Assembly (NCBI GenBank): GCA_963965975.1
Contig: OZ014417.1
Coordinates: 2,151,821-2,215,820, forward strand
DNA: 64,000 nucleotides
Direction: 5' to 3'
Source: Xestospongia bergquistia
Taxonomy: Eukaryota; Porifera; Demospongiae; Haplosclerida; Petrosiidae
The notes under the pieces were generated by a model. The model saw only the letters and a list, made by a program, of their open reading frames with translations, was not told where the DNA came from and made no database searches. The position numbers were made by a program, and so were the translations under genes. This document shows, piece by piece, positions 1 to 64,000 of this stretch; position 1 is the stretch's first letter, and each line of letters starts with the position of its first letter.

Positions 1-86
1 GTACATATATATATGTACACTGTAAATGTACTTGTACAGTTAAACTTACATGTAGTTGTGAATTAAGTTACACATTGATTTTACAG

Positions 87-1679
87 AGCCCAATTGGTTG
101 GAAAAGAGCAAGCCCAAAACAAAGAAGCGAAAAATATCACCATCATCTCGAGGTCGTGGACGTCATCAACGTGGGAATTATTCTATTAAACCACCCATTA
201 CCTCTGCCTCCAATGGACAAGCAGGAGAACTGAAATTTAACTACAAGACATTAGAATTTGAGCGTGTTACTAACTCACGCCCTAATAAACCAATAGAAAG
301 GAGACAGAGTATGCCTGTAACCAATGGACACAAGTAATAATCATCATGTAGTGATTAATGGGTTAAATTTTACTTGTTTTTAGGTCATTTGATAGACAAT
401 TGAGTCAACAACCTGGTTCAAGTCAATCTCTGTTAGAAGTAATGAGTAGTTCTGCTTTAACTACAGGTATTATACTGTGAATATAAACAGATGATGTAAT
501 TAGTATATCAAACTGACCAATAGAATTAGCTATGAAATAATAGTGGATGAAAGGGCAAAAAGATATGTGCTTGATATTATGACAACCTTTTTCTTGTAGG
601 GAGCCAATCTGGACTACGTCATGTGACTGTGCATAAAATGAAGGATGAGTTATTTAGAAAGTTGGAGGAACTAGCTCCTTTGTTACCAACTAATAGTTTA
701 GACCAACTTATTGAGGGACTTGGTGGACCTACTAAAGTATCTGAGGTAAATTAATATGTCTGTAAGAGTGTCTTACTGTTTCTCTTCTCTCCCTCTCTCT
801 CTCTCTCCCTCTCCAGATGACTGGTAGAAGAGGGCGTATTGTTACAATGTCTGATGGCTCAGTTCGATATCAGTTAAGAACTGAAGCAGATGTTTCCATT
901 GAGATGTTGAATATCACAGAGAAGCAACGATTTATGGATGGTGACAAGAATGTTGCCATTATATCTGAGGCAGCTAGTTCGGGGATATCATTACAAGCTG
1001 ACAGAAGAGCTAAGGTAAGACAGAGAGGGAAGAAAGAGATTATATGTAAGTAAATGAGTTGAGACTCAAATGAAGGAATTTGATCAATGTACTATGTGTA
1101 ATAATAGTATTTTCATATCTTAGAATCAAAAAAGAAGAGTTCATATCACTTTGGAATTACCTTGGAGTGCTGATAAAGCTATTCAACAGTTTGGTAAGTC
1201 GGCAATACTGTGTTAAAAAGTATGATTTCCCTCTTTTTCTCTTAGGTCGTACTCATCGGTCTAACCAGATCAATGCTCCTGAGTATGTCTTTCTTATCTC
1301 CACACTCTCAGGAGAACATCGTTTTGCCAGTATAGTAGCTAAGAGATTAGAGAGTTTGGGAGCTTTAACTCATGGAGATAGACGTGCAACAGAATCTCGA
1401 GATCTCAGTCGATACAATATTGATACTAAAGTAAATAATACTTAATAACGTCCATATATTGTAAATTACTTTCACTTTCATCAAATATATATTTTATTTT
1501 CATTTTATTGTTTTATAGTATGGCAGACAAGCTCTTGAAGTGAGCATGAGATCATTGGTCGGTCTAAACACTCCCATTATCTCATCTCCGAAATACAACC
1601 AAGAATTCATTGACAGTCAGTACCTCCTATAATAAGATAGATGCCTTTAATAATACACTTGTTATTATATATATCTCTG

Positions 1680-1710
<31 letters not shown>

Positions 1711-2296
1711 CAGATGCCAGAGTGGCTATGACAAACGTTGATTTGTTGTCTTATGATCGTGCTGGACAGAGAACTGTAGACAAAGAGTCTCTTAACATGT
1801 CGCGGTTCCTCAATCGTCTTCTTGGACTTCCAGTAGAATTACAAAACCTTGTCTTCTCCTACCTCACAGACACACTAGAGGAGATCATTCGTCGAGCTAA
1901 AAGAGCTGGTCGTTGGGATGGAGGTATCTTAGATTTTGGAGCATCAGGAGAACATGTAGAGCTAGTGGAGAGTAAAGAGTATGTAGGAGACGCTGCTTTT
2001 GGTACTGCTACGACACAATTGCACAAAGTAAGTCTATAACTCCGTGTAGTATCTATTAAGTCTATAATTCCATGTAGTATCTATTAAGTCTATAACTCCA
2101 TGTAGTATCTATTAAGACTATAACTCCATGTAGTATCTATTAAGTCTATAACTCCATGTAGTATCTATTAAGTCTAACTCCATGTAGTATCTATTAAGTC
2201 TATAATTCCATGTAGTATCTATTAAGTTTATAACTCTGTGTAGTATGTGTCTTCTGGTTAGCTTGTGTGTGTGTGTATTGTACCATCATATATAAG

Positions 2297-2351
<55 letters not shown>

Positions 2352-2979
2352 TCTCTCTTTCCATTTTAGGTTCTTGTGGAAAGAGGTATTTCATTTACTG
2401 AGGCTCTTAATAAACTCAACACTGATTATCTTCCTGGGGAAGGCTTCTATATCTCTAACAAGGTAGGATAATAATAACTTTATGCTGAGTGTTAACTTAT
2501 TAATGTACCATACAGTTAATGTTCTATATTATAAGGATTGTAACTACATGTTAATGCATGATACTCATTATAACATTTGTTACATACACAATCTGTTAAA
2601 TGTCTCTTGCATCATTTATTCTCTTTCTAACAACACTTATACAATACAATTAAATAATTTTTATTTTTACCTGTAGCCACGTAATGACAAACATTTAGCT
2701 GTTATGTTAAAGATATCCAAAGAAGGTAGTGATGCTTATCTTGTCCATCGACCTAACACAGGAGTACAAGCTCGACCAGAAGAATTGAAGTCATTAAAGA
2801 AGAAATACACAATGGTAACATATACTATAATGTTTATATCTGTATATTTATGACTCTTATTTTTGACTTTAGTCTACACCAGAAGAGGCTGAGAAATGGT
2901 GGACATTGCAATATGACACTACTCTAGGATCATGTAATCATTCCTACTGGTAAGATAAATTTGGTGTTTTAACCTAATG

Positions 2980-3026
<47 letters not shown>

Positions 3027-3444
3027 ACTCTCACTCTCACTCTCACACACACTCTCTCTCTCTCTCTCTCTGTGCTATAGGCAAGGTAAATGTAGACTCT
3101 CTACTCCATCTCATCCTTGTGATATTGGTATTCGTCGTAAAACATATTACATTTTGACTGGGTCTTTATTGGGTGTGTGGACTCATTTAGAAGGAATCTT
3201 TATCAGACATCCATCTCATGCCCACAAGATGCAGATAGTACGTGTACACACACCAGGAAGAAAGTTAGTAGGTAAGAGAGTGATGACATAGCTATCAAAC
3301 CTTTTATTCTCTCTCTCTCTCTCCTTCTCTCTCTCTCTAGGTATTTTAATTCCAGCTGTTTGTGTTGTTGATCTCAATACTACATTGGAGAAGATAGCTT
3401 TACAAGCAGCTGGTTCAGCTGACAATGCCATAGATGTCAGTTAG
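87..3444 (+). CDS. SBNO1: Strawberry notch homologue (SBNO), C-terminal part, 13 exons, partial at 5' end
   Basis: C-terminal ~646 residues of a strawberry notch protein, an SF2 helicase-like nuclear co-regulator linked to Notch signalling in flies. Exons: 87-333, 384-466, 600-745, 817-1014, 1124-1193, 1246-1430, 1519-1615, 1714-2027, 2370-2462, 2677-2814, 2873-2949, 3081-3271, 3341-3444; all phases join in frame to the TAG at 3442. The family signature is GRTHRSNQ followed by [29 protein letters not shown] and YNIDTKYGRQALE, i.e. the second helicase lobe with motif VI and the SBNO helicase-C domain. A basic Lys/Arg stretch opens the visible part (98-170). The start and the DExD/H lobe lie left of the window. 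Several introns end in long (CT)n tracts. SBNO1 and SBNO2 cannot be told apart; a sponge probably has one ancestral gene. Family call is firm. Confidence 0.93.
2029..2250. repeat. 28-bp intronic minisatellite, about 8 units
   Basis: Direct repeats of a 28-bp unit (AAGTCTATAACTCC then ATGTAGTATCTATT) directly after the SBNO exon ending at 2027. The first unit overlaps the GTAAGT splice donor; one unit lacks two bases. There are no spacers, so it is not a CRISPR array. Confidence 0.9.
2301..2360. repeat. (CT)n microsatellite at a splice acceptor
   Basis: About 60 bp of near-pure CT repeat ending 9 bp before the acceptor of the SBNO exon at 2370. Similar CT tracts sit before the exons at 817, 1714, 3081 and 3341, and in the membrane-protein gene before 18121 and 18239. 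They probably act as polypyrimidine tracts. Confidence 0.85.
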
Positions 3445-5265
3445 AACTGTTGTAGCTATGATATTGTGTTAGATATTATATTTGTCAGTTTTTTTATTAA
3501 CTGATTGTCTTCGTTAGGAGTGAATGTATCAATACTCATCAACTCTGTTTGTTTGTTTGTTTAATTCTCTCAGTTAATTCATTCATAAATTATCATTTTG
3601 TATTTATTACTTGTTAGAACTGTTTGATCTGATCACTTCTTCTTTACTTGTTATCTGATCTTTAATTCTTTCTGATTACATCATTGTATCATATATAAAT
3701 GCTGTTCTTATTTATCATCATTATATCTTCTAATACAATAATATGTTATATGTCTATTGTGCTATCTAATACTTTGCGATTGTACATCATAATTACGATG
3801 ATGTCATACAGCATGAAAATTAATTCAAATTTAAAAGTTCTGTATTGCATCATTTGAATTACAGAACTATTCAATGTAGTTTTTAAATAATTGTCATGTC
3901 AGCAATATACTAGTTCTTTTGAGGATAATGATACTGAGCAATACTTTAATATTAGTTATTTTATCTTGGTCTGTTAATGGAATTAATAAATACATTATCC
4001 ATTTTGCATATAATGTATTCATATTCAATAGAATAAAGAGATCATCCTTCAATTGATTATCAGTCAGTCATAGTGTATGAAATATTGATCTTCAACTGAC
4101 CTTTGTCTTCATTGCTGATATATTGGATTATTTGGGAACAGTATTGATTGTTTTACTATTATGTAAAATATTATCAGGTTTATCAGCAACTGGGTGAATT
4201 CACTACTGTGATAACTCTTCAATCAAACACTGAAATGTCTAACAAGTAATAATACTTTTAAAAACTTAACTAGTCTTTTTATATATAGTTGGTGATTAGA
4301 CTATTATACTAACAGCAATATAGGGAGTGTTATAGTACTTGTTATAATAATAATAATAATAACTGGAATTAGTGTCAGGGTATATGTGAAGAGCAGCACA
4401 AGACAACAAATGAAATTGGAGGTATGAGGAGTATGACATGATTATAAACCTTATTACATCACACCTTTGTTCTCTAGTTAATTATTGTGTTATAGCAAAT
4501 AATTCAGAGAAGAAAGTATGTTGTTTAGTTTCAACTCAATATGTGATAACATCTCTAACAACTTCCTGTGGAAATAACAGAAACATTGAACTCAATATAA
4601 TACACAATAGTTGTTATATTACTTACATCCATCCATTTACAGTTAGCAATTTCACCAGTGTCTATTTTAATATCAGTATGTAATGATTTTAATAAACACT
4701 CAAAATAAAGGTCACTTATTTCCTAACAATATTGATATAAGTGACGAAAACACAAATAAGAGACACAAACACTATCTATCCTAACAACAGTGAAGAGCAT
4801 TACATAACAGAATAAGTCTCCAAAAACCACTTCTTGCATACCACAGATCAAAGACATAAATAAAAGATAAAGAACAGTGTTGAACATATGTAAATAAATA
4901 TATAGAATGGTAAGGTAAGGTCATACTAACAATATTTTATTAAATATAATGACTTATTCAAAGTTAATATCTAGAGTGTTTACATATTATGTGAATATTT
5001 GTCTCTATAGCAAACAACTAATAATATTCATGTTGAAAAAGTGCTTTTGGCTTTAGAGTGTTAGTTGTCTTATAATAATAATTATTAATAACATGATATT
5101 AGTGCAGGGTTGTGACTTTTAAATTAGCTATTTTTCATCAAGAAGTCCATACTATGTTGTGTATAATTAATATTTAGTTCTTAGGGGATGGGGATTAATA
5201 TTGCAACAAAAAGCCAGTATAATACCCAAATAGAAATCTCTATGAATACAATTATATTTCTTCCT
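3445..5265. other. Intergenic DNA and first part of a repeated non-coding region
   Basis: No convincing gene. The first ~750 bp are AT-rich DNA after the SBNO stop. From about 4150 onward come blocks that recur diverged downstream: 4438-4790 matches 5715-6010 and parts of 6775-7190; 4820-5200 matches 7200-7600. Short open frames such as 4438-4683 lie in repeated DNA and resemble no known protein. Confidence 0.7.
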
Positions 5266-5406
5266 TTTAAAGACCCACAGGAGCTTGTATAACAAGGCAT
5301 TATAAATTGATACAATTACCCTTTGTTGAATGACCCATACGGGAACAGAGGCATTCCTTCAATGTTTAATTCTTTACACAAAATTTTTGAAAGGGACTAG
5401 CATCCC
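5266..5406 (+). ncRNA. Sm-site small-RNA-like element, copy 1
   Basis: Most diverged of seven related ~130 nt elements. It keeps the family blocks: GACCCAC near the 5' end, TATAAATTG in the middle, and AAATTTTTGAAAGGGAC at the 3' end. The last holds a U4-type Sm site (AATTTTTGA) followed by a short hairpin, GGGA pairing with TCCC. GAGCTT is followed by GTATAA. Strand is set by the order Sm site then terminal hairpin. The role is inferred. Confidence 0.45.
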
Positions 5407-6043
5407 ATCTATTAGTACTAAAGAAAAAGTGATATGAAACTCTTCCATTAGAGGCAGTTATATGTAGAAGGCACGATATGCTTCCTGAATTCTTCAAGAA
5501 ATAAGAAGTGGACTTACTAGAACATTATTTTTATTCATTAACGCAAGATAACAAATCACTGCAACACTAGTAATTCAATTTGTTTTTAGAAATGCCATAC
5601 TTTTGTGTTGATACAGTAGAATATTATGTAATGTCATTTATCTGCATATTAAAGTGTTATATTTAATTAATTATGCTTTGCCTCTATGTTTTATCATCCT
5701 CTGTTGAGACTGTCATTACTAATGTTTGTTCTCTAGTTAATTTTGTGTTATATCAAATAATTCAATATGTGAGAGAAGAAGGTATGTTGTTTAGTTTCAA
5801 CTCAGCAGAAACATTGAACTCAATATAATACATAATAGTTGTTATATTACTTACATCCATCCATTTACAGTTAGCAATTTCATCAGTGTCTATTTTAATA
5901 TCAGTATGTAATTATTTTAATAAACACTCAAAATAAAGGTCACTTATTCCCTAACAATATTGATATAAGTGACGAAAACACAAATAAGAGACACAAACAC
6001 TATCTATCCTAACAACAGTGAAGAGCATATCCCTATCTTTAGT

Positions 6044-6175
6044 CTTTACAAGACCCACAAAGCTTGTAAAACAAAGGAACTATAAATTGGTGCACTTTCC
6101 TGTGAAATACTGCATAGTGCTCTGTGATTTCCATTGTATCCTTTGCAGAAAATTTTTGAAAGGGCTGTAAGGTCC
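6044..6175 (+). ncRNA. Sm-site small-RNA-like element, copy 2
   Basis: 5' stem TTTACAAG/CTTGTAAA pairs perfectly around a loop that begins ACCCACAA. The GT of CTTGTAAAA is a possible splice donor inside the stem. AATTTTTGA is followed by a hairpin (GGGCT...GGTCC) that holds only with G-U wobbles. The upstream promoter-like block of copies 1, 3, 4 and 6 is not obvious here. Confidence 0.45.
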
Positions 6176-7642
6176 AACGAATAGGCAATATTAAGAATTT
6201 TAGTAATATGATGTTATCTATGTAAAAGACATGATGCGTTTACTGTTTCTTCAACAAATGAGAGGTGGACTTGCTAGAACATAGCTGTTTATTTTCACTG
6301 ACACAATCTAACAAGTCATTGCAGCGCTGTTTGCTTAAATGATATGCTTTGTATTGACACATTAGAATATTTAGTAATATCATTTATATGCATATTAAAG
6401 CTCCTGTTATTATGCACTGTTTCGCCATCCCCTACTGAGACTATTATTAGTACCTGTTAGAGTGTACAGTACTGATTGTTGTACTATTTGTAAAATATTA
6501 TGAGGTTTATCAATAACTTAGTGAATTTCCTGCTGTAGCAACTCTTTAATCAAACACTAAACCTTCTCATATAATAACATGTATCAATGTTTTTAAATAC
6601 TTTAGTCTTTGTGTATATAATGGCAATTGGACTATTATCATACCTGTAATGTATGGAGTGATATAATACTTATTATTATAATGATGATAATAACTAGAAT
6701 TAGTGTCACAATATTTGTGAAGAACAAGACAAGACAACAAAATGAGAAATGATGTTGGAGGGTGATGACATGATTATAAATCTCATTACATAATAACTTT
6801 GTTCTCTAGTTAATGATTATGTTATAACACATAATTCAATATATAAGACAAAAAGGTATACCTACTATGTGTATAAATGTAGATTTAGTTCAATTATTAA
6901 ATATCATACAGTACACAGACTTTAGATGATGAGGAGAGAAGTGAAACATGATCTGTAACAGTATAAATTAATGTATCCTTAACTATGAAAATGTTACATT
7001 TATCAATTGCTGATAAAAAAAAGTTATCAAATGTTGAGGCTGTGATATGTGTAATAGTTTAATAAGAAGAACATAAATTTAGTTAATATGTGACAACACA
7101 ACAACTCTAACAACCTCTTGTAGAAATAGCAGGAACACTCAACTCAATATAACACAAACACTGTATCTGTCCTAACAACAGTGAAAAACATTACATAACT
7201 AAATAAGTCTCCAAAAACCACTTCTTGCATACCACAGATCAAAGACATAAATAAAAGATCAAGAACAGTGTTGAACACATATGAATATATAGACTGGTAA
7301 GGTCAGATCATACTAACAATATTTTATTAACTATAATACCTTATTCAAAGTTAATGTCTAGAGTGTTTACATATTATGTGGATATTTGTCTCTATAGTAA
7401 ACAACTAATAATGTTTATATCGAAAAAGTGCTTTTAGCTTTAGAGTGTTAGTTGTCTTATAATAATTATTAATAACATGATATTTGCGCAGGTTTGTGAC
7501 TTTTAAATTAGCTATTTTGCTATCAGGAAGTCAATACTATGTCGTGTATAGTTAATATTTAGTTCTTAGGGATGGGGATTAATATTATAACAAAAAGCCA
7601 GTTACCAAATAGAAAAAACTATGAATATGATTATAATTCATA

Positions 7643-7773
7643 CTTTTTACAAGACCCACAAGAGCTTCTAAAATAAGGCACTATAAATTGGTGCACACCC
7701 ATTTTCCGTGTGTGATGCAAAGTGTAAGGCAGTGTTTCCTTTACAGAAAATTTTTGAAAGGGACTGCAGTCTC
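7643..7773 (+). ncRNA. Sm-site small-RNA-like element, copy 3
   Basis: 5' stem TTTTACAAG/CTTCTAAAA has one C-C mismatch, and the GT after GAGCTT is lost. Middle block TATAAATTGGTGCAC; Sm-like AATTTTTGA; 3' hairpin GGGAC-TGCA-GTCTC with one G-U pair. The upstream block with TATGAATATGATTATAAT is present. Confidence 0.5.
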
Positions 7774-8139
7774 ATCAAAAAAATGTGGAAGAATATAAAA
7801 TAAGAACTCGAAACTGGTTTTCATTACTTATAGTAATAGAGCTTCATCCTATAACCAAAATGTCAGGCATTTGTATTTAATCAGAGATAACAATGTGTAA
7901 ATTCCATCCATGAAGTAGGTGTGGTCTGATACTAAAACAATGAATACAATCCAATATTACAGCTCTAGTTATTTATGTAATAATTAATACTAATATGTAA
8001 TTAGATTTATTGATTGTGTGTTACTTATATTTGTTCATTTCTACTTATATAAACAAAAAAATCTGGATAAATTTTATGATCAAAAAAGTAAGTACTAATG
8101 ATATGGACTTAAACGTCAGCTAAAGATTTGTCTATATCT

Positions 8140-9080
8140 ATCAGAACTCTAGAAGCAGAGCTGTATACAACTTTCGATATGAAGCCAATTTTGGCACATC
8201 AAATAATTCAAAATATGTGACCATTGGTATACTATGGACTCTCTCTAGTGCAAACAAACAGTATAATAGTTTTAATTTGTCTACAGAGCTATAGAGTCTT
8301 CTCAGTACAGTCAAGCTTCATAAATAATAACTGGATTACATTTGTTTGAAATTCAAAAATAACATGGAATAGATATAGAGATGCTCCACTAACATATACA
8401 ATCATTTGTGTATTCATACATGACTAAATAAATAACAAGGAAATTAAGAAGCTCATTAAAAAAAGATATAGACATTAAATAACACTACTAAGTTTCATCA
8501 TCAGTACTAGAGGTGTTTCTTTTGTCATCACTATGACAACCAGCCATCTCAGTATTATCTTTTATCTCCAGAGTAGTCTTCATTTTAGATTCTGTTATTT
8601 TAATTTGATATAAATTCTCTAGGCCAGTTCAGGCTCATCTGAAATAAGTATTGAGACAAGATTTTCACAAGTTTGTAGAACACTTTGATCTTGTTCCCAT
8701 TTGTGGAGTTCTCTTAAAATGAAATAGACATGTTTGTCTCTCATATATTGTCAACCAACTTTGGTAGCACAAAGCTAAAAGATAGTAAAATCAATATGAT
8801 AACAGTTCTGAATGTTATCAATTATAAAGTTAGTTCTATAAGTTAACAATAATATAAAGCTATTATATGTAATTGTTTCAAGTAAGTGTTAATCTCTATA
8901 TGTATTACTATGAAACAAGGTATGTTGTTCACTGTATGTACATATGCCTCAGCTATGTGGACACCAAAGAAAAGTTAAAGTAACATTTATTATTAGGGAT
9001 AAAAAATAATGTCAGAATAATATATAATATCTATACTTCTTATAATTGTGGTGAAAATCTTTGTGGAAGATCAGATTAAT
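8140..9080. repeat. Segmental duplicate of the HGH1 3' end
   Basis: About 0.9 kb closely matching 12490-13510, including sequence beyond the HGH1 stop, all of its last exon and part of the preceding intron. The copy is colinear and diverged by substitutions and small indels. Confidence 0.85.
8488..8774 (-). pseudogene. Relic of HGH1 last exon
   Basis: Reads on the minus strand like the real exon 12844-13131 (the ILRELHKWEQDQNVLQTCEN region is recognisable) but has a one-base deletion near 8627 that shifts the frame, and no other HGH1 exon beside it. It is a dead by-product of a segmental duplication, not a retrocopy, because flanking intron and downstream DNA came with it. Confidence 0.85.
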
Positions 9081-9191
9081 TTTTTTAACTATTTTGCCAT
9101 CAAGAAGTCCATACTATGTCATGTATAGTTAATATTTAGTTACAAAAAGTCAATTACCAAATAAAAATAACTATGAATATGATTATAATCC

Positions 9192-9316
9192 AACAAGACC
9201 CACAAGATTTTGTAAACTAAGGCAATATAAATTGGTGCACTCCTTTTTCAGTGTTCATGCTTTATGTAAGGCGTTTGTTACCTTTACAGAAAATTTTTGA
9301 AAGGGACTGCGGTCCC
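9192..9316 (+). ncRNA. Sm-site small-RNA-like element, copy 4
   Basis: Close relative of copy 6. 5' stem ACAAGA with TTTTGT, then GTAAAC. Middle TATAAATTGGTGCAC. Sm-like AATTTTTGA followed by the perfect 3' hairpin GGGAC-TGCG-GTCCC. Upstream CTATGAATATGATTATAAT is intact about 20 bp before the element. Confidence 0.55.
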
Positions 9317-10142
9317 ATCAAAAGGTGTGGAATAATATGAAATAATAAAACTCGAAACAGGAAGGTGTCCAATGAAGTATTCTCCTTTTTGATTAGTTTT
9401 ATTCTGTTTTTAATAAATACCTCCATAATCAACTTTTCTGCTCAAAGACAAGGGTATGTGTATTATTGTACTTAATTGTTTGCTTAACAAATTAGAGGTG
9501 GAGTTACGAGAAGAGGAACACATAGTATTAATGTACAGTACTATTTAATCTCATTTATCTGGAAATGAAGGTCTCCTGTTAATTCATGCCTTACCTGTAT
9601 TTTTGTATATGTAGCTAGAAGGAGGTAAGAGAAGGATGGAGACAATATATTTTAAAACTTTAATCTGTCATAGGACAATGTTTGCGCACTAATCCATTAC
9701 AATAACTTCAATCCAGCATATGAGGAGTGTGTGTGTGTGTGTGTGATGTACTAGTCCATCATAATTATGTAACACTAGAAATTAGTTGTATACACCTTGT
9801 CAATGAAAATATTACATTTATAGGTAGTGTTGTAGATGTAAAGTTAACATCCATTGAGTTGGTTGATATATTCCAGCTCACAAGTCTAAACATTGAATGT
9901 CAACAAAACAACTAACAATATTGGAATCCAAACCATTTTTTCTTGACATATATTTCTACAAACAAATTTAAATTAGTATATAGGCTATAATATGTATATC
10001 TTTGTTTTCTAGAATAAACAATTACTAACAGTTATATCGATCATTCGTTGAGTTTGTTATAGAGTGTTATCTTTAATATTGATAATTTGATGTTTCTGGT
10101 AGAGACTTTAAATTCCTATGAATATTTTTATTATCCCTACAT

Positions 10143-10271
10143 TTTTACTAGACCCACAAGAGCTTATTCAACAATGCTGTATAAATTTTTGCACTTGGAG
10201 AATAGAATTGATTCACATCTGGTCTATGTATTCATTCTAAACAAAGAATTTTTGAAAAGGACAAAGATCCT
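10143..10271 (+). ncRNA. Sm-site small-RNA-like element, copy 5
   Basis: Variant type shared with copy 7. GACCCACAAGAGCTT kept, but followed by ATTCAA, so the stem with the donor-like GT is lost. A middle hairpin AGAAT...ATTCT is possible. Sm-like AATTTTTGA, then AGGA...TCCT where copies 4/6 have GGGA...TCCC: both sides of the stem changed together. Confidence 0.45.
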
Positions 10272-10952
10272 ACAAACTGAAGTAATTGTTTTTATGTTAT
10301 TTTACTTATTCTAGTTTTAATGAGCTCTATAATGAAATTAACACTTCCCTTTTCTAACTCTGCGATTGAAAACTAATGTTCTTTCTAAATTCACTCCATT
10401 TATTTGGTTTGTATACATAATAGGTTCTAATTAGTATTCCTGAAAGCCCCAGCAGCTGAAGTAATAAAAATTTGCACTGTTGATTTTGTAAATAATAGTA
10501 TTAGTTATATTAATGTATTTGGATAGTATTGTCATCCTTAAAGTGATGTATTTTTTATGAAATACCTCCTTTACTACATGTTAGAGATAAATGATACCAA
10601 CAATTTGTATTTACTTGATTGATATTGTACAATACACAATTTAATACCATTTATATCGCAATCTTATAGTAACTAGATTGGCAGTTTGCTACTTCCAAAT
10701 AGTACACAAGATTAATTTCAGTCATACTTAAAATCAAAATTACAAAAATAAATAATATCATGTAAACATTTAGTTTAAAGTCCACACATAGGTGTACATA
10801 ACAAGTATTTTAAAAAAAAACTATTTTGGCATCAAGAAGTCCATACTATGCCATGTATAGTTAATATTTAGTTTTTTGGGATGGTGATAAATATTATAAC
10901 AAAAAGTCAGTAACCAAATAAAAATAACTATGAATATGATTTATAATCCATA

Positions 10953-11078
10953 CTTTTTACAAGACCCACAAGAGCTTGTAAAATAAGGCAATATAAATTG
11001 GTGCACTCCTTTTTCAGTGTTCATGCTTTATGTAAGGTGTTACGTTTACAGAAAATTTTTGAAAGGGACTGCGGTCCC
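10953..11078 (+). ncRNA. Sm-site small-RNA-like element, copy 6 (best preserved)
   Basis: Best-formed copy. A 9-bp 5' stem TTTTACAAG/CTTGTAAAA closes on loop ACCCACAAGAG; the stem's 3' arm contains GAGCTT followed by GTAAAA, a plausible splice donor. Then TATAAATTGGTGCAC, a weak middle hairpin, AATTTTTGA (Sm site as in U4) and hairpin GGGAC-TGCG-GTCCC. Hairpin with donor in the stem, Sm site and terminal hairpin is the plan of spliced-leader RNAs, but a divergent U snRNA is equally open. Confidence 0.55.
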
Positions 11079-11878
11079 ATCAAAAGGTGTGGAATAATAT
11101 GAAATAATAAAACTTGAAACAGAAGGTGTCCAATGAAGTATTCTCCTTTTTGATTAGTTTTATTCTGTTTTTAATAAATACCTACATAATCAACTTTTCT
11201 GCTCAAAGACAAGGAGTTATCTATGTGTATTATTGTACTTAATTGTTTGCTTAACAAATTAGAGGTGGAGTTACTAGAAGAGGAACACTGCCAATTCAAT
11301 TTGCTTTTAGATGTGGCATGCTATAATATTAATGTACAATACTATGTAATCTCATTCATCTGCAAATGAAAGTCTACTGTTAATTCATACCTTAGATGTA
11401 TATGTAGCTAGAATGAGGTAAGAGAAGGATAGAGACAATATATTTTAAAACTTTAATCTATCATAGGACAATGTTTGGGCACTAATTTATTATAATAATT
11501 TCAATCCAGCATATGAGCAGTGTCTGTGTGTGATGTACTAGTCCTCATAGAGTTGTAGATGTGTTCATAGAGAAAGTTAACATCCATTGAGTTGGTTGAT
11601 ATATTCCAGCTCACAAGTCTTGTTTTGTTGAATGTCAACAAAACAACTAACAATATTGGAATCCAAACCATTTTTTCTTGACATATATTTCTACAAAATT
11701 AGTATATAGACTATAATATGTATATCTTTGTTTTCTAGAATAAACAATTACTAACTGTTATATCGATCATTCATTGATGAGTTTGTTATAGAGTGTTATA
11801 ATATTGATAATTTGATGTTTCTGGTAGAGAGATTCTTATGACTTCAAATTCCTATGAATATGTTTATTATCCCTACAT

Positions 11879-12005
11879 AATACTAAACCCACAAGAGCTT
11901 ATTCAACAATGCTGTATAAATGTTTGCACTTAGAGAATAGAATTGATTTGCATCTGGTCAATGTTTCCATTCTAAACGAAGAATTTTTGGAAAGGACAAA
12001 GGTCC
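11879..12005 (+). ncRNA. Sm-site small-RNA-like element, copy 7
   Basis: Paralogue of copy 5. AATTTTTGG then AGGAC-AAAG-GTCCT, a five-pair hairpin in which the outer pair is A-T instead of the G-C of copies 4/6. The 5' stem is not formed. Upstream TATGAATATGTTTATTAT is kept. Confidence 0.45.
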
Positions 12006-12843
12006 TACAAACTGAAGTAATCGTTTTTATGTTATTTTACTTATTCTAGTTTTAATGAGCTGTATAATGAAATTAACACTTCCCTTTTCTAACTCTGCGA
12101 TTGAAAACTAAATGTTCTTTCTAAATTTACTCCATTTACTTGGTTTGTATACATAATAGGTTCTAATTAGTATTCCTGAAAGCCCCAGCAATTGAAGTAA
12201 TAAAAATTTGCACTGTTGATTTTGTAAGTGATAGTATTAGTTATATTAATGTATTTGGATAGTATTGTCATCCTTAAAGTGATGTATTTTTTATGAAATA
12301 CCTCCTTTACTACATGTTAGAGATAAATGATACCAACAATTTGTACTTCGCTGTATTGATATTGTACAATATACAATTTAATGACAATTATGTGGCAATC
12401 ATAATTATAGTAACTAGATTGGCAATCTGCTACTTCCAAATAGTACACAAGATGAGATGGTAGAGGCTCAAACAAATGTTACCAATGTAATAATAACATG
12501 TTAAAACCAGAGCTGTATACAACATTTGGTATGAACCCAAAATTTTGCTACATCAAATAATTCAAAATGTGTTGTACATTGCTATACTATGGACTTCACT
12601 CTACTGTAAACAAACTGTACAACAGCTTTAATTTATCTACAGAGCTATAGAGCCTTCTCAGTACAGTCTAGCTTCATAAATAATAACTGGATTACATTTG
12701 TTTGAAATTCAAAAATAACATGGAATAGATATAGAGATGCTCCACTAACATATATAATTATTTGTGTATTCATACATGACTGAATAAACAGCAAGGAAAT
12801 TAAGAAGCTCATTAAAAAAAGATATAGACATTAAATAATACTA

Positions 12844-14736
12844 CTAAATTTCACCATCAGTACTAGAGGTGTTTCTTTTGTCATCACTATGACAACCAGA
12901 CATCTCAGCATTATCTTTTATCTCCAGAGCAGTCTTCATTAAAGATTCTGGTATTTTAATTTGATCTAAATTCTCGAGGCCAGATTCAGGCTCATCTGAA
13001 ATAAGTATTGAGACAAGATTTTCACACGTTTGTAGAACATTTTGATCTTGTTCCCATTTGTGGAGTTCTCTTAAAATGAAATAGACATGTTTGTCTCTCA
13101 TATATTGTCGACCAACTTTGGTAGCACAGAGCTAAAGAAAGTAAAATAAATGTGATAACAGTTCTGAATGTTATCAGTTATAAATTATATATGTTGACTC
13201 TATTGTATAATATAGTATCATAGAAACTAATTGTTGATCATTGAGTTAGTTCTATAAGTTAACAATAATATAAACCTATTATATGTAAGGGTTTCAAGTA
13301 AGTGTTAATCTCTATATGTATTGCTATGAAACAAGGTATGTTGTTCACTGTATGTACACATGCCTAGGCTATGTGGACATCAAAGAAAAGTTGAAGTAAC
13401 ATTTATTATTAGGGATAAAAAATAATGCCAAAATAATATATAACATCTATACTTCTTATAATTGTGGTGAAAATCTTTGTGGAAGATCAGATTAATTTCA
13501 GTCATACTTAAAATCAAAATTACAAAAAAATATCATATAAACATTTATTATATACACTTTAATATAGCGGATTTATAGCTTCTACAAAATATATCTTTAA
13601 TATATAAAATTGTGTCTAAAGTATGAAATGAAGATAATAGTTTAGAGTCCACACACAGGTATGCATAACAAGTAATGTGGCATCACTTACTTTCATGATG
13701 GCTTCTAATAACATCTTTCTAAGGTCAGGATCTTCTTCTCTTCTTTTATAATCAGGGAGATATTGGAGATCAAGTGGAAGCTGGTCATTCTCTTCTTCAG
13801 TAAACTGCTCAGGACCAGCTAATGGAAGAAGTAGATGAGGAAGGAGATCCAATTCATCACTTAGCAACCAGTCATGATCACCTGTGTGTGTGAACATTGA
13901 TGACATTGACAATACAGTTTGACTTACTACGTAAATTTAGTGTTATAAAGGTAATTACATTATTAATGATATATGGTATTACAAAGGTAAGTACACCATT
14001 AAAGATATATAGTGTTATAAAGGTAATTGAAATAATATGTCCCAAAAGACAAAAATTTTAAATATTTGTGTGTGTGTGTGCATATATCCCAACCTACTTC
14101 GAAGCAGAGGTTTCTTAGCAAACCAATTATACCTCCTCGTCTAATCAGTGAGCCTTGATACTGAGTATACGCCAATAAACGAGAAATTAAACAAGGTGAC
14201 CTTCCTAAAAAGGCTTGTCGTGCTGATAAAATTTGCGTTATATTTGAGAATACAGTAGCTAAATAATCAACTGAGTCATCCGGTCTACCTGGGACTGCTT
14301 TATCAAATTTGTCTACAAGTTGTGATAAGCTGGCAGGGTGATTATCGGAAATAAGGAGATCTGACAAAATCTTAGCTCCCTCTTCTTGGCGAGTAATATT
14401 AGAGAGAACCATACATAATGTATTTGTATGCCTGTAATTTGGGTCTACGAGCATTGATAAGAACTGTGGTATGACATTCATTGAGATGAGTTTCATGGCT
14501 ATTTTATCACAAGCAGTACTGTTCAATACAGCCAACAGTGCATCACGTGATATGACATGATTCGTATCAGTAGTGAGTTCAAGTAGGTTTTGGAGGACAT
14601 TATCATTTTGTAGTATGAGACCACGCCCTTCATCTGTTGCTGTGAGACCCAGGATATAGTTGAGAGCTGAAGATTTAACATCTAGCCGCGAATCCAGTTG
14701 AAGAAAGGTGCACAACTCTTGCAGTTCCTGCTCCAT
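12844..14736 (-). CDS. HGH1: HGH1 homologue (eEF2 folding cofactor), 3 exons
   Basis: Armadillo-like protein of 373 aa; human HGH1 is about 390. In fungi and animals HGH1 helps the TRiC chaperonin and Hsp90 fold elongation factor eEF2 in the cytosol. Exons on the minus strand: 14094-14736, 13691-13881, 12844-13131. Exon 1 carries the N-terminal ARM region (NVLQNLLELTTD, FSNITQ, RRGGIIGLLRNLCFE); exon 2 the signature LPHLLLPLAGPEQFTEEE and LPLDLQYLPDYKR; exon 3 MRDKHVYFILRELHKWE and ISDEPESGLENL. The first donor is placed at GTTGGG rather than the nearer GTAGGT, because only this keeps the frame and gives FEVGDHDW, the same length as my recollection of the human protein. ATG at 14736 is the first in frame. 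Its last exon has a broken duplicate at 8488-8774. Confidence 0.93.
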
Positions 14737-15055
14737 ACATGTGATGAGGATGTCCCGTTAATAATAATTGAATTAGTTAAATTTAGTTTGTGAGGCACGC
14801 CCTTTGCTGGGCACAACAATAGTAGCTCAGCTGAGACCAGCTTTATCGGTGACTGTTACTCCAACCTACAGATCACAATTTGCAGGTGGATAAAGGTAAG
14901 CAAAACTAAATTATATAACTGACTTATAAACGTTTGCATCTTAATTGGATTATCTTCGGCAATCTGATTTTGTCACTTGTCACCTTGGTCTATCATAACA
15001 ACTCTATATTAAGCCTTTCATTTTCACAGATCGTAATATCACATGTCAGAGAATC
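14737..15055. promoter_or_regulatory. Shared upstream region of divergent HGH1 and membrane-protein gene
   Basis: 319 bp between two start codons pointing away from each other. Probably contains both promoters. No TATA box or known site stands out; no other gene is seen. Confidence 0.5.
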
Positions 15056-18000
15056 ATGGACTCAAGATGGCTAAGTCGAAAAGTCTCCTTGTCATCGTTA
15101 TGTCTTTACTTTCTCTCTCTGGTCAGATCAGCTAGAGCTGGTAAGCAATAGCTGTGTATGTATCTGTATGTAAAAGTGAGTGTGTGTAGTATTCAGAAAT
15201 TCTCATAACACCAGAGGTAAATGTTACAGCAAAAATTAACTGGAAGACATTTTGAAATCTTTCAATAGTAGTAGTATTTGTAATCTGAAACTTAAGTGGT
15301 AGGTCTGCTACTATAGGAAGTGAATTAAACAAATATATTGCTGAGTAACAGTAATCCTCTCATTTAAAAAAAATATAGACCAAATGGAGTTTCTACTGTA
15401 AAAGCTATAACCTTAATTTTCATACTTTCAGTGCTAAATGCCTTTAGTCATATGTGGAGAATGCAAATACTGAGGCATTCCTAATATAAACTTTTAAATG
15501 TCCATAACTTCCACTGGTACTATGAGGAATAAATGGTAGTGTCTCCCACTGATTGATTATATCCAACTATATATAGTAACAGTCAAGGTATGTATACATC
15601 TCTGAGTTCATGATAGATTCATCAACAAGGTACTATACTCTACTTTTAATATCTATAGTTTTAACAGTATCAGTTCTTAACTGATTGTACCTCAATATAA
15701 GGAGTATATTATGTCATATGTACATATCTATGATGATGATAGCCTCAGGATATATGTCTTCCACTAATCCACCTGCTACAATTATTTGTGTATGTTATGA
15801 AAACAATGTATTTATTACCCAAACAATGTTATTTTTGCTAGAGTCCGTTTAATTTTTCGTATGAGTAACTTTCCTATATTTATTCTAAGTATCTGAATTT
15901 CCACATATTTCTCATACCAATGTAACATCTCATTGGCTGAACACCAAGAATTTTTACCCCTCACCTCTATATTAAAATATACCAGTGTATCATTACACCA
16001 GACACGAGTCAAAGCAAACAGCAAGAATGTCAGTACTATTTCATCTGTAAAATTAGCAAGTGAGAAATTGTCTCATGGAAATATATTATATTTCCTGTTT
16101 ACTACACATAGAATTACAACTGTCACAGTATATCCTTCTTCTTGATAGTTTCCTGAAATCATTGAAACTGACAATAGACTAGCACACGTTATCTTAATAC
16201 ACACTATCTTGAAATACCAAAACATTGCACCTCAAATCTCATAACATTTAATTAGTTTTGCTAAATATATGATCACCAAACTTCATTACAAGTTAAAAGG
16301 TTAATAATATTATGTGTATACCATTTTTCGTAATTTAATGTGGTAGTTTAATTGTATCCAGAATACTCTCTCTATTGTCGTGTATAATAAATGTTTTGAT
16401 AAATTAAAGACACTAAGGACCAAATATAATGAATTAAAGAAGACATTTAAAATCTCTATTAAATTATATACTATTAACTGTATTATTGTATTCATGTTGT
16501 GTGCCTTACTTTGATTTTAGAACACGTCATAATACAATATGATTCATAGCACTTCAAAAGAAACTTAAGTAATGAATAAAATTGAACTACAATTTTATTA
16601 CAATACAATATAAATTAATAATTAGTATTTAATGTGACAATGTTATCATTATCATCTTTGCATTCTAGACTTTACTTCAATGGAAGCTATCTATGTTGCT
16701 GGAACTATAGCTGTGATTTATACAATCATCTTTATAATATTATTTATTATAACGTGCTATGTGGTACGATGTTGTAGAAAGTAAGTCAATATATTTAATG
16801 TCTTAATACTGTGTGCATGAGTATGAGTCTATGTAATTGAAGAAAGCGTGAAGACTGAGACTGTAACATGATGGGGATGAAATCAGATTATAGACTCGTA
16901 CTCAAATTATGAGGATGACTTGGGTATGAGTCTTGTTCCCAGTACAAGTATGGGTCTCTCCACTAAATTATTGTGATCTTGTATCATATCAATAATATAA
17001 CAATTAATGATTATTTAGTCTGAAATACAAGAAGACACACAAATGACATTTTATATACACCTGACAACAAGATATTAGTAATATGATCTATATATTTATT
17101 AACATGTCTCTCATTTAACTTGTGTTGTCTCTGTTGACAAAGACAACCAGAGACTATGTAACAGACTGTTTAATGAAGCCTTCTATGTGAGATAGTTTAG
17201 TGAAAACATGAGAATAAGATGATATATTAGTTAAATAATGCTACCATATTTGTATGTGTTTAGTGAACTAAAAGGATGTGTAGATAGTTAGTTACCTTGT
17301 CTCCAAAAAGTCTGTTCATTTGATGCACATCACATGTTGTGCACATGTTATACACATGTTAATGTGTTATTGAAACTAGTAGGACTTTAAGTTTATTAAT
17401 GTTTTCTACACATTTATCTCAGTATGTACATATAATCAATAATACAACTATACATACGTATTTGAATTAACTAACTTGCTTCATGTATAATGAAATTATA
17501 CCAAACATTTTTATTAAGTTAATAAGACAATTATAATGTTTATAGATATGTTACACACCCTGTGTATAAAACATAACATATTGTTTTGTGGTTCATCCTA
17601 TTACTGTAACTACTTTTAATATTTTGGTCATCTACCAGAACTCCACACAACATTGCCTAATATAACATTCACTAATTCTATAAAAGTGATAGCTGGCTGC
17701 CAACTTGTCTATTGCCATCCTTTTTAACAGATTAAAGTCATACATATAGTGTTATAATAAGTAATTATTATGTTCAAACTATGATACATTCAGTTTAGTT
17801 CTAGGAATTTCCTCATGTTTTGTGTGTCCTTCTATACACAATGTACATGTACCTTGTAGATCTATTTGTAGATATTTACTAGTACACCCACACATATTAC
17901 ATGTACATGTATAATTAATGTACATGTATTATATAAAACATGCTAAGATAACATTCTCAGATAATATTTGTAAAATTTGTAGTAGATTACTACAACTACT

Positions 18001-18195
18001 ACTAGTAGTAATAGTAGTCAAGAAAGGACATGTCATTTTGAGAATGATGTACCATAATATCTTGAACTTAATGCTTTATTACCTGTGTGATAAGTGTGTA
18101 CTCTTTCTCTCTCTCTGCAGAAGCAAAGAAAGTAAAATCTCTCCTTGTAATGAGTGGGGGAAAGGGTAAGGAGATAGTAACTGTTGATAAAATTA

Positions 18196-18229
<34 letters not shown>

Positions 18230-18495
18230 CTCTCTTAGACATGAATATGCTGAGATTACACCTACTACTCCCAGGAACATAAAATCGTAAGTGTTATAAT
18301 ATTAAACACTGATTAGATTAGAATGAGAAACAATGCTTTAATAACTACAAAGTCTGATCTCCCACACTTTAACTAGAATTATTGTGCTTTGTCATACATA
18401 TGAATGTCATATTGGGTCCACCCCTAAACTAATTATCAACTAGTTGTGAGAACATACTAGTAGATGGTATTACAATGACAGGTACAATAGTTAAA

Positions 18496-18545
<50 letters not shown>

Positions 18546-19962
18546 GTTAATAGACACTTCATCATTTTTATATGTTACTTTTTATGTCTCATAGACCTAT
18601 CTCAGAAGATGTTGACTTTGAATCTTTTGGTAACCCAGCTTACAAGTCTGAGGTAGGTACTCATATCTCATGGAATGTTTATTACATCACATGATGTATT
18701 CCGATTTGAATTGATAACAATCTTTGTTCTGTTTTAGTCTCATAAGTTTGCCTTAGGGTATCCTCGTAGCCTTTGTATTGACAAATGTAAAGACAGTTTC
18801 CTAAGTGCTATAATATTCTCTATAGAATACTACATAGACTATTTGTTTCAATATGCTACAATCAAAAATTGAAGGCTCTTGTATCTATTATTAGGATTTA
18901 AAGGAATTACATCATGATATAAAAGATAAAAATAGCAACACATCACTGTAGTAACTATTAGCATAAGTACAGAATGCAACACTGATATAATTTAAGTGAT
19001 TTAGATATCATAGATTTGTCAATACTAGTTATATTATTATTACTGGATTAGAGTGCCTATAGTAGAAACACCATACTTCAATGGAAAATCAATGTTTTAG
19101 ATAAACTTAAGGAATTATACTGGGATATAAATGATAAAAATAGTAATATTTGATAATGCTGCTGTTGTAATCTTTTTATGAAAAACAGATGTTTATTTGA
19201 ATGCCATAGTAAAATGTATGCATTCCCTGTGTTACTACTTTAACAGTTTATACACCAGTATAATGCCTTTAATTATTAAACTTTTATACTATAAGGTCAG
19301 TAGGATCAACGATCTATTATTTCATAACATATGGCAGACATTACATTTTCCACTTCATTAACTTATAGTAATTGTAATAATATAGAACATTAGCAATCAA
19401 TTATTAATTAATGCTAATTAGTATGGCTGCTATTAGTAAAAAACACTTTTAAATACATTTAACAACACAATGATTTTTAACCCCATATTGTACTAATACA
19501 ACATTGACAGAAATAAACAATTACTTGTTACCATTCTCAGGATTCCAGTTCTACGGGGAGTGAAATAAGTAGAAGTCAAAAAAGGTAAGCACTCCAAATT
19601 TAGAGAGCATCTAGAGTGTCAATAATAGAATGCTCTACTTTAATGGAAATTTAATACTATACCCCAGACCCTAAAGTATCAACATGAGAACCCTAAATGT
19701 ATTAATTTCACATTAAGTTATGGCATTTGATTACTGGCACTGTAGACACTGCCTCAAACTTAACCCTAACAACTCCTGAACTTATATATTTCATTATCCC
19801 TTCAGTGGAAAACGCCTTCATGAGGCACGATCAGCTACTACAGTTATTAGTAATCTGTCAGCGATTGATAATAATTATGATTATGATATGCCATCATTCT
19901 CCCCACAACCTCCATTAGAAATAGTTGAAGAATCTGACGAAAACAGTGTAACAATGATATAA
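15056..19962 (+). CDS. Small single-pass membrane protein with NPxY and PDZ-ligand motifs, 7 exons
   Basis: Unrecognised 182-aa protein. Exons: 15056-15140, 16669-16780, 18121-18165, 18239-18286, 18595-18652, 19541-19584, 19806-19962; all join in frame. Exon 1 encodes a signal-peptide-like start (MDSRWLSRKVSL, then a hydrophobic run, then VRSARAG). Exon 2 gives one transmembrane helix (VAGTIAVIYTIIFIILFIIT) followed by CYVVRCCRK, a stop-transfer with possible palmitoylation cysteines. The rest is a Ser/Pro/acidic tail with YAEI, FGNPAY (NPxY, a PTB or AP-2 binding form) and a C-terminal TMI that fits a class I PDZ ligand. The predicted outer part is only about ten residues, so an extra exon may be missed in the 1.5-kb intron 1. 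Probably a type I adaptor-binding membrane protein; the family is unknown. Confidence 0.6.
15141..16668. other. Long intron 1 of the membrane-protein gene
   Basis: No repeat family or RNA recognised. The open frame 15933-16145 is Ser/Thr-rich and could be part of an unseen ectodomain exon, but no good splice sites frame it. Confidence 0.5.
16781..18120. other. Intron 2 of the membrane-protein gene
   Basis: AT-rich intron of 1.3 kb. A cluster of TGTACATG/ACATGTAC palindromic words lies at 17840-17930. Nothing else is seen. Confidence 0.5.
18500..18545. repeat. (TAA)n microsatellite
   Basis: About 15 uninterrupted AAT/TAA triplets in intron 4 of the membrane-protein gene. Confidence 0.95.
18653..19540. 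other. Intron 5 of the membrane-protein gene
   Basis: 888 bp without a recognisable gene or element. Confidence 0.5.
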
Positions 19963-20370
19963 TAATTATTGTTTAAAGTTTTATATTTTTAAAATATATC
20001 ACTGACAGTTTTTATTGCATTTAATACACCAACAAATTTGTTACAATAATAAGAACTATTATTATGCATTTTATTCCTCTTATTATAACTGATAGTTTAT
20101 CATTTTGTTTTGTTTTGTTTTATTCTGTATTAAAACAAATGTATAATAATTTATAATGTATCAGTTTAATTTTGAAGCATAAAACCTGTGTCATTTAGAT
20201 AAATGTTATATCATATACTAAGTTTAACACTAAATGATCTGACAAATTTATAGCAAAATAATGCAATAAAACTAATGCTATGTATATACATTGGTATAAA
20301 ACAGTAACAAAAAAATATTTTGTTGCAAAATAACAAAAATCTACTCAATATACAATAGCAAGAACAATGC
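19963..20370. other. Convergent intergenic region
   Basis: 407 bp between the stop codons of two genes that meet tail to tail. It should hold both 3' UTRs. AT-rich; no other gene is seen. Confidence 0.6.
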
Positions 20371-21861
20371 CTAACTATCCACTGGTCCATTGGAGGTGGG
20401 TGGAGTCGATGGAGAGAGGATAGAGAGGTTGAACATGGAGTAATCTGAAACATCAGTCACCTCTTTAGAGATATCTAGAAATGATGGTAGCTCCAAGTTG
20501 GAACCAGTCTTAGTGGTATAGGTTTCAAGTAGTATGAGATCCTGGCATCTGGAATGAGAAATTGAACAGTGTTTTGAGGAATGGTAATAGAAACTCCTAT
20601 AGCATTTAACAAAGTAACTATATACTTTTTGATGCATAGAATGTCTCTCATTAATTTGATGTGTTGTCTATTTTCTTACTGTGAGGAGCAGGGTTCCTTA
20701 AAGATGTCCAACTGAAAGTAGTGTCCTTGCCAATGGAAACAGCGTCTTGTTTTAAGAATGGAATGATGTGTTGGATCTCTTTGTTTTAACAACATCTGAT
20801 CATGGAAATAGTTGAAATAAAGAAAACATTACATATCATTTCTGTCATACTAACCTCATACTCTCTACGTGTAATTTGTCTCAATAACTCCATCTTCTTA
20901 TCATTTATTACCTTTCTGTCTGTACGAGTATAAGTATATCGACCTACACAACAACACATTAATTTTTAACTATATTCATAGATGAGTCTAGAGTTAGTGT
21001 AGAAATCTCCTTAGTTATAGTGAACTGTCAAATCGTATGCTTTTTTGATTACCTCTTTGTCCTCTCTTTCTAATTCTTGGCTGTAGTTGGGAATCTACAC
21101 TAAGTAGATAATCATGTTGCACCTCAAAGTCTTGATAACGAGAAGGAAAGTCCTTTGGAAGGAGAACATAATTATATTAATTAATTAATAATTAATTAAC
21201 TATAATTAATAAACTATTCCTTTACTTCTAATGGTGGAAGAGATTTCACTAAGAACTTTCTCTTCTTACTCATTGCCTTTAATCTGTCGTCTACGTCAAC
21301 TCCAAGTTTTTCACCAAGTCTCTTACAAATAACTTCTAACACACGACGCACTTTGTTCTCAAAGTCTGTACTGTTGTCAATAACATCACAATATGGATGA
21401 CCTACCCAAGCCTTGTGGAAATAAAAAGGATGTATGTGTTATGAGCAAATGAATGACAGATAATAGATGGATGATTTATAGACTATTAATAGGTAAGTGA
21501 ATAGAGTTAAGTTGACTGAAAGATAGATAAAACCAAGCAATGTGGAACATTTTATTACTTGTGCTGCTTTTGTGTCCCGTTCTCTTGCTAGCTCTAGTCC
21601 TTCTGATCTTGTATTGTTATTTGAAATTTGATAAAACTCTTCAGCACCTTTAGCAGCAGTCTCCTATACATGTAATGTATAGTTTGTTAATATATTAGTT
21701 TATATCAGCAGGTAGCATAAGTCCACTGTTGTTACTGTTAACATTTGTGATATGATGAAACTGACCAAGTGAATGATTTGATCATAGCGTTCATCACGGA
21801 GCATTAAAGAGTTCCAATTGTTGAGTTGTAACATTTTCTGCCATTCTTCATCTGAACAAAC

Positions 21862-21911
<50 letters not shown>

Positions 21912-23661
21912 GAAAGGAGAGAAGAGATACATAAGATGATACAGACAAACCAACATACATGCTGATGGATCCATTGTTCCTCTGTCACAGACAATCAAAC
22001 AGTTAATTTTCTCTCTGCTAGCTAAATCAAAAAATGTCTGTTCAATCTGCAGCATAGTTTTCACTATATTCTCCTGAAACTGAAAACTTTGCATAGAATC
22101 AAGATGTTCAAACTTCACTCCACCCCTAAAGATAAATTAATAATTATATTATTATTTTTACACATAGACACAATTCCTACTATAAAGTGCTTATTCAACA
22201 ACATGGCTACAATTAAGGAACATTAAGGAATTATATCATGAATATTATTGCTGGCATGTGCAAGTTTTAAATAAATTATTATTGCTACAATTGTAGTAGT
22301 TATTGTTACATATTGTACTTGATGACATCAGTTATATAATTTTGCATCATATTATTATGACATCACATAATGTTACCAAATATACCATAAACAAGATTAC
22401 GCATCAGAAGTTATTACATTTAATTTTCTTGTCAAACAAGTCTGGCTACACAGAAATAAGACACATTAGTGTTATCTCAGTTGTAGAGTACATAGCCCCT
22501 CCTTGCTAAGACATCTCAGCAAAGAGAGGAACTCAATCTACATGTTTAAGTGATGCTTTAATATCAGGGCTAGAGCAAGTGGACAGGCAATGATCTGACT
22601 AATTATAGGGTCAAATGGGTGTGGCCTATCACATGCATACATACACTTATACAGGTTATCAATCAAGTTCATGCAAACCAAAGAATAGTTGTTATTCTAG
22701 CTCAGCTGTTTGTACTATTAATCATGTTTAATTTAAATACAATTTATCTAGTACAAACCATCATTACGTAAATCATGTTTAAACATGTTTACAAACCACT
22801 AAACCTAAATTGCTTAGACCACATTGTTTCTAAACATCAACGATTACTAGCATAAAACTATCTTAAATCTTATAGCTAATTAATCTAGAGGAATTTTATA
22901 AATGAGTTTATACATACGTAAGAAATTCAGAACAAGAACAGACTTAAAATTTTTGGTAATTATTATTATTATTGTGACACCTGTCAACCATGTTTTGCAT
23001 GAGAGGGAGCACATTCCTGTTCTGCATCCTCTCCCTTGCTATAAGGCCACATGGTCCACTAATACCCTCCTAGTAAGGGCACGATCATGATAACACAAGT
23101 TTATAATGGTATCATTTACTATATGAATTGAATACTGTCAAACTCACCCTAGCAGAATGGTGGCAGTTTCAGGTACACAGTACACCTATCAAAGAAAGAC
23201 ATATTCATAAACAATTAATGACATCTTAAATTATATATTTATTCTACAAATCAAATTTAATTTGTGCTGAGCATACCCGCCATCCTAAGTTCTCAAAAAA
23301 GGTTCTTAGCCTTGCCAATGTAGTTGTTTTACCAGCACAGGGACCTGTAAAACAGAGCTAAAGTAATACAACTATTGGTTTAAAATGGTTAGTCTATCGA
23401 CTTAAGAATTAGTCTATTTAGCAAACTAAAAAACTTGATTGCTTACGTCAACAATATTTTGTTTTAACTGATATTCACTAATAAAAACATTAATTGTAGC
23501 TTACCTCCAGTCAGCACTACTTTATGAACCACTTTATGTTTCGTTGTGAGCATACAAGGGCTCAATGGAGGAGAGGGAGTACTCTCAACACTGAGAGACA
23601 TGTCGAAAGGGGTTTGGTGTGATCTAGCGTGAAGGTGTGGCTCAATAGAGCCACGCCCCAT
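20371..23661 (-). CDS. TTD14-like P-loop protein, 11 exons
   Basis: 432-aa relative of Drosophila TTD14 (TRPL translocation defect 14), a P-loop protein reported to bind GTP and a phosphoinositide and to act in trafficking of the TRPL channel and rhodopsin. Exons on the minus strand: 23505-23661, 23277-23344, 23148-23185, 21959-22125, 21766-21860, 21559-21663, 21226-21411, 21053-21152, 20855-20943, 20680-20795, 20371-20548; all phases agree. The Walker A motif [10 protein letters not shown] is split by intron 1. Further marks are [11 protein letters not shown] (Walker B region), [31 protein letters not shown], and a C-terminal CYTH-like part with [14 protein letters not shown] and [19 protein letters not shown] at 23661 precedes ~50 Ser/Pro-rich residues. 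Human has no close orthologue I can name. The family call is strong; its role in a sponge without eyes of this kind is unknown. Confidence 0.87.
22126..23147. other. Intron 3 of the TTD14-like gene
   Basis: 1.0 kb intron. Open frames at 22303-22509 and 22902-23090 lack coding character. No known repeat recognised. Confidence 0.5.
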
Positions 23662-23685
23662 ACTTTTCAGATATTAGGATGTATG

Positions 23686-23688
23686 AAC

Positions 23689-23731
<43 letters not shown>
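23686..23731. repeat. (AAT)n microsatellite
   Basis: About 15 AAT triplets in the 168-bp gap between the TTD14-like start and the ST7 stop. Confidence 0.95.
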
Positions 23732-23829
23732 TCAGAGACAACGAAACACTAAAATATTCAAAAACATGACATATTCTGAGCTCTGATCTAAAGTACATAA
23801 GAGATAATGTAATGATGTATATTTTGTTA

Positions 23830-25305
23830 TCAAAATCCTATGATTCCTTTAGGTAGAAGTTTATTCAAGAGAGCAAGAAACAGGGTAGTGACAGTTTTAG
23901 CGTATTGAGTCATTGCCTGAGGAAAATGATAAGCCACAACAGTCAAACTCATAAAACTGAAACACAACACTCCTGTGAAAACCATGAAAAATGGAGTATC
24001 TCGCTGAGGAAACACTGATATTTCATGATGAGGTGGTAACAGCTCTCGATCTACAACCTCCATATATGAGGGATATGGAGGGAAAAGATGGCCTCTCTCC
24101 AAAGGGAAAGGAATACGCTGAAACGCTGCTTCCCATGTTGTAGCCAGAAGGGGTAAAGCCCCTTCAATTCTCTTCCAGTGATTGAGATGGTAAAAAGCAT
24201 AAGCTACTGCCTCACTATCACCACGTTTTACAAGGTGCTCCGAGGGAGGAATTAGCGGTTTTAATTCTAAAAGATACCGAGGAACGTGAGGATTGAGTTC
24301 AACTGCACGATGTATAGCTTCGTAAGCTGCTAATTCTGTAGGCATAGGTCCACGGCGAGCCATTGTCTCGGCACAAAATTTATCTCCTACTGCTTTAGCT
24401 TTAAGGAGAGCTATAGTATAACATAAAGAAGTTGATTTGAACAAGACAGTCTCTTCTTGTTTAGACAAAAGGGTATTTAATTCAGAGTAACTCTGCAATT
24501 CTAATAAACACTCTGTCAGATTTTCGCAAATATTTATTAAAAATAATGCTCTTGAGTCCTTCTGTAAATCTCTATACATTTTGACGGCATCTTTTAGTTT
24601 GCCCAATCGTCGAGCACAAACAGCTAATTTAAATCGACAATACACACAAACATTAGCATTACGCTCATGAACTGGTTTATAAACAGGATCATTATGACAA
24701 AGTAGCGAAGACTGTTTGTACACTGACTCAGCTGCTTTGAGAGCTTGTTTAAAGAGCTCTTCCACTTCCAGTAATCCTTGCGCTTTCTCTTCTGCTAGCA
24801 GTATCAATGCAGAGACACAGTTAGGATTCATAGTAAGTGCTTGATATGTCATCTCTATTCTCTTGTCTCGGGACTTTTCTTTCCATGCAGTGACCATTAA
24901 ATGATCTGCAGGGTCATCATCAAGTCGTGCACCTTCATAGGTGAATATGGAGAGATAATCTGATATGCTCAACTCAAAATCATACTCTGTAATGATACAA
25001 TGATTAGTCTCTGATTGATATCGATAGAGCTCAGCTCCTCGAAACAAAGCTAAAGAATTACGATATGGTTTAGCTTCTGATAGCTTTTTGTGCTTAGAAG
25101 TGGCGTCCTCCTTTTTTAAGACAAGAAATGAAGGTAAGAAAGTGGAGACAACTGTTGTAAACCTTTCCACAATAGACAACCCATATATAGTAAAATGGAG
25201 CCATTCTAGAAACATTAACATGCCTGAAAGGAGGGAGGAGGTACCAGTCAGAACGACATAAAATTGAGTGGTGGTGTTGTTGAAAAAGTTTTCCACAGAA
25301 TTCAT
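23830..25305 (-). CDS. ST7: ST7 homologue, intronless
   Basis: Single-exon gene for 491 aa from ATG at 25305, matching the ST7/ST7L family (human ST7 ~585 aa, many exons), membrane proteins with TPR-like helices reported as growth suppressors. Family landmarks: TQFYVVLTGTSSLLSG (membrane segment), FRGAELYRY, LILLAEEKAQGLLEVEELFKQALKA, ANVCVYCRFKLAVCARRLGK, LLKAKAVGDKF, AIHRAVELNPHVPRYLLELK, RGDSEAVAYAFYHLNHWKRIEGAL, FPLERGHLFPPYP and a C-terminal hydrophobic pair (FFMVFTGVLCFSFMSLTVVA). The reading frame stays open to a GTG at 25371, but the ATG at 25305 is the natural start. The first hydrophobic helix of the human protein has no counterpart, and the divergent PRR11 gene leaves no room for an upstream exon nearby. 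Lack of introns among intron-rich neighbours suggests a retrocopy or intron loss. Identity is very strong. Confidence 0.94.
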   Translation of the reverse strand: MNSVENFFNNTTTQFYVVLTGTSSLLSGMLMFLEWLHFTIYGLSIVERFTTVVSTFLPSFLVLKKEDATSKHKKLSEAKPYRNSLALFRGAELYRYQSETNHCIITEYDFELSISDYLSIFTYEGARLDDDPADHLMVTAWKEKSRDKRIEMTYQALTMNPNCVSALILLAEEKAQGLLEVEELFKQALKAAESVYKQSSLLCHNDPVYKPVHERNANVCVYCRFKLAVCARRLGKLKDAVKMYRDLQKDSRALFLINICENLTECLLELQSYSELNTLLSKQEETVLFKSTSLCYTIALLKAKAVGDKFCAETMARRGPMPTELAAYEAIHRAVELNPHVPRYLLELKPLIPPSEHLVKRGDSEAVAYAFYHLNHWKRIEGALPLLATTWEAAFQRIPFPLERGHLFPPYPSYMEVVDRELLPPHHEISVFPQRDTPFFMVFTGVLCFSFMSLTVVAYHFPQAMTQYAKTVTTLFLALLNKLLPKGIIGF

Positions 25306-25519
25306 CTTCTTGGTACAATTACAACATACTACTGTGTCCTTTGTTCTAATTAGTAGCACATGAAGACACACCTCTCCTGTACGACAACCTGATTGGTCAA
25401 TCTCTTAAAACTCCTCCCACATATGAAAGCGGGCCTAGTTCAAAAACTTAAGTGAGAGTCGTGTCCTCAAACAAGAAGCACACACTGGTAGTCTATTATT
25501 TATATGGTAAGCATTAAAC
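25306..25519. promoter_or_regulatory. Bidirectional promoter between ST7 and PRR11
   Basis: 214 bp between two divergent start codons. It holds an inverted CCAAT box (GATTGG at 25391-25396) and GCGGGC-CTAG-TTCAAA at 25429-25444. TTCAAA is the reverse complement of the cell-cycle CHR element TTTGAA, 4 bp from a GC-rich half as in CDE/CHR promoters. CHR and CCAAT fit a mitotic gene such as PRR11; function is inferred. Confidence 0.5.
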
Positions 25520-27639
25520 ATGCCTCGTTCTAAGAGAAGAAAGCGCAGATTAGTTCAAGCTCACAAACAACTTGAAAATGTCAGAAAGCAAATTGAAAAT
25601 GAAGAATATGAAAAGGAAAACACAAACCCAACTGACAGTCCCATTGAACCAGATGAATTGGAACCAGTCAGGGATGTAACACAAGTTCCTCTTGATAGCT
25701 ACCATCAGGAAGAAAGTGATAACAAGACTGGTACTGAAAGATCTGGAAGTAGTGGATGGCTTGAGTATGCCTGGGGTGGGATCTGTAGTGGAATAGCACA
25801 GGTAAAGGTGTATTAATGTAGTATATTGAGTAGGTATCAATTGATGTACCTAATACAAACTGATTATCATTACTATTATGTGGCTTGTGCTATAGGGAGT
25901 TGAAGTGGCTAAAGATGTTGTTTTTCCTGCACGTGGATTGAAAAGACAGTTGGATGATGCACAGAAGAAGTTAAAAGAAATGGAAGAAGAATTATATGCT
26001 ATTAAATGTCGTGAAGAGGAAGAAAGAAAGAGAAAAAAAAGAGCGAGAGTAAGAACATTAAATCGATATTAGTTATTATAAATTAATTAGTTTAATTAGA
26101 GGAGTGATGTCTTTAATAGAGTCTCAGAGTATGCACTAACGTTGTAAATCATTCTCTTCTCATTATAGCAATCTGTTGACCTAATGCTACAAGCTAATCC
26201 CCTACCCTGTGTAGTTCCTCCTCCTCCTCCACCCCCACCACCTCCTCCACCACCACCACCTTCGCTATGTTCTGAACCTCGTATTATAATGACAAGGAAA
26301 AGAACACGACTATTAGTGAGTACTAGTTCATTCTATATTTTAGCTTCTTTGGAACCAAACAGTCTGTGTAGTATATCTTATGCACAAAGCATAGCTTTTA
26401 ATACTACTTGTTATATTATATTACATTGTGTGAGTCTACTATTAATTGAGTGTACTAACTTTAGTGAATTTAGTAAGTACTGTACTAATCTCTACTAAAT
26501 TTTTATACACAGTAAAATTTTTATAAAGTTAAGTTAAATTGGCATGACTTTAAAATATTGCTAAAATTGATTCAAGTTAAATCCAAATGTTTTAAAGTTA
26601 ATAAATTTAGTAGACCAGAGCCAGTTAACAGTAGACTTAAAGTATATCAATGTTATTGTCTTTTAAATATCCCTTACAGAAAGAGTAATCTATTATATTT
26701 TATTTTGACATAACATCATTTTTACATCTTTTACAGAAAGAGGAAGTCACTAATAAACAACCTGCTATTACACTAGAACATATCCGTAATGTAAAATTAA
26801 GAAGCACTGCTGAAGATGACAGATATAGAGTTAAGGTAATGATACATTATATAATGGGAAATGGTGTCAGTTCTTATATATAGTAATAAGGATTATGTAC
26901 AAGTAATTATATTATATTGTCCTTAATATAGTGTATATTTATCATTGATTCCTGTCTATTGTTTGTAGAGGTCTCGCTGTAACAGTTCTGAAGCTTTTGT
27001 TGTCTCGTTAGCTGATTTGAAAAGTGTCAAGTTAAATAAATCTTCAAGGAGACAATCCTTCCAACCAAAAAGGTAAGACCAGCTCATTCATAAGAGATAA
27101 AGCTGATTAATGTAATACACTTACTCTATTTTCTTTTTACAGGTCCACTCCACAACCTGAGGTCTTTGATTTTAGAAAGTCATTACGTTGTGTTCAAGGT
27201 ACTCGTAGCCCAGGAGGTACATTACATCGGAACCCTATCAGGAAAGAGTCTGGAGAAGGAATGACACCGATGATAGCAAGAGCATTGAGGAAGAAGTTTG
27301 AGGTAGGAAAATTAAGCATCATTGAAATATTTAACATTGTCACAAATTGCAAGCGTTAACTAAGCATCCTGAACTTGGTTAGTTTGTGAACAAATTCTAC
27401 TTTTAATTCTTTAGGCTGCTTATCCCTTGTCTCCTGTTAACTCACCTTCACCTCCAACACTCTCATTATCACCATTTCCACCCTCACCTCCTCCCCCTTC
27501 ATCGTATTCAAATACTACAGGTCTACCCTCACCACCACCACCTTCTGCTATCACTACAGCCCCACCCTCACCACCACCAAACTCACAAGTCAGTGAACCA
27601 ATTTCTCCTCTCTCTATCTTGGAGATAAGAGCAGTTTGA
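25520..27639 (+). CDS. PRR11: PRR11 homologue (proline-rich protein 11), 7 exons
   Basis: 389-aa protein; human PRR11 is 360 aa and acts in S/G2/M progression and ARP2/3-linked actin assembly in the nucleus. Exons: 25520-25801, 25896-26048, 26169-26315, 26737-26835, 26969-27072, 27143-27302, 27415-27639; phases all agree. Basic start MPRSKRRKRRL; conserved GVEVAKDVVFPARGLKRQL, similar to the human LEVLKDTIFPSR region, leading into a coiled coil of Lys/Glu; a run of 15 prolines (exon 3); then ITLEHIRNVKLR and VVSLADLKSVKL, matching the two human 'DL..VKL' repeats; finally RSPGGTL and GEGMTPMIARALRKKFEAAYPLSP, the most conserved block. An extra Pro/Ser tail follows. Together these give a confident assignment, although single motifs are weak. 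Start chosen at the first ATG after the promoter. Confidence 0.88.
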
Positions 27640-28126
27640 TGTGAAGATTAATTCTGATATTCCAGTACCATTAGCAAATTTAATTTTATACTCTCACTAT
27701 CTAACAAATGACTTGAATTGTGTTTTTTGACTTTTAAAATAGGGTAAGAACTCTTAGAATATTATTTATAATAATATTGTATAAAATAATAATATAATGT
27801 AGAGTTTATGCAAACTTTAGATTATAATTCATGTTGTCTTCTGAACACACTTGTATACCTTTTAATGAGTTCATTAATAAGGGGCATTCCATCTAACTAT
27901 ATTTGTATTATATTTGTGTCTATGTTTGTTCCTGTTGTTTACCCAATTTTGCTTAACACAACTGTAATTAAATCAAAGATAGAATTGATTTTATTATTAA
28001 AAAAATATGAATAAAACCAGTCTCAAAGAACAATAATTTAAAGTTTGAAAACTCTCGCTTTAGTTTTAGAAAATTCACTCAACCTGTGCTTTTATAAAAT
28101 AAAAAGTACAGACCACAAAAACAATT
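27640..28126. other. Convergent intergenic region
   Basis: 487 bp between the PRR11 and AGC kinase stops, probably both 3' UTRs. AT-rich; the open frame 27808-28014 is hydrophobic but has no gene signals. Confidence 0.55.
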
Positions 28127-32672
<4,546 letters not shown>

Positions 32673-32865
32673 CTTTATATTATTGTCGGAATCAGCTACT
32701 ATATTAGGGTGTTTGTGAACACCTACATAGATCAACTTGGACGCATGCGCGTAGTCACGCTGCACCACGTGCTCAGAGTTCCGCAAGAATGGTAGGTAGA
32801 GGCTTTAAAGTATTTTTAGGTCGACAGAGAAATTTTATTGGTATGAAAAATCACTTTCCATAGAT

Positions 32866-33660
32866 ATATCATCAAAGGAAGAGGAGAATATTGAGTATAT
32901 ACAATGTAACCTAAACACTGCAGCGATATATTGCATAAATATTAGTGAATGAAGTTGTTGTATATGTCAATATAAAATATGTCGTATAGGCTATGTTCTA
33001 GTGAGATAGTAGATCAAACACTACAGGAACTAGTAGACTCGTGTGATCCATTCTTAAGAGACTATCTACAACATGATCCATCATTGACAAGAGTTAAAGG
33101 AATTGAAGATTGTATCTTTAAGTTACCTCATTGCTATGGCAACAGATCTGCTGCACTATATAAACTTGAACGATATAAAGTCAGTAATATAACTATCATT
33201 ATTGTTATGTAATGTATGTTTGTATAGGAGTGTTTCGTTGGTATTAATAGAGCACTTACTAGTGGATATCCTAATACCATGTAAAAGTCGAGCATGATGA
33301 ATCAATATCAGGTAAGTAATAATATTAGTAATACATTATATCTTTATGTGGATAATGTTATAGTTATTGAACTATGTAGAAATAATCATTCAACATTTCA
33401 GGAGAAAGGTAATGATATGATTACAGTCAGATGTTATTGATAACATTCGCTACAGATTTACTCAATAGGATTATGAAGAAATCCAATGAATTAAACTAAA
33501 CAATATGTAAGTGTATATTACAATAATAGATATGGCCTCATGTTAGTTTGTGTAGTGAAGAGAATTCGAAGACAGAGAAACAGAGAAAGGAGACTACTAC
33601 TCTATCTTCTTTGTATGTTCCAATAACTTCAGATGAAGGAAGAGGTTTAGTTTGTAAGTA
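32866..33660 (+). pseudogene. SMYD4-like relic, exons 1-6 only
   Basis: Matches, in order, the first six exons and introns of the SMYD4-like array 8 kb downstream. The exon 1 remnant has no ATG. Exon 2 (from ~32990) has lost about 18 bp at its 5' end but still reads EIVDQTLQELVDSCDPFLRDYLQHDPSLTRV. Exon 3 (near 33229-33312) has a large internal deletion, and the exon 5 and 6 remnants have indels. Nothing of exons 7-19 (MYND and SET) follows. It is the only array member left of the GH2 gene. Confidence 0.88.
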
Positions 33661-34424
33661 TAAATTTATTATAATACATACACAGTTGTATCCTCTTGTA
33701 TGTGTTCATTGATGGCTTTAATCAACTTAAATTGATACCTACCAATAATATCTGTCAATGTCAAAACCTACAAGTTATTGAATTTGTTATATATTGTTCA
33801 ATTCCACACTTAATTGGAAATTGGACATGCAGAGAATCTCCAAATCCACAAAAATTTTAATCTATGCAAAAGCACATTATGTATGTCACCATAGGAATAA
33901 GTACTTCAGCAGCAACATGTGTGTTATCATAGCAAATTAACAACAATTACCATGGTACCAATGACCATAATAACATCACAATAACATATATGTCACCATA
34001 GCAACAATTACCAAAGCAACATTACATATGGACCTATGACCACCATAGTATCATTTTGTACACATTTTGGAAAGAAGCCATTTATTTCTGTGGACAATAC
34101 CTAACTGTGAGTGCTCCAAGCTTCTAGCTAGCCAGCTTTATTTTCTGCTTTCTGACAATCTTTTGCCAGATCTTCAAAAGTCAATATTTTGTTAACCAAT
34201 TTAGTCACACCTATTTATTGTAGCTGCAATTACGACATAAATTATTATTTCTAGCAGCAAGGTTCTGCAGTTTAATACTTTTCATCACACAAGTTTAAAA
34301 ATGGTAGATCAAGTATGTCATGTTAATAAAGTGCATAAATGATTGATTATTTAAACCTATTTTTTGCATAATAATTATTTATTATTTTCATGAAACAAAA
34401 GTCCTATGTAGCCACTGCATCAAC
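33661..34424. other. Intergenic DNA, AT-rich with CAACA/CACCAT short repeats
   Basis: 764 bp. 33890-34040 has loosely repeated words such as ACCATAGCAAC and ATAACATCAC. No gene recognised; the right end should contain the 3' UTR of the minus-strand methyltransferase gene. Confidence 0.5.
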
Positions 34425-36522
34425 TTAAGCAAGATTTTGCTCATTGACATTCTTTTCAGCAGCTAATTGTCTAAATGAAGCTTCTTCTGCCTCGTCCATA
34501 ACTTTTTGATATACCTCCTTGTTTTCTTGAGTTGAATTTTCCAAGTATTTATTTAGTGCAACAATGGCCTTTGAAGCTGCTGCAATTAAGTCAATGCTCC
34601 TTAACCCGCTTACCAATATTTGAGCATTCTCTTTAAGACCTGGTGTATCTTCAAAACCTGTATCCTCGCCTCTGAGATTATCAGTGAGTGGTTTTGAAGA
34701 ACCAGCTTCCCAGTATTTTCCACTAAAAATGAAAACTCCATTTCCATTAACTGTAAAATTAAGCTCTGCATTGCATTGGTTACCATCAGATTCAGACCAA
34801 GAGAGAGTTTTATTAACAAAGGCAATCTTCTTGATATAAACATTATTTATCCAAACTCTGCCAACTAATGATGGGCTCATTCCCTGCACTGAAATATAAA
34901 TACCATTTGTGTTAGTTGAATATTTTCCACTCCACATGAGCAAAGAAGTCTTTTGAAGGTTGGCAGCAGCAGCTGTTACATCCTCAGGTGTAGTATCATA
35001 TCCCTCAGAAAGAAGCCATTTCTCAATATGCTCAAGACCATTTGAGTCTTCCAGATACCTGCGTGCTTGAGCAGCATAGTTGGAGGCAAACTGTGGATCT
35101 GTCACCAAATGAATAGCAAGCTGTTCTGCAACATTACCTGCATCAGTCTTCAACATCATACAAATATGACCATTATGTCCACCTTTAATTATTTACCTCT
35201 CTTTTTTGGTTAAACCAAATGTTTCCATGTTTTTTTCTGGATTGGTCGTGTGTTGTCGTAACAATTTTACATCTTGACTAAGAGCCCCTAAATAATGAGC
35301 AGCCTTACTCGGTGGTGTATGAGCATATGGAACAGGAACAGTATAATCATCAAGTGCTTTGATTGCATTGATTTCTCGAGGACCATACTTAGTCAAGTCT
35401 CGCTTACTCTCCATAAGCCATGCATCCTCTTCTTTTAGTATGATTCCCAATCGAACAGCCATAGCAGAATCTATGTCCTTGTAAACTTTTGGAGGAATGT
35501 AGAATGTAGAGAATCTAATGACTCGTTTGGCCACATCAGGCTCATAGAACTTAGCTAAAGGTATTTCTTCAATAAGTGGTCTGCATACTGGATAGTGAGC
35601 ACTGATGTAGTGAGTTATCACATAGTCTTCTCCATATATCTTTTGCAAATGATCGATTAGAATGTGGAAGTTCTCATTGAGATAACCCTTCCTTCGAAAT
35701 CCAAGGTCTCCAACACATCCCACTTGCCAGATAATAACGTTAGCATCAGTGAGGATTTGATGCTGCCGAAGCAGTAGGTCAGTAGCTTCAAAAGTTTGTA
35801 GACCAGGAAAAGATGGATCTATTCCTAAGTCAGCAAATAGGCAGTCTTCTGCTGATATAGCAGGGAGCATGTATGCCTTGATACCTTAATAAAAGAGATA
35901 CAATCTACTTCAGTATTGCTTCTATAAGACCATATACATACCTTGTTTGAGAGCTATTTTAAAAGCTCGATGAGATGACAACACTAAGACTCCAGGATGT
36001 CCATAGAAGATTGCAACAACATTAAGTCCCTTACGAGCATAAAAGAGACACACCTCAGCTATCTGGACATCTGTGTCATAACGTTTTTTGTCATCTGCAT
36101 AGAAAACATATAAATCCATTGCATCTGGATTCAGCTCCTTGATGAAAACCTCGGTAGCAGGATCAGCAACACAGAAGAGGACTTTATCTGCAGACTTGAT
36201 ATGTGAAACTGCTTCAAGAGAAAACTGGCCAACACTTTTGATACCTGAACCTATAATGACAAGAGATCCCTTGTCTTTTGCAAACTTGAGATCCGATTCA
36301 AAGTAATCTATAGAATAAAAATGACAACACTGACATAAACTTGTATAATGATAACATTACATATAATATCTTACCCATTTTCTGTGCTTCATGAGCTATG
36401 AAGCTTGTAAGATAGTTCCACTTCTCTTCTTCCTTGAATTGAGAAGGAGATAGTTTCTTAGCAGATTTCATGATGTGTTTAGGTTCAACTGAATAAGTAC
36501 GCACTAATTTTCCTGTGAAGGT
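34425..36522 (-). CDS. Borosin-type alpha-N-methyltransferase-like protein with C-terminal extension
   Basis: Predicted 614 aa from ATG at 36471. Exons on the minus strand: 36375-36522 (start inside), 35942-36307, 35216-35884, 34425-35137; introns of 67, 57 and 78 bp. Residues 46-290 form a tetrapyrrole (SAM) methylase domain that follows OphMA, the omphalotin N-methyltransferase, nearly block by block: GSLVIIGSGIKSVGQ, CVADPATEVFI, DLYVFY, FYGHPGV, MLPAISAEDCLFADLGIDPS, WQVGCVGDLGF, AKRVIRFSTFYIPPK. From memory of OphMA, Tyr63, Tyr66 and Arg72 correspond to Tyr99, Tyr102 and Arg108; Tyr76 is Asp here. Residues 379-440 look like the Nif11/LigA-type helices found in borosin precursors (WLLSEGYDTTPEDV); 441-545 form a beta-rich part with two SGKY motifs; the end is helical. 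No typical hydrophobic core peptide is seen. Exon 3/4 joint is uncertain: a better-looking donor at 35196 would break the frame. Expected activity: SAM-dependent methylation of peptide backbone amides. Confidence 0.82.
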
Positions 36523-37576
36523 CTAGAACAAATAAGACAACAACATACAACCTATTGCTTTATAAAACCTCATTAACTCATGGTCTCACCTGTGACTTCC
36601 CCTTATAGGGTAGGCTATTGTAAGATCCTGTGCAAACATGAGAGGACAATAAATTTCCTGACAGATGCTTGCACAGTAAAAAGTGATAGGTAGAAAGTAC
36701 TAAAAAACGTTTGGGTCAAAACACCTGCAACTCAGGTAACCCGTGTCTTGGGTTAAAATAACCCAACGAAAGTAATAGTTAAAACAACTATCAAATGTAC
36801 TGGTGATTATAACCCACATCTATAGTTAAAGTAATCTAACTTTAAGTTTGGCTAATTGTCATCAAAGAATGATGTGTTATGACTTAGCAGCAGGTCCACT
36901 TTTACATACTTCTCTTGAATGTTCTCCAGCTAGAAGTGGAAATGGTTTAAATCAAGTAAAAGATGAGCCAAAAAATATTTATAACTTCTTAATTAATGTT
37001 GTACCAAATGTAAGCTTGGATTGCACAATTTTCAGACCAACATGGGTACATAAAAATGGCAGTTATTGTAGTTGATGCAACCATTGTGGGTAGTTTTAAC
37101 CTTGTGTCTTTGCTGTGTGGTTAATTACAGCTCAAATTAGAAAAGACAATAGGTTTCCTAATTAATAGATGCATAGTTGACTTGCTACAGGGCAAACATG
37201 ACAGTACAATGGGTTCCTAACAGCTGGAAGCAGTACATTCCCCTTCCTTCCTGATATAGGGCTGTGCAAATGGAAGAAAAATAATGAATTATGTTATTAA
37301 CAAACAATAATATATTATGGTAAAGGTAATCAACTTTTGTTTAATTTGTGAATCTGATTAATATTATATACACGATTTTATGAGATAAAACAGTGACTAC
37401 TCTTAAAATTCCTTACTTACTAAAGTAGTGGTTTTATAAAGTAATAGTTACTTTCATGTTTATGGTTGGTGAGATATAGTTCAACATAAAGTACAAGTTG
37501 GCATCTAGAAATGAGTTAATAATTTACTGATTGACACTATTCATAACCTTGTAATATTACATCATGTCTATCTTGA
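36523..37576. promoter_or_regulatory. Divergent region between methyltransferase and GH2 genes
   Basis: About 1.05 kb between two genes pointing away from each other, so both promoters should lie here. On the minus strand 36592-36710 is open in phase with the 36522 exon and ends in a donor-like GTGAGA, so it may be a 5' UTR or extra coding exon; it has no in-frame ATG. The plus-strand frame 36848-37075 is not supported as a gene. Confidence 0.45.
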
Positions 37577-40515
37577 ATGCCATATATGGATCTCACCTTT
37601 ATCAAGATGACCTTTTTGCATTGTTCCATTGTTCTTCTCTCTATTGTACTTGTTTCATCATCTTTTTCTTTTGAAAAGCTAGGTGGACCACCAAGGGAAA
37701 CAATTAACTTTGATTTTGCTTGGAGGCTTATACTAGGAGAACAAGATGCCAAGATACAATGTCCTGAAAGTTACTTTACACGTAACTTGAGTTCTGTTGA
37801 ATGCTATGGACTCCGTCCTAATTCTGCTACTTCCCCTAATGATTGTCGTAATGCATGTTGTGCTAACATCATGTGTGCTATATGGCAGTATGATAGTACT
37901 AAAGGATGTTGGATTGGACAAAGTGACGATTGCAATCATCCTAACAATGCTTGGGTTGGTGGAGGCAGAGGTGTTCCTGGTAAACCTCCACCACCCACTT
38001 CTAACGGACCCACTTCACGAAACTATGATGATAGTAGTTGGAAGGTAGTTGATCTTCCTCATGATGGCCTGATCACTGGAGAATACACTCAAGATGGACC
38101 AAAAGGACAAGCTTATTTACCAAAGAATGTCACTTGGTATTGTAAGCACTTCAATCTTCCAGGTGATTGGAAAGGACAGTCCATTTTGGTTTATTTTGAA
38201 GGAGTCTTCAGAGCTTCTACAATTTATCTAAATGGTCAGATGTTGTTGTATCATGACTCAGGTTATACTAGCTTTGCTGTTCGTCTTGATAATGCAACTA
38301 GCGTCTTCTATGGAGATGGTAAAGAGAATGAGAATGTCCTGGTAGTGAGAGCTTCATCTGATGGAGGCTCAGGTTGGTGGTATGAGGGAGGTGGTATCTA
38401 TCGACATACATATCTAATTACTACAAATTTGGTTCACTTTCTTCCTGATGGTATCTATGTAGCTCCTAAAATAACAGGAACTATTCATGCTCATGATCCT
38501 AATGATATTTCAAAAGGTAGATATGTTGATTCTGCAGTATTTACAATCAGTGCTGAAGTTATTAATGCAGACAATGAAGAACGAAAAACTTATTTCCTTA
38601 CAACCTTATATGACGAGGCTGGTAATAAAGTTGCATCAGGTCCAGTAATTCCAAATACAATGGATAATGGTGGAGAAATAATCAAAACAATGAGTAGCAT
38701 TACAGCAACCAATGTGGAACTGTGGAGTTCTGCCCGACCATATCTCTATACTGTCAAATGTGATTTAGTGACTGGTGATGTAATTGATACTATCAACATC
38801 ACAGTAGGAGTTTGTAGTGCTCATTGGGATCCTAATAGTGGTTTCGTTTTAAATGGTGTTCACTTTACATGGCGTGGTTTTAATAATCATAATAACTTCA
38901 CTGGTGTAGGAATAGCAGTTCCTGACAGGATCAACCTCTTTCGTGGACAGTCTATGCGTGCTGTTGGAGCTAATGCCTGGCGTATGTCTCACAATCCTCC
39001 AATTCCTGTAATGTTAGATATACTGGATAATTTAGGAATAATGGTATGGGATGAGAATAGGGAATTTGGTGACAATCCAATTTGGGTTCAAAATCAGAGA
39101 GACATGGTTAGATGTGATCGTAATCATCCTAGTATTATGGCCTGGTCATTTTGTAACGAAGGTGGCTGTAGAGACCACAATGATACTGTTGCTACTGGAA
39201 AACAATTTAGGATGGTCTCTTATCAAGAAGATCCTTATCGACCTGTGACAGCTAACATGCTTATTAAGCAAGTTGGTATTGACTTGACACCAGACATTGA
39301 TGTACAGGGTTTCTCTCATCAAGACGGCAGTGTGTTTGACAGTTTTCACAAGCAGTTTCCTGACAAGCCCACCATTGGGTCTGAGTGTTGTTCTTGTGTC
39401 ACACAAAGAGGAGAAGACTTTCCAGATAATTCTAAATATATTCTGAGTAACTTCAATGCTAATTGTAATAAACAACAAACAGAAAATCAACTTGACAGAG
39501 GATATGTTGCTGGTTGCATGATATGGACTTTATTTGATTATTATGGTGAACCACATTTTGGTTGGCCACATGTCTCCTCATCATTTGGTTCTATTGACTT
39601 AGCTGGGTTGCAAAGGCTTCTGCTTATTGGTATTGTTCATGGTGGTTATATAATGCTATGAAAAATCATTCCACTGGAGGTATTGATGTTCCAATTAATC
39701 CTCCTAAACTTGTTAATCTTTATTCTGCCCCAGGGGAAGATAATGCTAAGGATGGCTATCTTGTACATATTGTGGAACATTGGGAACCTAATGATAATGC
39801 TAACACTCGTACTGTCCATGTTTATACTAATGCTCCAATGGCTGAACTCTTTATCAATGGTAAATCTCAAGGTGTACAACAGTTAGTGTGGCAAGGTTGG
39901 GCTGAGTGGAATGTTATCTATTCTTCTGGTAATTTAACAGCTACAGCTCTTTCTGATCAACATTCCATTATGGCTACCCACACTGTTCTCACTAGTGATA
40001 CACCTTCTAAAATTATGGCATATCTTGATGTTCCTAATGAAGAAACAGGGACAGGATCTGCTCTTCTTCTCAATGGTCAGGATAGTGGTATGGTCAGTGC
40101 TGCTATATTAGACTCCAATGGTCGAGTTGTTCACTCTGCAAGTCATAATGTCACATTTAGTATTGTTAGTGGTCCTGGAAGGATCATTGGAGTAGGCAAT
40201 GGTAATCCAGCCTGTCATGAAGCTAACCAAGTATCATGGAGGAGTGCCTATCATGGTCTAGCTCGAGTTATAGTACAGGTAACTGAAAATCATGCTACAT
40301 TACCAGAACACCAGCAACGTCTCATACAAATTGACAGAGATGGAGGCATTCGTACACATATTCAAGATCCAAGAGTACAACCTGCCAATTTTGCTGATGG
40401 TATTGTAGTTGAGGTATCTGCTCCAGGTGCAGGTAGTTCAACAGTAATTATTCCTGTTAGTACAAATTGCGATTTACATGATGTTGTGAAAGTAGCTAAG
40501 AAATTTTTGAAGTAA
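37577..40515 (+). CDS. Secreted glycoside hydrolase family 2 (beta-galactosidase-like), intronless, one frameshift
   Basis: One uninterrupted exon of ~980 codons apart from a frame change near 39607-39611. Up to it: signal peptide (MTFLHCSIVLLSIVLVSSSF; start at 37577 or 37607), a Cys-rich PAN/Apple-like insert (~residues 58-120; DCRNACCANIMCAIWQY), GH2 sugar-binding part (GQSILVYFEGVFRASTIYLNG), Ig-like part, then the TIM barrel with WRGFNNHNNF, RMSHNPP and NHPSIMAWSFCNEGG. Acid/base Glu is residue 528 and the nucleophile Glu, in IGSECCS, residue 603. Before the shift the frame reads SSFGSIDLAG; the next frame goes on as VAKASAYWYCSWWLYNAMKNH and runs in register to the stop at 40513, the usual GH2 C-terminus. 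One base seems missing from GGGTT(T)GCAAAG: a recent null allele, polymorphism or sequence error. Likely hydrolyses beta-galactosides outside the cell. Intron absence fits horizontal origin or retroposition. Confidence 0.88.
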
Positions 40516-40989
40516 GATTTTGCTGACAACTGCTGCATTTTGATAAACCTATTTAAATTCATATTTTTTACAAATTTCTGTTGGTATTTGTTGTTCAATA
40601 TTTTGTAAATATCCACTTTATAACAAAAAACATATAAAAATTTATTAAATATTCTAATCTAATGAAGACCTTATATGTTTTAAAATTCCTACATTGTTTA
40701 AATATTATTTCTATTATGGTGTGTCATTAACTAATTTTGAGATCTTATTTGTCTGGATTTTGAATACCATATATGGTATCTCACTTGTATTAAGATGACC
40801 TTGTGTTGTTTCATTGTATTTCTATCTATTGCACTTGTTTAATCTTTCTTATTCAAAAGTTAGATAACACACTACCAATTAAGGGAAACATTTCATTTTG
40901 ATTTTGCTAATAAATCATCATTATTACATTAAGTTGGGCATGTGTACACTTATAGGTCATGTTTGTTAATAACTAACAGGAAGCAAAAA
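40516..40989. other. GH2 3' region, GH2 5'-end relic and SMYD4 copy A leader
   Basis: 474 bp. Contains the probable 3' UTR of GH2 and, at 40761-40910, a decayed copy of the GH2 5' end (37575-37722), followed by a splice acceptor (TAACAG ending at 40979) 10 nt before the copy A ATG. Confidence 0.7.
40761..40910 (+). pseudogene. Relic of the GH2 gene 5' end (before SMYD4 copy A)
   Basis: Aligns with 37575-37722: CCATATATGG, TCTCAC, AAGATGACC, CTATTG-ACTTGTTT and AAGGGAAACA-TT...TTTGATTTTGCT appear in the same order. Frame is lost. Only the signal-peptide region and the first mature residues are represented. Confidence 0.8.
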
Positions 40990-43900
40990 ATGGCTGTCCA
41001 TGGGAGTGAGAAGTCTCTTTCCAGAGCTACATCACTGAAAGAGGAGGGCAATAAAATTTTTAAACAAGGCTACCTAGACATTGCATTGAAATATTTTACA
41101 CAGGTTAGTAGTGAATGAAGTTTTTTATATATCAATATAAGTATATCTTAGGCTCTGTTCTTTGCTCCATATCCTACTGAGATAATAGACCAAAAACTAC
41201 GGGAACTAGTAGACTCATGTGATCCATTCTTAAGGGACTATCTACAACATGATCCATCATTAACAAAAGTAAAAGGAATTGAAGATCCTATCTTACCTCA
41301 TTGCTATGGCAACAGATCTGCTGCATTATATGAACTTGGGCGATATAAAGTTAGTAATATAACTATCATTATCCTTATATGATGTCTATTTCCATAGGAG
41401 TGTTTAGTAGATATTGATAGAGCACTTACTAGCAGATATCCTAATACCACTATCTTTAAACTATATAAAAGACAAGCTTTGTGTCTAGCTCATCTAGGTA
41501 GAAGTGATGAAGCAATATCAGGTAAGTAATAATATTAATAGTCTATCTATGTGGATTTTATATTGATAGCTATTGAGCAGTGTAAGAGTAAAGTTATGTG
41601 TTCAATGCCAAAAGACAAAGGTACATATAATATTTTCATGTATTATTAGTTTTAGATTTTAACTTTATGTTTTTAACATGCAGTTGTCCTTGAAACAAAC
41701 ATTCAAGATGTTATGAAAGAAATCAAACAAATCAAATATAACAATATGTGAGAGTGTATTATGATAGTAGAAATCATCTGATATGATATATATATATAGC
41801 AAAGAGATGACAAAGAATGAAGAAGAAGACTACTGTTCATTCTCCATAGGTGTTCAAGTAACCCCAGACAAAGAAAGAGGTTTAGTTGTAAGTGTAATTT
41901 ATTATAATACATAGTATTCATAAAATTTATAGGCTAAGAAAGATCTTGTCTTTGGTGACTGTGTTTAGTCTGAAACTCCATATATTGCTATTCTGAACAT
42001 GGAGCACTTATATTCTCATTGCAGTTATTGTTTTCAAGATTCTTTCAATCTCATATCGTTAGGACATACAGATGGAAACACTGATTTGGCAATTTATCCC
42101 ATATATGGTTATGCAGATTCCATGATTAAAGCATCTTCTTTATCTAACAATAAACAAAATTATTATTATTTCTATCCATTAGCTCAATAAACAGTCAATC
42201 CCATGCGTAGTAACAAAAAATGTTATGTTTACTTTCAGTCTGTATCAAGTAATTACATGCAATTTGTATAACCACATATGGATTAAGTCAACCAATCAGT
42301 TTTTACAGCAGCACATCCATGGATGGATGGAGGAGATACTAGTAGTGAATGTATGAATTATGGATGGTAGAAAATAGATGGATTAAAGGATAGAAGACTA
42401 TGCATGCAAATGTTATTATTTCCCTAGATGTCCTATCTGTGTCAATGCTGGTTACTGTTCTGTAAGTTGTATGCAAATAGCCTGGAGATCATATCATTGG
42501 CTGGAATGCAAGAATATTGATTCTTGTGTCAGGAAGTCAAATGAGGCTGTTAGTATATTAATATAATATTTATAATAAGTATATAACTGATATTTTTTGT
42601 CTATAGTTTACTCCTATTATATTAGCATTTAGGATGTTGTTGAAGTCACCAAGACAAAGCATTAAAAGTGAGCTTGTTCCTTTTTTGATATATTTAAAAC
42701 CTTTTTAAAATTAGGCCTAATCAAAAAATGTCAGACATCTTCTCTGGACAATGTTATTAGTGAACTCACTACTAAGGAGTGTACTGACATCAATGGTAAA
42801 TCAAATTTAATTAAAGGCTGTTAGAGATCTTTGATGTGGTAAAGGTGTATACCAGACAGTACTTCAACTGAAATCTCATAGTGGACAATATACTGATGAG
42901 TATCACCGAATGGTATGTAGATACTTCATTGTAAAAATTGGTAATACTTTACTTTTGTTATAGGGTAAATTGATTGAAATGTTATCATTGTCCTTTAAAA
43001 CTATCCTCCTTGGGTACTATGACCTGGACAGTTCCTTACTATCTATTTTAATTGAGCTCTTAAAGTATCATATGTTCCAAGTTCATATCAATGTGATTGG
43101 TGTGGGACAGAACATAATACATCTAATTCATGGTCAACTGGTTACTAATATGAAAAAACAAACGTTGGGTTCAGCAATCTATCTCACTGCATCTCTATTC
43201 AACCATTCCTGTAATCTTAATATGAAATTAAGGTTTGCACTTATTTTTTACTATAAAACACTATATCTGATTACAATAACATGTATAATCCTTTATAATT
43301 GAGTGATCAAATCATTTTGTTGATAGTTTTGCTGGTACCAGACTTTCTGTTCGTGTCATTGAATCTTCTGTTGGCAGTGGAAAGGAATTATTTATTTGTT
43401 ATGGTATGTTCTCTAAAAACTGATTGAAATCTAGTATTGTCATTACTACAAATAGGTGCTGACGTTGCTATACAAAGGAAGGCCAAAAGACAGCAGGAAT
43501 TAAGAACCCGCTATTTTTTTGAGTGTACCTGTAGTGCTTGTCACAAGTATTAAGATTTTATCAACTACCCATGACTCTATTATATATGTGTGTATTACTT
43601 AATTGCCTCTTCGCTTATATTCCTTGTAGTCCTGACAAGACTCTGATCTATCGAGAATGTGCATTGGATGGACTGGCTTGTTTCAAATGTCAAGGTCTTC
43701 TTCCTCTTCCAGATACAGGAAAGATCAGTCAATGTTTAGACTGTGGAGAATCTACTGATATCAGTCATCATCTTGAGGTGAGTATAGCTGACAACTGAGA
43801 CATTTATACATATCACCAGATCAAAGATCAAGCAGATGTATTATATCAAGAAGCTGATCAAGGTAAGTTTTGTTTCTTGTTAGAATGGATTTGTATAGTC

Positions 43901-44627
43901 CTATGCAGCATTCCGTTCATTTTTTCCACCATCTGCTTTGCCAATATTCGAAAACTGTTATAAAAAACAATCTCAAGTACTTTTCAAGTTTCATGATGAT
44001 CTAATTGATACTTGTGATGCTATAAGCTGTTTGTACTGCAATTTTTATGGTTAATATATATATTCACTTATGTTGTATGTATAAAAACAGTTATAACTAT
44101 ATAAGTGTGCATGAATAACATAGTATACTATATATTCAGATTATTTTTCTCTCCACTCATCCTAACAAATAGAATAATTTATTAGATCATTTCAGAAATT
44201 CATAACTGTGTTATGAAATTCAAGATATCTGCTATAAATATAGTTATACTTCTTGTTAATATATTAACCTTTTCTTTCATACAGCAAACTATAAAGCTGC
44301 CATTCCCTACCTTAAACAGAGATGTGATGCTCAAGAGCTTCGATGTGGCTCAAATAGTTTTGAATTTACACGGGCATTATGTAAACTTATTCAAGCTTTA
44401 GTTCACAGGTATATTTGTATTGCATGTGTACACATACACTTATATAACTTAAGTATAACTCAGCATAAATGAATAATATATAATTATTATACAAAGTCTT
44501 TTATTCATATTTTAGTGGTGATAAAACTAGTACTGATGGTTTAGCTCACCAAGTATCACCTCTACTGAAGTTTTATTATCCTAATTGTTACCAAGACATT
44601 TTTGATTTTATCTTTTCTACTAAGTAG
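40990..44627 (+). pseudogene. SMYD4-like gene, copy A, 19 exons, one in-frame stop
   Basis: Same 19-exon plan as copies B-E (exons from 40990-41103 to 44516-44627). All splice sites and phases are kept and would give 700 codons, but codon 225 is TAG (41966-41968, in exon 7 just before the MYND domain) where the paralogues have Leu. The MYND cysteines remain (CSYC...CPIC...YCSVSC...HWLEC). The SET core motif NHSCDPN is NHSCNLN, so cofactor or substrate binding is doubtful. Post-SET C-x-C-x2-C is kept (CTCSAC). Exon 11 is four codons shorter and exon 17 seven codons longer than in B. Best read as a recently silenced copy; a 224-aa TPR fragment could still be made. Confidence 0.8.
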
Positions 44628-45306
44628 ACTATATGTAGGACATTATTGCATTGTTGTCATAATTAAAGACAACTTACTTTTTAAAACAAGTTTTCCATAA
44701 GTGCACAGTTTAGATGTATATAAATTTCAAAAAGAGAATTATAAGAATCTCTCTTAAACTCTTTATGTCTTGTACATTATGAAATCACCAATTATCAGTA
44801 TCTATACTTTCTTATTTTATCATTTGTAGTACAAATAAAAATTTATCTAGATACTTCAAATCTGCTGAGATCTAAATACCATCAATAGAGGCACCTATAT
44901 TTATTCTACAATAGTCGTTAATAGCATTATTGTGTATATATTGGCTTGTAGAACAATCACTAACTTTACTGAAAAGGGATATAAGAATTATAGTCTATGC
45001 CCACAAAGTTTCTTTTAGAGTCTATACTATACAGGATCTTTAGACCAATAATTTCATATTTGAAATACAACACTACATAATGTTCATCTGGGATTTTCAA
45101 TACCATATATGGTATCTCACCCTTATCAAGATGTTCTTACATTGTTTCTCTCCATTGAACTTGTTTCATCATCTCTCTTATTTCCAAAGACAACACACCT
45201 CAGCAATTAAGGAAAACATATAATTTTGATTTTATTAGTCATTCATCCGTTATTATATTATGTGTATAGGTTAGGTCATGTCTTAATAACTAACAGGAAG
45301 CAAAAA
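44628..45306. other. Spacer between SMYD4 copies A and B
   Basis: 679 bp. 44640-45097 recurs at 49090-49550 before copy C. A GH2 5'-end relic lies at 45098-45237 and a splice acceptor ends at 45296, 10 nt before the next ATG. No separate gene seen. Confidence 0.75.
45098..45237 (+). pseudogene. Relic of the GH2 gene 5' end (before SMYD4 copy B)
   Basis: Second, more decayed copy of the GH2 start region (CCATATATGGTATCTCACCC, TATCAAGATG, TTGTTTCATCATCTCT, AATTAAGGAAAACAT). It lies in the same place relative to the SMYD4 ATG as the relic before copy A. Confidence 0.75.
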
Positions 45307-48300
45307 ATGGCTGTACATGGGAGTGAGAAGTCTCTTTCCAGAGCTACATCACTGAAAGAGGAGGGCAATAAAAATTTTAGACAAGGAAACCTAAACACTG
45401 CAGTAGATTATTACACACAGGTTAGTTATAGTGGATATCTAGCTGACAATATGAGTATATATGTCTTATAGGCTCTGTTCTTTGCTCCATATCCTAGTGA
45501 GATATTAGACCAAACACTACAGGAACTAGTTGACTCATGTGATCTATTTTTAAGAGACTATCTACAACATGATCCATCATTAACAAAACTAAAAGGAATT
45601 GAGGATTCTGTCTTAGCTCATTGCTATGGCAACAGATCTGCCACACTATATGAACTTAAACAATATAAAGTCAGTAATAATACTATCATTATTGTTATCT
45701 GATGTCTATTACTATAGGAGTGTTTAGTAGATATTGATAGAGCACTTACTAGTGGATATCCTAATACCACTATCTTTAAACTATATAAAAGACAAGCTTT
45801 GTGTCTAGCTCATCTAGGTAGAAGTGATGAAGCAATATCAGGTAAGTAATAATATTAGTAATACATTATATCTTTATTTGAGATATTGCTAGTTATTCAA
45901 CAGTGTAAAAGTAATGTTTCCTGTTCATCATCACAAGAAAAAGGTAGTAATATATATTTTAGTAAGATGTTAGTGATGTGTTCAGTTCTTGATCAGATAC
46001 ACTTCAAAGGAAAGTTCAAGATGTTATAAAAGAAATCAAACAAGTCAAATCGTTCAATATGTGAGAGTATGTTACAATAATAGATATGATCTTATGTTAG
46101 TTTATGTAGTAAAGAGAAGACAAAGACAGAAGAGGAAGGGTACTACTGCTCATCCTCCATGTGTGTTCAATTAACTCCAGACAAGGGAAGAGGTTTAGTT
46201 GTAAGTATGAAGATTATTTACTTGTTAATATAAGTTAGTTAGTTAATAATCCTTTCTATTACTTAGGCTAAGAAAGATTTATCCTTTGGTGATTGTGTTC
46301 TATCTGAGACTCCATATGTTGCTGTACTTGATAAAGAGTATCTATATACTCATTGCAGTTATTGCTTTCATAACTCATCTAATCTTATACCGTAAGCTAT
46401 TAGATAGATTAATTAATGAATAGTTTGACATCTTGTATTGAATGGCTTTGCATAGTTGTCCTCTCTGTGTTCATACTGGTTACTGCTCAATGAGTTGTAT
46501 GAAAATTGCCTGGAGGTCATATCACTGGTTGGAATGTAAGAACATTGACTACTTAAGCAAGGTTCTCATTATTTATAGTTATAATTTTTACTATTTGAAA
46601 CATCTTTGTAGCGTTTATATATTTTCAGTGTAACAATAAGGATGTTGTTGACGTCTCCTAGACAGGATGTTCAAAGTGTGTTTACCAAAATATCTATAAT
46701 ATATTCACATTAACAATTTTAAACAAATTATTATGCTTATTCTCAGATCTGATTAGGAAATGTCAGACGAATTCTCTGGACAACGTTATCACTGAGTTAA
46801 TCAGTGAGGATTGTAGAGATATAAGTGGTAAGACAATGTTAATAAGTATTGTTTTTATTTGAACTGTTTTTCTCCAAGATATCTATAAGACAGTACTGCA
46901 ATTAAAGTCACATAGTGGAAAGTATGCCAATGAAGTTCAAAAAATAATTTTTGAAAGAGTATGTATAAATGTTTGTTAGTAATATAAAGCATTTAATATA
47001 TGGTCATTTGTGCTAGGAGACACAAAAATGCAGTGATATATTTCTTAAAGACCTCCTCAGCTATTATGAATTAGACAGTTCATCATTGTCTGCTCTAACT
47101 GATCTCTTCAAATATCATTTGCATCAAATTAATATAAATGGATGTACTGTGGGGGGACATGTGCTGACTGAAACTCGAGTTCAAGTTACCAATGAGTTAA
47201 TTTCCACGCCAAAATTACAGAAGTTGGGTAAGGCTGTCTACCTCACTGCCTCCTTATTCAACCATTCATGTGATCCTAATTTAATTATGAGGTTTGTATA
47301 TTATAATTGTATGACACTAATATATCTACCAATATATAATGTTATATTAACACTTTGTACAACTACTGGTTAGACCACATAATATTATCAAAGTTATTAT
47401 CACTACTATAAATTATTATAGTTATTGTAATAATGAATACATTATGACTTAGTATACTTATATATTTTAAATTTTATGTACTGAATATTGACAAGAATGG
47501 CTATCTTAATTACATATTCCTTATATTTATAGATTTGATGGTATCATTCTGTCTGCTTATGTAACAAATTCTATCAGTAAAGGACAGGAGATTTGTCATT
47601 CTTATGGTATGTTAATGGTAAGTCATGGCATCTGTAGTTATTGTCATCAGGTCCTGAGGTGGGTAAGAGAAAAAGAACTGAGCGACAGCAGATATTAAAG
47701 AGTGGATTTTTCTTTGACTGCACTTGTACTGCTTGTCACAAGTAAAATATAGTGATTGATTATTTCTTACTCCTCCTATTGTATTTTATTATAGTCCAAA
47801 CAAGACCCTTATCTATCGAGAACATGCTTGGGATGGACTAGCTTGTCTCAAATGTCAAGGTCTTCTTCCTCTTCCAGAGACAGGAAAGATCAGTCAATGT
47901 TTAGACTGTGGACACTCTACTGATATCAGTCATCATCTTAAGGTGAGTTGGTGTTGTTGTAATTGTAATTGAACGACTAATGAATTTCAACTCTACATTA
48001 CTAGGTCAAACATCAGGCAAAACTATTATATCAAAAAGCTGATGAAGGTAGTTTTGTAATTAAAAATATATTGATTATGTAATTATTTTGTCTTGTTCTA
48101 TACAGTGTTATCTCTGCCTCTTTTTGAGAAGTGTTATAAAGAGCAATCTCAAGTACTTTACAAATTCAATGATGAGATCTCTAATACTTGTGATGCCATC
48201 AGCTCACTATACTACAATGTACAAGGTTATTAGTGCATTCTGTGTTTCACATATAGTGCATTGCATGTAATTGTACCTCTATGGTGCTATTTATAAGACT

Positions 48301-48632
48301 ATTCAATAACTATAATACAATTTACAAGGTTATTAATGTATTCTGTGTTTTTGTGAAAACATTTGCAAAATATTTGCAGTATGTTTTAAATTGTCCCATA
48401 CTTCATAAAAATGAACATTTATTCTTACCATGTTCTTAGCTAATTTCAAAGCTGCTGTCTCCTATTGTAAGCAAAGGTGTGATGGATTGGAGTTTGTTTG
48501 TGGATCATACAGTTTTGATCTAACTCGAGAGCTGCATAAACTCATTCAAGCTTTATATTGCAGGTAATTGCCCACACTAATGTATGATTGGACTGGATCT
48601 GAAAGACCATAGCTGGAAAATATCTAACTCTG

Positions 48633-48720
<88 letters not shown>

Positions 48721-48927
48721 CAGTAGCCATCAAAGCCAAACATACATTATCTTCTCCCAAGGATAAACACATATATACAAAATTAATAAAGTTGCATATC
48801 ATTTTCTTTATTTTTTAGTGGTAATACAGCTGGTGCAAGTAAGCTGGCTCACAAAGCACTGCCTCTATTGAAATTCTACTATGGTGACAACTACAAGGAC
48901 ATCATTGATTTGTCTTTTGTATTGTAA
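45307..48927 (+). CDS. SMYD4-like protein, copy B, 19 exons
   Basis: 693-aa SET and MYND domain protein of the SMYD4 type, a putative lysine methyltransferase. Exons: 45307-45420, 45472-45669, 45718-45841, 45893-45943, 45997-46060, 46110-46200, 46267-46391, 46456-46561, 46612-46675, 46747-46827, 46879-46958, 47017-47291, 47533-47606, 47651-47741, 47795-47942, 48005-48047, 48106-48225, 48440-48563, 48819-48927; every phase agrees. Order: TPR pair (NKNFRQGNLNTAVDYYTQ, YGNRSATLYELKQYKECLVDIDRAL), SET N-part (KGRGLVAKKDLSFGDCVL), MYND zinc fingers (Cys 244 to ~284; CSYC, CPLC, YCSMSC, HWLEC), SET core NHSCDPN (448-454) and EICHSYG, post-SET CTCTACHK, then C-terminal TPR-like helices ending KALPLLKFYYGDNYKDIIDL. 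The key SET Asn-His is intact. Exon 9 acceptor is at 46611, not the closer AG at 46630, because only that keeps frame. Very close to copy C. Confidence 0.9.
48637..48719. repeat. (TA)n microsatellite in copy B intron 18
   Basis: About 41 pure TA dinucleotides. Copy C has longer, interrupted TA tracts in the same intron, so the tract predates the B/C duplication. Confidence 0.95.
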
Positions 48928-49738
48928 AGATTGATTACTAAATATATTGAATGTTCTACTTAAGATAACTAGAGTAGGTCCAACATTTAGAATTAGGCTA
49001 CCTGCTGTACTTAATATGTATTAAGTATATAATTATATTTTACTTTTTAACTTACATTGTTGATTTTATCGTTTCTACTGACTAAGTATATGTAAGACAT
49101 TATTGCATAGTTGTCATAATTAAAGACAACTTACTTTTTAAAACACGTTTTCCATAAGTGCACAGCCTAGATGCGTGTAAATTTCAAAAAGAGAATTCTC
49201 TCTTAAACTCTTTATGTCTTGTACGTTATGAAATCACCAATTATCAGTATCTATACTTTCTTATTTTATCTTTTGTAGTACAAATAAAAATTTATCTAGA
49301 TACTTCAAATCTGCTGAGATCTAAATAACATCAATAGAGGCACCTATATTTATTCTACAATAGTCGTTAATAGCATTATTGTGTATATATTGGCTTGTAG
49401 AACAATCACTAACTTTACTTAAAAAGGGATATAAGAATTATAGTCTATGGCCACAAAGTATCTTTTAGAGTCAATACTATACATAATCTTTAGACCAATA
49501 ATTTCATATTTTGAAATACAACACTACATAATGTTCATCTGGCATTTTCAATACTATATATGGTATCTCACCCTTATCAAGATCTTACATTGTTTCATCC
49601 TACTTCTTTCCATTGAACTTGCAACACACCTCGGCAATTAAGGAAAACATTTAATTTTGATCTTATTAAATCATTCATCCGTTATTATATTATGTTTATA
49701 GGTTAGGTCAAGTCTTAATAAATAACAGGAAGCAAAAA
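48928..49738. other. Spacer between SMYD4 copies B and C, with duplication junction
   Basis: 811 bp. The first ~115 bp match the DNA after copy C's stop. From about 49050 the sequence switches to a diverged copy of the end of copy A's last exon (GATTTTATC, TTTCTACT) plus the A-B spacer, including a GH2 relic at 49550-49668. Splice acceptor ends at 49728, 10 nt before the ATG. Confidence 0.8.
49550..49668 (+). pseudogene. Relic of the GH2 gene 5' end (before SMYD4 copy C)
   Basis: Third GH2 start relic, nearly identical to that before copy B but with about 30 bp missing in the middle. It came with the copy B/C duplication. Confidence 0.7.
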
Positions 49739-52700
49739 ATGGTTGTACATGGGAGTGAGAAGTCTCTTTCCAGAGCTACATCACTGAAAGAGGAGGGCAA
49801 TAAAAATTTTAGACAAGGCAACCAAAACACTGCAGTAGATTATTATACACAGGTTAGTAGTGGATATCTAGCTGACAATATGAGTATATATGTTTTATAG
49901 GCTCTGTTTTTTGCTCCATATCCTAGTGAGATAGTAGATCATACACTACAGGAACTAGTAGACTCATGTGATCCATTCTTAAGAGACTATCTACAACATG
50001 ATCCATCATTAACAAGAGTTAAAGGAATTGAGGATTCTGTCTTAGCTCATTGCTATGGCAACAGATCTGCCACACTATATGAACTTAAACAATATAAAGT
50101 CAGTAATATAACTATCATTATTGTTATCTGATGTCTATTTCTATAGGAGTGTTTAATAGATATTGATAGAGCACTTACTAGTGGATATCCTAATACCACT
50201 GTCTTTAAACTATATAAAAGACAAGCTTTGTGTCTAGCTCATCTAGGTAGAAATGATGAAGCAATATCAGGTAAGTAATAATATTATTAATACATTATAT
50301 CTTTATTTGAGATATTGCTAGTTATTCAACAGTGTAAAACTAATGTTCCTTGTTCATCATCAAAAGAAAAAGGTAGTAATATATATTTTAGTAAGATGTT
50401 AGTGATATGTTCAGTTCTTGATCAGATACACTTCAAAGGAAAGTTCAAGATGTTATAAAAGAAATCAAACGAGTCAAATCGTTCAATATGTGAGAGTATG
50501 TTACAATAATAGATATGATCTTATGTTAGTTTATGTAGTAAAGAGAAGACAAAGACAGAAGAGGAAGGGTACTACTGCTCATCCTCCATGTGTGTTCAAT
50601 TAACTCCAGACAAGGGAAGAGGTTTAGTTGTAAGTATGAAGATTATTTACTTGTTAATATAAGTTAGTTAGTTAATAATCCTTTCTATTACTTAGGCTAA
50701 GAAAGATTTATCCTTTGGTGATTGTGTTCTATCTGAGACTCCATATGTTGCTGTACTTGATAAAGAGTATCTATATACTCATTGCAGTTATTGCTTTCAT
50801 AACTCATCTAATCTTATACCGTAAGCTATTAGATAGATTAATTAATGAATAGTTTGACATCTTGTATTGAATGGCTTTACATAGTTGTCCTCTCTGTGTT
50901 CATACCGGTTACTGCTCAATGAGTTGTATGAAAATAGCCTGGAGGTCATATCACTGGTTGGAATGTAAGAACATAGACTACTTAAGCAAGGTTCTCATTA
51001 TTTATAGTTATAATTTTTACTATTTGAAACATCTTTTTAGCGTTTATATATTATTTTCAGTTTAACAATAAGGATGTTGTTGACGTCTCCTAGACAGGAT
51101 GTTCAAAGTGTGTTTACCAAAATATCTATAATATATTCACATTAACAATTTTAAACAAATTATTATACTTATTCTCAGATCTGATTAAGAAATGTCAGAC
51201 GAATTCTCTGGACAATGTTATCACTGAGCTAACCAGTAAGGACTATACAGATATAAGTGGTAAGACAATGTTACTACTAAATATTGTTTATTTAAACTGT
51301 TTTTCTCCAAGATATCTATAAGACAGTACTGCAATTAGAGTCACATAGTGGAAAGTATGCCAATGAAGTTCATAAAATAGTTTTTGAAAGGGTGTGTATA
51401 AATGTTTGTTAGTAATATAAAGCATTTAATATATAGTTCTTTTGTACTAGGAAATACAAAAATGCAGTGATACATTTCTTAAAGACCTCCTCAGCTATTA
51501 TGAATTAGACAGTTCATCATTGTCTGCTCTAACTGATCTCTTCAAATATCATTTACATCAAATTAATATTAATACATGTACTGTGATGGTACATGTGATG
51601 ACTGAAGATCGTGTTCAAGTTACTAATGAGTTAGTGTCTACAATAAAAATACAGAAGTTGGGTAAGGCTGTCTACCTCACTACCTCCTTATTCAACCATT
51701 CATGTGATCCTAATTTAATTTTGAGGTTTGTACATTATAATTGTATTACACTAATATATCTATCAATATATAATGTTATATTAACACTTGTACAACTACT
51801 GGTTAGACCACATAATATTATCCAAGTTATTATCACTACTTAAGTTATAATTATTGTAATAGCGAATCGATTATGACTTAATAATTATGGTATACTTGTA
51901 TTTATAGATTTGATGGTATCGTTCTGTCTGCTTATGTAACAAGTTCTATCAGCAAAGGACAAGAGATTTGTCATTCTTATGGTATGTTAATGGTAAGTCA
52001 TGGCATCTTTAGTTATTGTCATCAGGTCCTGAGGTGGGTAAGAGAAAAAGAACTGAACGACAGCAGATATTAAAGAGTGGATTTTTCTTTGACTGTGCTT
52101 GTACTGCTTGTCACAAGTAAAAAAAGTAATTGATTATTTCTCACTCCTACTGTATTTATTATAGTCCATACAAGACCCTTATCTATCGAGAACATGCTTG
52201 GGATGGACTAGCTTGTCTCAAATGTCAAGGTCTTCTTCCTCTTCCAGAGACAGGAAAGATCAGTCAATGTTTAGACTGTGGACACTCTACTGATATCAGT
52301 CATCATCTTAAGGTGAGTGTTGTGATGATGTAAGAAGGACCAAGGAATTTAACCTCTAAAATTACTAGGTCAAGTATCAGGCAAAACTATTATATCAAAA
52401 AGCTGATGAAGGTAGTTTTGTAATTAAAAATATATTAATTATGAAATTATTTTGTCTTAGTCTATACAGTGTTATCTCTACCTCTTTTTGAGAAGTGTTA
52501 TAAAGAGCAATCTCGAGTACTTTACAAATTCAATGATGATCTCACTGATACTTGTGATGCCATCAGCTCACTATACTACAATGTACAAGGTTAGTAGTGT
52601 ATACTGTGTTTTTATGAAAACATTTGCAAGATATTTGCAATATCTTTTAAATTGTCCCATACTTAATAAAATTGAGCATTTATTCTTCCTATGTTTTTAG

Positions 52701-52895
52701 CTAATTTCAAAGCTACTGTCCCCTATTGTAAACAGAGGTGTGATGGATTGGAGTTTGTTTGTGGATCATACAGTTTTGAACTAACTCGAGAGCTACCTAA
52801 ACTCATTCAAGCTTTATATTGGAGGTAATTGCACATACTAATGCATGATTGGACTGGATCTGAAAGAGTATAGCTGGAATATGTCTAACTCTGAC

Positions 52896-52933
<38 letters not shown>

Positions 52934-53010
52934 TATATTATATATGTCATAATGAGTTTCATAGCCATGCATTTTAAATAAATTAAATTTTTAATTTTAA
53001 ATTATATATA

Positions 53011-53092
<82 letters not shown>

Positions 53093-53532
53093 TGTAAAAA
53101 CTAATATGTCATCTTAACAACTAATTTTTACCTTACATGGATGGATTACTATGGAATACAGAATTCTTGTGAATTGCTCACTAGGTAATTTGTCAGTATG
53201 TTATACTTTACATACCAACAAATTATACAATGAATAATTCACATAACTTCTCTATTCCATAGTAATCCAACCATGTAAAGTACAAACTAATTGTTAAAAT
53301 AGCATATTAATTTTTACAGTGTATAATGGTAGCCATCAAAGCCAAACATACATTATGTTCTCCCAAGGATAAACACATATATACAAAATTAATAAAGTTG
53401 CATATGATTTTCTTTATTTTTAGTGGAAATACAACTCGTGCAACTAAGTTAGCTCACGAAGCACTGCCTCTATTGAAATTCTACTATGGTGACAACTACA
53501 AGCACATCTTTGATTTGTCTTTTGTATTGTAA
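49739..53532 (+). CDS. SMYD4-like protein, copy C, 19 exons
   Basis: 694 aa, the youngest sister of copy B: exon lengths are equal except exon 9, one codon longer. Exons: 49739-49852, 49901-50098, 50147-50270, 50322-50372, 50426-50489, 50539-50629, 50696-50820, 50885-50990, 51041-51107, 51179-51259, 51312-51391, 51451-51725, 51908-51981, 52026-52116, 52165-52312, 52369-52411, 52470-52589, 52701-52824, 53424-53532. TPRs, MYND (CSYC, CPLC, YCSMSC, HWLEC), SET core NHSCDPN, EICHSYG and post-SET CACTACHK are all intact, with no stops. Second codon is Val (MVVHGSEK) where most copies have MAVHGSEK or MAVYGSSK. Intron 18 is enlarged by TA repeats and a short inverted-repeat element. Introns are almost as alike as exons between B and C, so duplication or gene conversion was recent. 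Confidence 0.9.
52897..53086. repeat. (TA)n tracts in copy C intron 18
   Basis: Two long TA tracts (52897-52928 and about 53015-53083) with a ~85-bp AT-rich spacer, then a short CA run that meets the inverted-repeat element. Confidence 0.9.
53090..53321. mobile_element. Short inverted-repeat element (MITE-like), ~232 bp
   Basis: The ends CACTGTAAAAACTAATATG and the reverse complement of the right end (CACTGTAAAAATTAATATG) are terminal inverted repeats, and pairing continues inward (CTTTACATGG, GGATTACTATGGAATA) so most of the element folds on itself. No coding capacity. Absent from the same intron of copy B, hence inserted after the B/C split. Target duplication is unclear because TA/CA repeats flank it. 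Superfamily not known. Confidence 0.8.
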
Positions 53533-54885
53533 AGATCGATTACTAAATATTAAATGTTCTACTTAAGATAACTAGAGTAGGTCCAACATTTAGATTAGGC
53601 TACCTGGCTAATTTGCTGTACTTAATATGTATTAAATATGCAATTATTTTTTTAAATCTGAGATAATAAACAGTCCAGTTATCATTTTAACACTCAATGT
53701 TCTGCTAATTTTATTGTCTTATATTTATTGGTTTTAAACAATTCACAAACAAATTAAATTATCAGCAAATTGTTTGCAAACAATCTTCCAGACTGCATGG
53801 ATATACAGATTCGATACTTGTCTCAGTTGATATTTAAGTCTTGGTCAGTACGTGTATAATACATATATCAGGGATAATAATGATGTCCTTATCAACCATT
53901 CCTGTTTCTGGTAATGACATGTTTTCTTTTTCTATCTATGGCCACATCATTTTTAAGTTATAGAGCTTACTAAATTTTGTTGTGGAAACTATTTATTTTT
54001 GGGACACACTAGCAATACTTCAACAGCTTTTCACTTTCACTTGTCAGCATTGTTGTTCATGTACATGCACAGTTTATCATGGCCAGTTTGATCAACTGTA
54101 CATGTTTTTACAGCTGTAAGCTCAGCATTGTGAAAGTGAACTATAGTAGGACTGCCTAGCATGTATAGTATAAAAGCTAGCCACATTGACATGTGTGTCA
54201 TTATGTCCAGATATCAGCAATATCATCCAGTCAAAATACAATATCAGTTTGCCATAACCTATTCCACTGGCATAGTCTGAACTCTCATATATGCCACAAA
54301 TGTCTTACTCTGTAATACTTGAAATAAATAATAAATTTGTAAGTACTGTGAGAAATATTTTACACAATTTAATAGTCTATTTTAATTAAAACCAACAGAT
54401 TTAATTTCTGTCTCAATGTCTCCACTTCACTCGCTTATTTTATTGTAGAATGTGCGAGAACAAGAATAGTGAGAGGAAATGTTAAAAGGACACTTCATAA
54501 TGGACATTGTTGATCAATGGACATTAATGAACAAAACAAAGATTGAAGAAGTTGTACATTGGAAATTAGCATTTGACTGGTTCTCAAATCAGTTATTTTA
54601 ATCAAGTCCTTTTTGGATGTTTAATTTTATTCCAGCTTTTAATGGTTAAAATTGATCTTTAATTTAGTATTTAACATGTATACTAGTAAAACAAGGAGCA
54701 TTATGGATTTTTAAAAGAGCAGTAATGTTAATGGCAAAATATAGTTTTGTGTACAATACAGTACTGCCAATGCTAACCAGTCCAGAACAGTGTATGGAAA
54801 ATTGATCACTGTAATATCCTCTATATATTAAGTCTAAAATTAGAAATATGTTAGGAACGTTTTTAATAACAGACAGGAAGTAAAA
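53533..54885. other. Spacer between SMYD4 copies C and D
   Basis: 1.35 kb. First ~150 bp resemble the DNA after copy B. The rest is unique AT-rich DNA with no gene recognised. A splice acceptor (ACAGACAG ending at 54876) precedes the copy D ATG by 9 nt. Confidence 0.6.
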
Positions 54886-57800
54886 ATGGCTGACTATGGC
54901 AAGAGTAAGTCTCTCTCCAGAGCTACATCAGTGAAAGAAGAAGGCAATAGTTACTATAAACAAGGCAACCTAGACACTGCATTGAAGCATTTTACACAGG
55001 TTATCGGATGAAGTTGTTGTGTGCATGTATATATCAATATAAGTATATCTTAGGCTCTGTTCTTTGCTCCATATCCTAGTGAGATAGTAGACCAAACACT
55101 ACAGGAACTAGTAGACTCGTGTGATCCATTCTTAAGAGACTATCTACAACATGATCCAACATTAACAAGAGTAAAAAGAATTGAGGATTCTATCTTAGCT
55201 CATTGCTATGGCAACAGATCTGCCACACTATATGAACTTAAACAATATAAAGTCAGTAATAATACTATCATTATTGTTATCTGATGTCTATTTCTATAGG
55301 AGTGTTTAGTAGATATTGATAGAGCACTTACTAGTGGATATCCTAATACCACTGTCTTTAAACTATATAAAAGACAAGCTTTGTGTTTAGCTCATCTAGG
55401 TAGAAGTGATGAAGCAATATCAGGTAAATAATAATATTAGTAATACATTATATCTTTATGTGAGATATTGCTAGTTATTGAACTATGTAAAAGTAAAGTT
55501 GTCTGTTCATCATCAAAGGAAAAAGGTAATTTATAATAATTATATGATGGTGAGAATTAGTATTAATTGAGTAGTAACTGCCTTCAAATGGCAGCCCTGT
55601 TTTCCATCATATGAAATTTATATCACTGGATGAATACAGAAATAGCTACTATAATTTTATAAATGTTTATATAAAATTCTAACAATATATAAGTTTTGAA
55701 ACTACTGTTTATCAAAAGGCTTGGAATCAGCTCTTATTCTAACTGGTATTTATATAATACCATCCTTGACTAAACACTCTGTACTTAATTATATATCTAC
55801 ATATCTTGGTTCTTATTCAAGGAAACAAAGTATGTGTTCATTTTAGATACACTTCAAAGGAAAATTCAAGATGTTATAAAAGAAATCAAACGAATTAAAC
55901 CCAATAATATGTTAGAGTATATTATAATAATAAATATGACCTCATGTTAGTTTGTGTAGTGAAGAGAAGAAGACTAAACAAGAGGGAGACTGTTGTTCAT
56001 CTTCTATATGTTGTGAAATATTACCAGACAAAGGAAGAGGTTTAGTTGTAAGTATAATTTATTATAATACATAGTGTATGTATACTGATGTATGTGTGTA
56101 TTTATATTATGCAGGCTAAGAAGGATTTGTCATTTGGCGACTGTGTTTTATCAGAGACACCTTATATTGCTCTTCTTGATAAAGAATATCTATACACTCA
56201 TTGCAGTTACTGTTTTAAGAAATCCTCTATAATTTTACCGTTAGGATATGAACAGATACATAACAATTTATAATTTTATTATTTAGTTGTCCTCTCTGTG
56301 CCCATGCTGGTTACTGTTCAATGAGTTGTATGCAAATAGCTTGGAGGTCATATCACTGGTTAGAATGTAAGAATATTGATGATTGGAATAAGGTTGGTAA
56401 AATATTCAAAAAATTTTATTACTTCCAAGTTTTTTAGCTTTATATGAATATTCTCAAAAATGCACTAAGGATGTTGTTGAGATCGCCTAGAAAGGATGTT
56501 CAAAGTGAGTTTTTAATATTAAGTATATATCATCATTACTTACATATGTCTACACTATCCTTCACAGCTGTAATCAAAAAATGCCAGTCATCTTCTCTTG
56601 ACAATGCTATCAGTGAACTCACTAGTGAGGATTGTACTGATATTAGTGGTAAGGTAAATTATGTACTTGTTGTTTGTTTGACATTTTTATACCAAAGGTA
56701 TTTATCAGGCAGTACTTAAACTGGAATCAAATAGTGGACAATATGCTGATGCAACTATGAAATTGGTTTTTGAAATGGTAAAGTCCATGGATATAGAAAT
56801 TCTTTCATATAATGATGTGAAAATGATCTATTTTAACAGCAAAGTGAGAAATGTATTGGCTTTTTTAAAACTGCCCTGCTCAAGTATTATGAATTGAAGG
56901 GATCATCACTCCCTTCATTAACTGAGCTGTTCAGATATCATATGTGTCAACTCCGATGTAATCCATATTATGTGACGGAAAACCCAATAACTCAACGTTA
57001 TATTAAAGTTACTGGCAAAAACATTCTTAAACCAACTAAAGTGGAATTAGGTGATGCTCTCTATCTCACTGCATCCTTGTTCAATCATTCTTGTGTTCCA
57101 AATACTATAATCAGGTTAATTATTTAAGTTATGTAATTATATTGAAATCACATTATCTAATCCATTTAATCACAATGAAATTGATTGTAGACATATTATT
57201 ATCTAACTAATTTACTGATAAATAAGTTAAGGAATTGGCTATGTTATTTACAAGTGGTATTTTCTCTTTATTATTATTTAGTTATGTTGGTACTAGTCTG
57301 TCTGCTTATGTCTATACTTCTTCTGTTAAAAAAGGAGAAGAACTTTGTTACTGTTATGGTATATATAGTACTGTATTTGACTATTTGTATTGTGAAATTA
57401 TCAGGTGCTGAAGTGGGTAGAAAGAAGAAGGCTGAAAGACAAGAGAAGTTGAAGACTTACTATTACTTTGATTGTACCTGTATAGCTTGTCACAAGTAAG
57501 ATTTTTGGGAAAATGCTAAGTAGTATTAATGCCTTTATAGTCCAGACAAAGCTCTGATCTATCGAGAACATACTGGTGATGGACTAGCTTGTCTCAAGTG
57601 TCAAGGTCTTCTTCCTCTTCCTGAGACAGGAAGGATCAGTCAATGTTTAGACTGTGGACACTCTACTGATGTCAGTCATCATCTTGAGGTAAGTATGTGT
57701 ATATTCATGATTGTAGTCTACATTGTAACTAGGTTAAGCACAGAACAGAGCAGCTATTTAAAGAAGCCTACCAATGTAAGTTTTGTTACTTCAGTCTGTA

Positions 57801-58364
57801 TTGTATTCAGTTGTCTTTGACAGTATCTTATTCAATGTCCTCTCTGTCTCTTTATGAGAAATGTCTCAAAGAGCAAGCTCGAGTCCTTTACAAGCATAAC
57901 AATGATCTCGTTAATACATGTGATGCTATAGGTTTCCTCTACTTCTATGCAAAAGGTGAAATAGTTTAGATATAGCAGACATTGACTTCAAAGAACAATA
58001 GCAAATATTATACTCTGTTGCATTTTCACAGAGGATTACAAGTCTGCTGTTCCATATTTAAGACAACTATGTGATGGACTAGAAGCAGTCTGTGGTCCAT
58101 ATAGTCGTGAATTAATGTGGGAGTTACCTAAACTTATTAGAGCTTTAGCTTTTAGGTACATATACTTGTCGATAAATGTGATAGGCTCCCTGCAAATTTA
58201 CTCATGCGCATTCAACATCCTCATCTCTTATCTTTCTTTATTTCAGTGGTGATAAAGCTGGAGCTATAGAAATGGCACACAAAGCTTTGCCTCTACTTAA
58301 GCTCTTTTATGGTGATAACTACAAAGACATAATTGATTTATCTTTTTTACTAGCTGAAGATTAA
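54886..58364 (+). CDS. SMYD4-like protein, copy D, 19 exons
   Basis: 701 aa. Exons: 54886-54999, 55054-55251, 55300-55423, 55475-55525, 55847-55910, 55960-56047, 56115-56239, 56287-56392, 56438-56504, 56568-56648, 56698-56777, 56840-57114, 57282-57358, 57405-57495, 57541-57688, 57733-57775, 57824-57955, 58032-58155, 58247-58364; all in phase. More diverged than B and C: start MADYGKSKS, MYND CSYC...CPLC...YCSMSC, SET core NHSCVPN (the Asp is not needed; NHSCxPN is the usual form), ELCYCYG and post-SET CTCIACHK. The region between MYND and SET core (exon 12) is the most altered. C-terminus ends in LLAEDstop. Intron 4 is enlarged by ~270 bp with a weak inverted repeat (ATGATGG...CCATCAT). Looks functional. 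Confidence 0.9.
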
Positions 58365-58662
58365 GTACTTTGTTTGTTACCTCATACATTAATGGTTGAG
58401 TGTAACAAAGTTGCATAATTGGTCTTCTATTTTTCTTATATATAAATATGATACAAAGATAAAAGTGTGTGTGTGTGTGTGAGCAATGAACGTAACAAGA
58501 CCATGAATAAGCCTTCCTTCATACATAACAACATGAGTTATGAACAATTTCAAATTATTACGTTAATTTCTGAGCAGCAGTCTACAGCAAGAGAAGACAG
58601 ATTTAAAACAATTGTACATTGAATAGGAAGTTTAGTTTATTACTTCCTGCAGGAAAGCAAAC
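58365..58662. other. Spacer between SMYD4 copies D and E
   Basis: 298 bp. Splice acceptor TTCCTGCAG ends at 58652, 10 nt before the copy E ATG. Short (GT)n at 58467-58481. No gene. Confidence 0.6.
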
Positions 58663-61600
58663 ATGGCTGTCTATGGTAGCAGTAAGTCTGTATCAAAAGC
58701 TAAATCACTGAAAGTAGAAGGCAATAAATACTTTGAACAAGACTTAGACACTGCAGTGAGACATTACACACAGGTTAGAATGAATAAAGTAGTTTCTAAA
58801 TGTCAATCTATGTATATCTTAGGCTCTGTTCTTTGCTCCATATCCTAGTGGGATAATAGACCAAACATTACTGGAACTAATAGGCTCATGTGATCCATTT
58901 TTAAAAGACTATCTACAACATGATCCATCATTAACAAGAGTTAAAGGAGTTGAGGGTCCAGTCTTAGCTCATTGCTATGGCAACAGATCTGCTGCACTAT
59001 ATGAACTAGGAAAATATGAAGTTAGGAAAAGTATCATTATTGTTATCTGATGTCTATTTCTATAGGAATGTTTAGTAGATATTGATAGAGCACTTACTAG
59101 CAGATATCCTAATACCACTATCTTTAAACTATATAAAAGACAAGCTTTGTGTCTAGCTCATCTAGGTAGAAGTGATGAAGCAATATCAGGTTATGCTGCT
59201 ATTAATAATGTGTAATTATTATACGTAAATATTTTAGTTATTGAACAGTGTAAACGTAGAGTTATCTGTTCGTCAATTAAAGAGAAAGGTAGTAAATTAT
59301 TATTATAAAAAATAATTATTTGATTATAACAAATAAATTATTATCAGGTAAATTATTTTAATTTATATAATAACATTTACTCAGATTTACTTCAAAAAAA
59401 TATTCAAATCATTATAAAAGAAATCAAGCAGATTAAACCCAGCAATATGTAAGAGAATGTTACATTAAAAGACTTGACATCATGTTAATTTATGTAGTAA
59501 AAGGGAGAGTAGAAGTGAAGAAGAGAAAGACTACTGTTCATTTTCTATGATTGTTCAAATGTCTCCAGACAAAGGAAGAAGCTTAGTTGTAGGTGTAAAG
59601 TTGTTATAGTATAATACACTGACATGTGTGTCATGTAGATAAAGAAAGACATGTCATTTGGTGACTGTGTTTTATGTGAGACTCCCTATGTTGCTATGCT
59701 CAAGAGTGAGCATCAGTATACTCACTGTAGCTATTGCCTTAAGATCTCATCCAATCTTATACCGTTAGTATAGATAGGCCTAGGTTGATGGATAAGTGGT
59801 CATATGAACAGAGAAAGATATCAAGATGATAATTTCTATCTATCTCTACATGTAGTTGTCCTCTCTGTGCCTATGCTGGTTATTGTTCAATGAGTTGTAT
59901 GCAAATAGCCTGGAGGTCATATCACTGGTTAGAATGTAAGAATATTGATTATTGGAACAAGGTTGTTTGCATTATATAATTATATTATTATTAAGTTTAT
60001 CTGATATTATTGTAATGTATAGTTGGACTCAATTGTCATATTAGCAATTAGAATGTTGTTGATATCTCCAAGACAAGATGTTCAAAGTGAGATAGTATTT
60101 CTATTATATAATATAAATATTTTATCGTCTATTCATTATTTAGCTTTAATAAAGAAATGTCAGACGTCTTCTCTAGACAGTGTTATTACTGAACTCACTA
60201 GTGAGGACTGTACTTATATTAGTGGTCAGTCAAACATAATTCTTGTTTTGTTTGATCTGTTTAACAAAAGATATTTATCAGACAGCACTAAAACTAGAGT
60301 CACATAATGGAAAATATGTAGATGAAAATCAGAAATTTGTTTTTGAAGAGGTATATGTTTAACAGATTATGAGTTATAACAGTTTGTGAATATGTTGATT
60401 TTCTATATGTAGATATGTAAAAAATGCACTGAAATATTTCTTAAAGAACTCATAATGAACTATTATGAACTAGACAGTTCATTGCTATCTTGTATTACTA
60501 ACCTTTTACTATATCACATGTGTCAAGCTCGTATCAATTCATGTACTGTTATGGTACATGGAATGACTGAAGCTCGTGTTGATGTGACTAATGAACTAGT
60601 CTCTACAATGAATGTACAATGGTTAGGTTTTGGTGTCTACCTGACTGGATCATTGTTTAATCATTCATGTGATCCTAATGTGATATTGAGGTTTGAATTA
60701 TACTAATCTATTATTACCTTTGTACATTGCTTCATTTAGAGGAAGAGAGTTCATAACATATTTGTAAACTAGAATAGTACTAGACAACAGATCATGCATT
60801 ACATGGAGTGGAAGTTTATGATCATAAATTTTAAATCTAATAAAGAGTACAGTTAGCACTTACATAGTCAATGTAATTACATTATAATAAACATCCAGTA
60901 ATTATATAAAATGCTTAATGCTTATCTGTTTAGTTACATACTCCTTTGCTCTGTAAGGGTATGGCCTATACTAAAACAAGATTAAAAAACAGTATTTTAT
61001 TGCATATCTACTTTATTAGATTTAATGGTATCATACTGTCTGCTTGTGTATTGAAGTCTTGTGTGTATAAAGGAAAGGAACTTTGTCGATCTTATGGTAT
61101 GTGTTGATGACTCAATGAGTTCACTAATCATATTATTAATATGAAGGTCCTGAAGTTGGTAAAGAAAAAAGAACTGAAAGACAGAAGTTATTAAAGAATG
61201 GATTTTTCTTTATCTGCAACTGCCGAGCATGCTACAAGTATGAAACGAAAAATTCATGTTATTAATTAATTGGTTGGCATCATTATATATGACTTTTATG
61301 TATTAGGTAAAATATGTAATATACAAATACAAGATGTAAAGGTTGTGTATGAACAGGAATGGCTGGGGAATAATTTTGATACCTTATAATTAAAGATTAA
61401 TTTAAAAAGCTATGTGTAACCTTTACTTTCAATTGTTCACAAATTCACTTACTTCTCTAATAGTCCAGACAAGACTTTGATTTATCGAGAACATGCTGGG
61501 GACGGTCTAGCTTGTCTCAAATGTCAAGGTCTTCTTCCTCTTCCAGAGACAGGAAAAATTAGTCAATGTTTAGACTGTGGATGCTCTACTGATATCAGCC

Positions 61601-62875
61601 ATCATCTTAAGGTGAGTGTTGTGATGATGTAAGAAGGATCAAGGAATTTGAACTCTAAATTTACTAGGTCAAACATCAAGCAAAACTATCATATCAAAAA
61701 GCTGATGAAGGTATTTTTGTAATTAAAAATATATTGATTATGTAATATTTTGTCTTGTTATATACAGTATTATCTCTGCCTCTTTTTGAGAAGTGTTATA
61801 AAGAGCAATCTCGAGTACTTTACAAATTCAATGATGATCTCTCTGATACTTGTGATGCCATCAGCTCACTATACTACAATGTACAAGGTTAGTAGTGCAT
61901 TCTGTGTTTTACATATAGTACATTACATGTAATTGTACCTCTATGGTGTTATTTATAAGACTATTCAATAACTATACTACAATGTACAGGTTGGTAGTGC
62001 ATGCTGTGTTTTACATATAGTTCATTTCATGTAGTGTTATTTATAAGACTATTCAATAACTATGCTACAATTTACAAGGCTGGTAGTGTTTTACATTGTA
62101 ATTGTACCGCTATAGTGTTATATATATAACACTATTCAAGATACATGAGGTGTCATAAGGATATTGGTCAGCAGTTTGTTAACTGTCAGTGACTGTAACA
62201 ACAGATTGTAGATTATAATCAGTCTGGTTTTCTTGTTTTTATTATATGACCTTTAAAAACTAAAAAAATAAAATAAAATAACCATGTACAGTTACTTATG
62301 TACAAGTAATCCCTTGAAATTTTATGATAACAGTGCATTAAAAACACGTTTATAGCATGTAAATAAACTGCATCTTCTAATTAGCATCACCAATATATTT
62401 CACAAATAGACCTAATTCTGATTGTTAATGTCATTCTTAGCTGATTACAAAGCTGCTGTCCCCTACTGTAAGCAGAGGTGTGATGGAATAGAAGTTGTTT
62501 GTGGATCACATAGTTATGAACTAACTCGGGAGTTATCTAAACTCATTCAAGCTTTAGTTGGCAGGTATATTGACTGCATGCACACAATATGATGTCATAT
62601 ATAAGCAGCATACACATCTTGGACAGATCAAGGGAGGTAGAGTATTGGTATTGCAATTGTGATATAATTTCAGTTGTTATATAGTGTACATTAAATGGAT
62701 TCTGTATTTTCCCAATTCATGCACAGATGTTCATGCACTTTATTTTTGTTTCAGTGATGACAAAGCTGGTGCTGTGGAAATAGCTCACAAAATATTACCT
62801 TTATTGAAATTCTATTATGGTGATAACTACAAGAACATTATTGATTTATCGTTTCTTTTAAAAGATGACTTCTAG
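58663..62875 (+). CDS. SMYD4-like protein, copy E, 19 exons
   Basis: 698 aa. Exons: 58663-58773, 58823-59020, 59066-59189, 59238-59288, 59385-59448, 59498-59588, 59639-59763, 59856-59961, 60023-60086, 60144-60224, 60271-60350, 60413-60690, 61020-61096, 61147-61237, 61464-61611, 61668-61710, 61768-61887, 62441-62564, 62755-62875; all in phase. Exon 1 is one codon short; exon 12 one codon long. MYND is intact (CSYC, CPLC, YCSMSC, HWLEC). SET core NHSCDPN; the following ELCRSYG has Arg where B and C have His. Post-SET is CNCRACYK, still C-x-C-x2-C. Exons 15-17 are unusually close to those of B and C while exons 7-12 are not, which hints at partial gene conversion. Intron 17 (61888-62440) contains three imperfect repeats of its own first ~80 bp. 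Confidence 0.9.
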
Positions 62876-63378
62876 ATCTAGAAATCAACTTCTATAATGC
62901 ATGCATTAATATTGTCCTTTTTATCAAGAGAAATGTATTGCAACAATAAAATAAGTGAATATCTTGAAGTGAGGATATAAATGAACAGTAGTGGTGCTGT
63001 AGTGGACTTGTGTCATAGTATACCAATACACTCCAATGTATTATGTCTAAGTTTAGTCTTTTACAGACTATGTAGTATTACTTATAGCTGTAGTGATATG
63101 GTAACTACTTGAGACATATAGACTGTAAATAACTATGTCAAATTATTCCTATTTTGTCTTCATAAATGTTAATGTCATTTTGCAAAACTTCATTAGGTGA
63201 AAGATATAACAACAAAAAATTTAATGTTAATCATAAAATGCATTGAAAATAATTTATTATTATTGACAGCAGCAACCTAGCATTTATAAAAAACAGCATT
63301 GTTATAATTATAATATAATAAATGACAATAACAGATACGTTGTTAAAAATGTAAGAAATATTTTTGAAAGTTTGGTCT
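62876..63378. other. Convergent intergenic region
   Basis: 503 bp between the copy E stop and the stop of the minus-strand gene. AT-rich, presumably both 3' UTRs. The open frame 63231-63428 (-) overlaps the next gene and is not supported. Confidence 0.55.
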
Positions 63379-64000
63379 TTACACAATTTCTTTCCTTGTA
63401 TCTTCTTGACCATCAATATTATGATCATTATTTACTGTTATCTCGTTAGACAATTGGTCTTCACCCTCAGTCCCTGTATTCACATAAATATTCTCTTCTT
63501 TATTGGATATGAGGCTTGTAAAAGAAATACTTTGTGAAAGAAGAGAGTATGTGCTTCTGCGGCTACATTTTTTTCTAAGAGATCTGTAGCAAAGATTTAA
63601 ACACGAATATCATTATAACTTACAAGAATACTACTATTACTGAGACTATTAGGGCAGCAGAAACAATACATACTATACCAGTAGCCAGCACAGCTATGTC
63701 ACAAGAATCATTGCCTGTGTTTTTAATAGTTGTATGTATTTAATTATAATGTAATCAACTTACCTGCTGGAATAGGTGTGCTTGTAGTCAGTGCAGTGAC
63801 CAGAGAGGTGGTTGGTGTATGTGATATTGTTGTAGTGAACTTACCTGCAATAAAAGCTGGAATAGGTGTGCTTGTAGTCAGTGCAGTGACCAGAGAGGTG
63901 GTTGGTGTAGTTGTAGTGAACTTGCCTACAACAACAGTTGGGATAGGTTTTGTGTTTGTAGTCAGTGAAGCGATCACAGAGGTGGTTGGTGTAGTTGTAG
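63379..64000 (-). CDS. Thr/Pro-rich single-pass membrane protein, 3' part
   Basis: Last three visible exons on the minus strand: 63764 to beyond the right edge, 63624-63714, 63379-63583 (stop at 63379). The first is a mucin-like stalk in which a ~20-residue unit (TPTTSLVTALTTSTPIPA and variants) recurs about three times, also nearly identical in DNA at 63764-63840, 63848-63925 and 63940-64000. The second exon gives NDSCDIAVLATG and a membrane helix (VCIVSAALIVSVIVVFL). The third is a basic then acidic cytoplasmic tail (RKKCSRRSTYSLL; ENIYVNTG; ends RKEIV). ENIYVNTG resembles a tyrosine phosphorylation site, and the EIV end a weak PDZ ligand. N-terminal domains lie outside the window, so the family cannot be given. 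Likely a cell-surface receptor or adhesion protein. Confidence 0.65.

Follow-up and report, generated by a model that had tools for sequence, protein, structure and literature searches.

A probable pseudogene from a putative type III borosin family encoded by a demosponge genome

Does a sponge carry, in its own nuclear genome, a gene of the borosin family of ribosomal backbone N-methylation, whose best-known members are fungal, and is the copy found at this locus a working one? Symbionts are usually regarded as the makers of bioactive metabolites found in sponges, as PMC11253845 mentions in passing, and an intact host gene of this family would be a direct candidate source inside the animal. 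Such methylation is not confined to borosins; the proteusin enzyme EreM also performs it (PMC11285071). The stretch of DNA analysed here (the window, 64,000 nucleotides) corresponds to C7:2151821-2215820 of the assembly searched, which comprises 146,460,797 bases in 21 contigs.

The list of open reading frames contains four minus-strand blocks spanning 36522 to 34425, limits that the initial annotation had taken as the extent of a borosin-type methyltransferase gene. Position 36522 is merely the upstream limit of an open frame. The ATG at 36471 corresponds to the start in the paralogues described below, and from it the gene runs on the minus strand to an in-frame TAA (36471-35193, Table 1). 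Three short introns had also been proposed. Introns 1 and 2 are common to three paralogues of the same genome (A, B and C), with counterparts of 116, 114 and 49 nt for the former and of 60 nt in each for the latter. The supposed third intron is the TAA itself, a single codon at 35193-35195 which forms the sole break between the last two blocks, both lying in one frame. The residues MLP directly after intron 2 are also the first residues of proteins P0001-P0003, P0006, P0007, P0010, P0014 and P0019. Behind the stop, the predicted structure of 34428-35192 (pLDDT 90.7) is composed of a helix bundle in the place of the borosin-binding domain, followed by eight strands and a helical hairpin.

Table 1. 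Coordinates of the window gene (positions within the window) and of the intact paralogues on contig C13
Feature	Location	Strand	Description
Exon 1	36375..36471	-	ATG and donor position match paralogues A, B, C; begins MKSAKKLSPSQFKEEEKWNYL
Intron 1	36308..36374	-	67 nt, GT..AG; same position in A, B, C
Exon 2	35942..36307	-	SAM-binding and active-site half of methyltransferase
Asp codon GAT	36069..36071	-	residue 112; site of OphMA Tyr76 / SonM Tyr71
Intron 2	35885..35941	-	57 nt, GT..AG; same position in A, B, C
Exon 3, first part	35193..35884	-	second methyltransferase half and start of clasp/binding region; ends at TAA
Exon 3 behind stop	34425..35192	-	255 open codons; helix bundle, one eight-strand repeat, helical hairpin
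Paralogue A	L026 3439-7124	+	intact, 1,169 aa, two introns as in window gene
Paralogue B	L027 599-4282	+	intact, 1,169 aa, two introns as in window gene

Among PDB sequences, the first 384 residues of the deduced protein matched dbOphM best (E 2.8e-81), with further matches to OphA, MroMA and SonM. Borosin enzymes made up 25 of the 27 sequences listed and the other two were unrelated (E 0.31 and 0.33), with no tetrapyrrole or diphthine methylase below E 0.3. The Pfam match is the generic TP_methylase family, and the best NCBIfam score (28) lies far below the cut-off of 525. As only borosin enzymes match in PDB below E 0.3, the earlier assignment to the borosin family rather than to generic TP-methylases is upheld. 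The type I enzymes OphMA and dbOphMA, associated with the omphalotins, align over about 320 residues, with E values from that of dbOphM to 5.5e-76. In OphMA the C-terminus is formed by a short hydrophobic core; unlike OphMA, the window protein has no core and has Asp in place of Tyr76. Similarity to SonM of the type IV split borosin SonM/SonA (E 2.7e-41) lies in the methyltransferase domain, SonM using a separate precursor peptide according to PMC8429565.

To place the active-site residues, we used an alignment of 144 rows (four sponge models and two protein sets of 120 and 20), in which OphMA residue numbers were assigned through alignment to OphMA. The alignment confirmed Tyr99, Tyr102 and Arg108 in the window protein, together with the Asp at the Tyr76 position, all as previously noted, and equivalents of the catalytic Arg72, Tyr63 and Tyr66 and of the SAM-site Tyr98 are kept. 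Arg72 is present in 135 of 135 rows, the window included, while Tyr66 and Tyr98 are each found in 134 of 135 and Tyr63 in 126 of 134. The Tyr76 column holds Tyr in 134 of the 135 rows with a letter, including A, B and C, and the window is the sole exception; exon 2 lies outside the part covered by P0001 and P0002, which say nothing on this site. In SonM, the Y71F change lowers kcat/KM 98-fold as described in PMC8429565, and Tyr71 sits four residues after the catalytic arginine, the same spacing as that of the window Asp. KchMA Y83F is likewise described as significantly reduced (PMC11395268). By analogy, Asp at this site should harm at least as much as Phe.

The TAA interrupts a region that is coding without a break in A, B, C, P0001 and P0002 and that runs through family-conserved residues; the codon at its position is GAA (Glu) in A and B and CAA (Gln) in C, with Glu in P0001 and P0002. 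The clasp or borosin-binding region, open in A and B, holds a stop in the window copy unless this is spliced out. At the C-terminus, a TAA at 34425-34427 is followed by a TAG at 34404-34406, where P0001 is open. The open frame ends ...AEKNVNEQNLA, and the acidic alternating C-terminal tail that defines type III cores as described in PMC11395268 is absent. No further stop occurs within the 255 codons behind the in-frame TAA. Changes on the window branch number 5 at 225 sites before the stop (P0001 5, P0002 9) and 7 at 255 sites after it (P0001 5, P0002 6). The lack of acceleration and of later stops implies either very recent decay or a stop that is polymorphic, misassembled or tolerated. By the Nei-Gojobori method with Jukes-Cantor correction, which gives rough values here, dN/dS between the window copy and A is 0.17 before the stop (dS 0.69) and 0.36 over the 160 codons after it. 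Lacking the catalytic tyrosine, an uninterrupted frame and any core-like tail, the window copy fails as a fused borosin precursor, and the view of this copy as a working enzyme is not supported. Its sequence makes it a true member of the family, and its content marks it as a likely pseudogene.

A genome search for borosin-like sequence returned at least 64 matches, partly overlapping, of which 4 lie on C7, 20 on C13 and 40 on C14. Within approximately 21 kb of C13 are found A (L026) and B (L027), in tandem with starts about 5.2 kb apart, C on the minus strand (L028) and a fragment in L029. Paralogue C has a frameshift near residue 430 and a stop after 442. The methyltransferase parts of A and B are 2% different, and dN/dS between the two genes, calculated as above and rough given the few changes, is 0.12 for this part, 0.14 for the repeats, 0.11 for the C-terminal part and 0.36 for the tail. 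The 355 kb region C14:3695396-4050871 contains about 40 borosin-like matches among those listed, 29 of them with stops according to the match table, some of which may lie in introns, and tblastn on part of this array gave broken pieces. Some matches of equal score in this array are paired at a spacing of about 64 kb (3847645 and 3911441), which would fit the duplication of a block.

Paralogues A and B share an order of methyltransferase, binding region, repeats, helical-hairpin-like region, linker and acidic Thr/Glu tail. The repeats are about 110 aa long, with LSW-type motifs at 517, 627, 738, 844 and 956. The tail comprises 69 residues beginning TETTETTET, in which Thr/Glu blocks turn into Val/Glu before ending IIVL or VVAA; the very ends differ between the two proteins (EVEVVEVEIIVL versus EVEAVDVVAA). 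The last part of both aligns with P0035, from the fungus Clonostachys solani, and with P0013, the tails of which are Ala/Glu turning into Val and which we read as type III. In type III cores, acidic residues alternate with others, and the bacterial KchMA carries up to 11 modifications at residues 742-796, as described in PMC11395268. An acidic alternating C-terminal tail of this type is present in A and B. By analogy, the sponge tail would be the methylated core, and a role as a linker may also be considered given its low complexity. Relative to the type III systems AboMA and KchMA (by the description in PMC11395268), P0035 and P0013, the sponge proteins are alike in methyltransferase residues, binding region, repeats, hairpin and acidic tail. 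They differ in their animal host, their introns, the five LSW-type repeat motifs and a tail of Thr/Glu rather than Ala/Glu; the window copy departs further in having neither the tail, nor Tyr76, nor an open frame. The window protein, P0001 and P0002 each have one repeat and the helical hairpin and no acidic tail. In P0003, a C-terminal repeat at 784-826 scores barely above the Pfam cut-off for the OAA-family lectin sugar-binding domain (20.4 bits against 20). P0010, P0014 and P0015 are short sponge-type forms of 480-507 aa; they end in IIIQ or IIVLQ and may carry a core of another kind that is very short.

Several observations support the earlier claim that this is a resident nuclear animal gene. 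The assembly contains three Wnt loci (C6, C9 and C13), compared with none in 14 prokaryote controls, and the C13 contig bearing the paralogues is itself one of the Wnt carriers. Contig C21 is mitochondrial, and its COX1, translated with code 4, shows full identity over 522 aa to P0223, a record with Xestospongia muta at the head of its UniRef name (I6LIL5_XESMU, n=19, Demospongiae). This places the host among the demosponges and, Xestospongia being a haplosclerid genus, probably among the haplosclerids. The introns common to the paralogues and a contig of several Mb point in the same direction. Of five neighbouring ORFs scanned, three scored above the Pfam cut-off (ST7, glycosyl hydrolase family 2 and DUF383), one had a SET match below it and one had no match. 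Pieces of COX1 were also found on the nuclear-size contig C6 (3154917-3155898 and 3199148-3200446), several with TAG or TAA stops; these are probably nuclear copies of mitochondrial DNA.

The relationships of these genes were examined in a tree of 75 hand-picked rows, in which 13 sponge-type rows form one clade (100/99). Within this clade the window copy groups with P0001 (100/82), then with P0002, and then with A, B and C. P0001 and P0002, which share 84% and 82% identity with the query over 78% of its length, have an exon 3 that is open over 500 and 488 aa. The 42-row clade (97/93) that contains the sponge-type rows also takes in bivalves, Actinia, P0004, Desulforamulus and a group of 19 rows, of which those with names are bacterial. 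The fungal rows, that of Clonostachys included, fall outside. Placement of Actinia and P0009 is unsure because of their long branches. Holding the animal rows, P0008 and P0025 as one clade was not rejected (p-AU 0.425). The occurrence of borosin genes in sponges, bivalves and an anemone suggests either an old presence in animals or repeated gene transfer, and would be compatible with a single animal clade.

We consider it fairly probable that the window copy is degraded, has probably lost its function and belongs to a type III borosin family that this demosponge encodes itself. A and B would act like fungal and bacterial fused borosins: two chains would clasp each other, each methyltransferase domain would use SAM to methylate amides along the backbone of the partner's C-terminal tail, and a protease would then free the N-methylated peptide. 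The duplication behind the window copy would be old (dS about 0.7 to A and B). The lineage of this copy has a single repeat and lacks the acidic tail, and in the copy itself the active-site tyrosine is also gone and the frame interrupted. Counting against decay are the unaccelerated branch, the dN/dS of 0.17 before the stop and the availability of a frame-keeping splice. A broader proposal, which we advance tentatively and to which we give slightly less than even credence, is that backbone N-methylated peptides are made ribosomally by this sponge itself and probably by other sponges. The C13 type III genes would be active and self-methylating in a family whose copies arise and die quickly (an intact tandem pair, a frameshifted copy, a fragment and the stop-ridden C14 array), and the core-less C7 lineage would have been, or still be, a second functional form in related species, with the window copy as its decayed member.

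An unlikely alternative is that this C7 lineage (window, P0001 and P0002) is a core-less paralogue with a role of its own, as a short methyltransferase or pseudo-enzyme working in trans or paired with C13-type chains, the window stop being allelic, erroneous or the functional terminus of the protein. The open exon 3 of P0001 and P0002, with the same single repeat and missing tail, would suit such a role, as would the unraised branch rate and low dN/dS before the stop, and split borosins demonstrate that a core-less enzyme can work (PMC8429565). It is opposed by the Asp, which replaces the tyrosine of the 134 other rows, by the position of the stop inside the binding region and by the two further stops where P0001 is open. 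Somewhat less probable again is an assembly error or polymorphism behind the TAA, and perhaps the Asp too, in a species with a sound gene here; a single stop ahead of 255 open codons on a branch of ordinary rate would fit, but the two C-terminal stops and the unique Asp would make for several separate lesions. Splicing over the stop, as implied by the third intron of the initial annotation, appears improbable. Scanning from 120 nt before the stop to 260 nt behind it yielded 31 frame-keeping GT/AG pairs, including that of the best-looking donor, AG/GTAAAT at 35196, with its one frame-keeping acceptor (35058; 138 nt). However, this pair would cut 46 codons from the binding region, the removed stretch is coding in P0003 and P0006 as well as in A, B, C, P0001 and P0002, and introns 1 and 2 are common to all three paralogues examined whereas the third is common to none. 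As every GT/AG pair removes residues that the relatives keep, splicing round the stop has no support from them. The remaining reading, on which the gene would encode an ordinary methylase of tetrapyrroles or diphthine or be a fungal or bacterial contaminant, was rejected as having a negligible probability, since the generic Pfam match stands against the PDB matches and NCBIfam scores, and contamination against a contig of several Mb, the introns, the Wnt gene on C13 and the separate sponge-type clade.

The lasting result is thus the intact C13 pair A and B and not the window copy; the latter is the wrong one to express and the pair is the better discovery. The earlier statement that no metazoan borosin is known does not hold, as PMC11395268 (2024) names one from the octocoral Paramuricea clavata and mentions fused borosins in metazoans in its discussion, and homologues from bivalves and a sea anemone are present in databases. 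The Paramuricea protein is likewise an animal gene of the borosin family, from an octocoral host and in a network cluster of its own (PMC11395268). With that case in print, the sponge genes extend the known family to sponges, alongside bivalves and the anemone, rather than providing a first metazoan example; our literature searches, which miss most subscription papers, found no report of a sponge borosin. Some animals may, as far as can be read from sequence, make borosin-type methylated peptides themselves. The database homologues occur in scallops, Mya and the sea anemone Actinia, and the bivalve proteins (Mya arenaria P0044, Pecten P0026, Ylistrum P0031 and Argopecten P0041) are 396-485 aa long with no repeats seen. 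P0044 and P0025, both 396 aa, have Val/Ile-rich ends that look like fused core peptides, and the fungal P0136 is similar near its end; such an end is absent from the three scallop proteins P0026, P0031 and P0041. P0009, a eukaryotic EukProt transcript of 768 aa, has by eye two tandem borosin-like methyltransferase domains. In P0154 (Actinia tenebrosa), a long-branched row, the motif Lys-Ala-Asn-Ala-Val-Ile-Ala occurs three times in the C-terminal part.
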